Shown here one piece after another: positions 1 to 64,000 of a stretch of DNA of 64,000 bases. The translations under genes and the position numbers were made by a program. The first letter of the stretch is position 1, and each line of letters begins with the position of its first letter. Below the pieces are notes generated by a model. It was not told the origin of the DNA. It saw only the letters and a list, made by a program, of their open reading frames with translations, and made no database searches. This stretch comes from Emergencia timonensis (lineage in GTDB: Bacteria > Bacillota > Clostridia > Peptostreptococcales > Anaerovoracaceae): positions 1,054,001 to 1,118,000 of the forward strand of contig NZ_FLKM01000008.1 of assembly GCF_900086585.1 (NCBI RefSeq), written 5' to 3'.

Positions 1-1
1 C

Positions 2-1609
2 CCTGCGCAGCAGATGCAGGTATATGGAAGATGCCTGTCTGCAGATGATTTGCTGGCTCTGAAGGAAACGCTGCATTGTTCTGACCGTGTGAAGGGCTAT
101 CTGCTCTTTGCCGAATCGCCAGCCGATAGTAATGGCGGATTTCTGGATGGTTTCTGTGGTGATATGACTCGCCTGATGAGTATCTATGAATCAGAGAATG
201 CCGAAAAGGACTTTCTTCTCAAAGCCCTCGACTTCATGGATAACCCACTGTGCATCTACGACAGAGAAGCGATTTTCCGCTATGGGAATTCTGCATACTG
301 CAATGTGATGAACATCAGCGACCGGGAAGCTGCTGTCGGCGTCCACGTCAACGACCTCATGAAGAACAGCGGCACGGCGATTCATGCTATGAAAAGTACA
401 TCGAATAAGTACAAGATGTTCGACGTATTGGAGAATGGCAGGAAAGTCCTGGATTGGGAAGTGACAGTGGAGTCCAGATCAAATTCTGCAGACACCTTGT
501 CCGTTTCTAACAATATATATCCGATCTTTACGGATGATGACGAGATAGACGGCGTATTGGAATTTCTGTACCTGAATAAACTGAACTTGAATAAGGTGAA
601 CAAGATTATCGGGCATGCGGCGGAATACACCTTTGATTCCATTATCGGCGAGAGCGAGGAAATCCGTCAGAGCATCGCCGTCGCAAGCGAATTTGCAACG
701 GCGGGAAGAAACAGCGTTCTGATCGTGGGCGAGAGCGGCGTGGGCAAAGAGCTGTTCGCCCAGGCGATTCACAATTACAGTAACAGAAGCCAGGAGGCGT
801 TTATCGCTCTCAACTGTGCTAACTTCCCGGAAAATCTTTTTGAAAGTGAATTGTTCGGTTATGTGGGCGGGGCATTTACAGGAGCGTCAAAGAACGGACA
901 GCTGGGCAAGTTCGAGCTGGCAGACGGCGGGACGCTGTTCCTGGACGAGATCGGGGAGATGCCATTCTACTTCCAGTCAAAATTGCTCCGTGTTCTTGAA
1001 ACCGGAAAAATTACCAGAATCGGTGATACGAGAGAAATCGCAGTTGACGTGCGCGTCATAACAGCGACCAATCGCGACCTTGAGAGAATGGTCGAAGAGG
1101 GGTTGTTTCGAAAAGATCTCTACTACAGATTACAGGTTCTCAACCTGGTCATCCCCCCATTGCGCGAACGTGAAGACGACATTATCCCTCTGGCGGAAGT
1201 CTTTTTAAAACAGGTGGCGCAGTCTAACGGTAGATTGGCAAAGATGCTTGATCATAGCGCGAAGAAGACTTTGATCGAATATAACTGGCCTGGAAACGTG
1301 CGTGAGCTTAGAAACGTGATACAGCGAGTCGCGCTGCTTTCCAAACGCAACGTGATTAACGATAAAGACATTGAAGCATCTATCTCGTCAAAGCCCTATA
1401 GCTTTAAGGCTGATACACAGGAAACGCCGGAAGGCAGATTGGAAAAATGCCGCAGAGAGATTGAGAAGGCTAATGCCAACTTACTGAAGGAGGCGCTGGA
1501 AATCACCAATGGAAACAAACAAGAGGCGGCAGTTCTACTTGGGATGTCGCGCGCCACGTTCTACAGAATGATGGAGAAATACCTGGTATTTCCTCCTGCC
1601 TGCGAATGA
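2..1609 (+). CDS. Sigma-54-dependent PAS/AAA+ transcriptional activator (5' end outside window)
   Basis: Enhancer-binding protein that would open sigma-54 promoters using ATP. The reading frame is open to the window edge: the codons before the first ATG (position 14) encode PAQQ and match PAQE in the paralogue at 44713-46365. That paralogue has about 77 residues before this point, so the true start lies upstream of the window. In order: N-terminal sensor segment, a PAS domain (around [17 protein letters not shown]), and an AAA+ domain with Walker A GESGVGKE, an intact GAFTGA loop and Walker [10 protein letters not shown] Fis-type HTH ([18 protein letters not shown]) ends the protein. A direct repeat CGTATTGGA (424-432 and 553-561) brackets the 129 bp that the paralogue lacks. 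Its target operon is not evident inside the window. Confidence 0.93.
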   Translation, partial: PAQQMQVYGRCLSADDLLALKETLHCSDRVKGYLLFAESPADSNGGFLDGFCGDMTRLMSIYESENAEKDFLLKALDFMDNPLCIYDREAIFRYGNSAYCNVMNISDREAAVGVHVNDLMKNSGTAIHAMKSTSNKYKMFDVLENGRKVLDWEVTVESRSNSADTLSVSNNIYPIFTDDDEIDGVLEFLYLNKLNLNKVNKIIGHAAEYTFDSIIGESEEIRQSIAVASEFATAGRNSVLIVGESGVGKELFAQAIHNYSNRSQEAFIALNCANFPENLFESELFGYVGGAFTGASKNGQLGKFELADGGTLFLDEIGEMPFYFQSKLLRVLETGKITRIGDTREIAVDVRVITATNRDLERMVEEGLFRKDLYYRLQVLNLVIPPLREREDDIIPLAEVFLKQVAQSNGRLAKMLDHSAKKTLIEYNWPGNVRELRNVIQRVALLSKRNVINDKDIEASISSKPYSFKADTQETPEGRLEKCRREIEKANANLLKEALEITNGNKQEAAVLLGMSRATFYRMMEKYLVFPPACE

Positions 1610-1620
1610 GCTTGTCGTAA

Positions 1621-1973
1621 TTATTTACTTTACTTTTAGCTTGTAAAACATTATAATTTTTTTAGACAATTTAATTGTCTTAGAATCATTGCCATTGTTG
1701 CGGGATAATGGCGAATGAACCTAACGAAAATACCGGCGGAGCTTTACCGATCCTGTCGGTATTTTTTGTTTATAAATCAGCTTCTGACGATATAACAAAA
1801 AGCTATGCATATCATAATGATTATTCGCTTTATTTTTAGTGCTTAAAACGCTATAATTCTTTTAGACAATGTAAATTGTCATAGAATCATTGCCATTGTT
1901 GCGGGATAATGGCGAATGTACCTAATGCAAGTGCCGGCAGGGCCTTACCAACTCTGTCGGCATTTCTGCAAAG
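1621..1973 (+). ncRNA. Two tandem promoter-hairpin-terminator units, unidentified structured RNA
   Basis: Two copies, about 1621-1767 and 1821-1973, start 200 bp apart. Each has a TATAAT box (1652-1657 and 1852-1857), a short palindrome (AGACAAT...ATTGTCT type), a nearly invariant block ATTGCCATTGTTGCGGGATA followed by ATGGCGAATG that can fold as GCCATT/AATGGC, and a terminal stem-loop. The terminal stem changes in a compensated way (TACCG/CGGTA in copy 1, TGCCG/CGGCA in copy 2), and T-runs follow it. This fits either two small RNAs or a tandem leader/attenuator for the methyltransferase operon that starts at 2004. I do not recognise it as a known riboswitch class. Confidence 0.55.
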
Positions 1974-2003
1974 AAGCAAGGAGAGAAGGGGGAATACAAA
2001 CGT

Positions 2004-2702
2004 ATGAGAAAGTGTTTTTTTGATATTCAATGGGATGCGTGCAACGATTTAGCCAGGACTCTTTTTATGAAAACCTCTGGAATTGATCGGGAAGGCTCCA
2101 AATTTGAACGGATGAAAAAAGATGCCGCTCATATCCGTCAAATGCTAAAGAACAGAATTACCCCCCGCGGACAGTACATTTGTTTCGACAAAGATGAAAT
2201 AACACTCAGTGGAAAAAAACTATGGGCAGGCAAACAGGAATTCGCCTGCAAGGCCTTTGAGCAGCTGCGGGAGAGCAGCATAAAAGGTCTTTATATTTAT
2301 GCATGTTCAGCGGGTGATTATACTCTGCCTGATGAGGACGTGCTCAGCCAGGTTTATGCTGATATATGGGGGACAGCCTTTACCGATGCGATTCGAATGC
2401 TGATTAAAAAGGAATTCGAATCGAAGGCGAAGATCAGCGACAGTTTTGGACCAGGCTTCTTTGGAATGCCCACAAGAGAAGTGGAAAAAATAAAATCTCT
2501 TTTGGATTTTAAGCAGCTAGGCATAGAAGTTCGAGACAGCGCTATCATGGTGCCTTTAAAATCCTGTGCAGGCCTCTATTTCATCGTTAACGACGACTAT
2601 AAACCGATCAACAGCCAATGCGCATTTTGTTATGGAACAGAGACCAGTTGTAAATTTTGTCATGCACTTACGAACGGTGATGACGATGATATTATAAAAT
2701 AA
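2004..2702 (+). CDS. Vitamin B12-dependent methionine synthase activation-domain-like protein
   Basis: A 232-residue soluble protein resembling the methionine synthase activation-domain-like proteins found in clostridial corrinoid methyltransferase loci. A role in reductive reactivation or handling of the corrinoid protein is inferred from context. The C-terminus carries a four-cysteine motif CAFCYGTETSCKFC that could bind an FeS cluster or zinc. The ATG at 2004 follows a purine-rich GGAGAGAAGGGGG stretch. The gene lies 22 bp before a UroD-type methyltransferase, and the two probably form one transcript ending at the terminator near 3811-3855. The tandem RNA units lie directly upstream. The family call rests on overall pattern, not on a catalytic signature. 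Confidence 0.6.
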   Translation: MRKCFFDIQWDACNDLARTLFMKTSGIDREGSKFERMKKDAAHIRQMLKNRITPRGQYICFDKDEITLSGKKLWAGKQEFACKAFEQLRESSIKGLYIYACSAGDYTLPDEDVLSQVYADIWGTAFTDAIRMLIKKEFESKAKISDSFGPGFFGMPTREVEKIKSLLDFKQLGIEVRDSAIMVPLKSCAGLYFIVNDDYKPINSQCAFCYGTETSCKFCHALTNGDDDDIIK

Positions 2703-2724
2703 GAGAAATAAGGAGGCAGAAGAA

Positions 2725-3768
2725 ATGAATTCTATCGAAAGAGTTACCAAAGCTTTAAAGCACCAGGAGGCAGATCATGTGCCGGTGTATCCATTGATTA
2801 ACAGTATATCAAGAAATTATTTGGGGATTAACTATGCAGAGTGGACAAAAGACCCTCACAAATGTGCGCAGGCGATTATTAAAGCTACAGAAGAATGTGA
2901 TGTGGATGTAATATGTACACTGGTAGACTTATCTATTGAAGCCGCTGATTGGGGAATGGAAATGGATTACCCGGAGGATAAGGCAGCAAGCCCATCAATA
3001 GAGGCTTTTGTAAAAAATGCAGAGGAATATGATAAAATTGGTGTTATTGATCCTTATCAAGGGGAACGCATGTCCAAATATATTCAACTGACAGAGGAAT
3101 TGGTTACGGCAAAAGGGAAGGAAAAACCAATTGTCGCATTTGTATTTGGCCCGTTGGGAATTTTAAGTATGCTCCGCAGCCTGCAGGGGATGCTGATGGA
3201 TACCTTCTCAGCTAAAGCGCAAATTCATAAGGCATTAGAAAATATTACCGAAACTTTGATGCGATTTACAGATGCATTGATGGATACAGGCTGTCATGCG
3301 ATTATGTTTGATACTTTATATGCCTCTAAGACAATCATGAGTCCAAAGATGTGGTGTGAGCTGGAAGGTCCATATATTAAGCGGCTGGCAGACCATGTTC
3401 ATGAGCGCGGATGCATGGTGATGATACATAACTGTGGTCAGGGCATTTACTTTAAAGAACAGATTGAATATATGAAGCCGGAGGCTATCTCCACCCTGCA
3501 TATCCCTGCAGACTGCAAGACTACAGAAGAGATGAAAGAAAAGTATGGCAATCAAACGACCATCATCGGAATGATCAACCCTGGAGATCTGATGACTTAT
3601 ACCGAAGAACAACTTCGTGAAGAATGCCGACGAGAAATTGATCTGCTTGCGAAAGACGGGGGATTCATTCTTGCGACAGGCTGCGAATTTCCCGCTAATA
3701 TGACTGATGAATATGCAAAAATCATCGTGGATGAAGCAAAGTCGTATGGAAGATACAATCAGAGATAA
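2725..3768 (+). CDS. Uroporphyrinogen decarboxylase-family corrinoid methyltransferase (MtaA/MtbA type)
   Basis: A 347-residue TIM-barrel protein of the UroD/MtaA/MtbA family, which moves a methyl group from a methylated corrinoid protein to a thiol in methanogens. The zinc-ligand pattern His-X-Cys (IHNCG) plus a distal Cys (ATGCEF) is present, as in methyltransferases rather than true UroD decarboxylases. It is preceded by AAGGAGG and starts 22 bp after the activation-like gene. It is separated from the corrinoid protein and MttB-type gene (5569-9263) by an IS remnant and a LysR gene, but is most likely part of the same methyl-transfer system. The methyl acceptor is unclear, because coenzyme M is not expected in this kind of organism. 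Confidence 0.82.
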   Translation: MNSIERVTKALKHQEADHVPVYPLINSISRNYLGINYAEWTKDPHKCAQAIIKATEECDVDVICTLVDLSIEAADWGMEMDYPEDKAASPSIEAFVKNAEEYDKIGVIDPYQGERMSKYIQLTEELVTAKGKEKPIVAFVFGPLGILSMLRSLQGMLMDTFSAKAQIHKALENITETLMRFTDALMDTGCHAIMFDTLYASKTIMSPKMWCELEGPYIKRLADHVHERGCMVMIHNCGQGIYFKEQIEYMKPEAISTLHIPADCKTTEEMKEKYGNQTTIIGMINPGDLMTYTEEQLREECRREIDLLAKDGGFILATGCEFPANMTDEYAKIIVDEAKSYGRYNQR

Positions 3769-3810
3769 GATATACAAGTATCATTGAAAAATTAATTGTT
3801 ACCTAGAACG

Positions 3811-3856
3811 AAAAGTCTTTTATGTATCACATTGTTTGATCATAAGAGACTTTTTT
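3811..3856 (+). terminator. Intrinsic terminator after the UroD-type methyltransferase
   Basis: A long stem AAAAGTCTTTTATG / CATAAGAGACTTTT with a 16-nt loop, followed by a T-run, 43 bp after the stop codon. Confidence 0.85.
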
Positions 3857-3867
3857 ATTAAGTATTC

Positions 3868-4446
3868 TGAATCATTGCGTGGGTACTGAAGCAAAAAATA
3901 AGAGCACTTTGGCTAAGAAAAATGGCCGGGAGTGCTCTTTTTGGTTAGGTCAGTCCTTTTTCTTGTTGTAATGGCCCCTCTTTTTCGTATCCATTTTTTC
4001 GCTATGAAGCTTCGGAGTTAATGCATAGAGGTACTCGGCGGCAACATCCTTGTAAGGTTCCCACATGTCGATTGTCACGTATTTTACCCTGGTTCTCTGC
4101 ACCCCCCCGGGTATAAAAATATTTGTTGCGTGGTTCATCAATGCTCGGGGATTCAGACAGGGGCTGGACGGCTGATGGTGCGCATCTTATGTCCATGACC
4201 AATCATCGGTCTGCCATAGAAGGGGCGATCCTTAGGCTTTCTGACAGGTGAGAGTTTTGCAATGTACAGCATTCTCGTTTGTGCGGATATTGCACCTTGC
4301 AATATCCGCAGTAGAGATATTCAGCAATGTTGAGATAAAATCAATATTAGGAATAACAATTCATCTCTTCATGTAAGATTGATGTATTTGACAAGGTGAT
4401 CATACTACATGGAGGGTATCTTGTTACATCCACATGATAATTTAGA
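3868..4446 (-). mobile_element. Degenerate, internally deleted ISL3-family insertion sequence
   Basis: Both ends are recognisable. The end at 4428-4445 matches the 18-bp terminal repeat of the copies at 25.2 and 44.0 kb with two changes, and the end near 3871-3890 is more diverged. Between them, minus-strand reading gives broken transposase pieces: VKYVTIDMWEPYKDVA (a typical ISL3 motif), LYALTPKLHSEK and a basic tail KKRGHYNKKKD. Only about 580 bp remain, with frame breaks, so the element cannot encode its own transposase. A hairpin near 3901-3942 (AGAGCACT/AGTGCTCT) has a counterpart at 44041-44083 and belongs to the IS end. Confidence 0.8.
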
Positions 4447-4505
4447 GCGCCCTAATTTAGAACCCTTGTCTGTCCCCTCGTTCAAACGAGGGGTTTTCAG
4501 TACTT

Positions 4506-5387
4506 TTATAATGATAAGTATTCTTTCGCCTTGATTTTGGATACTTTGACGAGTTCTTTCAGAGTTGGTGACGAAGTCTTCAGGGAGTTTATCCCAATGC
4601 CCATAATTCGATAAACGTCTTTTTCAAAGTTTAGCTTGATGACATTATCGGGCAAGTTATCACATTGAAGCTCAGATATGATATACACACCCAGGTTTTT
4701 TGATACCATAGCAACAGCAGCTACATCGCTGTGTACATAGTACTTGACGACTGGGGTGAATTTTTCTTCTCCCTTTATGACGTTTATCAAATCATCGCCT
4801 ATGGATGGAATCATGATAAAATCACATCCGTTTAGATCTTTGATAGATATGGTTTTGTAAGATGCCAGCGGATGGTTCTTATTGACGATGAGTCTGATAG
4901 GATCTTTGAACAAGGGGATGAATTCGAGGCCTTTTGCTTCAAATTTGCTTGTGAATCCGATATCGAGAAGATTATCTTTTAGCTGCTCTATGATACCCAA
5001 AAAGGAGGTCTCGTATAAATATATCTGTATAATAGGATAGTCTTCCGAAAATGCTCTAATTAATTCAGGTACAAATTCAACGATGATTGAATTGAGGGCG
5101 CCTATGCGGACGCTGCCAGTAATGAGACCGTTCATGGCTTTTGCAGTATCGAGAAGAGCATCTTCATATTTTATTATTTGTTTGCAGAATACGTACAGTT
5201 GCTTACCATTCTCTGTAAGTTCGAGAGATGAATGATTTCTGAGGAAGAGTGTGACGTGTAGTTCGTCTTCTAAAGATTCGATCATTTTACTGATACCTGG
5301 CTGCGAATAACCCATGAGTCTGGCCGCCTTTGTAAGGCTGCCGTGCTCGACAACATGGATAAACGCCCTGTATTTTACTAAACTCAT
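4506..5387 (-). CDS. LysR-family transcriptional regulator
   Basis: A 293-residue LysR-type regulator. The N-terminal winged HTH is clear (residues about 3-60, EHGSLTKAARLMGYSQPGIS), followed by the periplasmic-binding-protein-like effector domain. It starts with ATG at 5387 after AAGGAGG on the minus strand. It is divergent from the corrinoid protein gene at 5569, with 181 bp between the start codons, the usual layout for a LysR regulator controlling its neighbour. The likely target is the corrinoid protein-BCCT-MttB operon, and the effector is probably the imported quaternary amine or a product of it (inference). Confidence 0.92.
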   Translation of the reverse strand: MSLVKYRAFIHVVEHGSLTKAARLMGYSQPGISKMIESLEDELHVTLFLRNHSSLELTENGKQLYVFCKQIIKYEDALLDTAKAMNGLITGSVRIGALNSIIVEFVPELIRAFSEDYPIIQIYLYETSFLGIIEQLKDNLLDIGFTSKFEAKGLEFIPLFKDPIRLIVNKNHPLASYKTISIKDLNGCDFIMIPSIGDDLINVIKGEEKFTPVVKYYVHSDVAAVAMVSKNLGVYIISELQCDNLPDNVIKLNFEKDVYRIMGIGINSLKTSSPTLKELVKVSKIKAKEYLSL

Positions 5388-5488
5388 AAAAAGTCCTCCT
5401 TATGTTCATTGTACCATATTTCTACAGCATAACAAGAGGTTATGCCAAAGATAACAAATTTTAGCTTTATTTCTGATTAATCTGATAA

Positions 5489-5540
5489 TATAATTGATGT
5501 AAGACAACGAGAATGAGTTGACAACTGTTCTCGCTATAAT
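5489..5540 (+). promoter_or_regulatory. Divergent control region of LysR gene and corrinoid operon
   Basis: A TATAAT at 5489-5494 is followed directly by TGATGTAAGACAACG (5495-5509). The same 15 bases follow the -10 box of the module D transporter promoter (48381-48395). An inverted repeat GAGAA...TTCTC (5510-5533) with an inner AGTTGACAACT palindrome follows. A second TATAAT is at 5535-5540. Which -10 is used is not decided by sequence. Confidence 0.5.
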
Positions 5541-5568
5541 AAGGTCTATAGGAAGAAAGGATGAAAAA

Positions 5569-6225
5569 ATGGTAGATAACAAGTATAATGAACGGGCCAT
5601 ACAGGCTATCGTCAACGCAGATGCTGATGAAGTTGAAAGCATACTTGAAGAAGCGAAAGCGGAAGGCATCACAGCAGTGGAATTACTAAAAGATGGATTT
5701 GGCAAAGGCATGGAAGAACTGGGGGAGGCATTTAGTGAGGGAACTATTTTTCTTCCCGAACTGATTATGTCATCTGAAGTGATGAAAATTGTTACGGAAC
5801 GTGTTGAAGAAGAGGTTGCTTCTGGCAGTGATCTTTCTGAAAGAAAAGGAACGATTGTAATCGGAACAGTTAAGGATGACGTACATGATATTGGTAAATC
5901 AATTTGTGTCTCTATGCTGAAAGCATCAGGTTTTGATGTTTTCGACTTAGGAAAACAAGTTCCACTCCAGGAATTTGTAGATAAGGCGATTGAGGTGAAT
6001 GCAGATATCATAGGCAGCAGCGCGCTTTTGACGACGACTATGGAGCACCAGAAAACAATTGAGGATTTGCTGAAAGAGGCTGGGATGAAAGGCAAGGTAA
6101 AAACAATGGTCGGAGGTGCTCCGGTTACTCAGATGTGGGCGGATCAAATCGGGGCGGATGGTTATTCTATCGATGCCATGACAGCTTGTAAAAAGGCAGA
6201 GGAACTAATTGCTGAAAAAGAGTAA
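5569..6225 (+). CDS. Methyl-carrying corrinoid protein (MtbC/MttC-like)
   Basis: A 218-residue cobalamin-binding protein with the usual two-part layout: a four-helix cap domain (residues about 5-85), then a Rossmann-type B12 domain with the lower-ligand motif DDVHDIGK and the later GGAPVT segment. It carries the methyl group between the MttB-type protein and the UroD-type protein. The start at 5569 was chosen because it follows AAGAAAGG at proper distance and begins the conserved cap domain. It is the first gene of an operon with the BCCT transporter (6245) and MttB homologue (7839). Confidence 0.93.
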   Translation: MVDNKYNERAIQAIVNADADEVESILEEAKAEGITAVELLKDGFGKGMEELGEAFSEGTIFLPELIMSSEVMKIVTERVEEEVASGSDLSERKGTIVIGTVKDDVHDIGKSICVSMLKASGFDVFDLGKQVPLQEFVDKAIEVNADIIGSSALLTTTMEHQKTIEDLLKEAGMKGKVKTMVGGAPVTQMWADQIGADGYSIDAMTACKKAEELIAEKE

Positions 6226-6244
6226 ATGTGGGAGGTGTCAAAAA

Positions 6245-7813
6245 ATGAATAGTAAGAAGAAAGTCATGTATAAGTTGAACCCTGTGATTTTTTGGCCAAT
6301 ACTAATTATCATGGTCGCAATTATCGCTCTTAGTTTTATCAATCAAAATGGGTTTGCTTCGGTGGTATCTGCGGCATTAAATGCAGAAGTAATCAACTTT
6401 AAGTGGATTGTGGGTCCGATTACACTATTTATGTTTATCACAATGGCTGCAATGATTTTTCTCCCCATGGGAAAAATCAAATTGGGTGGACCAGATGCAA
6501 AACCTAAGTTCAGAACATTTTCATACTGGGGGATGTGTATCTGTGCAACGATTGCAATTGGTATTGTGTTTTACGGAGTAGCACAGCCCATGACCTACTT
6601 TATGGAACCATGGGAATCGTGGGGTGTTGAGGCGGGATCCCCTGCTGCAGCAGTAAAGGCTCTTGCCCAAAACAATCTTGAATGGGCTTGGGGTCAGTAT
6701 GCACAGTATGGCATCTTTGCGATGGCATTAGGTATTGCTATCTATAATTATAAGCAGCCGTCAAGGGCAAGTTCTTTTCTTTATCTGATCAATGGAAAGC
6801 CGGCGAATAAAAAAATTAATAATATAGTGGACATACTTTGTCTATTCGGCATTGTTTCTGGTGTTACCTGCTCCCTTGGGACGGGGACCATGCAGATTAG
6901 CGCAGGACTGAATTCCATATTCGGCATTGAGCCATCTAAGTTTGTGTGGCTGATCGTTGAAATCATTATCGTCGCGGGATTTCTTTTGATGAGTATCGGC
7001 GGTATTGCAAAAGGTATCAAGATTATCACGGACAGGAATTTGGAATTATATATTCTGGTATTAATCTTTGTCATCGGATTTGGCCCTACACTTTATGTTT
7101 TTGACATGTTTACAGAAAGTACCTCAACCACATTTGGTTCGTTTGTGCAGAGCATTTGCTATACGGGAGGCATCGATGGTAACGACGGACCTATTTTCTG
7201 GATGGTATGGCAGTATGTAAGTGTGGCAGCATTTGCTCCAATTGTAGGATTGTTTCTTGCAAAAATCTCGTTCGGTCGTTCTCTTAAGGAGATTGCAATT
7301 GGTACAATGCTCATACCGGCATTATTTACTTGTATCTGGTTTGTAACTTTTGGGTCTCTTGCCTTTGATATGCAGTTAAGTGGGACTTTCGATATCTGGG
7401 GTTCCATGAATGAATTGGGCATGGAAGCGACCATGTTTAAAGTATTCGAGCAATTGCCGGGCGGTATCATCTGGTGTGTAGTTTTCCTGGTCGTCATCTA
7501 CTTATCTTTCGTAACTTTGGCGAGCAGTTCAACGACTACTGCGGCAATGGTAAGTACGATAACCTTAGATCCTATCGGCGATGAAGATGAGCCGCCGCTA
7601 TGGATAAAATCTATCTGGGCAATCATCATGGCAGTATCCGCATACGTATTCATTTCGTTTGCAGGAATTACCGGAGCAAAATCCATGGCATTGATTGGCG
7701 GCATGCCGTCAATGATACTGGGTGCAATCTGTGCGGTCTGTGTGTGGAAGATTAAGAAGACAGTGGAGACGATTGCTCCGACATATTCGATTGTAGCCAC
7801 AGATGATGAATAA
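6245..7813 (+). CDS. BCCT-family betaine/carnitine/choline-type transporter
   Basis: A 522-residue membrane protein with about 12 transmembrane helices. It imports a quaternary ammonium compound, by proton or sodium symport or by exchange. The family segment GIVFYGVAQPMTYF in TM4 and the MVWQYVSVAAFAPIVGLFLA stretch are typical of BCCT. The ATG at 6245 follows GGGAGGTG. It sits 19 bp after the corrinoid protein gene and 25 bp before the MttB homologue, so it most likely supplies the methylated substrate. Which betaine it carries cannot be told from sequence. Confidence 0.93.
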   Translation: MNSKKKVMYKLNPVIFWPILIIMVAIIALSFINQNGFASVVSAALNAEVINFKWIVGPITLFMFITMAAMIFLPMGKIKLGGPDAKPKFRTFSYWGMCICATIAIGIVFYGVAQPMTYFMEPWESWGVEAGSPAAAVKALAQNNLEWAWGQYAQYGIFAMALGIAIYNYKQPSRASSFLYLINGKPANKKINNIVDILCLFGIVSGVTCSLGTGTMQISAGLNSIFGIEPSKFVWLIVEIIIVAGFLLMSIGGIAKGIKIITDRNLELYILVLIFVIGFGPTLYVFDMFTESTSTTFGSFVQSICYTGGIDGNDGPIFWMVWQYVSVAAFAPIVGLFLAKISFGRSLKEIAIGTMLIPALFTCIWFVTFGSLAFDMQLSGTFDIWGSMNELGMEATMFKVFEQLPGGIIWCVVFLVVIYLSFVTLASSSTTTAAMVSTITLDPIGDEDEPPLWIKSIWAIIMAVSAYVFISFAGITGAKSMALIGGMPSMILGAICAVCVWKIKKTVETIAPTYSIVATDDE

Positions 7814-7838
7814 ATATGGATTAGAAGGAGAGAATTTT

Positions 7839-9263
7839 ATGGAATTAGCAAAAAACTTTAAGGTACTATCTGATGAAGACATTTACAGAGTACATATGGA
7901 GGTCTTGGAAGTTCTTTGGCAGATTGGTATTATGGTAGAAGACAAGGAATCTTTAAAAATACTAGAGAAAAATGGCGCTAAGATTAATTATGAGCTTAAG
8001 CGGGCCTATCTGCCCAACGAGCTTGTAAAACATACGCTGGACATCATGAGCGGATCCTATGGATTCTATGATGTGGAAGGAAAAAAGTGCTTCCAATTTG
8101 GTGGATTTGACTCAACTTATGCCACTGCCGGCTACTTTACCAGTATTGTTGATAAGGACGGCATTGAACATCAGGGAACTTATGAGGGGGCGTTGAGACA
8201 CGCAAAGCTGATGGAAGTGATTGATGAAGTCGGCGTTCAGGTTCCAGCAGTGCAGCCTTGCGATATTCCGGCGGAATTACAGGATGTATATATGTATAAG
8301 GCATCTTTAGTAGGGACAAAGAAGCCAATTCATTCCCTTGCAAACTCAGAAAAAGGAGCAGAATGTATTATCGAAATGAATGCAGAAATGGTCGGCGGAG
8401 CGGATATCTTAGAGGCAAAGCCCAGACTAATGTTTAACCTCTGCACATTTTCACCATTGGGAATCAGGCAGGATGGCTGTGAGGTAATTCGGGCAGCATC
8501 AAAATACAACGTTCCGTGTATTTTCAGTACGGGAACCATGGCAGGAGCAACGGCACCTGTCACTCTTGCCGGATCAATCGTACAGTCCTTTGCTGAGGTC
8601 ATCGGTCATATTGTATTGGCGCAGTGCTACAGACCGGGAATGCGCATAGGACTACTCACTGCATCGAGAATTTTTGATATGAAATTTGCAGCCTGTACAG
8701 TTGCTACGCCTGAGTACCCGATTCTCAAGATGGCATCGTTGCAGATGGCTCATTATTATGGGATTCCGACAGTGGGTATCGGTATCTCGGCAGATGCAAA
8801 TACTTTTGACGCCCAATATGGATGGGAAAAACTGATGAACGGTTTGTTTGCAAGACAATCTGGAATGAATGTCATTAATGGTTTGGGAACATTCTCACAG
8901 TTGAATCGCTATTCTTTTGAGGCAACTGTTATGGACCTCGAGATTGTAAGAGTGATTGAAAGAATCTGCCGAGGTATCGAAGTAAATGACTTTTCTCTGG
9001 CGTATGATATTCTTGAAGAAGAAGGCGTCAAGGCTGAATTCTTATTCAATCAGCATACTCTTAAAAACTTTAAAACTGAATTTATGATGCCGATTCTTAC
9101 AGACCGCGCACCATATCCTACGTATGTGGCAAGAGCCAGAACGGACACTTTGATTGAACGAGCTGCAAAACAGTTAGACAAGCTGGAAAGTTCATACAAA
9201 TATACATACGGTCTTGAAAAAGAAGAAGAACTTCAAAAAATTATCGACAGATATGCAAAATAA
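7839..9263 (+). CDS. Non-pyrrolysine MttB-family methylamine/betaine:corrinoid methyltransferase
   Basis: A 474-residue member of the MttB superfamily. No in-frame UAG is present, so it belongs to the non-pyrrolysine branch, which includes characterised glycine betaine (MtgB), proline betaine (MtpB), carnitine (MtcB) and gamma-butyrobetaine demethylases. It would remove one methyl from a quaternary amine and place it on the corrinoid protein encoded at 5569. Conserved stretches include FSPLGIRQDG and TGTMAGATAPVTLAGS. The start at 7839 follows AAGGAGAG. Third gene of the operon. The exact substrate is open. Confidence 0.9.
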   Translation: MELAKNFKVLSDEDIYRVHMEVLEVLWQIGIMVEDKESLKILEKNGAKINYELKRAYLPNELVKHTLDIMSGSYGFYDVEGKKCFQFGGFDSTYATAGYFTSIVDKDGIEHQGTYEGALRHAKLMEVIDEVGVQVPAVQPCDIPAELQDVYMYKASLVGTKKPIHSLANSEKGAECIIEMNAEMVGGADILEAKPRLMFNLCTFSPLGIRQDGCEVIRAASKYNVPCIFSTGTMAGATAPVTLAGSIVQSFAEVIGHIVLAQCYRPGMRIGLLTASRIFDMKFAACTVATPEYPILKMASLQMAHYYGIPTVGIGISADANTFDAQYGWEKLMNGLFARQSGMNVINGLGTFSQLNRYSFEATVMDLEIVRVIERICRGIEVNDFSLAYDILEEEGVKAEFLFNQHTLKNFKTEFMMPILTDRAPYPTYVARARTDTLIERAAKQLDKLESSYKYTYGLEKEEELQKIIDRYAK

Positions 9264-9375
9264 AGATAACATTCTGCCAAGCGAACAAAAGCGAGATGAC
9301 AGGCAGAGTTCATGCTGAAACTCCCCGGCTGGAACTGGCTAGTAGTTTGGTGTATAAATGAAGTTACGTTTATTT

Positions 9376-9405
9376 CAAGGACCTGGTTTTGCTGCCAGGT
9401 CCTTG
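9376..9405 (+). terminator. Strong perfect hairpin between MttB and oxoprolinase-like genes
   Basis: A perfect 11-bp stem CAAGGACCTGG / CCAGGTCCTTG with an 8-nt loop lies 23 bp before the next start codon. The 3' side is TGTTATATT rather than a clean T-run, so it may be an attenuator or RNA-stability element instead of a full terminator. The 110 bp before it can form further short stems but match no riboswitch I know. Confidence 0.5.
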
Positions 9406-9428
9406 TGTTATATTGAAAGGGATCAGCA

Positions 9429-11420
9429 ATGAAAGAAAATAAAATAAAAACGCCGGGAATCATAGGAATTGACGCAGGGGGAACTTATACGGATTTAGCG
9501 TTTATAAGCAGTGAGGACTGGTCTGTACAGGCAAGGGTGAAAACGCCGACGAACCATGATGATATGGTAAAAACGATAGAAGAAGGGCTGGATCTGATAC
9601 TGGAGAATATTGATGCCGCTGCAATTTGCTCTTTTAACCTTGCGACGACCCTGGCAACCAATGCCATTGTAGAGAATAAACTGCGCAAAGCTGCTCTGAT
9701 TCTGATTGGCTATAATGAAACCATTGTCAAGAATGCAGTGGCAGATGGTGCACTGCATGCTGACGGCCTTTTTTTAGTAGGGGGCGGCCACAATCAGCGA
9801 GGCGAGGAAAAAGAATCTTTAAATGAAGAACAGATGAGGAAAAAAATAGCAGAGATTCCTGACAATGTAGAAGCTGTTGCCATTTCCAGCTTCTTTTCTG
9901 TAAGAAACCCCTCTCACGAAAATCGGGCAGCCGAAATTCTGCAGGAGTTGAGACCGGATCTGTATATCAGCTGTGGACATGAATTATCAACAGATTTAGA
10001 CGCAATCAAGCGTGCGACGACAACGATGATGAATGCAGGTCTGATTCCCATCGTCATGGAGCTGTTGGCATCAGTGGAGGATGTCTGCAACAGAAAAGGA
10101 ATCCAGGTGCCGATTACCATCGTAAGAGGAGATGGAACTATCGTGGGAGCCCCTTGGGCAAAGATGCATCCAGTCGAAATGGTATTATCAGGTCCGGCAG
10201 CAAGCGCATGTGGTGCGCGTTTTTTGGCTTTAGCCGATGCAGACGAGAGAGGCACCTTTATTGTAGACATCGGGGGAACGACTACGGATATAATCCGTCT
10301 GGACGGAAAGGGGAAACCTGTTCTTCTGGAAGAAGGCGCAATTGTTGCCGGACATAAAACTTTGGTAAAGGCAATTGATATCTGTACCTTTGGACTGGGA
10401 GGTGATAGCAGAATTATATATGACGATGCACAGACACTTACAATGGGATATAGAAGAGTCAGATCATTGTGTTCTCTTGCACACGAACACCCTCATATCA
10501 TAGAAGAACTGAAGATGCTGCTGCAAAAGGGGCATCACGGAGAACCCTTATTTTTAATCAGAGGATCTGGTGATACAGAAGACGCATTTGAAGCAAAAAT
10601 CCTTGCTAATCTGGAAGATGGACCCCATGCCAGAGAAGTCCTGCTATTTGGCGAAAACACATTGTGGCTGAAGCAAAGACAGATTGAGAGGATGGAGGAA
10701 AAGGGACTGATTCAATACGCCTCTTTTACACCCACAGATGCGCTTCATGTCCTGGGGTTGTTGGAGAAATGGAATCAGAAAGCTTCGATTTTAGGCGCAC
10801 GTCTAATAGCACCTTACGGCAGATCGGCAAATGACGTTGCTCTTTATGTCAGAAATCTGGTGGTGAATACTATCGGAAGAGAATTGCTGAAGCAAAGTTT
10901 AGCCATGAAGGGCTTCTCTTTACTGACAGGAGGAGAAGGGCAGCGATTGATTGATGCCGCATTATGTGATGAAGGGAACGTTTCAAGACAAATACAACTG
11001 ATGTTAGACAAAGCGCTGGTTGGGGCGGGGGCTCCCTCGTGGGCATTTATACCACTTGTAGGAGAATCTCTACACGAAGCTGCAATCCTTCCTGATCATG
11101 CAGACGTTGCCGGAGCGGTGGGCGCTGCTGTCGGTTCTTTCTCTCTCGTTTATTCTGTACAGATTATGCCCTTGAAGGAATCGGATCGGTTCAGAGTGCA
11201 TTATCCTTTAGGAATTGCTGACTTCTCTGCGCTGGAGGAAGCCGTCGATTATGCATGTGAGTTTATGAATCCCTGGCTTACGGACCGCGCGTTGAATGCA
11301 GGAGCTGTGAATCCGAGGATCAACACACAGCGTTATGACAAAACTGCATCCATTAACGGTATAGGCGGTGAAATCTATCTATATACCCGTCTTACTTTTG
11401 AAGTGACTGATTTTTCTTAA
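9429..11420 (+). CDS. Hydantoinase/oxoprolinase-family ASKHA ATPase
   Basis: A 663-residue protein. The N-terminal phosphate-binding loop GIDAGGTYTDLAF and the second, FIVDIGGTTTDI, show the hydantoinase A / 5-oxoprolinase fold (ASKHA superfamily). Proteins of this family recur beside MttB-type methyltransferases, where they may act as ATP-dependent corrinoid activators or hydrolyse an amide. No N-terminal 2Fe-2S motif of the RACo/RamA type is visible. Expression may be partly separate from the upstream operon because of the hairpin at 9376. The stop codon abuts the end of the convergent sigma-54 activator gene. Function in this locus is inferred. Confidence 0.75.
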   Translation: MKENKIKTPGIIGIDAGGTYTDLAFISSEDWSVQARVKTPTNHDDMVKTIEEGLDLILENIDAAAICSFNLATTLATNAIVENKLRKAALILIGYNETIVKNAVADGALHADGLFLVGGGHNQRGEEKESLNEEQMRKKIAEIPDNVEAVAISSFFSVRNPSHENRAAEILQELRPDLYISCGHELSTDLDAIKRATTTMMNAGLIPIVMELLASVEDVCNRKGIQVPITIVRGDGTIVGAPWAKMHPVEMVLSGPAASACGARFLALADADERGTFIVDIGGTTTDIIRLDGKGKPVLLEEGAIVAGHKTLVKAIDICTFGLGGDSRIIYDDAQTLTMGYRRVRSLCSLAHEHPHIIEELKMLLQKGHHGEPLFLIRGSGDTEDAFEAKILANLEDGPHAREVLLFGENTLWLKQRQIERMEEKGLIQYASFTPTDALHVLGLLEKWNQKASILGARLIAPYGRSANDVALYVRNLVVNTIGRELLKQSLAMKGFSLLTGGEGQRLIDAALCDEGNVSRQIQLMLDKALVGAGAPSWAFIPLVGESLHEAAILPDHADVAGAVGAAVGSFSLVYSVQIMPLKESDRFRVHYPLGIADFSALEEAVDYACEFMNPWLTDRALNAGAVNPRINTQRYDKTASINGIGGEIYLYTRLTFEVTDFS

Positions 11421-12860
11421 TCATAAGAGTTCGTGTTTTTTCATCATCCGATAAAAGGTATTGCGGGACACCCCGATTAAATCAGCAGCCTCTTTCCGCT
11501 TTCCTCCAGTAATCTCCAGAGCCAGGTGTACCAAATCCGCATTGGCGCTTTGGATCGCCTCTTTTGCCCGCTGAATTCTGCGCTCATCCGTGTCGCCTGG
11601 GCCTGCCTCTGGTGCGTTTCTTACGAGGGGAGTTTTTCTAACGGGAAGTATGCTTTCGAGAAAGCCGGCATCTATGACAGGATCAGGTGAAAGAATCGCG
11701 ATGCGGCTGATTACATTTTTCAGTTCTCGCACATTTCCGGGCCATAGATGGTCTGAGAGAAGTCTTTTTGCCTCATTGGTGAGAGTTTTAGCTTGATTTT
11801 TACCGTCAGATGCAAACTGCTCCAGAAAATATTCAGCCAGAGGAACGATGTCCTCCCTTCGATCTCGGAGTGGGGGGATTTCTACATTCAGTACCTGAAG
11901 CCTGTAATATAAATCACTTCTGAAGAGGCCCTCTTCTACCATCTTTTCCAAATTTCTGTTTGTTGCAGCGACAAGACGCACATCTACTGGAATTGGCTTG
12001 CTGTCACCGACCTTGGTGATGGTCCACGTTTCAAGCACTCGCAAGAGCTTGGGCTGGAAGTAGTAAGGCAGTTCGCCTATTTCATCTAGGAATAGGGTAC
12101 CGCCGTCGGCAAGTTCTATTTTTCCTGTCTGTCCGCGTTTGGAGGCTCCAGTAAAAGCACCCTCTACATAACCAAAGAGTTCACTTTCGATCAGTTCTGA
12201 TGGAAAGCTGGCACAGTTCAAAGCGACAAAAGGTCCCTTGCTTCTTGAACTGTGATTATGGATCGCCTGTGCAAAGAGTTCTTTTCCGACACCGCTTTCT
12301 CCTGTAACCAGAACGTTTGCGGAGCTTTTTGCAAATTGTTTGGCGATATTGATTTTATCCCTGATCGCCTGACTGTATCCGATGATGGAGTTAAAGTCGT
12401 ATCCCGCAGAAAGCCCCATGATCTTACGGGCGCTCTTGATTTCCTGCTCGTGTGAACGATAAATTTCAATGACGCCGGTTACATTGTCTGCGGCGTCCTT
12501 GATCGGGTACATATCAGTCGATAAAATCTGTCTTTCATTTGGCGACCGCTCATATTCAAGGTATACGTTCCAATCGAGAACTTCGATGCCGCTCTGCAGC
12601 ACTTCCGGTACCTTGAGCCCAGGACGTTTCGAACCCACCGGGATAGCCTTGATTTTCCCCTTTCTCATGATGTCGGCGAGGGTGGTGCCGATAGCTTTTT
12701 CTCGTGAAGGTATATGAAATAAATTGCAAAATGCAGTATTGGCAAATAACAGTTCTGTTTTCTCTCCCCAGATCACAATGGGGTTTTGTGCAAAGTCGAG
12801 GCATTTTAAGAAATAACGTTCATTAAGCATTGCAACATTATTATCAGTTGTGGACTTCAT
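11421..12860 (-). CDS. Sigma-54-dependent PAS/AAA+ activator of module A
   Basis: A 479-residue enhancer-binding protein. PAS domain in the first about 130 residues (FAQNPIVIWGEKTELLFANT), AAA+ domain with Walker A GESGVGKE, intact GAFTGA loop, Walker B LFLDEIGE and arginine-rich sensor region, then a Fis-type HTH (RKEAADLIGVSRNTFYRMMK). The start at 12860 follows TAGGAGGG; an in-frame ATG 27 bp upstream has no such site. It is divergent from the NSS transporter, whose promoter is of the -24/-12 type, and is the natural activator for it and for the operon starting at 16410. The PAS domain probably senses a small ligand. Confidence 0.92.
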   Translation of the reverse strand: MKSTTDNNVAMLNERYFLKCLDFAQNPIVIWGEKTELLFANTAFCNLFHIPSREKAIGTTLADIMRKGKIKAIPVGSKRPGLKVPEVLQSGIEVLDWNVYLEYERSPNERQILSTDMYPIKDAADNVTGVIEIYRSHEQEIKSARKIMGLSAGYDFNSIIGYSQAIRDKINIAKQFAKSSANVLVTGESGVGKELFAQAIHNHSSRSKGPFVALNCASFPSELIESELFGYVEGAFTGASKRGQTGKIELADGGTLFLDEIGELPYYFQPKLLRVLETWTITKVGDSKPIPVDVRLVAATNRNLEKMVEEGLFRSDLYYRLQVLNVEIPPLRDRREDIVPLAEYFLEQFASDGKNQAKTLTNEAKRLLSDHLWPGNVRELKNVISRIAILSPDPVIDAGFLESILPVRKTPLVRNAPEAGPGDTDERRIQRAKEAIQSANADLVHLALEITGGKRKEAADLIGVSRNTFYRMMKKHELL

Positions 12861-13157
12861 GGAATTCCCTCCTAAAAATAGATTCATAAAGCTTGACGTG
12901 GAGAAACTGCTTTGAACTGCATTGTACCATATATTCAGGAAAGATAATAGCTAATTGTAATTCTTTTGGCACAAAAAAAGGATAACATGTGCCATAAATG
13001 GTGCGTATCTGTTTTTTTGGAGAGATTTCCTCCGAGGAAACAACATATTAAAAGTGAATCGTGTATTAGAATTGGCACGCGTTGGTAGTGTCCTGCCCGT
13101 TTATCGTCCGATTTTTCGAAAAATCTCATTGGATTCCATCAAAAAAAGGGTATAAAA
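12861..13157. promoter_or_regulatory. Upstream activator region of the NSS transporter promoter
   Basis: Non-coding. It contains the perfect 16-bp palindrome GATTTTTCGAAAAATC at 13110-13125, about 35 bp before the -24 element, and an inverted pair TTGGCAC...GTGCCAT near 12965-12996. One of these may be the binding site of the divergent activator; the sequence alone does not say which. Confidence 0.4.
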
Positions 13158-13174
13158 TTGGCATATTTTTTGCG
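13158..13174 (+). promoter_or_regulatory. Sigma-54 promoter of the NSS transporter
   Basis: TTGGCATATTTTTTGCG: GG at 13160-13161 and GC at 13172-13173 with the 12-nt offset required for -24/-12 promoters, 99 bp before the start codon. Confidence 0.85.
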
Positions 13175-13272
13175 GTTGTTAATGTTGGCTTAAAATTTGA
13201 GAGAATATAAGAACTTCTCTTGATTTGAGCACACGTTCTTTAACTTTGTGATTGTAGTAGAAAGGAGAAAAA

Positions 13273-14784
13273 ATGGAAACACTGAACAAAAAGAAGGACG
13301 GATATTCGTCCCGGTTTGGCCTGCTGATGGTCATGGTAGGAGGCAGTGTAGGGACGGGTAATCTCTGGCGGTTCCCTCGTCTTGTCTGCACTTACGGCGG
13401 AGCCTTTGTGATAGCGGCAGTTGTATCGCTGCTGATTATCGCGATTCCACTGGTTATGGTTGAGAACTTTGCAGGGCGTGCATCTCGTCACTCTGCACCT
13501 GGAGCCTTTCGTGACCTGCTTGGTTCAAAATGGACGATTATGGGAACCTTTGCGACACTGTGCTATTTTATGATGCATTGCAATTATACGGTAATCCTTG
13601 CATGGGTCGTTCGCTATCTGTTTATGTCAATCACAGGAAGCTATTTTGGCGTCGAAGACAAACTGGAGCTTTTTACCAATGTGGCTTCGGCAGATTGGGG
13701 AACGGCGGTATGCTGGCTGGTTCCCATGGCCTTGGTATTTTTCTGTACAAACAGACAAGGATTCCTGGAAAAGACAGCAAAGTTCATCGTTCCGATTATG
13801 CTTGTCATTTTGGTAGGGCTTGCTTGTTACTCCATGACGCAGCCAGGCGCCGTTGAAGGTCTGAAATATTCCTTTGGATTTGAATTTTCAGAATTGCTCA
13901 ATGCAAATATCTGGATTCAGGCCATAACACAGGATTTCTGGTCACTTGGTTCCGGTACGATGCTTTGTGTGACGTTATCCAAGTATTCCGCCAAGAAAGA
14001 GGATATCGTTGTAAATACCAATGTACAAGGATTTGGCGATATTTCTTTCGCTATGCTGGGAACCCTGGTCGTTCTTCCATGTATCTTCACATTTGCAGGA
14101 AGTACAGAAGAAGCGTTGGAACTGGCGCAGTCAGGAAACAACGGAGTTACCTTTGTCGGACTGACAAATTTATTTGAAACCCTGCCGATGGGAAGAGTGA
14201 TCGGAACCTTATTCTTCCTGTCGCTGGCCTTTGCAGCCTTTACATCGATTATCGCTGTAACGACGGTATTCGCAGGGCCTTTCATCGACATGGGATGGAG
14301 TCGTAAAAAATGCATTGCGGGAGCTATTTTCTTCCAGGTATTGCTTGGATTCCCTAGCTTTATGAATCAGGACATTCTCACCAATCAAGACACGACATGG
14401 GGCTTCGGTATCTTCATTGGCGGTATGTTCTCAGGTATTCTCGCTATGAAATTTGGGGCAAGAAAGATGCGCGAAAAGTTCATCAACCCAGTCAGCGACA
14501 GAAAAATCACAAGAGCCTTTGATATCAAAGCCGGCTATATTGCCCCGATCGTATCAGGCGTCGTATTGCTCGTCTGGCTGAAAGATGCCATTGGCTGGGA
14601 TGAACAATGGTGGAACCCGTTCAGAACAGAGAGTGTGGGAACCCTTCTTTTCCAGTGGGCAGTCGGATTTGTAGTAGCATACTTCTTTGCGAAGAAGTTT
14701 AATAAAGACACCATTGGCGTTTACTATGACCCTGATAAGGAAGAATTCCCTGAGATCCCTGAAAGAATCATGGATGAAGTATAG
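13273..14784 (+). CDS. Sodium-dependent amino acid transporter, NSS/SNF family
   Basis: A 503-residue membrane protein of the neurotransmitter:sodium symporter family. The TM1 signature GSVGTGNLWRFPR, which forms the sodium and substrate sites, is intact, and about 11-12 helices follow. It imports an amino acid together with sodium ions. Start at 13273 after AAAGGAG. It is controlled by a sigma-54 promoter and followed at 14797 by a small one-helix subunit. Given the neighbours, a hydroxyproline isomer or another proline-like amino acid is a reasonable cargo (inference). Confidence 0.92.
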   Translation: METLNKKKDGYSSRFGLLMVMVGGSVGTGNLWRFPRLVCTYGGAFVIAAVVSLLIIAIPLVMVENFAGRASRHSAPGAFRDLLGSKWTIMGTFATLCYFMMHCNYTVILAWVVRYLFMSITGSYFGVEDKLELFTNVASADWGTAVCWLVPMALVFFCTNRQGFLEKTAKFIVPIMLVILVGLACYSMTQPGAVEGLKYSFGFEFSELLNANIWIQAITQDFWSLGSGTMLCVTLSKYSAKKEDIVVNTNVQGFGDISFAMLGTLVVLPCIFTFAGSTEEALELAQSGNNGVTFVGLTNLFETLPMGRVIGTLFFLSLAFAAFTSIIAVTTVFAGPFIDMGWSRKKCIAGAIFFQVLLGFPSFMNQDILTNQDTTWGFGIFIGGMFSGILAMKFGARKMREKFINPVSDRKITRAFDIKAGYIAPIVSGVVLLVWLKDAIGWDEQWWNPFRTESVGTLLFQWAVGFVVAYFFAKKFNKDTIGVYYDPDKEEFPEIPERIMDEV

Positions 14785-14796
14785 AGGAGGTAAATT

Positions 14797-14901
14797 ATGT
14801 GGATTGCCAGTTTAATCTTCTGTCTAGCGATTACCTTTGGATCTGCAATCTTTTATATGACTGTAGCAATGAAAGGATCAAAGAAAAAGGAAGATAAGTA
14901 A
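14797..14901 (+). CDS. MetS-like small subunit of the NSS transporter (34 aa)
   Basis: A 34-codon gene beginning 12 bp after the transporter stop, preceded by AGAGGAGG. It encodes one hydrophobic helix (IASLIFCLAITFGSAIFY) and a lysine-rich tail. Size, position and topology match the MetS-type small subunits needed by bacterial NSS importers such as MetPS. It is easily missed because it is so short. Confidence 0.78.
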   Translation: MWIASLIFCLAITFGSAIFYMTVAMKGSKKKEDK

Positions 14902-14905
14902 TTAC

Positions 14906-14945
14906 AAAAAAGAGCGAGGCGGTTTTGCTGCTTCGCTCTTTTTTT
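14906..14945. terminator. Bidirectional terminator between NSS operon and epimerase
   Basis: A GC-rich stem AAGAGCGA...TCGCTCTT with A-run before and T-run after. It serves the rightward transporter operon and can also end leftward transcripts of the epimerase gene. Confidence 0.85.
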
Positions 14946-14971
14946 CGCAGCCTGGAGGCTGAACCCCTGGT

Positions 14972-15979
14972 TTAACCTAAAAGGAACCCTTCTGGAAATG
15001 GGTCTTTGGGATCCAGCACCCAGGTTGCAAAGCCCATCACGCAGGCATTGCCGGTGACCTTGGGAATAATGGCTTTGATGCCGCCAACGGTTGTCTCCTC
15101 TATAATCTCGCATCGAAACTGGGAGCCGATAATACTTTCGTGCTGAAAGGAGTCGCCTACTTTTAGCTTGCCCTCTTCAAAGAGAAGGGCAGCCTTTGCC
15201 GAAGTGCCTGTGCCGCATGGCGAACGGTCAACTACCTTGGGCAGTGCGACTACGCAGTTTTGGATGTCAGCGCCCTCTCCCTTTGGGGGACCTGCGAATT
15301 CTACATGGGTAACCCGGTCAACGAAGTCAAGCTCTGGATGCTGAATTGTAACCTGTGCGTTAATATCGTCAGCAATGGAGTTTGCTGCTTCGACCAATTT
15401 GCTCGCATTGCCGGGATCAATTTCGATTCCCACGGCAGAAGCGGGAAGAATTGCATACACATTTCCTCCCCAAGAGATATCAACAGTCAGTTGGCCGTAA
15501 TCCTTCGTTTGAACCGTGACATTTCTGTTTAAGACGAGAGCCGGGGCGTTAATGAATGATACTTCCTCCACAACGCCGTCTTCGACTTTTGCCTCAACCT
15601 CAACGATTCCGGCAGGTGTATCAAGACTGATCTTTGTAATCGGCTCGGTTACTTCAACTAAGCCAGACTCGATCAGCGCAACCGTTACGCCCATGGTATC
15701 GTGGCCGCACATTGGGAGCCAGCAGCTTGCTTCGAAATACAGGACGCCTACATCCGTACCAGGGGTACAGGGCTCCGTGATGATGGTGCATGACATGATT
15801 TCGCTCCCGCGAGGTTCGTAAGCCAGGATTTTACGAAACCAATCTTCATTCTCCTTCATATACGTAAATTTCTCGGTCATGGTTTTGCCGGGTATGTGAC
15901 GGAATCCGCTGACCACATTACGAGTAGGATGACCTAATGTATGGGTTTCAACCGTTCTAAACATTTTTCTTGCTTTCAT
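14972..15979 (-). CDS. Proline racemase-family hydroxyproline epimerase, module A
   Basis: A 335-residue enzyme of the proline racemase / 4-hydroxyproline 2-epimerase family. It inverts C-alpha using two cysteines, and both are present: Cys91 in MCGHD and the second in DRSPCGTGTSAK. In the published ring-cleavage pathway such an enzyme converts cis-4-hydroxy-L-proline into trans-4-hydroxy-D-proline, the GRE substrate. Start at 15979 after GGAGGAAAG on the minus strand; the frame continues upstream without a ribosome site. It is divergent from the GRE activase operon and shares its control region. Two close paralogues lie at 28633 and 40858. Confidence 0.88.
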   Translation of the reverse strand: MKARKMFRTVETHTLGHPTRNVVSGFRHIPGKTMTEKFTYMKENEDWFRKILAYEPRGSEIMSCTIITEPCTPGTDVGVLYFEASCWLPMCGHDTMGVTVALIESGLVEVTEPITKISLDTPAGIVEVEAKVEDGVVEEVSFINAPALVLNRNVTVQTKDYGQLTVDISWGGNVYAILPASAVGIEIDPGNASKLVEAANSIADDINAQVTIQHPELDFVDRVTHVEFAGPPKGEGADIQNCVVALPKVVDRSPCGTGTSAKAALLFEEGKLKVGDSFQHESIIGSQFRCEIIEETTVGGIKAIIPKVTGNACVMGFATWVLDPKDPFPEGFLLG

Positions 15980-16086
15980 TTCTTTCCTCCATCTGATAGT
16001 TTTTCCTAAGCTTAGATATATGCAAGAATTGAACCAAACAGAAAAAGCCTCATATAGGCTCTGTTTGTGCATCCTTCCACAGGAAT

Positions 16087-16239
16087 GTATCAAAAAAGGT
16101 ACGAATTTTAAACGAAGAATGTATCGTTTTTGATACGCAAAATCTCAAGTTCACAAAAGAAAATGCAAGATGCTTGTTTTTCGCTGTTTTGCCAGGGAAA
16201 GCCCGCAATTTAAAAAGCAGAACGTAACAAAAATGGTAC
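16087..16239. promoter_or_regulatory. Three 16-bp dyads, likely upstream activator sites
   Basis: GTATCAAAAAAGGTAC (16087-16102), GTATCGTTTTTGATAC (16121-16136) and GTAACAAAAATGGTAC (16224-16239) share the pattern GTAnC-N6-GnTAC. They lie about 100-255 bp upstream of the sigma-54 promoter at 16340, the usual place for enhancer-binding protein sites. The remaining non-coding bases around them show nothing else clear. Confidence 0.72.
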
Positions 16240-16339
16240 GAAAGAGCAGTGATTTGCAGATTTTCAACAGATTTTGCCCAGCAAAATGGCTCAAATTCCA
16301 GGGAAAATGCTTAAAAATCCTCTAAAACGGCAGATAAAG

Positions 16340-16356
16340 TTGGCACGGCCTTTGCG
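16340..16356 (+). promoter_or_regulatory. Sigma-54 promoter of the module A GRE operon
   Basis: TTGGCACGGCCTTTGCG is an essentially perfect -24/-12 element (GG at 16342-16343, GC at 16354-16355), 53 bp before the activase start codon. Confidence 0.92.
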
Positions 16357-16409
16357 ATATGTAAATGTATAAATGAAGAGATAACCAAAGATAGTGTGGA
16401 GGAATCATA

Positions 16410-17339
16410 ATGATCTTTAATATCCAAAAATGCTCTATACACGATGGTCATGGACTGAGAACCCTGGTGTTTTTTAAAGGATGCCCCCTTAGATGCAAGT
16501 GGTGCGCAAATCCCGAATCCCAGGACTATGGTCAGGAAATCATGGAGTCCCAGGGTAAATGCATCGGATGCGGGGCCTGCCTCAAAGTATGTCCTGCAGA
16601 TGCGATTTTCTCTGCAGAAGACGGACTTAGAATAGACAGAGAAAAATGCATTAAGTGCTTTCAGTGTGCAGAACACTGCTTCGCAGGTGCGAAGTATCTG
16701 GTAGGCCAAGAATATGAAATAGAAGAGCTTTACAAGCAAATTGAAAAAGACAAGATTTTTTATTCCATCATGGGAGGGGGCGTCACCTTCTCTGGAGGGG
16801 AACCTTTGACCCATCCAAGGTACCTTGCAGAAATTGCCAAGACTTGCAGGCAAAAAGGCATCGACGTTGCAATTGAAAGCTGTGGCGCGGGAAATTACGA
16901 CGAGTTCAAGGAAGCGCTTCCTTATGTAAACAGCATGTTCCTGGACATAAAGCATATGGATTCAGGCAGGCATCGGCAGCTTACCGGTGCGGGAAACGAA
17001 ATGATACTGGAAAATATCAAGAAGATCGCCTCTTTCGGGGTGGACATTACCATACGAACGCCGGTCATTCCAGGACTTAATGATTCGAAGGATAATATCA
17101 CTTCCACGGCGGAATTTATCAAAGAGATTCCCCAGATAAAATCCTATGAGCTTCTCTTGTATCACCAATTTGGTGTGAACAAGTATTCTGCACTTGGCAG
17201 AGAGTATGCGTTAAGTGATGTGAATCCACCGGAGGAATCTCAAATCAGAGAGTTAGTAAAGGCTGCAAACGATGTACTGGATGGAACAGATAAAACCTGT
17301 TTCTATATAAAGGACAATGAGAAAATGATAGTGAAATAA
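16410..17339 (+). CDS. Glycyl radical enzyme activating enzyme (radical SAM), module A
   Basis: A 309-residue radical SAM protein that installs the glycyl radical on its partner GRE. The SAM cluster motif CPLRCKWC sits near residue 29. Two ferredoxin-type clusters are complete (CIGCGACLKVCP and CIKCFQCAEHC), and the SAM-binding GGVTFSGGEP motif follows. Length and layout are standard for the activases of 1,2-eliminase-type GREs. Preceded by TGGAGG. It is the only activase in module A and would have to serve both GREs at 19118 and 21486. Confidence 0.93.
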   Translation: MIFNIQKCSIHDGHGLRTLVFFKGCPLRCKWCANPESQDYGQEIMESQGKCIGCGACLKVCPADAIFSAEDGLRIDREKCIKCFQCAEHCFAGAKYLVGQEYEIEELYKQIEKDKIFYSIMGGGVTFSGGEPLTHPRYLAEIAKTCRQKGIDVAIESCGAGNYDEFKEALPYVNSMFLDIKHMDSGRHRQLTGAGNEMILENIKKIASFGVDITIRTPVIPGLNDSKDNITSTAEFIKEIPQIKSYELLLYHQFGVNKYSALGREYALSDVNPPEESQIRELVKAANDVLDGTDKTCFYIKDNEKMIVK

Positions 17340-17368
17340 TATGTGAGAAAACGAAAGGAGCGAATGAG

Positions 17369-17671
17369 ATGAACACGGCAAAAAAAGGAGACTGGGTACA
17401 AGTCGAAGAAACGGTACTAAAAGCAGGTCACAGGGCACCGCAGGTCCCGGAAGACACGCAGAATTGCGATTTGAAACTATGGGTAAAAGGAATCGCGAGG
17501 CATGAGGCAGTGATAGGAGAGGCCATGGAGATTGTAACTGTAACGGGAAGAAGAACCAGCGGAACTTTAGTTGAGGTAAATCCTAGATACATACACGACT
17601 ATGGTGACTTCCAGCCGGAGTTATTAAAAATAGAATTACAATTAAAAGAACTGATGGAGGAGGCAAACTAG
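17369..17671 (+). CDS. ortA: 2-amino-4-ketopentanoate thiolase, alpha subunit (OrtA)
   Basis: A 100-residue OrtA-type protein beginning KKGDWVQVEETVLKAGHRAP with a conserved VPEDTQNCDLKLWVKG segment. OrtA and OrtB together split 2-amino-4-ketopentanoate with CoA to acetyl-CoA and alanine, first described in clostridial ornithine breakdown. No other ornithine-pathway genes are here. Instead a GRE follows, as in the hydroxyproline ring-opening pathway. Preceded by AAAGGAGCG; its stop overlaps the GTG start of ortB by one base, indicating translational coupling. Confidence 0.88.
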   Translation: MNTAKKGDWVQVEETVLKAGHRAPQVPEDTQNCDLKLWVKGIARHEAVIGEAMEIVTVTGRRTSGTLVEVNPRYIHDYGDFQPELLKIELQLKELMEEAN

Positions 17672-19095
17672 TGAAAGCAGATAAGAGTTATGAAGCGATA
17701 AACGCCCGCAAAAATGAGATTATAAAAAATGCAATGCAGATTGATTACGAGCAGTTTGAGTTACCCGGAATAGGCTTTGACTACGAAAGAATGATGAAAG
17801 AAGCGGGCTATTCCATGGAGGAGATGCAGAAGATTCAATTAGATCACGGTGTAGGCAATACCCCTTTGATCGAGCTTAAAAATCTCACTGCACTTTCCAG
17901 AAAATATGCGCCAAAAGGAAAAGGCGCGAGAATCGTCGTAAAGGATGAGGCAGCCAATGCGTCCGGAAGCTTTAAAGCAAGAAGGGCCTCCATCGCAGTG
18001 CATCATGCGAAAAAGCTTGGATACAAAGGCGTTATCGCTGCCACTTCCGGAAACTATGGTGCAGCAGTTGCATCTCAGGCGGCCATGCAGGGATTGAAAT
18101 GTATTGTCGTACAGGAATGCTATGACGATCAGAAAATCGGTCAGCCGGAGATCCTGGAAAAACAGAGAATCTGCGAAGCTTACGGAGCAGAAGTCGTTCA
18201 GCTGACAGTAGGGCCTGAACTGTTTTCAACTCATTTAAGCCTGCTGGAAGATACAGGATACTTTAACGCATCTTTATATACACCATTTGGCATTGCAGGC
18301 GTAGAAACTTTAGGTTATGAACTGGCTATGCAGTGCAGAGAAAAATTTGGAAAAGACCCGGAAGCAGTTGTCTGCACCAATGCAGGCGGCGGCAACCTAA
18401 CTGGCACGGCAAGAGGACTGATCAAAGCGGGCGCAATCGAAACGAAAATCATCGGCGCTTGTATCGACTTAAAAGGTCTGCATATGGCATCGAATAAAGA
18501 CTTCAATAGAAAGTCCTGTACGACAGGCCACACCGGCTTCAGCTTACCGTTTACTACCTGGCCGGATCGTTCAGACTGCCCGAGAAATGCAGCCAGAGTG
18601 CTGAGATATATGGATGAACTGGTAACTGTCAAACAGGGCGAACTCTTCTATATTACCCAGGCACTAGCCGTTCTGGAAGGTTATGAAAGAGGTCCTGCAG
18701 GCAACACTTCATTAACAGCGGCTTTCGCCCTCGCACAGCAAATGGATGAAGATCAGATCCTGGTTGTCCAGGAAACGGAATACACAAGTGCAGGCAAGCA
18801 CCCTATGCCGCAGCTGACCTTTGCCAAGGCAAATGGAGTGGATGTTGTATTCGGTAACCCCGATGATGAAGTTCCGGGACAGAACCTGGTGTTCCCGGCA
18901 GATCCGTCAATGATAAAAGCAAGGCCATACGATATGGATAAGGCGCACAAATCTTACATTAAGAACTGTGTGAACAACCACAATATGACTTCAGCCACTG
19001 AAGAAGATATTCAGTTCATTATGGCAGAAATCAAATGTGACAGAGACTACGTCGTGGCAGAGCTTAAGGATAAGGGAGTAACAATTAACGCTTAA
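17671..19095 (+). CDS. ortB: 2-amino-4-ketopentanoate thiolase, beta subunit (OrtB)
   Basis: A 474-residue PLP enzyme of fold type II (threonine synthase-like). The PLP lysine lies in NASGSFKARRAS, and the glycine-rich phosphate-binding loop and GPAGNTS segment are present. It is the catalytic partner of OrtA. It uses a GTG start overlapping the ortA stop, with GGAGGAGG just upstream. A second OrtB at 30351 has SFKDRRAS in place of SFKARRAS, otherwise very similar. It is followed 22 bp later by a GRE. Confidence 0.9.
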   Translation: MKADKSYEAINARKNEIIKNAMQIDYEQFELPGIGFDYERMMKEAGYSMEEMQKIQLDHGVGNTPLIELKNLTALSRKYAPKGKGARIVVKDEAANASGSFKARRASIAVHHAKKLGYKGVIAATSGNYGAAVASQAAMQGLKCIVVQECYDDQKIGQPEILEKQRICEAYGAEVVQLTVGPELFSTHLSLLEDTGYFNASLYTPFGIAGVETLGYELAMQCREKFGKDPEAVVCTNAGGGNLTGTARGLIKAGAIETKIIGACIDLKGLHMASNKDFNRKSCTTGHTGFSLPFTTWPDRSDCPRNAARVLRYMDELVTVKQGELFYITQALAVLEGYERGPAGNTSLTAAFALAQQMDEDQILVVQETEYTSAGKHPMPQLTFAKANGVDVVFGNPDDEVPGQNLVFPADPSMIKARPYDMDKAHKSYIKNCVNNHNMTSATEEDIQFIMAEIKCDRDYVVAELKDKGVTINA

Positions 19096-19117
19096 TTGAA
19101 AGGAAAGGAGACCCGTT

Positions 19118-21475
19118 ATGCTTTCACAAAGAATCGAAAAACTCAGCAAAAGAGTTCGTGACACCCAGCCGACCATTGATTTGGACAGAGCCAGATTAAT
19201 CACGGAATTTTACGCCCAGCCTTCCATGGATAACTATATTCTAAGAAGAGCAAAGGCTTTTAAACACTATTTGGAGAATATGGAGATCTTCATCGATGAT
19301 GATGAGCAGCTTGCCGGCCATCAGGGCAGCCGCGTGCAATCCGTCATCTTACATCCGGATACCACAAAATGGCTTTACGACGATTTTGATACATTGGACA
19401 AAAGACCATCTGACAACTTGGCCTTCCGCTCAGAAAAAGATAAAGAGGACTTATGGGAGATCGTAAAGAAGTGGAGAGGCAACACCTTTGGAGATTTTGC
19501 AAGCAGTCTGATCGATGATGATACAAAGAAAATGATCGAGGCAGGCGTGCTGACCCATGGCATATCCAATCAGTCTACTATGAATCACTCGCCAGACTAT
19601 GATAACTTCATCAAAAGGGGTTATCGTTATTACATCGATGAATGCAGGGAAAAGCTTGCAGCCCATAAAATCAATGATGTATACGATATGGAGCAGGAAA
19701 TCGCATGGCAGTCCATGATCATTGTCATGGAGTCCATCATCAATTTGGCACATCGCTACGCTGATCTGGCTGAGCAGAAGGCCATAGAATGCAAAGATGC
19801 AAGGAGAAAAGAAGAACTTCTCACCATGGCTGAAAACTGCCGCACGGTTCCGGAAAATCCTCCGCAGACCTTTCTGCAGGCAACACAGCTTGTATGGTTC
19901 CATCATCTTGCCATTACTTTAGAGGTATCAGGCGGAGACCATAACCTGGGCAGATATGACCAGTATATGCTCCCGTTCTTTGAAAAGGAAGCAGCTGAGG
20001 GAAAGACGGAAGAATTTTTTGCCGACATCATCCATGAGTTCAAGCTGAAAATTATGGAGATGTGGAATATCAGATGCTATGCGGAATCTGTGGCTGACCC
20101 GGGCTGTCCTCTTTGGATGCACATCATCCTGGGCGGCGTAAAAGAAAACGGGAAAGACGCCTGTAATGAACTGACAAGAGTATTCCTTCGCTGCTTATTG
20201 GATTTACAGACGGACGAACCATGTATCTCCTTCCGTTATCATCGAAATATTGATGAAGAGACCTTCAGACTGGCCATCAAAGCGGCAAGAGATACGGGCG
20301 GACACCCGGCCTTCTACAATGACGATACGGCGATCAACTACCTGCTTCAGCTTGGCTTTACACTGAAAGAAGCACGGAACTGGGGAATCTGCGGCTGCAT
20401 AGAACCACATGTTTTAGGAAAATCAGATTTCCAGAGTAATCCGGGATATTTTAATCCGATTAAAATCTTTGACATCATGCTTCATGACGGATATGACCAT
20501 GTGACAGATACATTGATGGGAATGAAAACGGGTGATCCTAGAAACTTCAAGGATATTGAGGATGTAAAAGAAGCATTTAAGAAACAGCTTCAATTCTTCT
20601 TAAGCAAGTTTGTAGACATGTACGCAAGAACCTTGGCCGGCCATGCTTACACCCTGCCTACCATAACTGGCTCAACCCTGGCTGTTGGCTGCATGGAAAA
20701 GGGAAAGCTTTTACAGCAAAAGGGTTCGGATCATCATTACACGGCCATAGCAATTACAGGAATGGCAAATGTCATTGACTCCTTAGAAGCCATAGATGAA
20801 TGCGTATTTAAGAAGAAATACATTTCCATGGACGAATTAATCGACATGCTGGATCACAATTTTGAGGGACATGAAGAGAAACGGCAGATGCTTCTGAACA
20901 AGGCGCCGAAGTTCGGCAACGACATCGAAGAGGTGGATCAGTATTCCTACTGGCTTGTGGATGTACTGGATACAGAAGCAAAGAAGTATCGTGACGCGAT
21001 GGGCGGTGTGTTCACACTGGTCATTGCAACACAGGCTTACAATGTGGAACTGGGCAAACTGATCGGCGCGACGCCAGACGGACGACTGGCCGCGACGCCT
21101 CTCGCAGACAATGCGTCTCCAATGGCGGGAATGGATACAAACGGCCCTACTGCAGTCGTAAACTCTCTGGCATGCTGTGATCCGCTCGTTCCGGCAAGCG
21201 GGATGCTGCTAAATCAGAGATTCGACCCTACCGTGTGTGCAGGTGAAAAGGGCCTGGATATTATAGAGACCGTGTTCAAAGCACACTTTTTAAAAGGCGG
21301 TTTCCACATTCAGATTAACGTATTAGACGACAAGGTGCTGCGGGCTGCGCAGGAGGAACCGGATAAGTATAGAAACATCCTCGTCAGAGTAGCCGGATAC
21401 TCCGCGTACTTCGTAGACTTGAGCGAAGAAATTCAAAATAATATTATCGACAGAACCATACAAACAGGATGTTAA
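19118..21475 (+). CDS. hplG: Glycyl radical enzyme GRE1, probable 4-hydroxy-D-proline C-N lyase
   Basis: A 785-residue GRE of the 1,2-eliminase group. The thiyl cysteine is Cys427 with the catalytic Glu429 (GCIEP), and the radical glycine is Gly760 in RVAGYSAYF. The assignment as trans-4-hydroxy-D-proline C-N lyase (HplG) rests on context: epimerase, activase, OrtA and OrtB in the same cluster make the complete published pathway from cis-4-hydroxyproline to acetyl-CoA and alanine. Start follows GAAAGGAAAGGAG. The stop is 10 bp before a second GRE gene. A different hydroxyproline isomer, or dehydration instead of ring opening, cannot be excluded from sequence alone. Confidence 0.72.
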   Translation: MLSQRIEKLSKRVRDTQPTIDLDRARLITEFYAQPSMDNYILRRAKAFKHYLENMEIFIDDDEQLAGHQGSRVQSVILHPDTTKWLYDDFDTLDKRPSDNLAFRSEKDKEDLWEIVKKWRGNTFGDFASSLIDDDTKKMIEAGVLTHGISNQSTMNHSPDYDNFIKRGYRYYIDECREKLAAHKINDVYDMEQEIAWQSMIIVMESIINLAHRYADLAEQKAIECKDARRKEELLTMAENCRTVPENPPQTFLQATQLVWFHHLAITLEVSGGDHNLGRYDQYMLPFFEKEAAEGKTEEFFADIIHEFKLKIMEMWNIRCYAESVADPGCPLWMHIILGGVKENGKDACNELTRVFLRCLLDLQTDEPCISFRYHRNIDEETFRLAIKAARDTGGHPAFYNDDTAINYLLQLGFTLKEARNWGICGCIEPHVLGKSDFQSNPGYFNPIKIFDIMLHDGYDHVTDTLMGMKTGDPRNFKDIEDVKEAFKKQLQFFLSKFVDMYARTLAGHAYTLPTITGSTLAVGCMEKGKLLQQKGSDHHYTAIAITGMANVIDSLEAIDECVFKKKYISMDELIDMLDHNFEGHEEKRQMLLNKAPKFGNDIEEVDQYSYWLVDVLDTEAKKYRDAMGGVFTLVIATQAYNVELGKLIGATPDGRLAATPLADNASPMAGMDTNGPTAVVNSLACCDPLVPASGMLLNQRFDPTVCAGEKGLDIIETVFKAHFLKGGFHIQINVLDDKVLRAAQEEPDKYRNILVRVAGYSAYFVDLSEEIQNNIIDRTIQTGC

Positions 21476-21485
21476 GGAGGCAGAG

Positions 21486-23843
21486 ATGTTATCATCAAGA
21501 ATTGAAAGAATACGTGACCGAATCAGAACCACGACCCCTACGATCTGTCTTGACAGAGCCAGAATCGCGACGGAGTTTTATAAAACGCCATCAGTGGAGC
21601 CATATGTTCGCAGGAGAGCCGAGCTGTTCATGAAAGTGATGAAGACAAGGGAAATCTATATTGAAGAGGATTCCCTGTTAGCAGGAAGCATTGCGTCCAG
21701 AACCCATGCTGTGCCGGTGTTTCCTGAGATGATGAATTGGCTGCCTGAGGCAGTAGAAACTTTTGATACTCGCCAGTTTGACCCCTTCCAGTACATGCCG
21801 GGAGAAAAGGATGAACTGAGGGAAATTGCAGAGACATGGAAAGGCCATACCTTTGGAGACTATACCGATGCGCTCATGACCGAAGAAGAACACGAGCTGG
21901 TAGATATCGGAATCTTCACCAGGGGAATACAGCAATGCTCGACCATGTGCCATGCACCTGACTATGAGAATCTGGTGAAACGGGGATATCGTTACTATAT
22001 CAATCAGTGCAAGGCGCAGATTGCAAAATTAGATGATGATATGACCATTGAAAACACGGATCAGAGAATGAAGTGGGAAGCAATGATCACTTCCATGGAA
22101 GCGGTCATTGTCATGGCTCACAGATATGCTGATCTGGCGGAGGAACTGGCAAAGGCATGTAGTGATGCAGAGCAAAAGAAGATGTATGAAACCATTGCCG
22201 AAAACTGCAGAATGGTACCGGAAAATCCGCCAGAGACTTTCTTGCAGGCAGCCCAGTTTGTCCTGTTCACCCATGATGCGATCATGATTGAAAATATGGG
22301 ATATATCCATGCCCTGGGTCGTTTTGACCAGTATATGTACGAATTCTATAAAAAGGATTTGGAACAAGGCGTCTCTGAGCAGGAAATCGGGGATATCATC
22401 CATGAATTCAAACTGCGAATCGAGGAAATGTGGTATCTTAGAGACGAGTTTGAATCCGGTGCATACCCTGGATGTGCGCTGTACATTCAGCTGACCTTGG
22501 GCGGTCAAAAGGCAGACGGCACAGATGCATGCAATGATCTGACCAGACTGATACTTCACGGAATGGAGGATCTGCAGACGAAGGAACCGCCAGTTTCCTT
22601 CAGATATCATGACAATGTGGATGAAGAAACCTTCAGACTTGCTATCAATGTTGCATTAACTGGAGGAAGCCATCCGGCGTTCTTCAATGATAACAACAGT
22701 ATCCCGGCCCTTATAAATATCGGTTTCACTCTGGAGCAGGCGAGGAACTGGTGCCTGCTGGGCTGTACTGAGCCAATTGTACCAGGTCTTTCAGACTATC
22801 AGTCCATGCTTGGATTCTTTAACACCATAAAGGTATTTGAAATCGCCCTTTATGGAGGAAAAGATCCTGTTACTGGAAAACAGATCGGACCGGAAACGGG
22901 AAATGCGAGAGACTTTACATCCATAGAACAATTGAAAGAAGCGTATTTAACACAGCAGGCATATTTCATCAAGCGTTTTGTCGGCAAGTTTAACAGAATG
23001 GTATCTGCCCACGCATATACCATGCCGACGCTGCTTGCCTCAGCATTTACCCAGGGCTGCATTGAAAAAGGGAAGCTGCTGCAGGACAAAGGAGCCGACT
23101 ATCGATGGGATGCTATGGCGACGACGGGCCTTGGGAATATCGCAGACTCCTTTACGGCAATTGAAGAGTGTGTATTCAACAAAAAATATCTGACCATGTC
23201 AGAGTTGATGGATGCACTGGAATGCGACTTCAAGGATAAGGAAGATATTCGCCAGGTATTGATACAGAGAGCGCCGAAGTATGGCAATGATATTGAACAG
23301 GCTGACAAGTACGCGCAGTTTGTAATTGAAAATGCCGATGCCGAGATAAAGAAGTATATGGACGGAAGAGGCGGCAAGTTCATCTCTGTGTGCGCAACCC
23401 AGTCCTACAATGTACAGCTTGGAAAAAATATTACAGCGACTCCAGATGGAAGACATGGGTTTACACCGCTTTCAGATAATGCTTCCCCGATGATCGGCTG
23501 TGATACCTGTGGACCAACCGCTGTCGTGAAATCCCTGGATTCTATCAATCAGGAGGCGTCACAGGCTGGAATGCTGCTGAACCAGCGCTTTGATCCACAG
23601 ATTGTAAAAGGTGAAAAGGGTATTGACATCGTGGAAACGGTGTTAAAGGCACACTTCCAAATGAAGGGCAGCCACATGCAGATCAACGTCGTGGATAACG
23701 AGACTCTGAGAGATGCACAGGTACATCCGGAAAACTATCGCAACATGCTGGTTCGAGTTGCAGGCTATTCTGCTTTCTTCGTCGACTTGGAGAAAAACAT
23801 TCAGGAAAACATCATCGAAAGAACGATACAGACAGGACTGTAA
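21486..23843 (+). CDS. Glycyl radical enzyme GRE2, divergent paralogue
   Basis: A 785-residue GRE directly after GRE1, with ribosome site AAGGAGG. Cys427 and Glu429 are present but in GCTEP rather than GCIEP, and the neighbouring pocket segment (WCLLGC...PGLSDYQS) differs from the other GREs here. Gly760 lies in RVAGYSAFF. It needs the activase at 16410. The convergent next gene is ProC, which reduces pyrroline-5-carboxylate, the product of hydroxyproline dehydratase (HypD). GRE2 could therefore dehydrate a hydroxyproline isomer, but its active-site motif is not the one I recall for HypD. Substrate unresolved. Confidence 0.75.
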   Translation: MLSSRIERIRDRIRTTTPTICLDRARIATEFYKTPSVEPYVRRRAELFMKVMKTREIYIEEDSLLAGSIASRTHAVPVFPEMMNWLPEAVETFDTRQFDPFQYMPGEKDELREIAETWKGHTFGDYTDALMTEEEHELVDIGIFTRGIQQCSTMCHAPDYENLVKRGYRYYINQCKAQIAKLDDDMTIENTDQRMKWEAMITSMEAVIVMAHRYADLAEELAKACSDAEQKKMYETIAENCRMVPENPPETFLQAAQFVLFTHDAIMIENMGYIHALGRFDQYMYEFYKKDLEQGVSEQEIGDIIHEFKLRIEEMWYLRDEFESGAYPGCALYIQLTLGGQKADGTDACNDLTRLILHGMEDLQTKEPPVSFRYHDNVDEETFRLAINVALTGGSHPAFFNDNNSIPALINIGFTLEQARNWCLLGCTEPIVPGLSDYQSMLGFFNTIKVFEIALYGGKDPVTGKQIGPETGNARDFTSIEQLKEAYLTQQAYFIKRFVGKFNRMVSAHAYTMPTLLASAFTQGCIEKGKLLQDKGADYRWDAMATTGLGNIADSFTAIEECVFNKKYLTMSELMDALECDFKDKEDIRQVLIQRAPKYGNDIEQADKYAQFVIENADAEIKKYMDGRGGKFISVCATQSYNVQLGKNITATPDGRHGFTPLSDNASPMIGCDTCGPTAVVKSLDSINQEASQAGMLLNQRFDPQIVKGEKGIDIVETVLKAHFQMKGSHMQINVVDNETLRDAQVHPENYRNMLVRVAGYSAFFVDLEKNIQENIIERTIQTGL

Positions 23844-23870
23844 AATCAAAAATCATAAATAATAAACAGG

Positions 23871-23908
23871 AAGGAACTGTTCCATAGCAATGGGCAGTTC
23901 TTTTTCTT
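23871..23908 (+). terminator. Terminator of the module A operon
   Basis: Stem GAACTG/CAGTTC followed by TTTTTC, about 30 bp after the GRE2 stop. Confidence 0.75.
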
Positions 23909-23911
23909 TGT

Positions 23912-23940
23912 AAAATAAAAGGCCGCCAAATGGCAGCCTT
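23912..23940 (-). terminator. Terminator of the proC gene
   Basis: On the minus strand AAGGCTGCCA/TGGCGGCCTT (one mismatch) is followed by TTATTTT, just after the proC stop. Confidence 0.75.
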
Positions 23941-23955
23941 AAGGATGGTATTTGT

Positions 23956-24759
23956 TTATTCAAATGCATTTACTTTTTCAAATGAAGCAATGACTGATTT
24001 CATGATTGCTGTAGAAAATCCTTCTTCTTGCAGCACTCTCAATCCTTCGATGGTTGTTCCGCCAGGTGAAGTCATCTGATCCACCTTAACAGCCGGATGC
24101 TCACCGGTTATTTCCAGGACGCCTGCCACGCCTGCCATGTTTTTGATTGCAATATTGCGGGCATCGGTACGGCTGAAGCCTATGTAGACACCAGCGTCAA
24201 TCAACGCCTCTGTCATCTTATATAACCACATCGGTCCTACATTGCTGAACGCAGTAAAGGTATTGAACATTTCTTCTCTAATGTGCATCACCTGTCCCAG
24301 GGCATTGAGGACCTCATCCACCAATGCTTGATCTTGCTCTGTACAATTTTCGTTGAATGAGGCAGCACTATAGCCATCGCCTGACTGATTGAGGGTGTTG
24401 GGCATGACGCGAACAACCTTTTTATCACTGCCTGCGATATTTTCCACAGATGAGATCGTTACACCGGCTGCAATGGACATGATGATCGTTTTTTTGCTGA
24501 TTAACGGTTTTAGCATCTTCGCGACTGTCGGCACTTGGGGCGGGTTGACCGCAATGATTACCATATGGGCTTCTTTAATTGATGCCTCTGCATCCTTTGT
24601 CGCCGTTACGCCATAGGTCTTCGTCAAGTATTCACAGCGGTTTGGAACCAATTCATTAACAGTAATGTCTTCAGGATGATTTACTCCATTCTGAAGCAGT
24701 CCTCGCATTATTCCTTCTGCCATGTTGCCGCCACCGCAGAAAACAATTTTTTTGCTCAT
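23956..24759 (-). CDS. proC: Pyrroline-5-carboxylate reductase
   Basis: A 267-residue NAD(P)H-dependent reductase that makes proline from pyrroline-5-carboxylate. It has the Rossmann loop CGGGNMAEGI, the segment VNPPQV, and the ProC signature MTSPGGTTIEGL near the C-terminus. It is convergent with the GRE operon and has its own sigma-70 promoter at 24817-24845. It can serve biosynthesis, or reduce an imine made by GRE2. A second, diverged copy lies in module D at 56908. Confidence 0.92.
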   Translation of the reverse strand: MSKKIVFCGGGNMAEGIMRGLLQNGVNHPEDITVNELVPNRCEYLTKTYGVTATKDAEASIKEAHMVIIAVNPPQVPTVAKMLKPLISKKTIIMSIAAGVTISSVENIAGSDKKVVRVMPNTLNQSGDGYSAASFNENCTEQDQALVDEVLNALGQVMHIREEMFNTFTAFSNVGPMWLYKMTEALIDAGVYIGFSRTDARNIAIKNMAGVAGVLEITGEHPAVKVDQMTSPGGTTIEGLRVLQEEGFSTAIMKSVIASFEKVNAFE

Positions 24760-24816
24760 TTCATTTCCTCATTTCTTATTATTTACACGTTCTTCCAGTC
24801 AATTTTATCTACCCTT

Positions 24817-24845
24817 ATTATATCTATTGTCATTCCTGTTGTCAA
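24817..24845 (-). promoter_or_regulatory. Sigma-70 promoter of proC with repeated TGACAA motif
   Basis: On the minus strand TTGACA and TATAAT are consensus and separated by 17 bp. The sequence TGTTGTCA occurs at 24837-24844 and again at 24854-24861, with ATTGTCAT at 24826-24833. The repeated motif over the -35 box may be a repressor site. Confidence 0.8.
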
Positions 24846-24879
24846 CTTATATTTGTTGTCATACAATAGATATATTCTC

Positions 24880-25236
24880 AAAGATAAGAAAGGTAGAACT
24901 ACCGTTGGGCACAAAAAGAACACCTGCCCTGTGGACTGGCTGAAGTCTCGGGGCTGGTTGATGATCCTCAGCTTATGTCCATGACCTATCATCGGGCCTC
25001 CACATACAGGACAGAACATCGGTTTTCTTACCGGAGTAATTTCATAACGGACAGCATCCTCTTCCATTCTGATATCGCATTTTGCAATATCAGAGGTAGT
25101 GACATTTAGCAACGTTTTGATAAAATCAATATTAGGAATAACGCAGTCCTCCCTTCATGTAACATTGAATTATTGACAAGATAATCATAATACATGGAGG
25201 GTATATTTTTCTACCCACACGATAATTTAGAGCGCC
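24880..25236 (-). mobile_element. ISL3-family insertion sequence remnant, 5' end only
   Basis: Minus-strand reading from 25112 gives the start of an ISL3 transposase: VTTSDIAKCDIRMEEDAV, a zinc-finger CPVCGGPMIGHGHK, then NQPRD. After about 70 residues it runs into unrelated sequence. The terminal repeat at 25213-25230 is identical over 18 bp to the opposite end of the copy at 44009-44026. The C-terminal two thirds are missing. Confidence 0.82.
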
Positions 25237-25255
25237 CAGATATTCGTCACTATCA

Positions 25256-25284
25256 AGTGGGTAAAAAATACCCACTATTTTTTT
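25256..25284 (+). terminator. Intrinsic terminator beside the IS remnant
   Basis: AGTGGGTA/TACCCACT stem with an A5 loop followed by ATTTTTTT. From here to 25553 the DNA is AT-rich and I see no gene or clear signal. Confidence 0.75.
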
Positions 25285-25553
25285 GTTTTCCTTATTTCTC
25301 AAGGGCAGGTGCCCTAGGACAACGCCTTCTGGGGTACGCATAACTATCCGATATTATATAATTGCAAGTTATGTGCCAAATTGCAAAATATCTAACATTA
25401 AATTGAAGAAAATCTATAAATAAACAGTATATTAATCAATTTTTGGTAAATATAACTATTAATTGAAATCTTATTACATTTATACTCTTTAATGAAAATT
25501 CAGTGTTTAATAATAATTCAAACTTGTGTGTAAAATATCCACTCGGTAAACCG

Positions 25554-25582
25554 TTGACAAATAGAAAACGAGATGATATAAA
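25554..25582 (+). promoter_or_regulatory. Sigma-70 promoter of the symporter operon
   Basis: TTGACA at 25554-25559, 17-bp spacer, TATAAA at 25577-25582. The leader contains a hairpin GCTGCTC...GAGCAGC at 25681-25717 with no T-run, shortly before the ribosome site. Confidence 0.8.
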
Positions 25583-25745
25583 GTCTGTATTGAACGTTCA
25601 ATGCGGCATCGGAAGTCAGTGATTATAACTCTGAATTTATCAGCATGTCAATGAAGATTTTGATGTCAACTAAAATTATTGCTGCTCTTACCGATATTTT
25701 GGTAGAGCGGTGAGCAGCCGTTATCATAAAGAAAGGAGACACAAT

Positions 25746-25934
25746 ATGCCTACTTGGTTGTTTTTTATCGGTATTACAGCTCTTACTATGGTAATCTGTA
25801 TTGTTGTCACCATCCTGTGGCTCGGAAAGAATCCAAGTGATGAGGATGATCTTGACCGTAGACTTGCTGAACTTGCTGCACAGAATGTTAAGAAAAGAAA
25901 AGAAAGAGATGCAGCAAGCGCGGCGACTAAATAG
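25746..25934 (+). CDS. Symporter small accessory protein (62 aa)
   Basis: A 62-residue protein with one transmembrane helix (residues about 4-25, WLFFIGITALTMVICIVVTI) and a charged tail (DEDDLDRRLAEL, then KKRKER). The ATG at 25746 follows AAAGGAG; the frame extends upstream but lacks a ribosome site. It is encoded 39 bp before the SSS symporter, the usual arrangement for small accessory subunits of such transporters. Confidence 0.75.
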   Translation: MPTWLFFIGITALTMVICIVVTILWLGKNPSDEDDLDRRLAELAAQNVKKRKERDAASAATK

Positions 25935-25973
25935 TATTAAGTAATTGTTTAATTTTTAAGTGAGGTGAAAAAT

Positions 25974-27509
25974 ATGAATAGCCTACGTGTAATGGCGTGG
26001 ATATTCCTTGTTGCATTCTTGGGATTCTTATTATATGTCGGTGTTTGGGCCGGCAGAAAAAACAAATCCGGTGGTACTGGTGCTGAAGTTGAGTATTTCC
26101 TCGGTGGAAAATCAACGCCTCTGATTGTACTTGCAATGTCATATGCGGCATCTGCGGTATCAGCAGGATCCTTCATCGGAGACCCTGGTATGATGTCTAC
26201 AATCGGCTGGCCTTATTTCTGGCTTGTTGTCGGCGTTGTTCCGGGACTGGTTCTTCCTGGATATATTGTTATCAGAAAGATGCGTGTTCAGGCAGAAAAG
26301 TATGGTTCGTTGACCTTAACCGAATATCTTGGCGATCGTTATCGTTGCCCATTCCTCAAGTACTACTTGACGATTGTTATTACTATATGCTTCCTGTTCA
26401 TGCTGGTATCCCAGTTCAAGGGTGCGGCAGCTCTTCTGGAAACATATACCGGTATTCCGTTTAAGGTTGGCCTAATCATAATGTTAGCTGTTGTAGTATT
26501 CTACGTGAATACTGGAGGACTTCGTTCAGTAGCATGGACAGACTTCTTCCAGGGATGCTTCATGACAGTTATGTGTGTTATGATGGTAGTTGTAGCGGTT
26601 TATAAGGTTGGCGGTATGCATTCGCTAGAGGCTACACTGGCTGACAAGTGGCCAGAAGCTCTTTACATTTCTGAAGCTGGACCAACTCAGGCAGACGGAA
26701 CCGTCGTTGGCTGGATGGGAATTATCAGCCTTATAACATGGGGATGCACTATTATGTTCTGCGCACCCCATATCACTTCAAGGTATTTGGCACTTCCAGC
26801 TGTACATAAGAAAGATGTTGCAAAGTTTTCCATGATTTCCATGGTTACCGGATTCTTGTTCAATCTTATGTTCATCTGCGGACTTTGCGGAAGAGTTATT
26901 TTCCCAGATGCAGAAGCAGATTATTTGACCGTAACAATGTCGTCTCAGCTGTTGCCGCCGATTCTTGCTTGTGTATGTATGATAGGATTCTTCTCTGCAA
27001 TCGTATCAACAGCCACTTCAATTCTTCTGGTTATAGGACAGTCTATCGGACGCGACCTCTACGGTGGTCTTTCAAAGAAAGCGACGCCTGAAAAACAGGT
27101 ACGCGTAACCCGGTATGCGACTGTTATCTGTGCACTGATTGTATTATTATTCAACATGGTTAACCCACCTGCATTCCTTCAGATTTTCATTTACCTTGGT
27201 CTGTCAGGGATAGGAAGCGCTGTATTTATGCCTCTTTATGGTGGTGTTCTGACAAAGAAGGGAACTAAGTTGGCAGCAATTTTGTCGTCAATTGCAGGAC
27301 CTGCAATGTATGTAATATGGACTGTACCTTTGGGACTCAGTTGGGTATCCGGAATGGGTGTTGGACCGCTTGCAGCTCTGGTAGTGTATTGTGTAGTTAC
27401 ATGGATTGAAAACGCAGTCAAAGGACTTGATCAGGTTATGATCGATTGGGCTGACGGCTTCAAGGATGTTGCTGAAAATGATACATATATGGCAAGGAAA
27501 CATGCATAA
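25974..27509 (+). CDS. Sodium:solute symporter (SSS family)
   Basis: A 511-residue membrane protein of about 13 helices. The core segment VEYFLGGKSTPLIVLAMSYA and SAGSFIGDPGMM near the N-terminus, and FFSAIVSTATSILLVIGQSI later, are typical of the PutP/PanF group. It imports an organic solute with sodium. Start at 25974 after GAGGTG. Because a DapB-like enzyme, epimerase and ring-cleavage genes follow, a hydroxyproline isomer is a plausible cargo (inference). A terminator-like hairpin ends the unit at 27553. Confidence 0.92.
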   Translation: MNSLRVMAWIFLVAFLGFLLYVGVWAGRKNKSGGTGAEVEYFLGGKSTPLIVLAMSYAASAVSAGSFIGDPGMMSTIGWPYFWLVVGVVPGLVLPGYIVIRKMRVQAEKYGSLTLTEYLGDRYRCPFLKYYLTIVITICFLFMLVSQFKGAAALLETYTGIPFKVGLIIMLAVVVFYVNTGGLRSVAWTDFFQGCFMTVMCVMMVVVAVYKVGGMHSLEATLADKWPEALYISEAGPTQADGTVVGWMGIISLITWGCTIMFCAPHITSRYLALPAVHKKDVAKFSMISMVTGFLFNLMFICGLCGRVIFPDAEADYLTVTMSSQLLPPILACVCMIGFFSAIVSTATSILLVIGQSIGRDLYGGLSKKATPEKQVRVTRYATVICALIVLLFNMVNPPAFLQIFIYLGLSGIGSAVFMPLYGGVLTKKGTKLAAILSSIAGPAMYVIWTVPLGLSWVSGMGVGPLAALVVYCVVTWIENAVKGLDQVMIDWADGFKDVAENDTYMARKHA

Positions 27510-27552
27510 TAGCTAATAAAATACACAAAAAAACTAATAGAAATGTTGGACT

Positions 27553-27595
27553 AAGGCTGATGATTATGCATTTTGCATGGAGTCAGCCTTTTTTC
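27553..27595 (+). terminator. Terminator/attenuator after the symporter
   Basis: AAGGCTGA/TCAGCCTT stem followed by TTTTTTC, 28 bp before the start codon of the next gene, so partial read-through is likely. Confidence 0.75.
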
Positions 27596-27622
27596 TTAAT
27601 AATGAACAGGAGGAGAAGACAG

Positions 27623-28345
27623 ATGATAAAAGTAATCATTACGGCGCCGAAAGGCAAAATGGATTCCTTGATTCTGGAAGAAGCTGTGAAATGCGACACC
27701 ATTGAAGTGGTCGGAGCTATCGGACCCAAAGGGAGAGATTATATCGGAACCGAGATCTGCGGGGTAATGGTATATGATGACTTGGAAGCTGTGATCGATC
27801 AATGCGATATGGTGGTGGACTTTTCCGGGGCGGAAATTGCGATGGAAGTACTGGAGGTATGCCTTGCACATAACAAGGCATTGCTGGAAGGAAGCACCGG
27901 ATTCACGGAAAAACAGAACAGGAAAATTGAAGAAGCCAGCAAAATGATACCTGTTTTGAAAGCGGCCAACACATCTTTTATGGTAAACGTGCTGATGCGT
28001 ATTTTGGAATTTGCGGCTGATAATCTTGCCGATTCCTGCGATATCGAAGTCATGGATATTCACGACAGAAATAAGCTTGACGCACCTAGCGGAACAGCTC
28101 TGGAAATGGGAGAAGCTATTGCAGGGGCAGCCGGCATGGAAGTTTCGCAGATTGAATTCCATTCCGGAAGGATGGGTGATTCTCCTAGTACACACACCAT
28201 CTATTTTGGCGGAATTGATGAAAGAATAGAAATTACACACCAGGCATATACAGGAAGATGCTTTGCAATTGGTGCCTGCAGAGCGATTGAGTTTATGGAG
28301 GGCAAAGACACAGGAATGTATACAATGGCTGATGTGATAGGCTAG
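27623..28345 (+). CDS. DapB-like (dihydrodipicolinate reductase family) oxidoreductase
   Basis: A 240-residue NAD(P)H-dependent reductase of the DapB family. The C-domain substrate motif appears as DIHDRNKLDAPSGTALEMGE, close to the DapB motif HHxxKxDAPSGTA but with Asp-Ile-His-Asp at its start. The N-terminal nucleotide loop is TAPKGKMDS rather than the usual GxxGRMG. Start at 27623 after CAGGAGGAG. It sits between a symporter and a hydroxyproline epimerase rather than among lysine genes, so it may reduce another cyclic imine. Ordinary DapB remains possible. Confidence 0.72.
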   Translation: MIKVIITAPKGKMDSLILEEAVKCDTIEVVGAIGPKGRDYIGTEICGVMVYDDLEAVIDQCDMVVDFSGAEIAMEVLEVCLAHNKALLEGSTGFTEKQNRKIEEASKMIPVLKAANTSFMVNVLMRILEFAADNLADSCDIEVMDIHDRNKLDAPSGTALEMGEAIAGAAGMEVSQIEFHSGRMGDSPSTHTIYFGGIDERIEITHQAYTGRCFAIGACRAIEFMEGKDTGMYTMADVIG

Positions 28346-28388
28346 CAGTATCTTTTTATCCCCGGCGACTTTTCTTTTAGAGATGAAT

Positions 28389-28451
28389 CTACTCCCTTCC
28401 CAGCGACAAGTTTTTTTTATTTCACTTGTTCGCCTGGAAGGGAGTAGTTTT
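28389..28451. terminator. Large bidirectional terminator
   Basis: A perfect outer stem CTACTCCCTTCC / GGAAGGGAGTAG (28389-28400 and 28436-28447) and an inner GCGACAAG / CTTGTTCGC stem, followed by TTTTG. It separates convergent genes. Confidence 0.85.
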
Positions 28452-28493
28452 GTTTGCCAGTGAAGTTGCTGAGCAGTTACTTCTATTTTTTCT

Positions 28494-28628
28494 CTACAGA
28501 CTTTCTAAATAAATATCGTATATTTCATCGTGAGTCAAAGGACGGAACGAGGTGCTGGATATGAGGCAGGTATTTGCAATCATACGTAAGTCGGATTCGT
28601 CGGTAATGCCTATTGATTTAGTTAATCT
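28494..28628 (-). pseudogene. C-terminal fragment of an iron-containing alcohol dehydrogenase
   Basis: Minus-strand reading gives HRLTKSIGITDESDLRMIAN, then a short linker, FRPLTHDEIYDIYLESL and a stop. This matches the usual C-terminal end of Fe-dependent alcohol dehydrogenases (lGi..e.dl..iA ... pR.lt.eeI..iy..al). The rest of the gene is gone and the fragment abuts the epimerase stop codon. The call rests on about 45 residues. Confidence 0.45.
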
Positions 28629-28632
28629 GTGC

Positions 28633-29640
28633 TTATACAAGAAGGAAGCCTTTCGGGAACGGATCGTCAGGATCGAGAATCCATGTTGCAAAGCCCTGGA
28701 TATGGGCGTTGCCGGTTACCTTTGGAACTACGGCCTTAAATCCTGCAAATTCAGTTTCTTCGACAATCTCACAGCGGAAACAGGATCCGATGATGCTTTC
28801 GTGCACAAAAGATTCACCAACTCTCAGCATGCCTTTTTGATAAAGAACAGCTGATTTTGCGGAAGTGCCAGTGCCGCAAGGGGAACGGTCCACTGTTTTA
28901 GGCAGAGCGACAACAGTATTCTGAATATCTGCTCTCGGATTTTTTGGCGGACCGTAAAACTCAACATGAGTGACCTCGTAGACAAAGGGAAGATCAGGAT
29001 GATGGAAATCTACCTGTCTGTTGATATCGCATGCGATTGACTGTGCGGCATGTATAATTTCAGCAGTATTTTTTGGATCGATTGTGATTCCAATTGATTC
29101 GGCTGGCATTATGGCATATAAATTGCCGCCCCATGCTACATCCATGGTAAGCTTACCGTAATCTTTCGTTTCGACGGTGAGATTTTCCCGAAGAACAAAG
29201 GCAGGGGCATTGGCAAAGGAGACTTCCTTTACAGAACCGTTTTCAACTTTTGCTTCAATTTTGATGACACCTGCGGCGGTATCCAGATTAATAGTTGTAA
29301 TTGGCTCGGTGACAGTTACCATGCCTGTTTCTATCAAAGCTACGGAAAGACCGATGGTATCGTGTCCGCACATTGGAAGCCAGCCGCTGGTCTCAAAATA
29401 GAGAACGCCGACATCGGTTCCCGGAGTGCAGGGCTCAGTAACAAGTGTACATGACATATAATCATTTCCCCTTGGTTCATATGACATAAGTGTGCGGAAC
29501 CAATCCTCGTGCTCTTTCATGTAAATAAATTTTTCGGCCATGGTGCTACCGGGGACATGAGGAAAACCGCCGATAATGTTTCGGGTAGGTTGTCCCAATG
29601 TGTGTGTTTCTACAGTCCGGAATATTTTTTTTGCATTCAT
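28633..29640 (-). CDS. Proline racemase-family hydroxyproline epimerase, module B
   Basis: A 335-residue paralogue of the enzyme at 14972. The catalytic cysteine pair is kept in MCGHD and DRSPCGTGTSAK. The start at 29640 follows GGAGGTATAAAC on the minus strand. It is divergent from the OrtAB-GRE3 operon and shares its 408-bp control region. Expected role: interconversion of L- and D-configured 4-hydroxyprolines to feed GRE3. Confidence 0.88.
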   Translation of the reverse strand: MNAKKIFRTVETHTLGQPTRNIIGGFPHVPGSTMAEKFIYMKEHEDWFRTLMSYEPRGNDYMSCTLVTEPCTPGTDVGVLYFETSGWLPMCGHDTIGLSVALIETGMVTVTEPITTINLDTAAGVIKIEAKVENGSVKEVSFANAPAFVLRENLTVETKDYGKLTMDVAWGGNLYAIMPAESIGITIDPKNTAEIIHAAQSIACDINRQVDFHHPDLPFVYEVTHVEFYGPPKNPRADIQNTVVALPKTVDRSPCGTGTSAKSAVLYQKGMLRVGESFVHESIIGSCFRCEIVEETEFAGFKAVVPKVTGNAHIQGFATWILDPDDPFPKGFLLV

Positions 29641-29741
29641 GTTTATACCTCCATCGTTCCAGAATAATAATAGTCTTAAATAAATTATAGCAATATTTAT
29701 GCCAAAAGAATTTGATGTTCGAAAGGAACTAAGCCGTACAA

Positions 29742-29778
29742 GTGTATTGTTTTTACACGCGGTGTAAAATTAATACAC
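29742..29778. promoter_or_regulatory. Two 17-bp dyads, probable activator sites of module B
   Basis: GTGTA-N7-TACAC occurs at 29742-29758 and 29762-29778, spaced 20 bp (about two helical turns) and about 70-105 bp before the -24 element. A near copy overlaps the end of the activator gene at 36297-36313, upstream of module C. Confidence 0.72.
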
Positions 29779-29848
29779 ACATAAACAGCGACCGTGAAAA
29801 ACAGGGGAGACGTAATTACGATTTTTCAACGTATAAAAGAATAAGCCG

Positions 29849-29866
29849 TTGGCATATTTTTTGCTT
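29849..29866 (+). promoter_or_regulatory. Sigma-54 promoter of the module B operon
   Basis: TTGGCATATTTTTTGCTT, GG at 29851-29852 and GC at 29863-29864. The core of 16 bases is identical to the NSS promoter at 13158. Confidence 0.88.
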
Positions 29867-29923
29867 ATTATCTTACCAATACCATGGGGATAGATTTCTG
29901 AGAAAGTTGAAAGAGGTGTAAAA

Positions 29924-29992
29924 ATGATTTCTGACAGAATAAAAAGTTTATCATTGTATGAACATAGATGCTTCCCGTCTCTAAGGCGGTGA
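29924..29992 (+). pseudogene. 22-codon mini-ORF, possible decayed GRE start
   Basis: An ATG after AAAGAGGTG opens a 22-codon frame starting MISDRIKSLS, which resembles the N-termini of the GREs here (MLSERIQRLS). It then ends at TGA. It lies in the leader between the sigma-54 promoter and ortA, the place where module A has its activase gene. It could be the scar of a deleted gene or an upstream peptide; the resemblance covers only about ten residues. Confidence 0.3.
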
Positions 29993-30048
29993 AACTTATC
30001 AGGAGCATTGCTCAGGCTTAAAATAATGATTAGAAAAAGGAGGACAAA

Positions 30049-30351
30049 ATGGCAAAGAAAGGTGAATGGGTTCGCATTCATAACGTAGTATTGAAGGCCA
30101 GCGACAGAACGGCCAGAATTCCTGATGACACCAGGAAATGTGATCTTGAAATGTGGACTAAGGGGCAGCTTCTTGATGAAACTGCAGAAATCGGTGATGT
30201 TGTAACGATTAAAACTGCAACAGGAAGAGAAGAAAAAGGAACAATGATTGAAGTCGGTTCGTACTATACCCACAGCTATGGAAAGTTTGTGTCCGAGATC
30301 ATTGAAATTGATAACATGCTCAGAGAAGAAATGTTCGGAGGTGAGGAATAA
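30049..30351 (+). CDS. ortA: 2-amino-4-ketopentanoate thiolase, alpha subunit (OrtA), module B
   Basis: A 100-residue OrtA paralogue: KKGEWVRIHNVVLKASDRTA, then IPDDTRKCDLEMWTKG. Start follows AAAGGAGG. The stop overlaps the ATG of ortB by one base (TAATG), a coupled pair as in module A. Together they would cleave 2-amino-4-ketopentanoate to acetyl-CoA and alanine. Confidence 0.88.
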   Translation: MAKKGEWVRIHNVVLKASDRTARIPDDTRKCDLEMWTKGQLLDETAEIGDVVTIKTATGREEKGTMIEVGSYYTHSYGKFVSEIIEIDNMLREEMFGGEE

Positions 30352-31769
30352 TGGCATTGGCAAAAGATTACGATTCTGTAATGGAAAGATCCGAGGAGAT
30401 TATGAAAAAGAGCTTGGGTCTGGACTATAACGAATTTGAAAGCGGATTAATTGCATTTGATTATGAAGCTTTGATGAAAGCTGCGGCATATAGCCTGGAA
30501 GAAATTCAGGAGATGCAGACTGAGGTAGGCGTTGGAAACACTCCGATGCTGGAACTGAGAAATATCACTAAGCTGGCAAGAAAATATTCAAAACCTGGAT
30601 ATGGCGCAAGAATCTTTACAAAGGACGAGGCGGCTAACCCGTCCGGTTCATTTAAGGACAGAAGAGCTTCCATTGCAGTAGCTCATGCAAAAAAGCTGGG
30701 CTATGAAGGCGTTATTGCTGCTACTTCCGGCAATTATGGTGCTGCAGTAGCATCTCAGGCTGCAATGCGAGGAATAAAATCGATCATTGTTCAGGAATGC
30801 TATGACTCCCGCAGGGTAGGACAGCCTGAAATCGTTGAAAAGGCAAGAAAGTGCGAGGCAATGGGAGCAGAAGTCATTCAGCTTACTGTTGGACCGGAAT
30901 TGTTTTATGAACATCTTTCTGTAATGGAAGATACAGGTTATTTCAATGCTTCGCTGTACTCACCATTTGGTATTGCCGGTGTTGAGACTTTAGGCTATGA
31001 AATAGGCACAGAAATTCGCAAAAAATATGGCAAGGATCCTGCAATGGTTGTATGTACATATGCAGGTGGCGGAATGATTACAGGCTGTGCAAGAGGAGTA
31101 AGAAGAGCAGGCTGCAAAAGCACTCAGATTATCGGAGCATCCATTGATTTGACAGGTCTTTCAATGGCTTCAGACAATCAGTTTAACCTTAAGTCATGTA
31201 CGACAGGGCATACCGGATTTGGCGTTCCCCATGCAATGAATCCAGATACAGGTGACATTCCAAGAAGTGCTGCCCGTCCGCTCAGATATATGGACCGCTA
31301 TGTTACCACATCCCAGGGAGAGGTTATGTTCATGACTGAGATGCTTGCGGTACTGGAGGGAATCGAAAGAGGCCCAGCGGGAAACACGGCTTTGGCTGCT
31401 GCTTTTGCCCTGGCTATGGAACTTCCTGAAGATGAGATCATTGTTGTTTCTGAGACCGAGTACACTGGTGCAGGAAAACACATTCAGCCACAGCTGTCCT
31501 TTGCGAGAGATAACGGAATTGAAATCAGATTCGGAAATCCTGCAAAAGAAGATATACCGGGAACTAATATCATCCTGCCCGCAAATGCAGGACTTTTCCA
31601 CTATAAGGAAGAAGATCTCCATCGTTTGAGAAAGGGGCTGATTAAGAAGTCGGCTGTCCGCACAAAGGACAAGGCTCCTACTGCAGCAGATATCACTTTC
31701 CTGGCAGAAGATACTAATACTGATGAAGAATATGTTAAGAATGTGCTGGCTGAACTGGGACTCATCTAG
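30351..31769 (+). CDS. ortB: 2-amino-4-ketopentanoate thiolase, beta subunit (OrtB), module B
   Basis: A 472-residue PLP enzyme of fold type II with the PLP lysine in NPSGSFKDRRAS and the loop TSGNYGAAVASQAA. Very similar to the copy at 17671, but with an ATG start. The gene to its right is GRE3, 57 bp downstream. Confidence 0.9.
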   Translation: MALAKDYDSVMERSEEIMKKSLGLDYNEFESGLIAFDYEALMKAAAYSLEEIQEMQTEVGVGNTPMLELRNITKLARKYSKPGYGARIFTKDEAANPSGSFKDRRASIAVAHAKKLGYEGVIAATSGNYGAAVASQAAMRGIKSIIVQECYDSRRVGQPEIVEKARKCEAMGAEVIQLTVGPELFYEHLSVMEDTGYFNASLYSPFGIAGVETLGYEIGTEIRKKYGKDPAMVVCTYAGGGMITGCARGVRRAGCKSTQIIGASIDLTGLSMASDNQFNLKSCTTGHTGFGVPHAMNPDTGDIPRSAARPLRYMDRYVTTSQGEVMFMTEMLAVLEGIERGPAGNTALAAAFALAMELPEDEIIVVSETEYTGAGKHIQPQLSFARDNGIEIRFGNPAKEDIPGTNIILPANAGLFHYKEEDLHRLRKGLIKKSAVRTKDKAPTAADITFLAEDTNTDEEYVKNVLAELGLI

Positions 31770-31826
31770 AAGACAATTAACGAAGATAAAATATGAAAAC
31801 ATCTTTGAAATGGAAAGGAAGTAAAT

Positions 31827-34184
31827 ATGTTAACAGAAAGGATCGAACGTCTAAATGACAAGGTGAGAAATACGTTTCCAACAATCGACCTGGATCGGGC
31901 TAAGCTGATGACAGAATTCTATAGCAAACCATCCATGGATAATTTTGTTATTCAAAGAGCAAAAGCCTTTGCTTTTTTCCTTGAGAACAAAAAAATCTTT
32001 ATTGATGGGGATTCTCAGATTGTAGGACATGCCGGAGATAAGTTTCAGGCTGTACCACTTCATCCTGAAGCCACCAAATGGTTATACGATGATTTCGATA
32101 CCCTTGACTGCAGAATATCAGATCATCTGAAGTTTGACAGCGAAGAAGAAAAAACAGAATTAAAAGAAATAGTAACTAAGTGGCGGGGACAGACATTCGG
32201 CGATTACGCTTCTTCACTTGAAGCCCCGGACGTTAAAGAGATGCTGGATGCACTGGTATTCACCCACGGTGTTTCAAATCAATCTACGATGAATCACTCC
32301 CCTGATTATGATAACCTGATCAAATTGGGGTACCGCCATTACATTGATGAATGCAAGAAGAATATTGCTGAATTCCAGTGTAATGATGTGTATGATATGG
32401 AAAAGAGGGTGAACTGGGAAGCCATGATTATTGTCATGGAGGCCATCATCAATTTTTCACATCGCTATGCAGACCTTGCCGAAAAGCAGGCCGCAGAATG
32501 TGCGGATGAAAAGAGAAAACAGGAGCTTCTTACCATGGCAGAAAACTGCAGAACTGTTCCGGAACATCCGGCACAGACTTTCCAGCAGGCATGTCAGATG
32601 GTATGGCTTACTCATCTTTGCATCTGCCTTGAAGCAGTAGGCGGAGATCATTGTCTGGGCAGATTTGACCAGTACACTTATCCGTTTTGGCAGAAAGAAT
32701 CTTCGGAAGGAAAAGATGAAGTTTATTTCCAGGAGCTTATTCATGAGTTTAAGCTGAAGGTTGCGGAACTTTGGAATATACGCCAGTATAAGGAATCTAT
32801 TGCAGTTCCCGGCTGTCCGCTCTGGATGCATGTTATGCTTGGCGGCGTCACGGAAGACGGAAAAGATGCATGTAATGAAGTGACTGACATTTTCCTGCGC
32901 TGTTTGCTGAATCTACAGACAGATGAGCCTTGCATATCCTTCCGCTATCATCAGAATGTCAATGAGGAAACTTTTCGCCTTGCAATTAGAGCAGCCAGAG
33001 ACACCGGCGGTCATCCTGCATTCTATAATGATGATTCGGCAATTATCTATCTGCTCAGCCTGGGATTCACACTTAAGGAAGCACGCAACTGGGGTATTTG
33101 CGGATGCATTGAACCGATTGTACTTGGAAAAACTGATTTTCAGAGCAACTCCGGAAACTTTAATACAAATAAGGTTCTTGAAATTGCGCTCCATGATGGT
33201 GTTGACCCATTGACCGGCAAGCAGCTTGGACCAAAGACGGGCAAGGCAGAAGACTTCAAGTGCATAGATGATGTTAAGCGGGCATTTGAAACCCAGCTTG
33301 ATTTCTTCATGGAAAAACTGATTCGAATGCATAATGCCACAATTGGGGCACATGGAGTTATGTTCCCTACCATTACAGCCTCCTGTTTCTCACAGGGTTG
33401 TATTGAAAAGGGTAAAGTGCTTCAGCAAAAAGGTTCGGATCATCACTACACGACGGTTTCCATTGCAAGTATGGCAAATACCATTGACTCCTTCGCTGCA
33501 ATAGAAGAGTGCGTATTTAACAAAAATTACCTGACCATGGGGGAACTGGTTGACCTCCTTGACAGCAATTTTGAAGGGAAGGAAAACATGCGCCAGATGT
33601 TAATTAACAAAGCACCGAAGTTTGGCAATAACATCGAACAGGTGGATAAATATGGATACTATGTAGTTAACACAATAGATGACTCGTTACATAGATTTAA
33701 GGATGCTCATGGTGGACAATGGACAAGTTTACATGCGACAGTTGTATATAATGTCGAGATGGGTAAAAAGGTTGGAGCCCTTCCCGATGGCAGACTTGCA
33801 CATACACCTCTTGCAGACAACGCTTCTCCAATGATTGGTATGGATGTAAACGGTCCCACTGCTGTTGTAAATTCTCTGGCATGTTGTGACGAGATGCTGC
33901 CACAGAGCGGTATGCTTCTGAACCAAAGATTTGATCCGGCAATTGCATCGGGCGAAAAAGGATTGGACATTATTGAAACCGTATTTCGCGCCCACTTCGC
34001 ACAGCACGGTTATCACATTCAGATTAATGTACTGGATGATGAAACCCTTCTTGCAGCACAAAAGGAACCGGACAAATACAAGAATATTGTTGTGCGTGTT
34101 GCAGGTTATTCCGCCTACTTTGTCGAATTGGGCAAGGAAATCCAGGATAATATTATTGCAAGAACCATTCAGAAGGGTCTTTAA
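31827..34184 (+). CDS. hplG: Glycyl radical enzyme GRE3, probable 4-hydroxy-D-proline C-N lyase
   Basis: A 785-residue GRE close to GRE1: Cys427 and Glu429 in GCIEP, Gly760 in RVAGYSAYF, and the same pocket stretch around LGKTDFQSN. The next residues read SGNFNTNKV where GRE1 and GRE4 read PGYFNPIKI, so the pocket is not identical. Ribosome site GGAAAGGAAG. It shares an operon with OrtAB and faces an epimerase, which supports the ring-opening role. No activase gene is in its operon; the nearest is at 36493. Confidence 0.7.
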   Translation: MLTERIERLNDKVRNTFPTIDLDRAKLMTEFYSKPSMDNFVIQRAKAFAFFLENKKIFIDGDSQIVGHAGDKFQAVPLHPEATKWLYDDFDTLDCRISDHLKFDSEEEKTELKEIVTKWRGQTFGDYASSLEAPDVKEMLDALVFTHGVSNQSTMNHSPDYDNLIKLGYRHYIDECKKNIAEFQCNDVYDMEKRVNWEAMIIVMEAIINFSHRYADLAEKQAAECADEKRKQELLTMAENCRTVPEHPAQTFQQACQMVWLTHLCICLEAVGGDHCLGRFDQYTYPFWQKESSEGKDEVYFQELIHEFKLKVAELWNIRQYKESIAVPGCPLWMHVMLGGVTEDGKDACNEVTDIFLRCLLNLQTDEPCISFRYHQNVNEETFRLAIRAARDTGGHPAFYNDDSAIIYLLSLGFTLKEARNWGICGCIEPIVLGKTDFQSNSGNFNTNKVLEIALHDGVDPLTGKQLGPKTGKAEDFKCIDDVKRAFETQLDFFMEKLIRMHNATIGAHGVMFPTITASCFSQGCIEKGKVLQQKGSDHHYTTVSIASMANTIDSFAAIEECVFNKNYLTMGELVDLLDSNFEGKENMRQMLINKAPKFGNNIEQVDKYGYYVVNTIDDSLHRFKDAHGGQWTSLHATVVYNVEMGKKVGALPDGRLAHTPLADNASPMIGMDVNGPTAVVNSLACCDEMLPQSGMLLNQRFDPAIASGEKGLDIIETVFRAHFAQHGYHIQINVLDDETLLAAQKEPDKYKNIVVRVAGYSAYFVELGKEIQDNIIARTIQKGL

Positions 34185-34237
34185 TCCTGATAATATGACC
34201 GGAATTCCTGGATGAAATAAAGAAAATGATTATATAT

Positions 34238-34361
34238 AAAAGTAAATGCATTAAAGGGAATCAGATAAAAACATCTTCTTCTTGCGGAAATTGTAAATGC
34301 CACTTTCGTGGTCATGGCTGCTGCAATTTTTTCGCAATATCTTTGGTGCATTTACTTTTTT
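34238..34361 (+). terminator. Large branched hairpin ending in a T-run
   Basis: A 13-bp outer stem AAAAGTAAATGCA (34238-34250) / TGCATTTACTTTT (34347-34359) closes a loop that holds a second stem TTGCGGAAATTG / CAATTTTTTCGCAA and an inner CCACTTTCGTGG hairpin. TTTTTTC follows the outer stem. It probably ends the GRE3 transcript, but it is far larger than a normal terminator. Confidence 0.6.
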
Positions 34362-34448
34362 CAATTGAACAAATCAAGAAAAGTTTATATGTGAAGTCCT
34401 ATTTAACGGGAGAATATAACATGCGATTAGTGTATTAAAGGAGGTACT

Positions 34449-36302
34449 ATGACGAAGATAGCATTAAAATTCAAAGAAGCCGTTTTGCAAAGCACTCCAA
34501 TATTAATATGCGGACAGAATCAATTGGCATATGATCTTTTCAAAGTTTTTGTAAAGCAGACTAAACATAGTCTTCCTCTGATGGTGCTTACCACAACAGG
34601 CGGAAGAGTATTGTCTTTTTTGCACAATGGGGTAGAAGATGAAACCCTTTCAGGTCGTTTTATTCTTCCGGAAGAACGTAAGAAAATATGTCCTGAACTG
34701 ACAGAATTTAAGTGCAGCGAAGAGTTTTTATTACTGTCAGAACCTAATAATCCTGCAGCTGCAGAGATACAATCTCTTATGTCGGGAGCACTGGCCTCAA
34801 TTGCTACAAATGGGCAGCAGAATGCAAAGATTTTGAAATCTCTCGATGTAGTAGGTAATGCAATTTCAGTTTACGATGAGGAAGCAAGACTTCTTTTCGC
34901 CAATAGAAGGTTTTATGATGATTTCCACATAAGGGTTAAAGAAAAACCAATTGGGATGAAGATCACCGACATTACAGAAGAATTCGGGCTAAACTTTAGA
35001 AGTTTTGAAAAAACGTCCTCTGGGCGATTTAAGATGTTTGATGTCCTCGCTGAAGGCAAGGAGGCTCTTGACTGGGAAATCCGGCTGGAGTTCACCAAGA
35101 GCGGGGAGCCGTCCAGATTAGTGTCAAATGATATGTATCCCATTAAAGATGAAAATGGGAGAGTAAAGGGTCTTGTGGAAATTACGCGTTCCAGACAGCA
35201 GGACGTAAAGACTGCTCGTAAAATTGTAGGCTTGTCTGCAGACTACACCTTTGATGATATCATTGGATCCAGTAGGAAGATGCAGCAACAGATTCACGTA
35301 GCAAAGGAATATGCAAAGTCTTCCTTTAGCGTGCTGATTACAGGTGAAAGCGGAGTTGGAAAAGAACTTTTTGCCCAGTCAATTCATAATTACAGTCCGA
35401 GGAGAAAAGGACCTTTCATTGCCATCAACTGTGCCAACTTTCCTGAGAATCTCATTGAAAGCGAATTGTTTGGATATGTTGCCGGGGCGTTTACCGGTGC
35501 ATCAAAAAATGGAAATATTGGTAAGTTCGAACTTGCAAATCACGGCACGCTTTTTCTGGATGAAATTGGTGAGCTGCCTTATCATTTCCAGTCAAAACTG
35601 CTTCGTGTTCTTGAGACTATGACTGTTACCAGAATCGGCAGCAATCAGAGCCTGCCAGTAGATGTACGTATAGTAGCTGCAACAAACAGGGACTTAAGGC
35701 AGATGGTAAAGGATGGCTTCTTCCGTGATGATCTTTACTTCCGCCTTGGCGTATTAAATGTCGATATTCCTCCGCTTCGCAACAGAAAGGAGGACCTTTT
35801 ACTGCTTGCTGAAGCGCTTTTGGCACAGGGAAAAGATCCCGCTTCTTCAGGTGCAAAAAAATTGAGCGAAGCTTCCAAAAAAGTTCTGGAAGCCCATGCC
35901 TGGCCTGGAAATGTGCGTGAGCTGCGTAATGTTCTAAATCGTGCCAGTATTCTAGCGGGAAGTGATACTATTTCAGAAGAAACTCTCAGGAGATGCATTG
36001 ACCCAAGCCAGTTGGCATTGGAGCCAATAATGGAGGACGTGCCCGAAGGGGCAGAAAATACTGCAGAATTATTTTATAAGGTATATCAGGAGTATCTTAA
36101 TTCAATTGTACAAGAGATTGGGGATGATGATGACACAAGGCTGTCAAAGAGAATTCACGAGACCCAGCAAACTCTTATGGAGATTCTAATACGAAAAACT
36201 CTGGAGCATACCGAAGGAAATAAGAAAAGGGCAGCGGAGCTATTGATGATATCCCGCAAAACCTTATACAATATTCTTAACAGAGAAAGCTGGGATGTGT
36301 AA
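34449..36302 (+). CDS. Sigma-54-dependent PAS/AAA+ activator of modules B and C
   Basis: A 617-residue enhancer-binding protein, longer than its relatives because of about 130 extra N-terminal residues. A PAS domain follows (DVVGNAISVYDEEARLLFAN), then AAA+ with Walker A GESGVGKE, intact GAFTGA, Walker B LFLDEIGE, a linker of about 70 residues, and a Fis-type HTH (KKRAAELLMISRKTLYNIL). Start after AAAGGAGG. It lies between the module B operon and the module C promoter, and GTGTA-N7-TACAC-type dyads are found before both. Its stop codon falls within one such dyad. Confidence 0.92.
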   Translation: MTKIALKFKEAVLQSTPILICGQNQLAYDLFKVFVKQTKHSLPLMVLTTTGGRVLSFLHNGVEDETLSGRFILPEERKKICPELTEFKCSEEFLLLSEPNNPAAAEIQSLMSGALASIATNGQQNAKILKSLDVVGNAISVYDEEARLLFANRRFYDDFHIRVKEKPIGMKITDITEEFGLNFRSFEKTSSGRFKMFDVLAEGKEALDWEIRLEFTKSGEPSRLVSNDMYPIKDENGRVKGLVEITRSRQQDVKTARKIVGLSADYTFDDIIGSSRKMQQQIHVAKEYAKSSFSVLITGESGVGKELFAQSIHNYSPRRKGPFIAINCANFPENLIESELFGYVAGAFTGASKNGNIGKFELANHGTLFLDEIGELPYHFQSKLLRVLETMTVTRIGSNQSLPVDVRIVAATNRDLRQMVKDGFFRDDLYFRLGVLNVDIPPLRNRKEDLLLLAEALLAQGKDPASSGAKKLSEASKKVLEAHAWPGNVRELRNVLNRASILAGSDTISEETLRRCIDPSQLALEPIMEDVPEGAENTAELFYKVYQEYLNSIVQEIGDDDDTRLSKRIHETQQTLMEILIRKTLEHTEGNKKRAAELLMISRKTLYNILNRESWDV

Positions 36303-36313
36303 AATTATCGCAC
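36297..36313. promoter_or_regulatory. GTGTA-type dyad upstream of module C
   Basis: GTGTAAAATTATCGCAC matches the module B site GTGTAAAATTAATACAC at 14 of 17 positions. It overlaps the last codons of the activator gene. A weaker relative is near 36326-36343 (CTGTA...TATACA). Confidence 0.5.
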
Positions 36314-36425
36314 ATAACCTTGAAACTGTAAAAAAATTATACATATATCCTATTAAGTTGAGAAAATTCATGCGGCACAGATATGAATCCAAGCTGAAAA
36401 TCCGACTTATGCGAAAATGACGAAG

Positions 36426-36443
36426 TTGGCATGAGTGTTGCGT
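36426..36443 (+). promoter_or_regulatory. Sigma-54 promoter of module C
   Basis: TTGGCATGAGTGTTGCGT with GG at 36428-36429 and GC at 36440-36441, 50 bp before the activase start. Confidence 0.85.
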
Positions 36444-36492
36444 ATCATTTATTATGGAAAATAAATCATGAAAATTGTGAGGAGAAAGAAAA

Positions 36493-37422
36493 TTGATATT
36501 CAACGTTCAAAAGTGTTCTATACATGACGGAGTTGGGCTGAGAACCATCGTATTCTTCAAGGGATGTCCCCTTAGATGCAAGTGGTGCGCCAATCCGGAA
36601 TCACAGTTATACACTCCGGAAATAATGGAGCATCCGCGAAAATGTGTCGGAGACGGGAACTGCGTTAGGGTTTGTCCTTCAAGTGCTATTTACCCCGCAG
36701 AGGAAGGCCTGCTAATCGATCGTGAAAAATGCAGAAAGTGTTTTAAGTGTACTGAGGTTTGTTATGCGTTAGCAAAGGAAGTTTGCGGAGAAGATAAGAC
36801 GGCAGAGGAATTGTTTAAGGAAGTCAACAAAGACCGGCATTTCTATCACCTCAAAGGTGGTGGAGCGACCTTTTCCGGAGGGGAACCTCTTACTCAGCCG
36901 GAGCTTCTGACAGAACTTGCCCAAAAGTGCAGGGCCAATCGAATCGGTACTACAATTGAGACATGTGGATATGGTGATTACGAAAAATTTAAGGGGGCAA
37001 TTCCTTACATTGACCATATCTTCTTCGATCTTAAGATGATGGATGGGGAAAAACACAGGGAACTTACTGGTGTGACAAACGAAGTAATATTGGATAACCT
37101 GAAAAAGATTAATTCCTTCGGTGTTCCAATCACAATCCGTACTCCTGTAGTTCCGGGCAGCAATGACGCAGTGGAAAATATTCAGGCCATAGCAGAATTC
37201 ATCAAGGATCTGAGCAGTGTAAAGGAATATGAACTTTTGCCCTATCACAATTTAGGTGAATCCAAGTATAAAGCCCTTGGAAGGAAGTACGAATTAGAAG
37301 AAGTTAACCCTCCCGAAGATGAGTTTATCAGAGAGCGGGTCAAAATTGCCAATAAAGTATTAAAACCGTGTGGAAAAGAATGTTTCTACACAAAGAAAAA
37401 TGCAAGGGAAGTTGTCTTGTAA
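36493..37422 (+). CDS. GRE activating enzyme with one missing FeS cysteine, module C
   Basis: A 309-residue radical SAM activase with a TTG start after GAGGAGAAAG. The SAM cluster motif CPLRCKWC and GGATFSGGEP are intact. In the first ferredoxin-like motif the second cysteine is aspartate (CVGDGNCVRVCP, against CIGCGACLKVCP at 16410). The second motif CRKCFKCTEVC is complete. One auxiliary 4Fe-4S cluster may therefore be absent, be a 3Fe form, or use the aspartate as a ligand. It precedes GRE4 and is also the nearest activase for GRE3. Confidence 0.9.
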   Translation: MIFNVQKCSIHDGVGLRTIVFFKGCPLRCKWCANPESQLYTPEIMEHPRKCVGDGNCVRVCPSSAIYPAEEGLLIDREKCRKCFKCTEVCYALAKEVCGEDKTAEELFKEVNKDRHFYHLKGGGATFSGGEPLTQPELLTELAQKCRANRIGTTIETCGYGDYEKFKGAIPYIDHIFFDLKMMDGEKHRELTGVTNEVILDNLKKINSFGVPITIRTPVVPGSNDAVENIQAIAEFIKDLSSVKEYELLPYHNLGESKYKALGRKYELEEVNPPEDEFIRERVKIANKVLKPCGKECFYTKKNAREVVL

Positions 37423-37467
37423 TGGATATGAGATAACACCATATAAAGGAAGCGAAAGGAGTAAAAA

Positions 37468-39822
37468 ATGTTATCGGAAAGAATTCAAAGATTAAGTAAT
37501 AAGGTGAGAAACACGCAGCCCACCATTGATCTTAACAGAGCAAGACTGTTTACAGAGTATTACAGTCATCCATCTATGGACAATTACATTTTAAGAAGGG
37601 CTAAGGCATTCCGCCACTACCTGCAGGAGAGAGAAATCTTTATTGATGAAGATTCCTGGTTGGCAGGACATCAGGGAGGTCAGTGGGAATCGGTTGTTAT
37701 GTTCCCAGAGTCAACAAAGTGGCTTCGCGACGACTTTGACACCTTAGATAAGAGACCTTCCGACCATTTCCAATTCAGAAGTGAAGAAGAGAAAAAAGAG
37801 CTCAGAGATATCGTTGAGATTTGGAAGGATCAGACAACCGGCGATTTTATGGACAGTCTTTTAGACGACAATATGAGACCTATGCTGGAACTGGGACTTA
37901 TGACCCATGGTATTTCACAGCAGTCAACCATGAATCATTCTCCTGATTATGATCATCTAATCAAGAGGGGATATCGCTACTACATTGATCAGTGCAAAAA
38001 GAATCTTGAAGAGCTTAGCGTCAATGATGTGGCTGATTTTGAAAAGAGAATTGCCTGGGAATCCATGATAATCGTTATGGAAGCAGTTATCGCATTCTCA
38101 CACAGGTATGCGGATTTAGCTGAAAAGCAGGCAGCAGCGTGCACGGATGAAAAGAGAAAGGCAGAACTGCTTATAATGGCAGACAACTGCAGATATGTTC
38201 CGGAAAATCCGCCTCGTACCTTCCTGGAAGCAGCACAGTTTGTATGGATTAACCACCTTGCTCAATCTCTGGAGGCAGCTGGCGGTGATCACTGCCTTGG
38301 CAGATTTGACCAATATATGTATGCATTCTGGCAGAAGGAAAAGGATGATCATTCTGAGCAGTATTTCCAGGACGTCATTCATGAACTGAAGCTGAAAGTA
38401 GCAGAAATGTGGAATGCACGTTGTTACAAGGAATCCGTAGCTGATCCCGGTAACCCGCTCTGGATGCACATCATCTTAGGTGGAGTAAAGGAAAACGGCA
38501 AGGATGCATGTAATGAAGTTACAAGGATTTTCTTAAGAGCAATGAGAGATCTGCAGACAGACGAGCCTTGCATTACTTTCCGTTATCATCCGAATATCGA
38601 TGAAGAAACTTTCCGTCTTGCAATTGAAGTTGCAAGAGATAACGGTGGACATCCGGCATTCTACAATGATACCACTGCGATTACATATCTTCTGAGCTTA
38701 GGATTCACGTTGAAGGAAGCACGTAACTGGGGTATTTGTGGATGTATCGAGCCCCACGTACTTGGAAAGACAGACTTCCAAAGTAATCCGGGATATTTCA
38801 ACCCAATCAAAATTTTAGATCTGACACTGCATAATGGTTTCAGCCCTGAGATCAACATGCAGATAGGTCCGAAGACCGGCGATCCGAGAGACTGGACCGA
38901 CATAGAGGATGTAAAGGCAGCATTTACGGAACAACTGGAATTCTTTATGGAACGTTTCGTATCCATGTATAACAGAACACTTGCCGCACATGCATATACC
39001 TTCCCTACAGTTCTCGGATCCTGTTTCTCGGTGGGATGTTTGGAAAAGGGTAAACTTCTTCAAAATAAGGGATCGGATCATCACTACTCTGCGATAGCAA
39101 TGGCTGGATTTGCAGATATGGTAGACTCTCTGGAAGCCATAGACAAGTGTGTATTCAGAGATAAAGCCATGTCCATGGATGAACTGATTCATCTCCTCGA
39201 CACAAACTTTGAAGGTGCAGAAGAGAAGAGGCAGATGCTGCTCAACAAGGCTCCAAAGTTCGGTAACGATATTGAAGAAGTGGACGAATATTCATACTGG
39301 GTAATAGATACATTGGATACTTGTATGAAACAATATCACGACGCACAAGGCGGACCGTTCACAGTATTGGTTGCAACACAGGCGTACAATGTAGAAATGG
39401 GTAAATGGGTTGGAGCAACTCCAAATGGCAGACTAGCTTTCACGCCCCTTGCTGATAATGTATCGCCGTCTGTAGGTATGGATACACACGGTCCAACTGC
39501 AGTTGTGAACTCATTGGCTTGTTGTGACGAACTCGTTCCGCAGAGCGGACTTCTGTTAAATCAGAGATTTGACCCTGCAGTTGTTGCCGGTGAAAAGGGA
39601 CTTGACATCATCGAAACTGTATTCCGTGCTCACTTCAATCAGAACGGATATCACATTCAGATTAACGTATTTGATGATGAAACATTGAGAGCCGCACAAA
39701 AAGATCCGGACAGCTACAGAAATATCCTGGTTCGTGTTGCAGGATACTCGGCTTATTTCGTAGATTTAAGTGAAGAGGTTCAGAATAACATCATCGAAAG
39801 AACTATTCAGACAGGGCTGTAA
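37468..39822 (+). CDS. Glycyl radical enzyme GRE4, hydroxyproline-type
   Basis: A 784-residue GRE very like GRE1. Cys426 and Glu428 lie in GCIEP, and Gly759 in RVAGYSAYF; the pocket segment HVLGKTDFQSNPGYFN is almost the same as in GRE1. Unlike modules A and B, no OrtAB follows. Instead come an SDR, an epimerase, an EamA transporter and an acyl-CoA dehydrogenase. It may open or dehydrate another proline-ring isomer, with AKP cleaved by OrtAB made elsewhere. Ribosome site GAAAGGAG. Confidence 0.78.
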   Translation: MLSERIQRLSNKVRNTQPTIDLNRARLFTEYYSHPSMDNYILRRAKAFRHYLQEREIFIDEDSWLAGHQGGQWESVVMFPESTKWLRDDFDTLDKRPSDHFQFRSEEEKKELRDIVEIWKDQTTGDFMDSLLDDNMRPMLELGLMTHGISQQSTMNHSPDYDHLIKRGYRYYIDQCKKNLEELSVNDVADFEKRIAWESMIIVMEAVIAFSHRYADLAEKQAAACTDEKRKAELLIMADNCRYVPENPPRTFLEAAQFVWINHLAQSLEAAGGDHCLGRFDQYMYAFWQKEKDDHSEQYFQDVIHELKLKVAEMWNARCYKESVADPGNPLWMHIILGGVKENGKDACNEVTRIFLRAMRDLQTDEPCITFRYHPNIDEETFRLAIEVARDNGGHPAFYNDTTAITYLLSLGFTLKEARNWGICGCIEPHVLGKTDFQSNPGYFNPIKILDLTLHNGFSPEINMQIGPKTGDPRDWTDIEDVKAAFTEQLEFFMERFVSMYNRTLAAHAYTFPTVLGSCFSVGCLEKGKLLQNKGSDHHYSAIAMAGFADMVDSLEAIDKCVFRDKAMSMDELIHLLDTNFEGAEEKRQMLLNKAPKFGNDIEEVDEYSYWVIDTLDTCMKQYHDAQGGPFTVLVATQAYNVEMGKWVGATPNGRLAFTPLADNVSPSVGMDTHGPTAVVNSLACCDELVPQSGLLLNQRFDPAVVAGEKGLDIIETVFRAHFNQNGYHIQINVFDDETLRAAQKDPDSYRNILVRVAGYSAYFVDLSEEVQNNIIERTIQTGL

Positions 39823-39835
39823 AACAATCAATCTT

Positions 39836-39890
39836 CATCATATCTGCGTGAGTTCATTTGTGTGCACACGCAGGTATGATGTTTTCTTAT
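39836..39890 (+). terminator. Terminator after GRE4
   Basis: CATCATATCTGCGTG pairs with CACACGCAGGTATGATG with small bulges, followed by TTTTCTT. The 3' side overlaps the MFS fragment described next. Confidence 0.65.
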
Positions 39891-40068
39891 CGGTTATGGC
39901 TCTGTTTTTCTTCAAGCACATGGTTATTCAAATGCATTTATAGGAATCATTATCGCTGCGGCAAATGTGCTGTCCGCTATAATACAAATTATAGCAGCGG
40001 ACATAGCCGACCGTTCAAAAAAAGTGAGCTTATTTGAAATTGCCACAAAGCAGGAAGGAAGTTTATAG
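39880..40068 (+). pseudogene. MFS transporter fragment (first two membrane helices)
   Basis: An open stretch of 62 codons without a good start reads GYGSVFLQAHGYSNAFIG, then IIIAAANVLSAIIQIIAADI and ADRSKKVSLFEI, then unrelated residues and TAG. Helix, loop and the ADRSKK motif match the N-terminal TM1-TM2 region of major facilitator transporters. All later helices are missing and the upstream frame is closed by TGA, so this is the relic of a deleted transporter between GRE4 and the SDR. Confidence 0.65.
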
Positions 40069-40079
40069 GAGGATTTAAT

Positions 40080-40823
40080 ATGTTACTTGAGAATAAAGCA
40101 ATATTAATTACTGGAGCAGCTACCGGAATCGGCAGAGAAACTGCGCTGCTCTTTGCAAAGGAAGGCGCTGATTTGGCGCTTCTGACAGGAAAAAACCAAA
40201 CCGCCCTTGAGAGGGTTGCGGAGGAAGTAGAGAAACTGGGAAGAAAGGTTTATTACGGTCTTGCTGATGTTGCCAATAAGGAGCAGGTTGAAGACTTTGT
40301 TAAAAAAAGTGTGGGACATTTAGGCAAGCTGGATGGTCTGGTTTGCTGTGCAGGCTTGTTTGAGCCGACTCCATTTTTGGAGGGTGACGAAGCTGTTTTG
40401 AAACGTGCCATTGACGTAAACATGCTGGGAGTATGGTACGTGACAAAAGCGGTGGCTCCTTATCTGATTGAACAAGGCGGGGGATCTATGGTGGCGATTA
40501 CATCTTCAGACGCATTTACGGGCTGCATTAACTATGCGCCATATTCCATGGCTAAAGCTGGTGTTGTAGGAATGTATCGCACTGTCGCACTGGAACTTGG
40601 TCCCCAAAATATCAGATGCAATATGATTGCACCGGGAATTACAGATACCGCCCTTGTACACGACAGAATTGTTGAAAGAAGAGACGTGTATCTGGATGGA
40701 GCTGCATTGAGAAGAATAGGCGAGCCAATTGATATTGCAAATGCATGCCTGTATCTTTCGTCAGATATGAGTCTGCAGCTTACAGGACAGGTTCTTCATA
40801 TCAATGGAGGATGCTATTTCTAA
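40080..40823 (+). CDS. Short-chain dehydrogenase/reductase (SDR)
   Basis: A 247-residue classical SDR. Cofactor motif TGAATGIGRE at the N-terminus, CCAG segment, catalytic serine in ITSSD and catalytic YSMAK. It oxidises or reduces a hydroxyl/keto group with NAD(P). Ribosome site AGGAGG. Its stop is 34 bp before the epimerase gene. In this setting it might interconvert 4-hydroxy and 4-keto forms of a proline-like compound, but FabG-type activity on other substrates is equally possible. Confidence 0.88.
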   Translation: MLLENKAILITGAATGIGRETALLFAKEGADLALLTGKNQTALERVAEEVEKLGRKVYYGLADVANKEQVEDFVKKSVGHLGKLDGLVCCAGLFEPTPFLEGDEAVLKRAIDVNMLGVWYVTKAVAPYLIEQGGGSMVAITSSDAFTGCINYAPYSMAKAGVVGMYRTVALELGPQNIRCNMIAPGITDTALVHDRIVERRDVYLDGAALRRIGEPIDIANACLYLSSDMSLQLTGQVLHINGGCYF

Positions 40824-40857
40824 AGAACAAGGGTATTTTAAGCAAAGAGGTAAAAAC

Positions 40858-41865
40858 ATGAGAGCAAAGAAAACAATCAGAACTATTGAGACACATACAC
40901 TGGGCATGTGCACTCGAAACGTTGTAAGCGGACTTCCTCCAATACCTGGAAAGACAATGGGGGAAAAGTTTCTGTATCTGAAGGAAAATTATGATTCTTT
41001 CAGAACTTTTGTCTGCTGGGAACCGAGAGGAAACTCCGATATGTCTGCAACAATATTTACAGAGCCATGCACTCCGGGGTGTGACATTGGTATCATTTAT
41101 TTTGAAGCAAGCGATTGGCTTCCAATGTGCGGACACGACACCATTGGTGCAACGGTAGCCTTAATAGAAGGCGGTCTTATTGAAGCAAAAGAGCCGATTA
41201 CAACAATCAAAATTGACACGCCTGCCGGTGTCGTGGAAGTTACGGCAGAGGTCAAGGATGGAAGCGTTACAAAGGTTTCCTTCCTAAATGCGCCTGCTAT
41301 GCCTTTACTTCGTGATGTGGTAGTTAAGACTGAGGAGTATGGAGATCTGAAGCTGGATATTTCGTGGGGCGGCAATGTATATGCCATTTTGCCGGCAGAG
41401 TCAGTTGGGATTCCAATGGAACCCTGCAATGCAGACGCCTTTATCACGGCGGCTAATATCATTGGTGCACGCTGTAATGAACAGCTGACAATCAAGCATC
41501 CAGAGTTGGATTTTGTAAACAAAGTAACCCATGTGGAATTCTATGGACCGCCAAAGAATGAAAAAGCAGACATTCAGAATTGCGTTATCGCACTTCCAAA
41601 GGTAGTAGACCGCTCACCATGCGGAACCGGAACATCGGCGAAAGCGGCGCTGTTATATGCAGAAGGAAAGTTAGGCGTGGGGGAAAGCTTTGTACACGAA
41701 AGCATCATAGGTTCTTTATTTGAATGTACGGTTGCTGAAGTATGTGATGTGAACGGTGTCCAGGCGATCAAACCCATTGTATCTGGAAACGCTGCTATCT
41801 GTGGTTTTGCCACGTGGATTCTGGATCCCAAAGATCCGTTCCCTGAAGGATTCCTTTTAATTTAA
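40858..41865 (+). CDS. Proline racemase-family hydroxyproline epimerase, module C
   Basis: A 335-residue third paralogue with both catalytic cysteines (MCGHD and DRSPCGTGTSAK). It differs from the other two in having CTRNVVSGLPPIPG near the N-terminus. Start at 40858 after AAGAGGT; the frame runs upstream into the SDR end without a ribosome site. Unlike the copies in modules A and B it lies in the same direction as its GRE. Confidence 0.88.
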   Translation: MRAKKTIRTIETHTLGMCTRNVVSGLPPIPGKTMGEKFLYLKENYDSFRTFVCWEPRGNSDMSATIFTEPCTPGCDIGIIYFEASDWLPMCGHDTIGATVALIEGGLIEAKEPITTIKIDTPAGVVEVTAEVKDGSVTKVSFLNAPAMPLLRDVVVKTEEYGDLKLDISWGGNVYAILPAESVGIPMEPCNADAFITAANIIGARCNEQLTIKHPELDFVNKVTHVEFYGPPKNEKADIQNCVIALPKVVDRSPCGTGTSAKAALLYAEGKLGVGESFVHESIIGSLFECTVAEVCDVNGVQAIKPIVSGNAAICGFATWILDPKDPFPEGFLLI

Positions 41866-41921
41866 TCGGAGGTGACATTATCTGCATTCACTGGCAAAGA
41901 GATAATGGATACAATTAAAAT

Positions 41922-42842
41922 ATGAAGAATAATTTTTTTACAAGACCTGTAGTTGTAGCTGTCCTTGCACTTTTCACCTGCGCATTGTGGGGAAGTGCTT
42001 TTCCGGCTATAAAAATAGGGTTTGCTTTGATGAATATAGAAACAGCGGGCAGCAAAGTTTTATATGCCGGATGCAGATTTATGGTGGCAGGTATAATGAC
42101 GTTAATTCTGGCCAGCATTATTGAAAAACGAATTGTAATTATTAAAAAAAGTTCTATACCGGCTATTTGCATTCAGGGGCTTATTCAGACGGCTCTGCAG
42201 TATTTTTTCTTTTACATAGGGTTGTCCCTTACTTCTGGAGCCAAGGCTTCCGTTATCAATGGGGCTAATACTTTCTTTTCTATCATTGCAGCCCATTTCC
42301 TGATAAAAGGAGAAAAAATAAACGGGAGAAAAATAGTGGGGTGTACCATAGGCTTTATTGGAATCATCGTTGTAAACATGAAAGACGGCAATTTGTTTGG
42401 AGATTTCAGCATTATTGGCGAAGGTCTGATAGTAGTGTGTACGGCCGCTTACGGCGTTGGCTCAGTGACTCTCAAAATTTTTTCGGACAAGGAATCGCCG
42501 GGAGCACTCTCGGCATATCAGCTTATTTTCGGTTCTTCGCTGCTGATTATAGCTGGCTTGCTGATGGGAGGAAGATTAGAAACCTTTAGCGGTCAAGCCG
42601 TTCTGCTGCTTTTTTACCTTTCTCTGCTTACTACTGTTTCTTTCTATTTGTGGGCTACCCTTCTCAAATACAATCCGGTAAGCAAGGTTACGGTATTTGG
42701 TCTCACGATTCCTATTTTTGGAGTGATGCTCTCGGCCATTACATTAGGGGAAGATGTGTTTAAGATTACCAATATTATAGCACTTTTACTGGTGTGTGTT
42801 GGGATTATAGTCGTTAATTATATACCTGAACATAAGAAATAA
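41922..42842 (+). CDS. EamA/DMT-family transporter
   Basis: A 306-residue protein with ten predicted helices in two EamA repeats; the first begins with the typical CALWGSAFPAIKIGF. Such proteins usually export or import amino acids or other small metabolites. The ribosome site is weak. It is 10 bp from the acyl-CoA dehydrogenase gene, which suggests coupled expression in module C. Confidence 0.9.
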   Translation: MKNNFFTRPVVVAVLALFTCALWGSAFPAIKIGFALMNIETAGSKVLYAGCRFMVAGIMTLILASIIEKRIVIIKKSSIPAICIQGLIQTALQYFFFYIGLSLTSGAKASVINGANTFFSIIAAHFLIKGEKINGRKIVGCTIGFIGIIVVNMKDGNLFGDFSIIGEGLIVVCTAAYGVGSVTLKIFSDKESPGALSAYQLIFGSSLLIIAGLLMGGRLETFSGQAVLLLFYLSLLTTVSFYLWATLLKYNPVSKVTVFGLTIPIFGVMLSAITLGEDVFKITNIIALLLVCVGIIVVNYIPEHKK

Positions 42843-42852
42843 GGAGGATATT

Positions 42853-43995
42853 ATGAATTTTGAATTAACACAAGAACAATTACTGCTTCAGAAGACTGCC
42901 CGTGAGTTTGCGCAGAACAAACTTCTGCCGGGCATTATAGAAAGAGATGAAACATCGGTTTTTCCTATGGATCTTTTTAAGGAATTTGGTAAAACAGGCG
43001 CATACGGTCTACCTTACCCTGAAGAATACGGCGGCACCGGCGGCAGCTACATGGACTACGTCCTTAGTGTTGAAGTGATTTCAAAGGTTGACGGCGCATT
43101 TGGTATTTCCTATTCGGTTAACACGTCACTTTACGGAGGCAGCATTATGAACTCCTCCGCATCAGATGATATCAAAAAGAAATTCCTTGCTCCCATCACT
43201 TACGGAGAAAAAGCCGGTTCTTTCGGTCTTACTGAACACAGTGCCGGATCTGATGCTGCAGGACAGACTACTGTTGCGGTGAAGAAAGGTGACAAATACA
43301 TAATCAACGGTTCCAAATGCTTTAACACCAACGGGCCCTTTGCGGATTTTACTGTAATCTATGCACTGACAGATCCTGCTTTAGGAACTAAGGGAATGTG
43401 CGCATTTGTAGTAGAGAAAGATACAGCGGGATTTAGTGTAGGAAGGATCGAGAACAAGATGGGCATCCGTACGTCACCTGTTTCAGAGCTTCATCTTGAA
43501 AACGTTGAAGTTCCAGAGGAACAGATGATTGCAAGACCAGGCGAAGGCTTTAAGCTGGCCATGAAAACCTTAGACGGAGGCAGAATCGGGGTAGCTGCAC
43601 AGGGGCTTGGAATAGCGGAAGGTGCTTTTGAGATTGCTCGCAGCTATATGATGGAAAGAGCCCAGTTCGGAAAGCCTATTGCAAAGCAACAGTACCTTGC
43701 ATTTAAGATGGCTGAACTCCAGACAAAGATTGAATCTGCCAGAATGATGGTTTACAGAGCAGCGTGGATGAAGGACAACGGAAAGCCTTATACAGTGCCT
43801 GCTGCCATGGCAAAGATGACATGTACCAATGTGGCAATGGAAGTCACAACCGAAGCAGTGCAGCTGCTTGGCGGAAACGGATACATGAAGGAATACCATG
43901 TTGAAAGAATGATGCGAGACGCTAAGATTACTCAGATTTACGAAGGCACAAATGAAATTCAGAAACTGGTAATCAGCGGGCAGCTGTTCCGTTAA
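42853..43995 (+). CDS. Acyl-CoA dehydrogenase
   Basis: A 380-residue FAD enzyme of the short-chain acyl-CoA dehydrogenase family. The signatures FGLTEHSAGSD and QLLGGNGYMKEYHVERMMRD, and the catalytic glutamate in IYEGTNEIQ, are all present. It oxidises an acyl-CoA at alpha-beta, or runs in reverse with electron-transfer flavoprotein; no etfAB genes are nearby. Ribosome site AAGGAGG. Its place in a hydroxyproline module suggests a CoA-linked step for a five-carbon product, but this is inference. Confidence 0.92.
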   Translation: MNFELTQEQLLLQKTAREFAQNKLLPGIIERDETSVFPMDLFKEFGKTGAYGLPYPEEYGGTGGSYMDYVLSVEVISKVDGAFGISYSVNTSLYGGSIMNSSASDDIKKKFLAPITYGEKAGSFGLTEHSAGSDAAGQTTVAVKKGDKYIINGSKCFNTNGPFADFTVIYALTDPALGTKGMCAFVVEKDTAGFSVGRIENKMGIRTSPVSELHLENVEVPEEQMIARPGEGFKLAMKTLDGGRIGVAAQGLGIAEGAFEIARSYMMERAQFGKPIAKQQYLAFKMAELQTKIESARMMVYRAAWMKDNGKPYTVPAAMAKMTCTNVAMEVTTEAVQLLGGNGYMKEYHVERMMRDAKITQIYEGTNEIQKLVISGQLFR

Positions 43996-44008
43996 CAAAA
44001 TAGCCAAC

Positions 44009-44525
44009 CTAAATTATCGTGTGGGTGCTGAATAAAAAAGGGGAGCATTTGAGGCTGAAATGACAGCTGAAAATGTTCCCTTTTGGTTGGGTTAATCTCT
44101 TGATTTGTTGTAAGAACCACGCTTTTTTCTGTCTCTCTTTTCACTTGCCAGCATCGGCGTCAGCGCATAGTAGATGTCCGGGGACAAAGCGAAGATAACA
44201 CGCTTCCTGAATCTTTGAAAGCTGCTAATGCCGTTGGATACTGCCAGATAAGTTTTTATCCTGCCGTTGATGTTTTCAGTGAATGAATTAGAAAGGTTTC
44301 TATCGCCGTAAGGACGTATGAAGGAGTTAGGGATTTCATTGCGCCAGGTGCAGAGAATGGCTGTGAATTCATCAAACTGTCTGATTTCTTCCTTCTTAAA
44401 CTTATCGATAAGAGCATTTATCCTGACAGCCGCTTCATCAGAAGCCAGTGCCATTTCTTCAGCAGATAGTATGCGTTGTGGATTTCATCGATACCGAGGC
44501 ATTCCGGAAGGCGCCTTGGAGGAAT
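44009..44525 (-). mobile_element. ISL3-family insertion sequence remnant, 3' part
   Basis: The terminal repeat CTAAATTATCGTGTGGGT is at 44009-44026. Minus-strand reading of 44454-44092 gives a transposase C-terminus (WRNEIPNSFIRPYGDRNLSN, then NGRIKTYLAVSNGISSFQRF). Upstream, in another frame, LPECLGIDEIH (the region of the first DDE aspartate) is joined directly to NAYYLLKKWHWLL, showing an internal deletion plus a frameshift. The 5' end is missing, so the copy is dead. Confidence 0.82.
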
Positions 44526-44580
44526 GGTGACATAGGAGTCAATGATAGGGAATGGCGGATTTGCAGATTGCTAGGAAATG

Positions 44581-44598
44581 TTGGTGTATTTTTTGCGT
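44581..44598 (+). promoter_or_regulatory. Sigma-54-type promoter upstream of the sigma-54 activator gene
   Basis: TTGGTGTATTTTTTGCGT, GG at 44583-44584 and GC at 44595-44596, correct offset, 115 bp before the start codon. TGGTGT instead of TGGCAC makes it somewhat weaker than the others. No other gene lies between it and the activator. Confidence 0.65.
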
Positions 44599-44712
44599 TA
44601 CTGATAAGAAACGGCAGTGCGGCATCAGGGATATTTTGGATATTGACAACGACCGTTACAACAAATAAGCTTTCAGTATGCGATAGGTTAAAAAGAAAAG
44701 GTGGGAAACATC

Positions 44713-46365
44713 ATGAGAACAAAGCTGGATTCTGTAATGGAGCGATTAAACAGCAATGACACAGAGAAGCAGGAGATGCGGTACAAGAAGTCGACAAAGG
44801 ATCATTTGGCAGAAAAGGTCTGCGACTTTTTGATGGGACGGTATGAGGGGAGTGTGGAGTTGCTGCTCCTGTGTACAGACGAAGGAAGGGTAATCAGTCT
44901 TTATCCTGCGCAGGAGGTACAGCGGTATGGGAGAGGCCTGTCGGCGGATGATTTGCTGGCCCTCAAGGAAATGCTGAACTGGTCTGATCGCGTCAAAGGG
45001 TATCTGCTCTTTGCAGTGGCTGCTGCAGAGGGTCAGAGTGGATTTCTGGATGGCTTCAGCAATGATATGATTCGTCTGATGGGAATCTATGAAAGGGAGA
45101 ACGTCAAAAAAAACTTTTTGCTCAGAGCTTTGGATTTCATGGATAATCCTCTGTGCATTTACGACCGGGATGCGATTTTCCGCTATGGAAATTCTGCCTA
45201 CTGCAATGTGATGAACATCCGTGACCGAGAAGCTGCTGTCGGGGTCCACGTCAACGACCTCATGAAAAACAGCGGTACGTCGATTCACGCTATGAAGAGT
45301 ACATCAAATAAATACAAGATGTTCGGCTTGCGGGAGTTTTTGTACCTGAATAAATTGAACCTGAATAAGATGAACAAAATCATCGGCCATGCTGCGGAGT
45401 ACACTTTTGATTCGATTATCGGCGAGAGCGAGGGAATACGGCAGAGCATCGCCATTGCAAGTGAGTTTGCAACGGCAGGACGAAACAGTGTTCTGATCGT
45501 CGGCGAGAGCGGCGTGGGAAAAGAGCTATTCGCCCAGGCGATCCACAATTACAGCAACAGGGGCCAGGAAGCCTTTATCGCTCTCAACTGCACCAACTTC
45601 TCAGAGAATCTTTTTGAAAGCGAACTGTTCGGCTGTGTGGGCAGCGCATTTACGGGGGCGTCAAAGAACGGACAGCTGGGCAAGTTTGAGCTGGCAGACG
45701 GCGGGACGCTCTTTTTGGACGAAATCGGAGAGATGCCTTTCTACTTCCAGTCAAAATTGCTGCGCGTCCTTGAAACCGGTAAGATTACCAGAATCGGCGA
45801 CACCAGGGAAATCGAAGTCGACGTGCGCGTCATAGCGGCGACCAACCGCGACCTGGAGAGAATGGTCGAGGAAGGATTGTTTCGAAAAGATCTCTATTAC
45901 AGATTGCAGGTCCTCAACCTGGTCATTCCGCCGCTACGAGAACGAGAGGATGATATCGTCCCCCTGGCGGAAATCTTTCTGAAACAGGTGGCGCAGTCCA
46001 ACGGCAGATTGGCAAAGCTGCTTGATTATAGTGCAAAAAAGACTTTGACCGAATATAACTGGCCGGGAAATGTGCGGGAACTCCGGAACGTGATACAGCG
46101 CGTGGCCCTGCTTTCCAAACGCAATGTGATTAACGATAAAGACATTGAAGCATCTATTTTGTCAAAGCCTTATCGCTTTAAGGCTGATGCACCGGAAACG
46201 CCAGAGAATAGATTGGAAAAATGCCGCAGAGAAATCGAGAAGGCCAACGCCAATCTGTTGAAGGAGGCACTGGAAATCACCGATGGAAATAAACAAGAGG
46301 CGGCGGCACTACTTGGGATGTCGCGTGCCACCTTCTACAGGATGATGGAAAAATATATGGGATAG
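44713..46365 (+). CDS. Sigma-54 activator paralogue with truncated PAS and altered GAFTGA loop
   Basis: A 550-residue close paralogue of the activator at the left edge (2-1609). It lacks 43 codons of the PAS domain: KYKMF is joined to a three-residue junction and EFLYLNK, where the other copy has the rest of PAS. The loss is in frame and falls between short direct repeats still visible in that copy. The sigma-54 contact loop reads SAFTGA instead of GAFTGA and the preceding Tyr-Val is Cys-Val. Walker A, Walker B and the HTH are intact. ATG at 44713 follows GGTGG. It may be impaired, or act without ligand sensing. Confidence 0.88.
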
Positions 46366-46432
46366 GCATTGGCTATTGAAAAAGAAGGGAAGATATAATA
46401 GAATACAAACTGAAAAGGAAGGAGATACACCA

Positions 46433-47161
46433 ATGGAAAGAACAATTATGATTGCGGGAGAACAAGATCAGTATCATTTCTCGCAAGGGTGCGCTGAAGC
46501 AATTGCGGAATTAGGCGCAAAAGCCTTTATCTCTTATAATCCTGCGGATTTTGACAAATGCGATGCAGTATTGCTGCCGGGCAGCTGGACAGGCATCAAC
46601 GCCAGGCTCTGGGGAGAAGAAAACGTGGGCTGCGATATCTTGGACGACCACCTGGATGCTTGTCAGACAGAAATCCTGCAGAAAGCCGCAGCTGCGGCAA
46701 AACCCGTCCTGGGCATATGCCGCGGCTTTCAGATGATCAATGTCTTCTTCGGCGGCAGCCTGTATCAGGAATTGCATCACAAGGATCACCACAAGGGAGA
46801 GCATATTCAGGAGAAGTATCACGATACCGCCTGTGTTCCGGACACCTTGCTTTACAATTTGTACGGGGAGCGCCTTTGTACAAATTCCATCCATTATCAG
46901 GCCGTCAGAGCAATACCCCCTTGTCTGCAAATCGCCCAAGTTTGGTTCAGCCCGCAAGTCACGGAGGAAGAGCAGGTTCATTTTCTCCGCCTCTGCCAGG
47001 AAGGCGCCATTACAGAGACTCCTTCTGACTGTATCATCGAGGCGGCCGTCCACGAGAGCCTGCCCATCGTCGGCCTGCAGTGGCATCCGGAGATTTTGCT
47101 GAAAAATCCAGCTCATGCTGCCGATGCAAAGAAGATCCTCCGGCGTTTTCTGGAGTTATAA
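46433..47161 (+). CDS. Class I glutamine amidotransferase-like hydrolase (peptidase C26 family)
   Basis: A 242-residue enzyme with the nucleophile elbow GICRGFQMIN and the His-Glu pair in QWHPE, as in gamma-glutamyl-GABA hydrolases (PuuD). It hydrolyses a gamma-glutamyl amide. Start at 46433 after AAGGAAGGAG. It follows the sigma-54 activator by 67 bp, so it may be co-expressed or a regulated target. The usual GGxD motif is replaced by LPGSW near residue 46. Confidence 0.85.
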   Translation: MERTIMIAGEQDQYHFSQGCAEAIAELGAKAFISYNPADFDKCDAVLLPGSWTGINARLWGEENVGCDILDDHLDACQTEILQKAAAAAKPVLGICRGFQMINVFFGGSLYQELHHKDHHKGEHIQEKYHDTACVPDTLLYNLYGERLCTNSIHYQAVRAIPPCLQIAQVWFSPQVTEEEQVHFLRLCQEGAITETPSDCIIEAAVHESLPIVGLQWHPEILLKNPAHAADAKKILRRFLEL

Positions 47162-47395
47162 CGATTCCGCCCAGGTGTTTTTTCATCAGATCGATAAGGA
47201 CCTTCATCTGAGGGGTGAACCATATATTTTTATGATGACCTCTGTTGACCCGGTTTGCAGAAATGAGCGTCTTAGCTTTTTAATTTTAGAAATCTTTATC
47301 AGTAAATAAGAACTATTAATTTTACATATAGATATTTCGATGGTACACTGCTTTATAGAGAAGTCAACGACACTGAAAGATAGAAGGAGAACATT

Positions 47396-48088
47396 TTGGC
47401 TGGATTATTAGTAGATGCTGTTTCAATCATTGCGGGCAGTTTCATCGGCTTACTGCTGAAAAAGGGAATAAGCAAAAAAATCTCCGATGCGATCATGATC
47501 GGCATCGGGCTTTGCGTGGTTTATATGGGTATCACTGGTTTGACAGGAGAGGTGGGAACCATCTTACTGTTATTTTCCGTCATCATCGGCACCCTCATTG
47601 GCACGGCTATTGATATTGACGCAAGAATCAATGCTCTTGCTCTCAGGCTGGAGAAAAAGTTTGTCAAAGAAGAGGGCAGCACCTTTGCCAAGGGGTTCGT
47701 CACATGCACTATTCTATCCTGCACGGGAGCCTATACCATTATGGCTTCTCTTAATGCCGGGCTTGGAAATAACACCATGCTGTACACGAAGGCGATCATA
47801 GATTTATGCGTAACCATGATGCTCGCCTCGACCCTTGGCATCGGCGTCATGTTTTCGGCTGCCGTGATATTTGCATATCAAGGGGCGCTGGCCTTGTTCT
47901 CTGGCGTATTGTCCCCACTGCTGTCTGACGAAATGATCGGTGCGTTTTCCTGCGTTGGGGCGCTTCTCACCATTCCTCTCGGAACCAATATGATGGGAGT
48001 GACCGACATCAAAATCGCAAACTATATTCCGGCAATCATCGCCGCCCCTGTCATCGTATGGCTGATGTCCTGGGTTTCCGCCCTGTAG
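47396..48088 (+). CDS. DUF554 family membrane protein
   Basis: A 230-residue membrane protein of the DUF554 (YdfK-like) family with about six to seven helices; typical features are the N-terminal GSFIGLLLKKGI and the central TCTILSCTGAYTIMASLNAG segment. TTG start after AGAAGGAGA. Function in the family is not established; a transport role is suspected. The 234 bp upstream hold no clear gene. Confidence 0.85.
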   Translation: MAGLLVDAVSIIAGSFIGLLLKKGISKKISDAIMIGIGLCVVYMGITGLTGEVGTILLLFSVIIGTLIGTAIDIDARINALALRLEKKFVKEEGSTFAKGFVTCTILSCTGAYTIMASLNAGLGNNTMLYTKAIIDLCVTMMLASTLGIGVMFSAAVIFAYQGALALFSGVLSPLLSDEMIGAFSCVGALLTIPLGTNMMGVTDIKIANYIPAIIAAPVIVWLMSWVSAL

Positions 48089-48141
48089 GGATGTTGGTCA
48101 GTCTATACACTAGAGTTGCTGCCTAAAAGAATAAATAAAGC

Positions 48142-48178
48142 AAAAGGTCTCTTTGATGGATGAAAAGAGACCTTTTTT
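48142..48178 (+). terminator. Terminator after the DUF554 gene
   Basis: AAAAGGTCTCTTT pairs with AAAGAGACCTTTT, followed by a T-run. From 48180 to 48350 I see nothing recognisable. Confidence 0.85.
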
Positions 48179-48351
48179 CTATTCACTTAAAACAGAAAAC
48201 GGCGTGCTAATCTTTGTAAGATAAGCGCGCTATTTGTTTACTCTAAAAGAAATCCTCTTCCTGCTCTGATTCATGCTGTCAAAGGTTTGGCAGAAAGTTG
48301 AACGCTTGTTTTTGCAATAATTAAAAAAATTAGAAAAATTAACGAGCGCAC

Positions 48352-48395
48352 TTGACAAATCATACAATTAAACTATAATATGATGTAAGACAACG
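48352..48395 (+). promoter_or_regulatory. Sigma-70 promoter of module D with shared 15-bp motif
   Basis: TTGACA (48352-48357), 16-bp spacer, TATAAT (48374-48379), then TGATGTAAGACAACG at 48381-48395, identical to 5495-5509 before the corrinoid operon. ACAACGTTGT just after is palindromic. The motif sits at the expected start of transcription and is a candidate repressor site. Confidence 0.75.
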
Positions 48396-48447
48396 TTGTT
48401 AAGATAATACAAATAGTTTGTACAAAGAAAGGAGGAAGGCATATTAC

Positions 48448-49647
48448 ATGATAATTTTGACAGCAGAGGCACGCTGCATCAGCTTTTTTCGTCTCAATTA
48501 TCAATATGCGATTTCTAATATGAAGAATTTCAGGTTTTCAACAACAATCAGTGTAGCCGCTGCATTTTGCGCCTACTTCATAGGTTCGGGATTTGCCTCA
48601 GGTCAAGAGGCGCTGCAGTATTTTGCCGCATATGGCGGCATATGGCCGATTTTCATTCCTCTCATCGTATTCGCCTGCTTATGGTTCTTCTGGTCCAAAA
48701 TCGGATATAACTCCTGGGATATTCCAGAAATAGACGCGCCCGCCGATGCCTACGATTACTTCTGCGGATTTAAAGGAGCGGCCAGAGTGGCAGACGTTTT
48801 AACGATTATCATCACTGGACTGTTCAGTTTATCCATGTTTGCAGGATGCGGCGCGACCTTAGAACAGTACTTAGGAATTCCCCAGTGGATTGGCGCTATT
48901 GGGCTGGGTATCATCGCCTACGCCGTCATCTGGTTCGGCCTTGAAAGTGTCACAAATGTACTCAGCTGTGTGGGACTGATTATCATCGGATTTGTCGTAT
49001 TGATCGGTGTCTACTGTTTCGTGGCCCAGGGGCCTGGTGAAATTACAGATGGAGCAGAGAGAATCAGCCAATATGTGGACAACAGCGATGTCTATATCGC
49101 CAGTGTATTCGGGATTAAAAATCCGCTTCTGTCAGGGGCATGGTATTTTGGCACCTTTATCGTAACGGGATACGCCTTTATCGTAGCCCAGGGCAAGCGG
49201 TTCCACAGCTATAAAGAAAGCAACATGGCAGCCCTCTTTTCAGCCATCCTGTTCACCTTAGGCTTATACATGATCACCGGCGCCGTATTAGCCAATATCG
49301 ACCATATCGTTGAGGTCAAAGCACAGATTCCTCTTCTTGCGGTCATCGACAATACGCTGCCTGTGTTACAGCCGGTATTTGCGCTAGTCGTCGTTGCAGG
49401 CATCTTCACAACAATTACAGGCTATTCCTGGACAATTGGAAGGAGATTTGCAAAAGATAAAACGACCAAGCAGAGACTGATCGTCGGCGGTTTGATGATC
49501 ATCGGCATCCTGGGTGGCGCTTTTATCCCGTTCAGCACCTTGGTCAACTGGATTTCACCGGCATCCGGCCTGCTGGGTTTAATTATCGCAGTCTATATGA
49601 CCATAGGCGCAATTGCAAAATCAAAGACCCGCAAAAAAGAGTCATAA
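48448..49647 (+). CDS. YkvI-type membrane transporter of module D
   Basis: A 399-residue membrane protein of the YkvI family (APC-type fold, about ten or more helices); the first helix includes the typical AAFCAYFIGSGFASGQEALQ. The ATG at 48448 follows AAAGGAGGAAGG; an internal ATG at 48520 would also start just before the first helix but has a poor ribosome site. It ends 11 bp before GRE5, so it probably brings in the GRE5 substrate. Transport specificity of this family is unknown. Confidence 0.8.
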   Translation: MIILTAEARCISFFRLNYQYAISNMKNFRFSTTISVAAAFCAYFIGSGFASGQEALQYFAAYGGIWPIFIPLIVFACLWFFWSKIGYNSWDIPEIDAPADAYDYFCGFKGAARVADVLTIIITGLFSLSMFAGCGATLEQYLGIPQWIGAIGLGIIAYAVIWFGLESVTNVLSCVGLIIIGFVVLIGVYCFVAQGPGEITDGAERISQYVDNSDVYIASVFGIKNPLLSGAWYFGTFIVTGYAFIVAQGKRFHSYKESNMAALFSAILFTLGLYMITGAVLANIDHIVEVKAQIPLLAVIDNTLPVLQPVFALVVVAGIFTTITGYSWTIGRRFAKDKTTKQRLIVGGLMIIGILGGAFIPFSTLVNWISPASGLLGLIIAVYMTIGAIAKSKTRKKES

Positions 49648-49658
49648 AGGAGGAAATT

Positions 49659-52025
49659 ATGGTATCTGAAAGAATCAACAGAATGAAAGAAAGACAGAGA
49701 AACACGGTCCCTACGTTCAGTGCAGAAAGAGCCAGGCTGGCCACGGAGGCCTATGAAAAGTTCGGCGGCGAACCCAATGTACTCCTAAAAGCCAAGATGC
49801 TGGACTACATTCTCACCCACATGACCGTCTATATTGATGACGACGATCTGATTGCTGGCAATTATACGGACCGCCCGCGGTGCGCGCCGATTTTCCCGGA
49901 ATTCGCATCCCAGTGGATTTTGGACGAGATTGATACCTTTACCACCAGAACCCTTGATAAGATGGCGGCAGAAGACGGCATGAAAGAAGAAGTCATTGAG
50001 ATCTTAAAACGCTGGGAAGGAAAATCCTTTGATGAAGTTACCGCAGGGGTGTGCAGACCAGAAGCCATTGAAGCGATGAACTCCGGCATCCTTTCCATCG
50101 GCGGTCTGGAAACCAGTACAGGCCATATTCTGCCTAACTATTTCCGTCTCTTTGACGGCGGTCTTGCCGGTGCCATCGAAGACTGCGAGAAGAACATCAA
50201 AGAAACAAAGGTAGCGAGAAAAGAAGAGCAGGAAAAGGTGGATTTCTGGAATGCCGTCATCATTTCCTGCAGGGCCTGCATCAAATTTGCCAACAGGTTT
50301 TCTGTGCTGGCGAAAGAGATGGCCGCAGCAGAAACCGATGAGCAGAGAAAACAGGAGCTGCTGGTTATGAGTGAAAACTGCGCCACGGTGCCGGAAAACA
50401 GCCCGCAGACTTTCTGGCAGGCCATCCAGTTCGTCTGGTTTATCCACATCACCCTCTGGATTGAAAGCAACGGACACGCTAATTCCTTCCCTGTATTTGA
50501 CCGTCTGATCAACCCGCTCTACATAAAGGATCTGCAGGACGGCAAGGTGACAGAGAGAGAAGCGTTGGATATCCTGGAATGTTTCTTTATTAAAAACACA
50601 GACATCCTGAAACTGAGAAACGCTTTCTTCAGTGAAAGCTGGGCTGGCTATCCCGTCTGGCAGAACATGATTATCGGCGGCATCGGTGCAGACGGAAAGG
50701 ATGCCTGCAATGAGGCTACCATGCTTCTTCTCAAAGCAAATGAAGAAGTACAGACCTCACAGCCGACCATGTCTTTGCGCTATCACAGGCACATGTCAGA
50801 GGAAGTATTCGACAAGGCCATTTCCATGATACAGAAAGGATTGGCTACGCCAGCCTTTTTCAACGACCATCTCTGTATCCCTCTCGTTCTGGCAAAGAGT
50901 GATGGAATCAATATTGAAGATGCCAGGAACTGGGGGGTTATGGGCTGCGTACAGCCCATGGTTGCCGGAAAATCCGACGGAAGAGCCCAGGTGGGTACGG
51001 TCAATCTGCTCAAATGTATTGAGTTTGCTATGCACGACGGTTTTGATCCGCAGACAGGCAAACAGACTGGTCCACACACCGGAAAGTTTGAAGACTTCGC
51101 CTCTTATGAAGATTTTTTCCAGGCCTTCCTGATTCAGGTGGATCACTCCTTCGATTTAATGATCAACGCTTACAATTCTGTAACAGCGATTCATGCGATC
51201 CGTCAGAATATGCCGTTCGCCTCCATGTGTGTGGACGACTGTATCGGCAAAGGGACGACGCTGCAGCAGGGCGGTGCCAAGTACAGCTATTCCGGCGCTT
51301 TGGCCGATGGGCTTGCAAACGCCATCGACTCCCTGGCCGCTGTGAGAAAGTTCGTATTTGAGGACAAGGTCATTACGCCGCAGGAACTGCTGACCGCCTG
51401 CGATAACGATTTCGCAGATGAAGTTCTGAGACAGAAGCTGCTCAACAAAGGACCGAAGTATGGCAACGACATCGATGAGGTGGATTTCATCGGACATTTG
51501 ATTATCAAACACATCAATGAGATGATTTCTGACTACAGAGACAGCCGCGGCGCCAGATTCTGCTTTGACATCGAGTCTCAATCCTACAATATCGTACAGG
51601 GCAAATGTGTGGGCGCCACGCCGGACGGCCGTAAGGCCTTTGCACCACTGGGTGACAACGTTTCACCAGTCATGGGCAGGGATGTCAACGGACCGACGGC
51701 AACCGTTCTGTCTGTTGCAAAGATCGATCAGTTCTACACCACAGACGGAACCCTGTTCAACATCCGCTTCGACCCGAGATCCATCGCTGGAGAGAAGGGC
51801 AAAGACGTCCTGGGCGGCGTGGTAAAGACTTACTTTGACAACTATGGTGAGCACATTCAAATCAACGTGGTATCCGACGAAACCTTGCGTGAGGCGCAGA
51901 AACATCCAGAGGAGTATAAGAACCTCTTAGTCAGAGTGGCGGGATATTTAGCTTACTTTACAGAGCTGGATCAGAGCGTGCAGGACAACATCATCGCCCG
52001 TACCCTGCATTGCTGTGATTGTTAA
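49659..52025 (+). CDS. Glycyl radical enzyme GRE5 with Gln in place of catalytic Glu
   Basis: A 788-residue GRE with radical Gly762 in RVAGYLAYF and thiyl Cys430 in GCVQP. The Glu two residues after the cysteine, present in the other four GREs here and in 1,2-eliminase GREs such as CutC, HypD and diol dehydratases, is Gln432. The pocket segment MVAGKSDGRAQVGTVN is also unlike the others, and the protein ends in HCCDC. It is linked to its own activase (52040) and to B12 mutase genes. Reaction unknown; a plain Glu-dependent elimination is not expected. Ribosome site AAGGAGG. Confidence 0.85.
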   Translation: MVSERINRMKERQRNTVPTFSAERARLATEAYEKFGGEPNVLLKAKMLDYILTHMTVYIDDDDLIAGNYTDRPRCAPIFPEFASQWILDEIDTFTTRTLDKMAAEDGMKEEVIEILKRWEGKSFDEVTAGVCRPEAIEAMNSGILSIGGLETSTGHILPNYFRLFDGGLAGAIEDCEKNIKETKVARKEEQEKVDFWNAVIISCRACIKFANRFSVLAKEMAAAETDEQRKQELLVMSENCATVPENSPQTFWQAIQFVWFIHITLWIESNGHANSFPVFDRLINPLYIKDLQDGKVTEREALDILECFFIKNTDILKLRNAFFSESWAGYPVWQNMIIGGIGADGKDACNEATMLLLKANEEVQTSQPTMSLRYHRHMSEEVFDKAISMIQKGLATPAFFNDHLCIPLVLAKSDGINIEDARNWGVMGCVQPMVAGKSDGRAQVGTVNLLKCIEFAMHDGFDPQTGKQTGPHTGKFEDFASYEDFFQAFLIQVDHSFDLMINAYNSVTAIHAIRQNMPFASMCVDDCIGKGTTLQQGGAKYSYSGALADGLANAIDSLAAVRKFVFEDKVITPQELLTACDNDFADEVLRQKLLNKGPKYGNDIDEVDFIGHLIIKHINEMISDYRDSRGARFCFDIESQSYNIVQGKCVGATPDGRKAFAPLGDNVSPVMGRDVNGPTATVLSVAKIDQFYTTDGTLFNIRFDPRSIAGEKGKDVLGGVVKTYFDNYGEHIQINVVSDETLREAQKHPEEYKNLLVRVAGYLAYFTELDQSVQDNIIARTLHCCDC

Positions 52026-52039
52026 AACGGAGCGACATC

Positions 52040-52960
52040 ATGAATAGTAAAGAATTGATCGGCGGCATACAGCGGTTTTCCACCGAAGACGGCCCCGGAA
52101 TCCGCACCACGGTGTTTTTTAAGGGATGCCCTCTGCGCTGTAAATGGTGCCATAATCCGGAACTGATAGATTATGACTTTACACTCCTATACACAGGCAA
52201 TCAATGCATTGCCTGTGGCGAGTGCAGCGGCATATGCTCGGAAAAAGCTATCACCATGGGAAGTGATGGAGTCCACATTGATCGAAAGCAGTGCAAAAGA
52301 TGCGGAAAATGCGCAGACAATTGCTGCACAGGTGCACTGCGGCTTGTAGGCATGCGTAAGACCGATGACGAACTGCTGTCTTTGCTGACCAAGGACAAAG
52401 GGTTTTATGCGGAGACGGGAGGTGGTATCACCTTCAGCGGAGGCGAGGTCACTAGTCAGACGGCCTACGCTCAGCGACTTTTAGAAAAGTGCCGGGCAGC
52501 GCATCTGGATGTTGCCATCGATACCTGCGGCTATTGTGGTTATGAACCGCTGCGAAATCTGTGTCAGGGTGCCAACACCGTGCTCTTTGATTTAAAGTGC
52601 ATGGATGAAGCGCGGCATAGAGAGTTGACCGGGGTAAACAATAACATGATTTTGGAAAATCTGGAAAAGCTAAGCCGCCTGCCCGATGTCCATGACAAAA
52701 TCATCATCAGGCTGCCGCTGATTCACGGATTAAATGATGGGGAAAGGGATATGGAGGCCATCTGCCGTCTCCTGCATGACCTTGACCTGAAAAATGTTGA
52801 CGGTCTGCCTTATCACAGTCTCGGAGTTGCCAAAGGGAGAAATATAGGTGAACCTATGACAGAGTTTGAGACACCGTCAGAAACGCATCTTGACCAGATT
52901 GTGTCTTGGTTTCAGGCGGAGAGCATCGAGATTCGCATCATGGGCAGAGACAAAAAATAG
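52040..52960 (+). CDS. GRE activating enzyme, module D
   Basis: A 306-residue radical SAM activase: CPLRCKWC for the SAM cluster, complete ferredoxin motifs CIACGECSGIC and CKRCGKCADNC, and GGITFSGGEV. The usual proline after GGE is valine. Start at 52040, 14 bp after the GRE5 stop, with ACGGAGCG; an ATG upstream overlapping GRE5 is less likely. It should install the radical on GRE5. Confidence 0.92.
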   Translation: MNSKELIGGIQRFSTEDGPGIRTTVFFKGCPLRCKWCHNPELIDYDFTLLYTGNQCIACGECSGICSEKAITMGSDGVHIDRKQCKRCGKCADNCCTGALRLVGMRKTDDELLSLLTKDKGFYAETGGGITFSGGEVTSQTAYAQRLLEKCRAAHLDVAIDTCGYCGYEPLRNLCQGANTVLFDLKCMDEARHRELTGVNNNMILENLEKLSRLPDVHDKIIIRLPLIHGLNDGERDMEAICRLLHDLDLKNVDGLPYHSLGVAKGRNIGEPMTEFETPSETHLDQIVSWFQAESIEIRIMGRDKK

Positions 52961-52970
52961 AGGGAATCTT

Positions 52971-54344
52971 ATGAGGTATACACTTTGTGTTGACTTTGGC
53001 AGCACTTTTACGAAGCTCTGCGTTCTTGATTTAGAGAATGGGGAACTGGTCATGACCACAAAACGTCCTACGACGGTGGAAACTGACGCCAAAATCGCCC
53101 TTCTTGCCTGTCTTGCAGAGGCGAAAAGTTATGTGGGAGAAAAAGGCGTGAAAGATGGACGGATCATCACCAGCAGCAGTGCAGCTGGAGGCCTTAGAAT
53201 GGTAGTAGTGGGACTGACCAAGCGATTCAGTCTCTTGGCAGGAAAAAACGTGGCTTTAGGTGCAGGCGCTAGAATCATCAAAACCTATGAAAATAATCTG
53301 ACCGCAGATGACGTGGGTGAAATAGAACAGATCAATCCAGAGATTCTTCTTCTCTGCGGCGGTATCGAGGGGGGGAATACGGACCGGATTTTACACAATG
53401 CCAGAATGCTGAAGAGGGCAGATGTGTCCTCCTACGTGGTCTATGCAGGCAACCAGGAAATCGCTTCTTATATCAGGCAGGAGCTGGTCAACAGTTCCAT
53501 TTCCTGTTATATAGCAGAAAACGTATTCCCGGCATATGGGCAGCTCAACGGCGCGCCGGCAGGAGAAATCATCAGGCAGCTGTTTATGGAACGGATTGTA
53601 GGGGCCAAAGGCTTGGCATCAGCCTTTTCCATCATCGGTCGGGTAGTGATGCCGACACCGGCGGCAGTGCTGGCCGGCGGTCAATTGCTCTCACGGGGAA
53701 CTGCCTTTGATGCAGGGGTTGGCGGCTTGATGGTCTTCGATGTGGGCGGAGCTACGACGGATGTGTATTCTTATTTGGAGGAGAATACATCCGCCGCCAA
53801 ACATATCGGTTCACCGGAGCCCTTTGCCAAAAGAACGGTGGAGGGGGATTTAGGAGTCAGATCTTCTTGTCTCTCTCTGATGGAAGCTATGAAAATTTCT
53901 GGCAAGGCAGAAATAGCAGAACAAGAACTGCAGGCTTGCTGTAAGAAAAGAGCCGAAGCACCCACCTATGTGCCGGATAACGAAATGCAGAGGAAGATTG
54001 ATTTGATCTTAGCAGAAGGGGCAGTGGAGATCAGCGCCCGCAGGCACTGCGGCAAAGCCACCAACGCTTATGCCAGAAATGTCTGTGAGGCGATAGAAGG
54101 AAAAGACCTGCGCGAAATCAACGGCATAATCGGTACGGGCGGCCCCCTCATTCACAGCCGCAATCCGGCGGAAGTCCTGCGCAAAGCCATCGGCAGACCA
54201 GCGGAAAAGGAACTGCTGCTGCCCAAGGAAAGCAAATTTTATCTTGATAAACGGTATATTTTATATGCCATAGGACTCTGTGCCGATATCAATCCGGCCA
54301 GCGCGCTGCATATTGCAAAAGAAAATATCGTGGAAATAAATTGA
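52971..54344 (+). CDS. GlmL/MutL-family ASKHA protein, B12 mutase accessory
   Basis: A 457-residue member of the family typified by GlmL, encoded between the subunits of clostridial glutamate mutase. Both ATPase phosphate loops are visible: DFGSTFTKLCVLDL at the N-terminus and FDVGGATTDVYS in the middle. Such proteins probably reactivate or chaperone adenosylcobalamin mutases. Start at 52971, 10 bp after the activase stop; the ribosome site AGAGGGA is modest. It precedes the fused mutase by 10 bp. Confidence 0.85.
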   Translation: MRYTLCVDFGSTFTKLCVLDLENGELVMTTKRPTTVETDAKIALLACLAEAKSYVGEKGVKDGRIITSSSAAGGLRMVVVGLTKRFSLLAGKNVALGAGARIIKTYENNLTADDVGEIEQINPEILLLCGGIEGGNTDRILHNARMLKRADVSSYVVYAGNQEIASYIRQELVNSSISCYIAENVFPAYGQLNGAPAGEIIRQLFMERIVGAKGLASAFSIIGRVVMPTPAAVLAGGQLLSRGTAFDAGVGGLMVFDVGGATTDVYSYLEENTSAAKHIGSPEPFAKRTVEGDLGVRSSCLSLMEAMKISGKAEIAEQELQACCKKRAEAPTYVPDNEMQRKIDLILAEGAVEISARRHCGKATNAYARNVCEAIEGKDLREINGIIGTGGPLIHSRNPAEVLRKAIGRPAEKELLLPKESKFYLDKRYILYAIGLCADINPASALHIAKENIVEIN

Positions 54345-54354
54345 GGGAAAGAGA

Positions 54355-56109
54355 ATGAAAACATATTCAAAACAGGATTTCATCACTGCGGATTTTCCGT
54401 CCTTGCAGGAGATGAAGGTACAAGCGGCGGAAATCAGCAAAGACTGGCAGTACGGACAAACTGCATTCTGCCGAGAGCGGGGCGTTTCATCAGAGAGAGC
54501 GTTCAAAGAACAGTGTAAGGCGGAGAACAGGATCTCCAGACACGCCGCCATCGGTTATCATTCAGTGACGGAAACCTGCAGTGCCATGAAGTGGCTCTAT
54601 GAGGAATTAGATAAGAAGGGCTGCACCTTAGACCGAGTGGGCATACTTTTGGATGTTTCCATGGGTATCGCAGATGAATATAAGGATCATGCTATGGTCG
54701 GTTCAGGGCTTGTGCTTTGCAGCGAAGAGGAGTGGGCGGCCTTGGGACAGGCAGCGCCGCTGATGATTCATTTTGGCGACAACATGATCGGCTCTCTGCG
54801 CAGTCTTGAAAACCTCAAATTGGCCTTTCAAGCAGGGGCGACATCGGTGGGGAATTTTTCGCAGTATTTCAGCTACAGCTATCCCTTTCAATACGATAGG
54901 AACAAACGAACCCTGGATGCCTGTCTGGCCATCTGCATCATGGGGCAGAACAAAGAAAAGGGCATGGTGATGCATTCCAATTTGGATGACGGCTTTGCCG
55001 CAGCCTTTAACGACTTGGTTACGGTTCTGGCATGGGCCAAGGTCGAAAAATATCTGGCAGAGGATTTGATGGGGGCAAAGCTGGGCCATTGTTTCGGAAA
55101 TCTGTTCAGCAGTCCCATTCTGCGCCTGACTTTCTCAATGGCACTGGATGAAATCAACGAAGGGGATTCCTGCGGCACCATGATTTACGGAAATACCACG
55201 GATTACACCAAGGATTTTGTCAGAAACAATGCCGTAGTAAACGGCTATATCATCGGTGACATGATCGGCCAGATTCACAAACCTACCGGCCACGCCATGA
55301 GTTCGGTGCCGGTATCAGAGGCGGCGAGAATTCCCACCAAAGAAGAAATTTTGGATGCCCAAATCATGAGTAACGAAATCGAACGCTACGCCAGAGCTTT
55401 TGAACCCTATATCAACTGGACTAAGGTTGAAAAAGATAAGCAATTGCTGCTGCAGGGGGCCGAGGCGGTCTTTGATAATATCATGGAAGGTCTGGCAGAT
55501 ATGGGTATCGATATGAAAAATCCGGCAGAGATTATGATTACCTGCAAGGAGCTGGGACCGGAGTACCTGGAACGGGCTTTTGGTCTGGGGGAGCCGACTG
55601 ACGAATACGCAAATGGCAGAAGACCCATCTGGCCCACAGATATGGTGTGCAGCTTGGAAAAGATTCAGAACCAGTGCTTGCAGAATTTTGATCCGCAGAA
55701 GTCCGACCTAAAGGGACTGAAAGTAATTCTCTGTGCTACAGACATTCACGAATTTGGCAAGGTGGTCGTGGGCAACGTCCTGCGCAGATCCAATGCCGAA
55801 ATCTTTGACATCGGAAGGGACGCCAGTCCTGGCGAAGCCGCTGAAATGGCCTTGGAAACGGACAGCCGTGTGATTTTGGTCAGCTCCTATAATGGAATCG
55901 CCAGAACCTTCGCCAAGACCTTGCTGCGGGAAATGGACCGCTTGGGTATCGAGGCGGAGATTTTTATGGGCGGCCTGCTCAATGAAAATGACGAAGGCGG
56001 CAATATTCCTGTTGACGTCACAGAGGAACTGGAGGCCATGGGCATACACTGTGTGAAGGAGGCAGAATGCCTGCCTGCAGAAATCAAGAAAGTCTTTGCA
56101 GTACGGTAA
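54355..56109 (+). CDS. Fused GlmE/GlmS-like adenosylcobalamin-dependent mutase
   Basis: A 584-residue protein. Residues about 1-440 resemble the TIM-barrel catalytic subunit of glutamate mutase (GlmE), although shorter. Residues about 455-580 form a B12-binding domain with the base-off His motif DIHEFGKVVVGN and later SSYNG and MGGLLNENDEGG. In classical glutamate mutase these are two separate proteins. It should carry out a carbon-skeleton rearrangement, but the substrate cannot be read from sequence; 3-methylaspartate formation, or a rearrangement of the GRE5 product, are candidates. Start after GGGAAAGAG. Confidence 0.8.
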   Translation: MKTYSKQDFITADFPSLQEMKVQAAEISKDWQYGQTAFCRERGVSSERAFKEQCKAENRISRHAAIGYHSVTETCSAMKWLYEELDKKGCTLDRVGILLDVSMGIADEYKDHAMVGSGLVLCSEEEWAALGQAAPLMIHFGDNMIGSLRSLENLKLAFQAGATSVGNFSQYFSYSYPFQYDRNKRTLDACLAICIMGQNKEKGMVMHSNLDDGFAAAFNDLVTVLAWAKVEKYLAEDLMGAKLGHCFGNLFSSPILRLTFSMALDEINEGDSCGTMIYGNTTDYTKDFVRNNAVVNGYIIGDMIGQIHKPTGHAMSSVPVSEAARIPTKEEILDAQIMSNEIERYARAFEPYINWTKVEKDKQLLLQGAEAVFDNIMEGLADMGIDMKNPAEIMITCKELGPEYLERAFGLGEPTDEYANGRRPIWPTDMVCSLEKIQNQCLQNFDPQKSDLKGLKVILCATDIHEFGKVVVGNVLRRSNAEIFDIGRDASPGEAAEMALETDSRVILVSSYNGIARTFAKTLLREMDRLGIEAEIFMGGLLNENDEGGNIPVDVTEELEAMGIHCVKEAECLPAEIKKVFAVR

Positions 56110-56196
56110 ATGTCTCGACGGCGGAAATAAATCCACTTGTAAAAACCAACTGAATATGTAATAATTTCAGTAGTAATACAATTGGAGGGAAATAAT

Positions 56197-56877
56197 ATGT
56201 TGGATAAGCGAAGCCTGACAGATCAGACCATAAAAGAGCTTACGGAGATGATTACTGTGAAACAGACCTACAAGCCTGGAGACAAGCTGCCTAATGAATT
56301 GGTGTTGGCGGAAGAACTGGGGGTAAGCAGAACCACCCTTAGAGACGCGATTACTTATTTATCGTCAATCAATGTTCTCGAGCGAAAACGAGGAAAAGGG
56401 ACCTTTGTCATCGATAATGAGGCGTTACACGACGACTATGGCTTTAATGACTTGAATTTTCTGCAGGTAAAGCTGAAGGATCTGTATGAGGTACGCTTGA
56501 TTGTAGAGCCGGAAATGACAGCCATCGCAGCCAGAAAAGCCACTGACGAGGACCTGCAGAAAATTATTAAATATACGAAACTGATTGAAGCATCACCGGA
56601 AGAGGGTGACTTCACAGCAGATATGAATAAAAAGTTCCACAATGCAATTGCATTGGCAACTCACAATGAATTTATTATCAGACTGTATGAGAACATCAGT
56701 ACGGCCACGGTGAAGGCTTTCAACGAAGAGAGCATCATCCAGAAAAACGATGAAGTACTCGTGATGAGCCACAGCATGATAACGGAGATGATGAAGTGCA
56801 GGGATGCGGAAGGCGCCAAGCTGGCAATGCGGCTCCACATCAAGCAGTCGATAGATTTTTATAATCTGAAGATCTAG
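56197..56877 (+). CDS. GntR-family (FadR/FCD) transcriptional regulator
   Basis: A 226-residue regulator with an N-terminal winged HTH (KLPNELVLAEELGVSRTTLR) and a C-terminal FCD ligand domain with conserved His residues for a metal site. Start at 56197 after TTGGAGGGA. It lies inside module D and most likely represses it until an acid ligand is present. A good candidate operator is the motif at 48381-48395. Confidence 0.92.
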   Translation: MLDKRSLTDQTIKELTEMITVKQTYKPGDKLPNELVLAEELGVSRTTLRDAITYLSSINVLERKRGKGTFVIDNEALHDDYGFNDLNFLQVKLKDLYEVRLIVEPEMTAIAARKATDEDLQKIIKYTKLIEASPEEGDFTADMNKKFHNAIALATHNEFIIRLYENISTATVKAFNEESIIQKNDEVLVMSHSMITEMMKCRDAEGAKLAMRLHIKQSIDFYNLKI

Positions 56878-56907
56878 TGGGACTATGAAAATAAACGGAG
56901 GACAGAC

Positions 56908-57726
56908 ATGAAAAAAGTAGACAAAAGAATCGTATTTTACGGCGGCGGCAAAATGGCCGAAAGCATCATCAGAGGATTGCTGGGGAACGATACCCTGAAT
57001 CCTGAAAACATAACCGTGGGAGAGATGATTCCCGCCCGCTGCAGCTACCTGACTGATACTTATGGAATTACGGCAGTTACCGATGCATCGGAGGCAATCA
57101 AAGCGGCTGATATGGTACTTGTAGGCGTCAATCCGCCGCAGATTTCCAGTGTCACCAGCATACTGAAAACGATTCTGCGTTTGGATACCATCGTGCTGTC
57201 TTATGCCTGCGGTGTTGCAATCAGTGTTTTCGAGGAGCAGTTAGGCAGTGATAAAAAAATCGTGCGCATCGTGCCTAACACCCTCAGTCAGTCTGGCAAC
57301 GGGTATTCGCTGGCTCACAGTAATGAAAACCTCAGCGAGGACGATAAAGCTTTCGTCGACCAGTTGCTCCAGGGCCTTGGAAAGGTCCTCTATATGGAGG
57401 AAAGCAAGTTCGACAGCTTTCAGGGATATGGCTGTACGGGACCGCTTTGGGTATACAAATTTATAGAAGCGATGATTGACGCTGGCATTTATGTGGGTTT
57501 TACCCGCGCAGAGGCCCGGGAGCTGATTCTCGAAAATATGCTGGGTGTCGTGAAGGTTCTGCAGGAAACGGGGGCTTCTCCTACAGCCAAGATTGAAGAG
57601 CTGACTTCTCCCGGCGGCGTGACCATCGAAGCGCTGAGGGTCCTGCAGGAAAACGGCAGTTATCTGACGCCTACCATCGCATCTATGGAGGCGGCCGTAA
57701 AGAAATGTGCAATTGTGGCATCGTAA
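56908..57726 (+). CDS. ProC-like reductase, module D
   Basis: A 272-residue pyrroline-5-carboxylate reductase family protein with the loop YGGGKMAESI, the segment GVNPPQI and the signature LTSPGGVTIEAL. It is diverged from the ProC at 23956. Its place between a regulator and a dehydrogenase-like gene in a catabolic operon suggests reduction (or oxidation in reverse) of a cyclic or acyclic imine from the GRE5-mutase route, rather than proline biosynthesis. Ribosome site ACGGAGGA. Confidence 0.85.
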   Translation: MKKVDKRIVFYGGGKMAESIIRGLLGNDTLNPENITVGEMIPARCSYLTDTYGITAVTDASEAIKAADMVLVGVNPPQISSVTSILKTILRLDTIVLSYACGVAISVFEEQLGSDKKIVRIVPNTLSQSGNGYSLAHSNENLSEDDKAFVDQLLQGLGKVLYMEESKFDSFQGYGCTGPLWVYKFIEAMIDAGIYVGFTRAEARELILENMLGVVKVLQETGASPTAKIEELTSPGGVTIEALRVLQENGSYLTPTIASMEAAVKKCAIVAS

Positions 57727-57741
57727 GATGAGGAGCATAGA

Positions 57742-58629
57742 ATGAAAAAATTTGATTTATTAGTGATGGTTGACAATACCGGCATTGCAGAGTTTGCTTT
57801 GCCGGCGCTGGAGTTGTCGGCCGAACAGGTGGTCTGCTATGAAGATTTCCCTTCTGACCAGGAAACCATCTTACGGCGGATTCAGGAAGCGGACGCTGTG
57901 CTGGTATCCTGGAACACGGTTTTGACGAAAGAAACTCTTTCTCAATGCCATAAACTGCGTTACGTCGGTCTGTGCTGTACTTATTTTAACGAAGCTTCCT
58001 GCAACGTGGACATTCCCTGCTGCAGAGAAAAGGGCATTACTGTGACGGGAGTCAGCCATTATGGCGATTACGGCGTAGCAGAGTACGTCATCAGTGAGTT
58101 GATTCAAGTGGTAAAGGGCTTGGGTCCCATTTCCCTTTATGAGGAACAGAGAGAACTGCGCCATATGAAACTGGGCATCATCGGCCTGGGCACGGTGGGG
58201 ACCATGATTGCAGAGGCGGCGGCATTTTTCGGCATGGAAGTGGCCTATCACAACCGAACAAAAAAAGCAGACTGCCCGTATCCGTATATGGAGAAGGCAG
58301 ATTTGCTTAGCAGCAGTGATGTGATTTTGACCAGCATTCCGAGAAACCAGATTGTCATGGAAAAAGAAGACTTTGACCAGATGGGAAAGCTTTTTATCAA
58401 TGTGGGAGTAGGGCCATCCTTCAATCTGGAGGCCTTTGCGCATTGGATTGCAGCGGGAAATTACGCAATTCTCGACGCAGGATCGATTCACAAGGAATAC
58501 CGCCAGTGGTACAGAGAGCAAGAACGAATCGTGCTTGCTGACCGGGTGGCGGGGTTCACCTATAACGCCCGTCAGCGTCTGGCAGAGAAGGCCGTTAAGA
58601 ATATCAAAGATTTTCTCGACACAGAATAA
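57742..58629 (+). CDS. D-2-hydroxyacid dehydrogenase-like protein without usual catalytic residues
   Basis: A 295-residue protein with the NAD-binding domain of D-2-hydroxyacid dehydrogenases (GIIGLGTVGTMIAEAAAFFG). Where the family has the substrate arginine in INTARG this protein has INVGVG, and where it has the catalytic His in TPHIAG it has ADRVAG followed by FTYNAR. The usual dehydrogenase chemistry is therefore unlikely. It may bind NAD to do something else or act on an imine partner. Last gene of module D, 15 bp after ProC, ended by the terminator at 58653. Confidence 0.75.
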   Translation: MKKFDLLVMVDNTGIAEFALPALELSAEQVVCYEDFPSDQETILRRIQEADAVLVSWNTVLTKETLSQCHKLRYVGLCCTYFNEASCNVDIPCCREKGITVTGVSHYGDYGVAEYVISELIQVVKGLGPISLYEEQRELRHMKLGIIGLGTVGTMIAEAAAFFGMEVAYHNRTKKADCPYPYMEKADLLSSSDVILTSIPRNQIVMEKEDFDQMGKLFINVGVGPSFNLEAFAHWIAAGNYAILDAGSIHKEYRQWYREQERIVLADRVAGFTYNARQRLAEKAVKNIKDFLDTE

Positions 58630-58652
58630 AGTAAAAGCTCCTATTTTTTAAG

Positions 58653-58701
58653 AACGCGGCAGAAGGTGCGGTGAGAAACTGTACCTTCTGCCGCGTTTTT
58701 A
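58653..58701 (+). terminator. Terminator of module D
   Basis: A 15-bp perfect stem AACGCGGCAGAAGGT / ACCTTCTGCCGCGTT followed by TTT. Further on, 58813-58838 holds a second hairpin GAACTAGT/ACTAGTTC without a T-run; the rest up to 58966 is AT-rich and featureless. Confidence 0.9.
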
Positions 58702-58966
58702 GTCTAAGAGGCCTGATAAAAGCTGGTGCGACAGAGACACAGGTTAGCATCTATTTATCCCAATCCTTCTGTTATGACGGTTGAAGACGTTATAGTATCC
58801 TTCGTTAAAAACGAACTAGTCCGAATTCGTACTAGTTCATTCTTGCGCCAAAACATATACTATTATTAAGCCTTTTATATTTTTTGTAAATTTTTTGATT
58901 AAAATGGAAACAATATCAAGAAAATTCAAACTACCAAACAAAAAGTTATAAAATCTGAAAAATAAT

Positions 58967-58995
58967 TTGACATTGCCCATCGAATTGGTTACAAT
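58967..58995 (+). promoter_or_regulatory. Sigma-70 promoter of the ATPase gene
   Basis: TTGACA at 58967-58972, 17-bp spacer, TACAAT at 58990-58995, 36 bp before the start codon. Confidence 0.85.
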
Positions 58996-59031
58996 GAAAA
59001 GTGTAAAGAGGCAATTTAATGGGGGATTTTG

Positions 59032-59724
59032 ATGAAACAGATATTAACAGAACTTCTGAAAAATAAGAAGAATTTTGTCTTTGTTGGAGAAGCGGGCAGC
59101 GGAAAAAGTGAGATTGCTATTAACTTCGCAATTCAGCTTGCGAGGCTCAGCGATAAGCCGGTGCACTTCTTTGACGTAGACCAAACGAAACCATTGTTCA
59201 GGTCCAGAGACGTAAAGGAAAAACTGCAGGAGGAGAACGTAACGTTCCACTACGAAGAGCAGTTTTTTGACGCGCCGACCATCGTAGGCGGTGTCAGAGA
59301 GCATTTGATGGATGAAAATGTAATCGTAGTCATCGACGTAGGCGGCGACCATCTGGGAGCCAGACTGATCGGCGGCTTTGCACCTTTGCTGAACAGAGAA
59401 TTTACACAGAACTTCTTTGTTATCAATTCTTACAGACCTTGGTCTAAGGATTTGGTAGCCATCGACGGAACCATGGCCCGGGTTTTGGGTATGGCTCACA
59501 TCGAGCTTGCAAATGTTTCTATCATGAGTAATCCCAACGTGGGACTGACCACAACTGCCGAAGAAGCTATCCGTGGCAACGACAAGGTCAAGGCCCTGAT
59601 TGACGAATATCTCTCGATAGATTATATGTGCGCGAGAGAAGAGATCTGTCCAGACATAGAGGACAAAGTTGAAGTTCCATTGCTTCCAATTAAACTTTAT
59701 CTTACATATGAATGGAACGAATAA
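59032..59724 (+). CDS. P-loop ATPase of unknown role, upstream of VOR operon
   Basis: A 230-residue soluble P-loop NTPase with Walker A GEAGSGKS near residue 19, a probable Walker B VIVVIDVGG, and a C-terminal segment with two cysteines (CAREEIC). The pattern FFDVDQTKPLFRSRD is reminiscent of MinD/ParA-like or nucleotide-dependent assembly ATPases. It precedes the four oxidoreductase genes by 105 bp and may help assemble or regulate them. I do not recognise a named family. Start at 59032 after GGGGGA. Confidence 0.7.
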   Translation: MKQILTELLKNKKNFVFVGEAGSGKSEIAINFAIQLARLSDKPVHFFDVDQTKPLFRSRDVKEKLQEENVTFHYEEQFFDAPTIVGGVREHLMDENVIVVIDVGGDHLGARLIGGFAPLLNREFTQNFFVINSYRPWSKDLVAIDGTMARVLGMAHIELANVSIMSNPNVGLTTTAEEAIRGNDKVKALIDEYLSIDYMCAREEICPDIEDKVEVPLLPIKLYLTYEWNE

Positions 59725-59829
59725 ATTTATCAACGAACCCACTGCATCATGAATAGAGGGTTATTGAATATCGGTTGGCGGATTTAGCTTCTGCTGACCC
59801 GTCATACACCAATTAGGAGGTAATCAAAA

Positions 59830-60045
59830 ATGGCAAAAGGAAAAGTAGAAATTAGAGCAGAGAGCTGCAAGAGCTGTGGCTATTGCGTCAAATTCTGCCC
59901 TAAAAACGTACTCGCAATTGGCGACAAAGTTAATTCAAAAGGCTATCAGTATGTTGTTGCGGCAAATCCGGATGATTGCATCGGCTGCGCTTCATGCGGT
60001 GTCGTATGTCCAGACGCAGCAATTGAGGTTTATAGGGAGGTTTAG
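59830..60045 (+). CDS. 2-oxoacid:ferredoxin oxidoreductase, ferredoxin-like delta subunit
   Basis: A 71-residue 2[4Fe-4S] protein with CKSCGYCVKFCP and CIGCASCGVVCP. It passes electrons from the TPP subunit to ferredoxin. Ribosome site TAGGAGG; first gene of a tight four-gene operon (3-bp gap to the next). Confidence 0.93.
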   Translation: MAKGKVEIRAESCKSCGYCVKFCPKNVLAIGDKVNSKGYQYVVAANPDDCIGCASCGVVCPDAAIEVYREV

Positions 60046-60048
60046 AAA

Positions 60049-61128
60049 ATGGCAAGAGTATTTATGAAAGGCTGTGAAGCGATTGCAGAAGCAGCTGTTA
60101 GAGCAGGTTGCAGGTTCTTCGCCGGCTACCCGATTACACCACAGAACGAAATTCCGGAATACTTCTCAAGAAGAATGCCGGAAGTTGACGGCGTTTTCGT
60201 ACAGGGCGAAAGTGAAGTTGCATCCGTAAACATGCTTTATGGTGCAGTGCAGACTGGAACTAGATCCATGAGTTCCTCTTCAAGTACAGGTATCAGCCTT
60301 TACAGCGAAGGCGTATCCTATTGTGCGGGAGCACGTTTACCGATCGTTTATGTAAACGTAGGCAGAGGAGGCCCTGGTATCGGCGCAATCCAGCCGGCGC
60401 AGCAGGATTATCTGCAGGCGACAAAAGCCTCCGGTAACGGCGGTTTTGAAATGATCGTCCTTTCACCGTCCACCGTACAGGAAGCGGTCGATATGACTTA
60501 CGAAGCATTTGATCTTGCTGAAAGAGACAATAACCCTGTATTGGTATTGACTGACGGCGTCATGGGTACGATGATGGAGCCGGTTGAACTTCCTCCTATG
60601 AAAACTGCAGAAGAAGTTGCTGCTATGAAGGAAGCACGCCGCAGCGTGTCTGCAGTCGGACATAAGCCTGAAGAACAAGTGAGAATTCTTCCGGGTGGTG
60701 TTGGCGGCAGTTTTGAGCCTGTCAATATCGCTGCTGCTGAATTATATAAATCATGGGTAGACAAGGACGTCAGAGTGGAAGAAATCATGCTGGATGATGC
60801 AGAAATCGTTTTAACTGCTTATGGCATTTCCGGACGTATTGCAAAAGTAGCAGTTAAGGAACTGAGAGCAGAAGGAATCAAGGCCGGAATGATTAGACCG
60901 ATTGCGATTCATCCGTTCCCTTACAAGTCTTATGAAAACCTCGACTTTGACAGAGTAAAGGGCATTCTGGATGTAGAAATGTCCATTCCGGCGCAGATGG
61001 TATGGGATATCGACCATGCTGTTCATGGAAGATGTCCGATCAAAGAATGTCTGCGTTCAGGCGGAGAACTCATGACTAAAGAAAGAGTTTTGAGAGCTGC
61101 TCGTGAACTGGCAAAGGAGGTATTATAA
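60049..61128 (+). CDS. vorB: 2-oxoacid:ferredoxin oxidoreductase, alpha subunit (VorB type)
   Basis: A 359-residue alpha subunit with the pyrimidine-binding segment FFAGYPITPQNEIPEYFSRR and GESEVASVNMLYGA. Length and subunit order (delta-alpha-beta-gamma) fit 2-ketoisovalerate- or 2-oxoglutarate-type enzymes that make acyl-CoA and reduced ferredoxin. In an amino acid fermenter this would oxidise keto acids from branched-chain amino acids. Its stop overlaps the next start by one base. Confidence 0.88.
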   Translation: MARVFMKGCEAIAEAAVRAGCRFFAGYPITPQNEIPEYFSRRMPEVDGVFVQGESEVASVNMLYGAVQTGTRSMSSSSSTGISLYSEGVSYCAGARLPIVYVNVGRGGPGIGAIQPAQQDYLQATKASGNGGFEMIVLSPSTVQEAVDMTYEAFDLAERDNNPVLVLTDGVMGTMMEPVELPPMKTAEEVAAMKEARRSVSAVGHKPEEQVRILPGGVGGSFEPVNIAAAELYKSWVDKDVRVEEIMLDDAEIVLTAYGISGRIAKVAVKELRAEGIKAGMIRPIAIHPFPYKSYENLDFDRVKGILDVEMSIPAQMVWDIDHAVHGRCPIKECLRSGGELMTKERVLRAARELAKEVL

Positions 61129-61877
61129 TGGAGAAGGTATATAAGAGAACCATTGGTATCAAGCCAGATGCAGTATCTGGTTTCTGCCCTGGCTGCATGC
61201 ACGGAACGATTCATAAGCTCATCGGTGAAGTTTCTGAGGAATTGGGCATGCTGGAGAAATTAGTCCGCTGCGAAGGCGTAGGCTGCTGCGGATTGGGACA
61301 GTTATATGTAAGTCACGACCTGAACATCTCTGCACACGGAAGAGCTTGTGCAGTAGCGACAGGTCTCAAGAGAACCAGCCCGGAATCACTGGTTTATACA
61401 TATCAGGGAGACGGCGACCTGGCATCCATCGGACTGGGCGAAACCGTTTCTGCTGCAAACAGAGGTGAAAACTTTACTGTCATTTTCGTCAACAACGGAA
61501 TTTACGGCATGACTGGCGGACAGATGGCGCCGACGACTTTGATCGGCATGAAAGCTACTACTGCACCAAAGGGCAGAGACCCGAAGGAACACGGTTATCC
61601 GATCCACATGTGCGAAGTGCTGAACCAGCTGACAGCTCCTTACTATCTCGAGAGAACTTCCTGCAACACGCCGGGCAACGTTCGCAAGACCAAAGCTGCC
61701 ATCAAAAAGGCGTTCCAGTATCAGATGGAAGGAAAAGGTTTCTCCATGGTAGAAATCGTCACTTCCTGTCCGACAAACTGGGGTCTCAACGAAGCAAAGG
61801 CGCTGGACTTCTTAGAAACGGATATGCTGAAGGAATTCCCTCTGGGAGTATTCAGAGATAAGGCGAAGGAGGAATAA
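61128..61877 (+). CDS. 2-oxoacid:ferredoxin oxidoreductase, beta (TPP) subunit
   Basis: A 249-residue TPP-binding subunit with the motif GDGDLASIGLGE...NNGIYGMTGGQ and the cluster cysteines in FCPGCMHG and CEGVGCCGLG. It decarboxylates the 2-oxoacid on thiamine diphosphate. The ATG overlaps the stop of the alpha subunit (TAATG), with GGAGG just upstream. Confidence 0.92.
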   Translation: MEKVYKRTIGIKPDAVSGFCPGCMHGTIHKLIGEVSEELGMLEKLVRCEGVGCCGLGQLYVSHDLNISAHGRACAVATGLKRTSPESLVYTYQGDGDLASIGLGETVSAANRGENFTVIFVNNGIYGMTGGQMAPTTLIGMKATTAPKGRDPKEHGYPIHMCEVLNQLTAPYYLERTSCNTPGNVRKTKAAIKKAFQYQMEGKGFSMVEIVTSCPTNWGLNEAKALDFLETDMLKEFPLGVFRDKAKEE

Positions 61878-61879
61878 TC

Positions 61880-62431
61880 ATGGAAAGAAATTTACTTGTT
61901 GCCGGATTCGGCGGACAGGGTGTCATGATGCTGGGAACTCTTTTGGCAACAGCAACCTGCGAATCAACAGATAAACACGTTACCTATTTCCCATCCTATG
62001 GCGCTGAGATGCGTGGAGGAACAGCGAACTGCTATGTCGTCATTTCTGACGACGAAATCGGTGCGCCGGTTATGGAAGCCATGGAAGACATGATCGTCAT
62101 GAACGACCCTTCCCTGCACAAATTCCTTCCAAAACTGAAAGAGGGCGGAACCCTGTTCATCAACAGCTCCATCGTAAAATCAAAGATCGATAGAGACGAC
62201 ATCACAGTTGTAGAGGTGCCTGTAACGGAAATGGCTCTGGAGATGGGGAATCCAAAGGTGCTGAACATCATCATGCTCGGTGCATACATCGGATATACTG
62301 AAGTCGTTTCTGAAGACGTCATCTTAGAGGGCATCAGAAACAAAATCGGTAAGAAAAAACCACAGCTGCTTCCACTGAACGAAGAGGCTTATGCAAAAGG
62401 CCTTGCAATCGGAAAAGCTGCTAGAAAATAG
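61880..62431 (+). CDS. 2-oxoacid:ferredoxin oxidoreductase, gamma subunit
   Basis: A 183-residue gamma subunit with the characteristic AGFGGQGVMMLGTLLA and SYGAEMRGGTANC motifs, the CoA-binding region. Ribosome site AAGGAGG. Last gene of the operon, terminated at 62449-62474. Confidence 0.93.
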   Translation: MERNLLVAGFGGQGVMMLGTLLATATCESTDKHVTYFPSYGAEMRGGTANCYVVISDDEIGAPVMEAMEDMIVMNDPSLHKFLPKLKEGGTLFINSSIVKSKIDRDDITVVEVPVTEMALEMGNPKVLNIIMLGAYIGYTEVVSEDVILEGIRNKIGKKKPQLLPLNEEAYAKGLAIGKAARK

Positions 62432-62448
62432 TATATACTGCTAACACG

Positions 62449-62474
62449 GACCGGTGCTTCTGCGCCGGTCTTTT
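62449..62474 (+). terminator. Terminator of the VOR operon
   Basis: GACCGGTGC / GCGCCGGTC stem with a TTCT loop and T4 tail. Confidence 0.88.
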
Positions 62475-62568
62475 GTCGTTAAAAATGTATGATAACGCAA
62501 AATTTGAATACGCAGTGAAAGTGGATGGCAGAGCAGACTGGAAAATTTTGAGAAGATAACGAATGTTC

Positions 62569-62597
62569 TTGAATCGCTGGTAAAAACGTCGTATAAT
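62569..62597 (+). promoter_or_regulatory. Sigma-70 promoter of the riboswitch transcript
   Basis: TTGAAT at 62569-62574, 17-bp spacer, TATAAT at 62592-62597, directly before the c-di-GMP aptamer. Confidence 0.8.
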
Positions 62598-62611
62598 AAA
62601 ACCAGAATTGA

Positions 62612-62769
62612 AGATTGGGTAAACCTGTCGAAAGGCAGCGACACAAAGCTATAGGGCCTTCCCTTTTACGGATGGCAGCCAGTTGCACAGATTATTTGAG
62701 TTTGTTCATAGATGAATGAAGTCTGTTTTATTGCGCAAAAAGAGCATGTGCCGTGGCCATGCTCTTTTA
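62612..62769 (+). promoter_or_regulatory. Cyclic di-GMP-I (GEMM-I) riboswitch with terminator platform
   Basis: The aptamer (about 62612-62690) shows the GEMM-I hallmarks in order: GGTAAACC, the CGAAAGG tetraloop region, CAGCGACACAAAGC, TATAGGG, and GGATGGCAGCCAGTTGCAC. A strong hairpin AAAAGAGCATG...CATGCTCTTTT (62737-62769) follows and ends in T-rich sequence, the likely expression platform. The next gene starts 23 bp later. Known GEMM-I switches of this layout control surface and motility genes. Confidence 0.92.
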
Positions 62770-62791
62770 GTATTTTAAGAAAGGAACGATT

Positions 62792-64000
62792 ATGAAAAAA
62801 TTACTATCAATCCTTCTCTGCATCGCAGTGGTCATGGGCTGCATGCCGATAATGGCCTTTGCTGCCGGAGATGACCAAGGAAATCCGGACGTTTTGACCT
62901 TGAGGATGGGGACAGATACAGATCAAATGGTCACTTTGACTGCAGAAAACAGTCCATCATTTGGAAGTAGCCAGTTTTACAACTTATCTACTGTGAATAA
63001 GTGTAGTCTGGATCAGAAGCAATATGTATATTTACAGGCGGAGCGTAAAGAGGCTTATAAAGAAGATACGTCCGAAAAAATGTCCATCTCTTATCAGATA
63101 GGCGATCAGTATTATGAAATAGAGCCAACTGTCATTGACAATAATCAAGTTAAAATACCAACTCGTCAATTGAGACTGCATAATTATGATGATTATGATA
63201 TGTTCATTATAACCGTAAAATATTTAGATTTGTCATATTACTATAAGGGATATTTTAAAGATCTTTTCACCTCATCTTCTGATGGGTATGATAAATATGA
63301 CTTAGAAAAGTGTATCGGGTACTATACCGCAGACGGAAATGCACCTATCGGTATCTTTAAAGCTAGCAATGGAGAAGTGAAGGCAAGAATCTATGATGAG
63401 ATGGATCGGAATGGCAATCCGGTTGTTAACGGAGTATCCTCATTGATGATACAAGATAAGGATGGAAATAGAAAATCCGAGGTTTTGACTTTGGGATATT
63501 CAGTAAATGCCAAGTTCGAGGTCGATGGAGAGTCTTTAACCTCACTGGAGGATTATAATTATCGTAATAAACCCGGAGCTGATATGACGGGCACAATTCA
63601 CAAGGATACAGTCTATACCAAAGCCACTGCATCAGTCGTAAAAAATGATAGTACAAACAAGTCCTATCCATCTTTGGAGCAGGCTATGGCGGAAGCTGGC
63701 AGTGGAACCAAGCTTAAGCTTTTGGAAGATATGACGATTCATCAAAGCGTGAATGTCGGGACTGATATCACTTTGGATTTGAACGGGAAAACCATCACAA
63801 CAGCAGAGGATTTAGTGCGACCGTTTTATATGAGCGAACAGGGAACGCTGACGGTAAAAAATTCTAGCAATTCGGGCGGCATCATAGTCAACGTGAATCC
63901 AACAAATGCGCAGAAAGCGTTGAACTATGCGGTGGACTATACGACACTCAACTTTGTACCAGGTAACTATGGAAAGCTGGAAATCAGAAATAGGAATATC
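62792..64000 (+). CDS. Secreted or surface protein (3' end outside window)
   Basis: 403 codons are visible and the frame stays open to the window end. The N-terminus is a signal peptide (KKLLSILLCIAVVMG, then cleavage near AFA-AGDD); VMGC could also be read as a weak lipobox. The mature part has no cysteine-rich motif. From about residue 290 it shows the pattern SYPSLEQAMAEAGSGTKLKL, then TIHQSVNVGTDITLDLNGKT, as in clostridial surface proteins with pectin-lyase-like beta-helix folds. Start after AAAGGAACG. It is controlled by the c-di-GMP riboswitch, so an adhesin or biofilm role is plausible. Confidence 0.82.
   Translation, partial: MKKLLSILLCIAVVMGCMPIMAFAAGDDQGNPDVLTLRMGTDTDQMVTLTAENSPSFGSSQFYNLSTVNKCSLDQKQYVYLQAERKEAYKEDTSEKMSISYQIGDQYYEIEPTVIDNNQVKIPTRQLRLHNYDDYDMFIITVKYLDLSYYYKGYFKDLFTSSSDGYDKYDLEKCIGYYTADGNAPIGIFKASNGEVKARIYDEMDRNGNPVVNGVSSLMIQDKDGNRKSEVLTLGYSVNAKFEVDGESLTSLEDYNYRNKPGADMTGTIHKDTVYTKATASVVKNDSTNKSYPSLEQAMAEAGSGTKLKLLEDMTIHQSVNVGTDITLDLNGKTITTAEDLVRPFYMSEQGTLTVKNSSNSGGIIVNVNPTNAQKALNYAVDYTTLNFVPGNYGKLEIRNRNI

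What the first reader, a model, noticed from the sequence alone, without database searches (positions are those of the whole stretch)
48352..58701. Module D: a GRE linked to an adenosylcobalamin-type mutase, possible undescribed pathway
One gene set, all on one strand with mostly 10-40 bp gaps, holds a transporter, GRE5, its activase, a GlmL-like protein, a fused GlmE/GlmS-like mutase, a GntR regulator, a ProC-like reductase and a D-2-hydroxyacid dehydrogenase-like protein. I know of no described pathway that combines a glycyl radical enzyme with a B12 carbon-skeleton mutase and a ProC. A reasonable reading is that an imported amino acid or cyclic imino acid is attacked by GRE5, rearranged by the mutase and then reduced.
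Basis: partly seen in the sequence, partly recalled or inferred. Interest (0 to 1): 0.9.

Follow-up and report, generated by a model that had tools for sequence, protein, structure and literature searches.

The report
Glycyl-radical plus B12-mutase amino-acid operon
A clostridial bacterium carries one gene set that pairs two different radical-enzyme systems, a glycyl radical enzyme and a vitamin-B12 mutase of a family not covered by the curated mutase models; the pairing recurs in distant bacteria, and the set is predicted to break down an amino acid, likely related to proline or hydroxyproline, by a route that would be new.

The parts
48352..48379 (+). sigma-70-type promoter, TTGACA-16-TATAAT
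   Evidence: 12/12 consensus match, only such site of 22
48448..49647 (+). importer (TRP), YkvI-family membrane protein, LeuT/APC fold
49659..52025 (+). glycyl radical enzyme GRE5, 788 aa
   Evidence: PF02901+PF01228, TIGR01774 over cut-off; best PDB glycerol dehydratase 1r8w 623 bits and HplG 7vua 608 bits
50946..50954 (+). GRE5 Cys loop Cys430-Val431-Gln432 (CXQ in place of CXE)
   Evidence: CXE rule and E436Q loss of activity in HypD from PMC7077986 passages
50976..50984 (+). Asp440-Gly441-Arg442 (DGR), shared by the 10 fetched GREs at 47% identity or more; Trp follows the Gly in glycerol/diol dehydratases
51942..51944 (+). Gly762 of RVAGY, the glycyl radical site
52040..52960 (+). GRE-activating radical SAM enzyme
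   Evidence: TIGR02494 311.3/174.35; PF04055
52971..54344 (+). GlmL/MutL-family protein, predicted mutase reactivase
   Evidence: TIGR01319 352.7/204.05, NF040745 463.4/475; PF13941 453.5 bits
54355..56109 (+). fused adenosylcobalamin mutase (MUT), 584 aa: TIM-barrel domain about residues 12-437, B12 domain about 451-584
55741..55758 (+). DxHxxG cobalamin-binding motif Asp463-His465-Gly468
   Evidence: invariant in 44 of 44 sequences
56182..56877 (+). GntR/FCD regulator
   Evidence: PF00392, PF07729
56908..57726 (+). ProC-like reductase
   Evidence: TIGR00112 188.1/196.75; SPGGVT loop
57742..58629 (+). 2-hydroxyacid-dehydrogenase-like protein
   Evidence: PF00389, PF02826; a relative lies in 5 of the 8 MUT-linked loci of this GRE clade, this one included
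58653..58697 (+). intrinsic-terminator-like hairpin, 20-pair stem

Best explanation
One transcription unit joins an importer, a glycyl radical enzyme with its activase, and an adenosylcobalamin mutase with its GlmL partner to a ProC-like reductase, and it is predicted to convert an imported amino acid through the radical enzymes, likely in that order, into glutamate semialdehyde/pyrroline-5-carboxylate, which ProC would reduce to proline. Shown by calls: gene content, the promoter- and terminator-like limits, the recurring GRE-GlmL-mutase link, the wide mutase-ProC link, the glutamate-mutase fold, CXQ in place of CXE in GRE5. Inferred: a pocket unlike glutamate mutase's, that the GRE feeds the mutase, that the mutase product is a straight C5 amino acid with oxygen at C5, and that proline is the end product. 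The inference about the product rests on convergence: in one gene set the mutase partners ProC (closing a C5 semialdehyde to proline); in another it partners aminotransferase, 2-oxoacid:ferredoxin oxidoreductase and 4-hydroxybutyryl-CoA dehydratase, which would take a 5-oxygenated C5 amino acid to 4-hydroxybutyryl-CoA and crotonyl-CoA. Thirteen polar residues of the barrel domain are invariant over members of both sets, which suggests one reaction.
For: GRE-first: 5 of 5 GREs at 49% or more (own genome, two in G177, G434, G855) have MUT 1.6-10.1 kb away, with GlmL. Eight fetched loci of the clade (window, L161, L162, L165, L127, L129, L170 at 49% or more; L164 at 47%; 9 GREs) have MUT and GlmL within about 13 kb, but four of them (L161, L162, L164, L165) were reached through MUT. 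At least 11 exact contig-length coincidences, matched by eye, between the 120 listed MUT hits and 120 listed GRE hits. ProC family within 10 kb of MUT in 46 of 80 loci and within 350 bp in 23, L074 and L105 (Asgard archaea) included; 40 of 58 ProC-labelled ORFs keep [ST].GG.T. Permease-ProC-racemase-GntR-GlmL-MUT sets in Levilactobacillus L039 and Pelethocola L064; the L039 genome gave no GRE candidate. Own-genome copy L119: Pro_racemase, GRE with HplG-like Cys loop, GlmL, MUT, OrtA, OrtB, ProC. 4HB-CoA dehydratase of L050 577 bits to 1u8v; 3-hydroxybutyryl-CoA dehydrogenase and thiolase beside MUT in L070. H63, D100, H139, D142, N167, H207, N209, D211, D212, N280, H313, E322, R325 invariant in 44 of 44.
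Against: No substrate is shown for either enzyme. The window's MUT groups with aminotransferase/DUF362-linked mutases, not with the other ProC-linked ones (its own branch is long, 0.94), so ProC here may be a separate recruitment. ProC is in only 3 of the 8 MUT-linked loci of the GRE clade, and the window's copy falls just under the ProC cut-off (188.1/196.75); a recalled P5CR signature pattern matched only 4 of 58 ProC-labelled ORFs and not the window's. A GRE is within 10 kb of MUT in only 4 of 80 loci, and a phylum draw of 398 genomes held the GRE clade in the own genome alone. At 47% identity one of two GREs has no MUT within 20 kb. GRE5 lacks the eliminase Glu, and the same change (E436Q) kills HypD, so its reaction may not be an elimination. 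Known relatives of the fold move carbon or amino groups; none moves oxygen (recalled). Two GRE subtypes sit beside one mutase in G177, so the GRE product need not be the mutase substrate.
Confidence: 0.35

Rival explanations
1. The GRE and the mutase are parallel, not serial: each makes the same intermediate (P5C/glutamate semialdehyde) from a different imported amino acid, and the downstream genes are shared.
For: At one locus in four genomes of one genus (Eubacterium by contig match of L171 to L050) the cassette NhaC-type transporter + activase + GRE is present in L129 and L170 and absent in L171 and L172, with the other labelled genes kept; the cassette brings its own transporter. Own genome: IlvD-like + AspDH-like genes stand beside MUT in L120 and near a GRE in L121.
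Against: In the window GRE, activase, GlmL and MUT are packed with 10-14 bp gaps under one promoter-like site, and there is one importer.
Confidence: 0.27
2. The ProC-linked mutases are AdoCbl counterparts of HypD: they shift or remove the hydroxyl of a (D- or L-) hydroxyproline to give P5C, which ProC reduces; module D is a variant in which GRE5 first makes that hydroxy acid.
For: Pro_racemase-family genes (MCGH and DRSPCGTG, Cys/Cys, in 12 of 14 clustered), OrtAB and HplG-like GREs beside several MUT copies; MUT-ProC beside genes annotated proline racemase, aldehyde dehydrogenase, FAD oxidoreductase and DapA in Phyllobacterium (a hydroxyproline-catabolism-like set, recalled); precedent of B12/GRE pairs for the same reaction (PMC8473912, passages); no HypD over cut-off in the own genome.
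Against: HypD over cut-off in 6 of 20 MUT-bearing genomes, three of them of the same genus (G006, G007, G011), so MUT does not simply replace HypD; no fold relative does this chemistry (recalled); the Phyllobacterium racemase showed no MCGH-type motif in my scan.
Confidence: 0.18
3. MUT is a carbon-skeleton mutase like glutamate mutase with an aldehyde or alcohol in place of the side-chain carboxylate (3-methylaspartate semialdehyde or 4-hydroxyvaline to glutamate semialdehyde or 5-hydroxynorvaline).
For: Closest fold is GlmE; the carboxylate-binding arginines appear replaced, as expected if a carboxylate is lost.
Against: No gene nearby explains where the branched substrate comes from; proline racemases beside some ProC-linked copies point to a ring substrate.
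Confidence: 0.13
4. Ordinary glutamate fermentation (methylaspartate pathway) with a divergent glutamate mutase.
For: Fold and GlmL partner.
Against: No PF06368 match; own genome lacks PF06368 although 11 of 61 genomes have it over the cut-off, and G004, G006, G007, G011 have both it and MUT; no methylaspartase among the labelled genes of the unit.
Confidence: 0.02

Closest known systems
HypD pathway (trans-4-hydroxy-L-proline dehydratase + P5C reductase)
   Same: GRE with activase near a P5C reductase; proline as product (PMC7077986 passages)
   Different: GRE5 scores 555.5/1100 for HypD, has CXQ not CXE, and a B12 mutase with GlmL lies between
HplG pathway (trans-4-hydroxy-D-proline C-N lyase, then OrtAB thiolase; pathway recalled)
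   Same: GRE of similar length; other modules of this window and MUT loci L119/L125 contain GREs with an HplG-like Cys loop, OrtAB and Pro_racemase
   Different: GRE5 is only 608 bits to 7vua (window GRE at 31827: 1334 bits) with another pocket motif; no OrtAB or racemase in module D
Glutamate mutase GlmES + GlmL
   Same: TIM-barrel + B12 domain folds, DxHxxG, GlmL-family partner
   Different: fused; no PF06368; aligned substrate residues Arg149->His139 and Glu171->Asn167 (alignment by eye, GlmE numbering recalled)
Lysine 5,6- and ornithine 4,5-aminomutase
   Different: no lysine shown at the PLP site position (11 after the cobalamin His)
Alkylsuccinate synthase + MCM-type mutase (alkane oxidation; recalled)
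   Same: GRE product rearranged by a B12 mutase
   Different: CoA-ester chemistry and hydrocarbon substrate; here amino-acid-type enzymes and no CoA mutase

Membership tests
GRE eliminase | PFL-like and Gly_radical domains, glycyl site | tested here: met
   (RVAGY)
GRE eliminase | CXE motif (PMC7077986) | tested here: not met
   Cys430-Val-Gln432
HypD | NF043068 cut-off 1100 bits | tested here: not met
   555.5 bits
HplG | orthologue-level similarity to 7vua and its TDFQ stretch after the Cys loop | tested here: not met
   607.6 bits against 1334.3 for the window GRE at 31827; SDGR in place of TDFQ
Glutamate mutase subunit E | PF06368 | tested here: not met
   no hit; hhalign against PF06368 members gave no meaningful alignment (Prob 0.3)
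Glutamate mutase subunit E | fold | tested here: met
Glutamate mutase subunit E | arginine claw Arg66/100/149 and Glu171 | tested here: inconclusive
   motif alignment by eye puts His139 at 149, Asn167 at 171 and Ala/His/Gln at 66; Arg100 not placed; no residue-by-residue superposition; numbering recalled
AdoCbl mutase, base-off/His-on | DxHxxG in a C-terminal B12 domain | tested here: met
   44 of 44
PLP-dependent aminomutase (KamDE/OraE) | PLP lysine in the B12 domain | tested here: not met
   Leu at the position 11 after His465 in the window; the five commonest residues (43 of 44 sequences) are L, V, M, C, I; Lys629 of OAM seen, its offset recalled
GlmL family | TIGR01319 cut-off | tested here: met
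   352.7/204.05
P5C reductase ProC | TIGR00112 cut-off | tested here: not met
   188.1/196.75; domains and SPGG.T loop present
Any of these | catalytic activity | not testable with these tools
   -

The most novel reading that the evidence does not exclude
This is a modular two-radical pathway: an ancient AdoCbl mutase subfamily, found from Clostridia and Levilactobacillus to Alphaproteobacteria and Asgard archaea, makes P5C from hydroxyproline-type or related amino acids and is the oxygen-tolerant counterpart of HypD, while interchangeable glycyl radical cassettes (DGR clade, some with CXQ and so with non-eliminase chemistry) plug extra amino acids into it.
Probability: 0.17. Interest if true: 0.92.

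Novelty: new variant of a known kind. Interest (0 to 1): 0.72.

Why it matters
It would add an uncharacterised AdoCbl mutase subfamily, widespread in aerobes and anaerobes, to the few known B12 rearrangements; show a GRE and a B12 mutase serving one amino-acid pathway; and give a GRE clade in which many members lack the eliminase Glu, a lead to new GRE chemistry. It also makes a testable link to collagen-derived hydroxyproline use by gut and food bacteria.

Tried and rejected
Glutamate mutase/methylaspartate pathway: rejected on PF06368 and own-genome absence. HypD or HplG membership of GRE5: rejected on scores. Replacement of HypD by MUT as a strict rule: not supported, 6 of 20 MUT genomes have HypD over the cut-off. 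PLP aminomutase: no lysine shown at the site. B12 riboswitch in the unit: none (window and four loci, 144,000 bases, one Rfam hit, a c-di-GMP-I riboswitch at 62608). Viral contigs for MUT: no match. hhalign of MUT against GlmE gave no useful alignment, so residue matches rest on motif alignment by eye. Phylum scan of 398 genomes found the GRE clade only in the own genome, so the trait is rare and counts are small. A recalled P5CR signature pattern fitted 4 of 58 ProC-labelled ORFs, a looser loop 40 of 58. Paper searches: among the listed results, which are capped, I saw no description of a GRE-B12-mutase amino-acid pathway or of this mutase subfamily; the library is open-licence only, and the HplG paper was not among the listings. 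Papers used: PMC7077986, PMC8473912, PMC4413051, PMC11528403, passages only.

Limits of the counts: one search listed 120 of 200 and 120 of 286 hits; one search kept 80 of 279 loci; context labels come from profile HMMs built here from ORF clusters (E 1e-8, 40 bits), not from curated models; contig ends cut some flanks. Tree: 99 loci, 2 without MUT, 10 near-duplicates and 1 fragment dropped, 86 rows, quick method. Loci L163, L167, L168, L169 were fetched and not analysed.

Full report
Observation. The eight genes are there, on one strand and tightly packed (starts refined and the ORF translations). Family searches confirm the labels except for the mutase, which matches no mutase model over a cut-off and no PDB sequence at E 0.001.

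What the GRE is. GRE5 has the glycyl site and the activase, is about equally related to B12-independent glycerol dehydratase and HplG (623 and 608 bits), and passes no equivalog cut-off, HypD included. Its Cys loop reads CVQ. The HypD paper (PMC7077986, passages) states that CXE is conserved in GRE eliminases and that E436Q abolishes HypD activity. The 10 fetched GREs at 47% or more all have DGR after the Cys loop, where glycerol dehydratase has GW and HplG FQ; a few database hits at 49-53% do not (P0200, P0205, P0212). Two subtypes occur beside MUT: CVQ (window, L161, L162, second GRE of G177; L165 is of this type with CVE) and CVE with NGHSIG (L129, L170, L127, L164).

Is the link conserved? 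GRE-first: among 391 Clostridia genomes, GREs at 49% identity or more occur in 3 (own, G177, G434) and MUT in 4 (those and G189); the 4 such GREs lie 1.6-10.1 kb from MUT, with GlmL beside it. G855, found in a scan of 40 genomes of G434's family, makes 5 of 5. A 47% GRE of the own genome is 20.9 kb from the nearest MUT; two 44-45% GREs of G010 have none in the 16-19 kb fetched; two 40-41% GREs (G126, G438) were not fetched. In a phylum draw of 398 only the own genome has the clade. Of the 8 MUT-linked loci in hand (7 at 49% or more, L164 at 47%), MUT and GlmL lie within about 13 kb of the GRE, ProC is in 3 (window, L061/L161, L164), DUF362 in 5, a 2-HADH in 5; four loci (L161, L162, L164, L165) were reached through MUT, so they cannot count as tests of the link. 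L164/L044, a MAG labelled Planctomycetaceae, repeats most of module D: importer, GRE, activase (other strand), GlmL, MUT, GntR, ProC.

The mutase is the core. Of 80 genome loci, 46 have a ProC-family gene within 10 kb and 23 within 350 bp; GlmL is adjacent in 27, a GRE within 10 kb in 4. The ProC neighbours include Heimdall- and Hodarchaeota (L074, L105), many Alphaproteobacteria, and Levilactobacillus (L039), whose genome gave no GRE candidate. The MUT tree has an anaerobe half (mostly with GlmL) and a half of mostly Proteobacteria with Chloroflexota and Asgard archaea; ProC occurs in both; the window's MUT, on a long branch, sits with L037/L038, which have DUF362 or 2-HADH and no ProC. In 40 genomes of G434's family MUT is in 4 and the GRE clade in 2 of those 4; the labelled locus is the same in all four except for a transporter-activase-GRE cassette between the 2-HADH and SNF genes. 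The genus is Eubacterium because L171 and L050 (E. callanderi FD) share contig length and genes. So the GRE reads as an optional front end.

What it likely does. Two downstream sets meet at one kind of product. Set one: ProC, in several anaerobes with proline-racemase-family genes and in some with a GRE of HplG-like Cys loop and OrtAB (L119, L125, L047; L054 without GRE on its contig). Set two: aminotransferase, 2-oxoacid:ferredoxin oxidoreductase, 4-hydroxybutyryl-CoA dehydratase (577 bits to 1u8v), in various subsets, and in L070 3-hydroxybutyryl-CoA dehydrogenase and thiolase. A C5 amino acid with oxygen at C5 suits both: glutamate semialdehyde closes to P5C for ProC, and its alcohol, after transamination and oxidative decarboxylation, gives 4-hydroxybutyryl-CoA. 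Since the polar residues are invariant over members of both sets, one reaction is the simplest reading. This is inference; no call shows a substrate. Whether the GRE feeds the mutase or enters beside it is open, and the cassette result suits both.

Known pieces and novelty. GRE plus P5C reductase is the HypD pathway; GRE and B12 enzymes are known as counterparts for the same reaction (PMC8473912, passages) and, recalled, in series in alkane oxidation. Ten paper searches listed nothing that I could see on this mutase subfamily or on a GRE-B12-mutase amino-acid pathway. I file it as a new variant of a known kind, with a bolder reading kept open. HypD in 6 of 20 MUT genomes, three of the same genus, speaks against MUT as a plain HypD substitute.

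Noticed in passing
window 14972-42842: Other modules of the window are hydroxyproline-type: three Cys/Cys Pro_racemase-family genes, two OrtB genes (808.8 and 783.5 bits, cut-off 550) each after an OrtA-like gene, and four GREs, the one at 31827 at 1334 bits to HplG.
   Followed up: partly
G000 (whole genome): 16 PF01228 matches over the cut-off (one weak, 24.4 bits) and 4 MUT copies in one 4.66 Mb genome; none of the matches to the HypD model passes its cut-off.
   Followed up: partly
window 59830-62431: A 2-oxoacid:ferredoxin oxidoreductase set (ferredoxin-like, VorB-type alpha 412/399, beta, gamma) starts 1.2 kb downstream, beyond the terminator; such an enzyme is a neighbour of MUT in Eubacterium and G177.
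   Followed up: partly
window 62608-62690: c-di-GMP-I riboswitch (53.8 bits, gathering 35).
   Followed up: no
L120:8580-11047 and L121:10014-13436: IlvD-like and aspartate-dehydrogenase-like genes stand beside MUT+ProC+Pro_racemase in one own-genome locus and near a DGR-type GRE in another; they may build the amino acid that these enzymes use.
   Followed up: partly
L071, L075, L101, L106, L108, L111: A gene of one cluster, PhyH-family dioxygenase in the member tested (L111), lies next to or near MUT-ProC in six proteobacterial loci.
   Followed up: partly
L053:7148-8548, L051:1549 onward: A second, shorter and diverged MUT-like gene beside an SDR gene near the full MUT.
   Followed up: no
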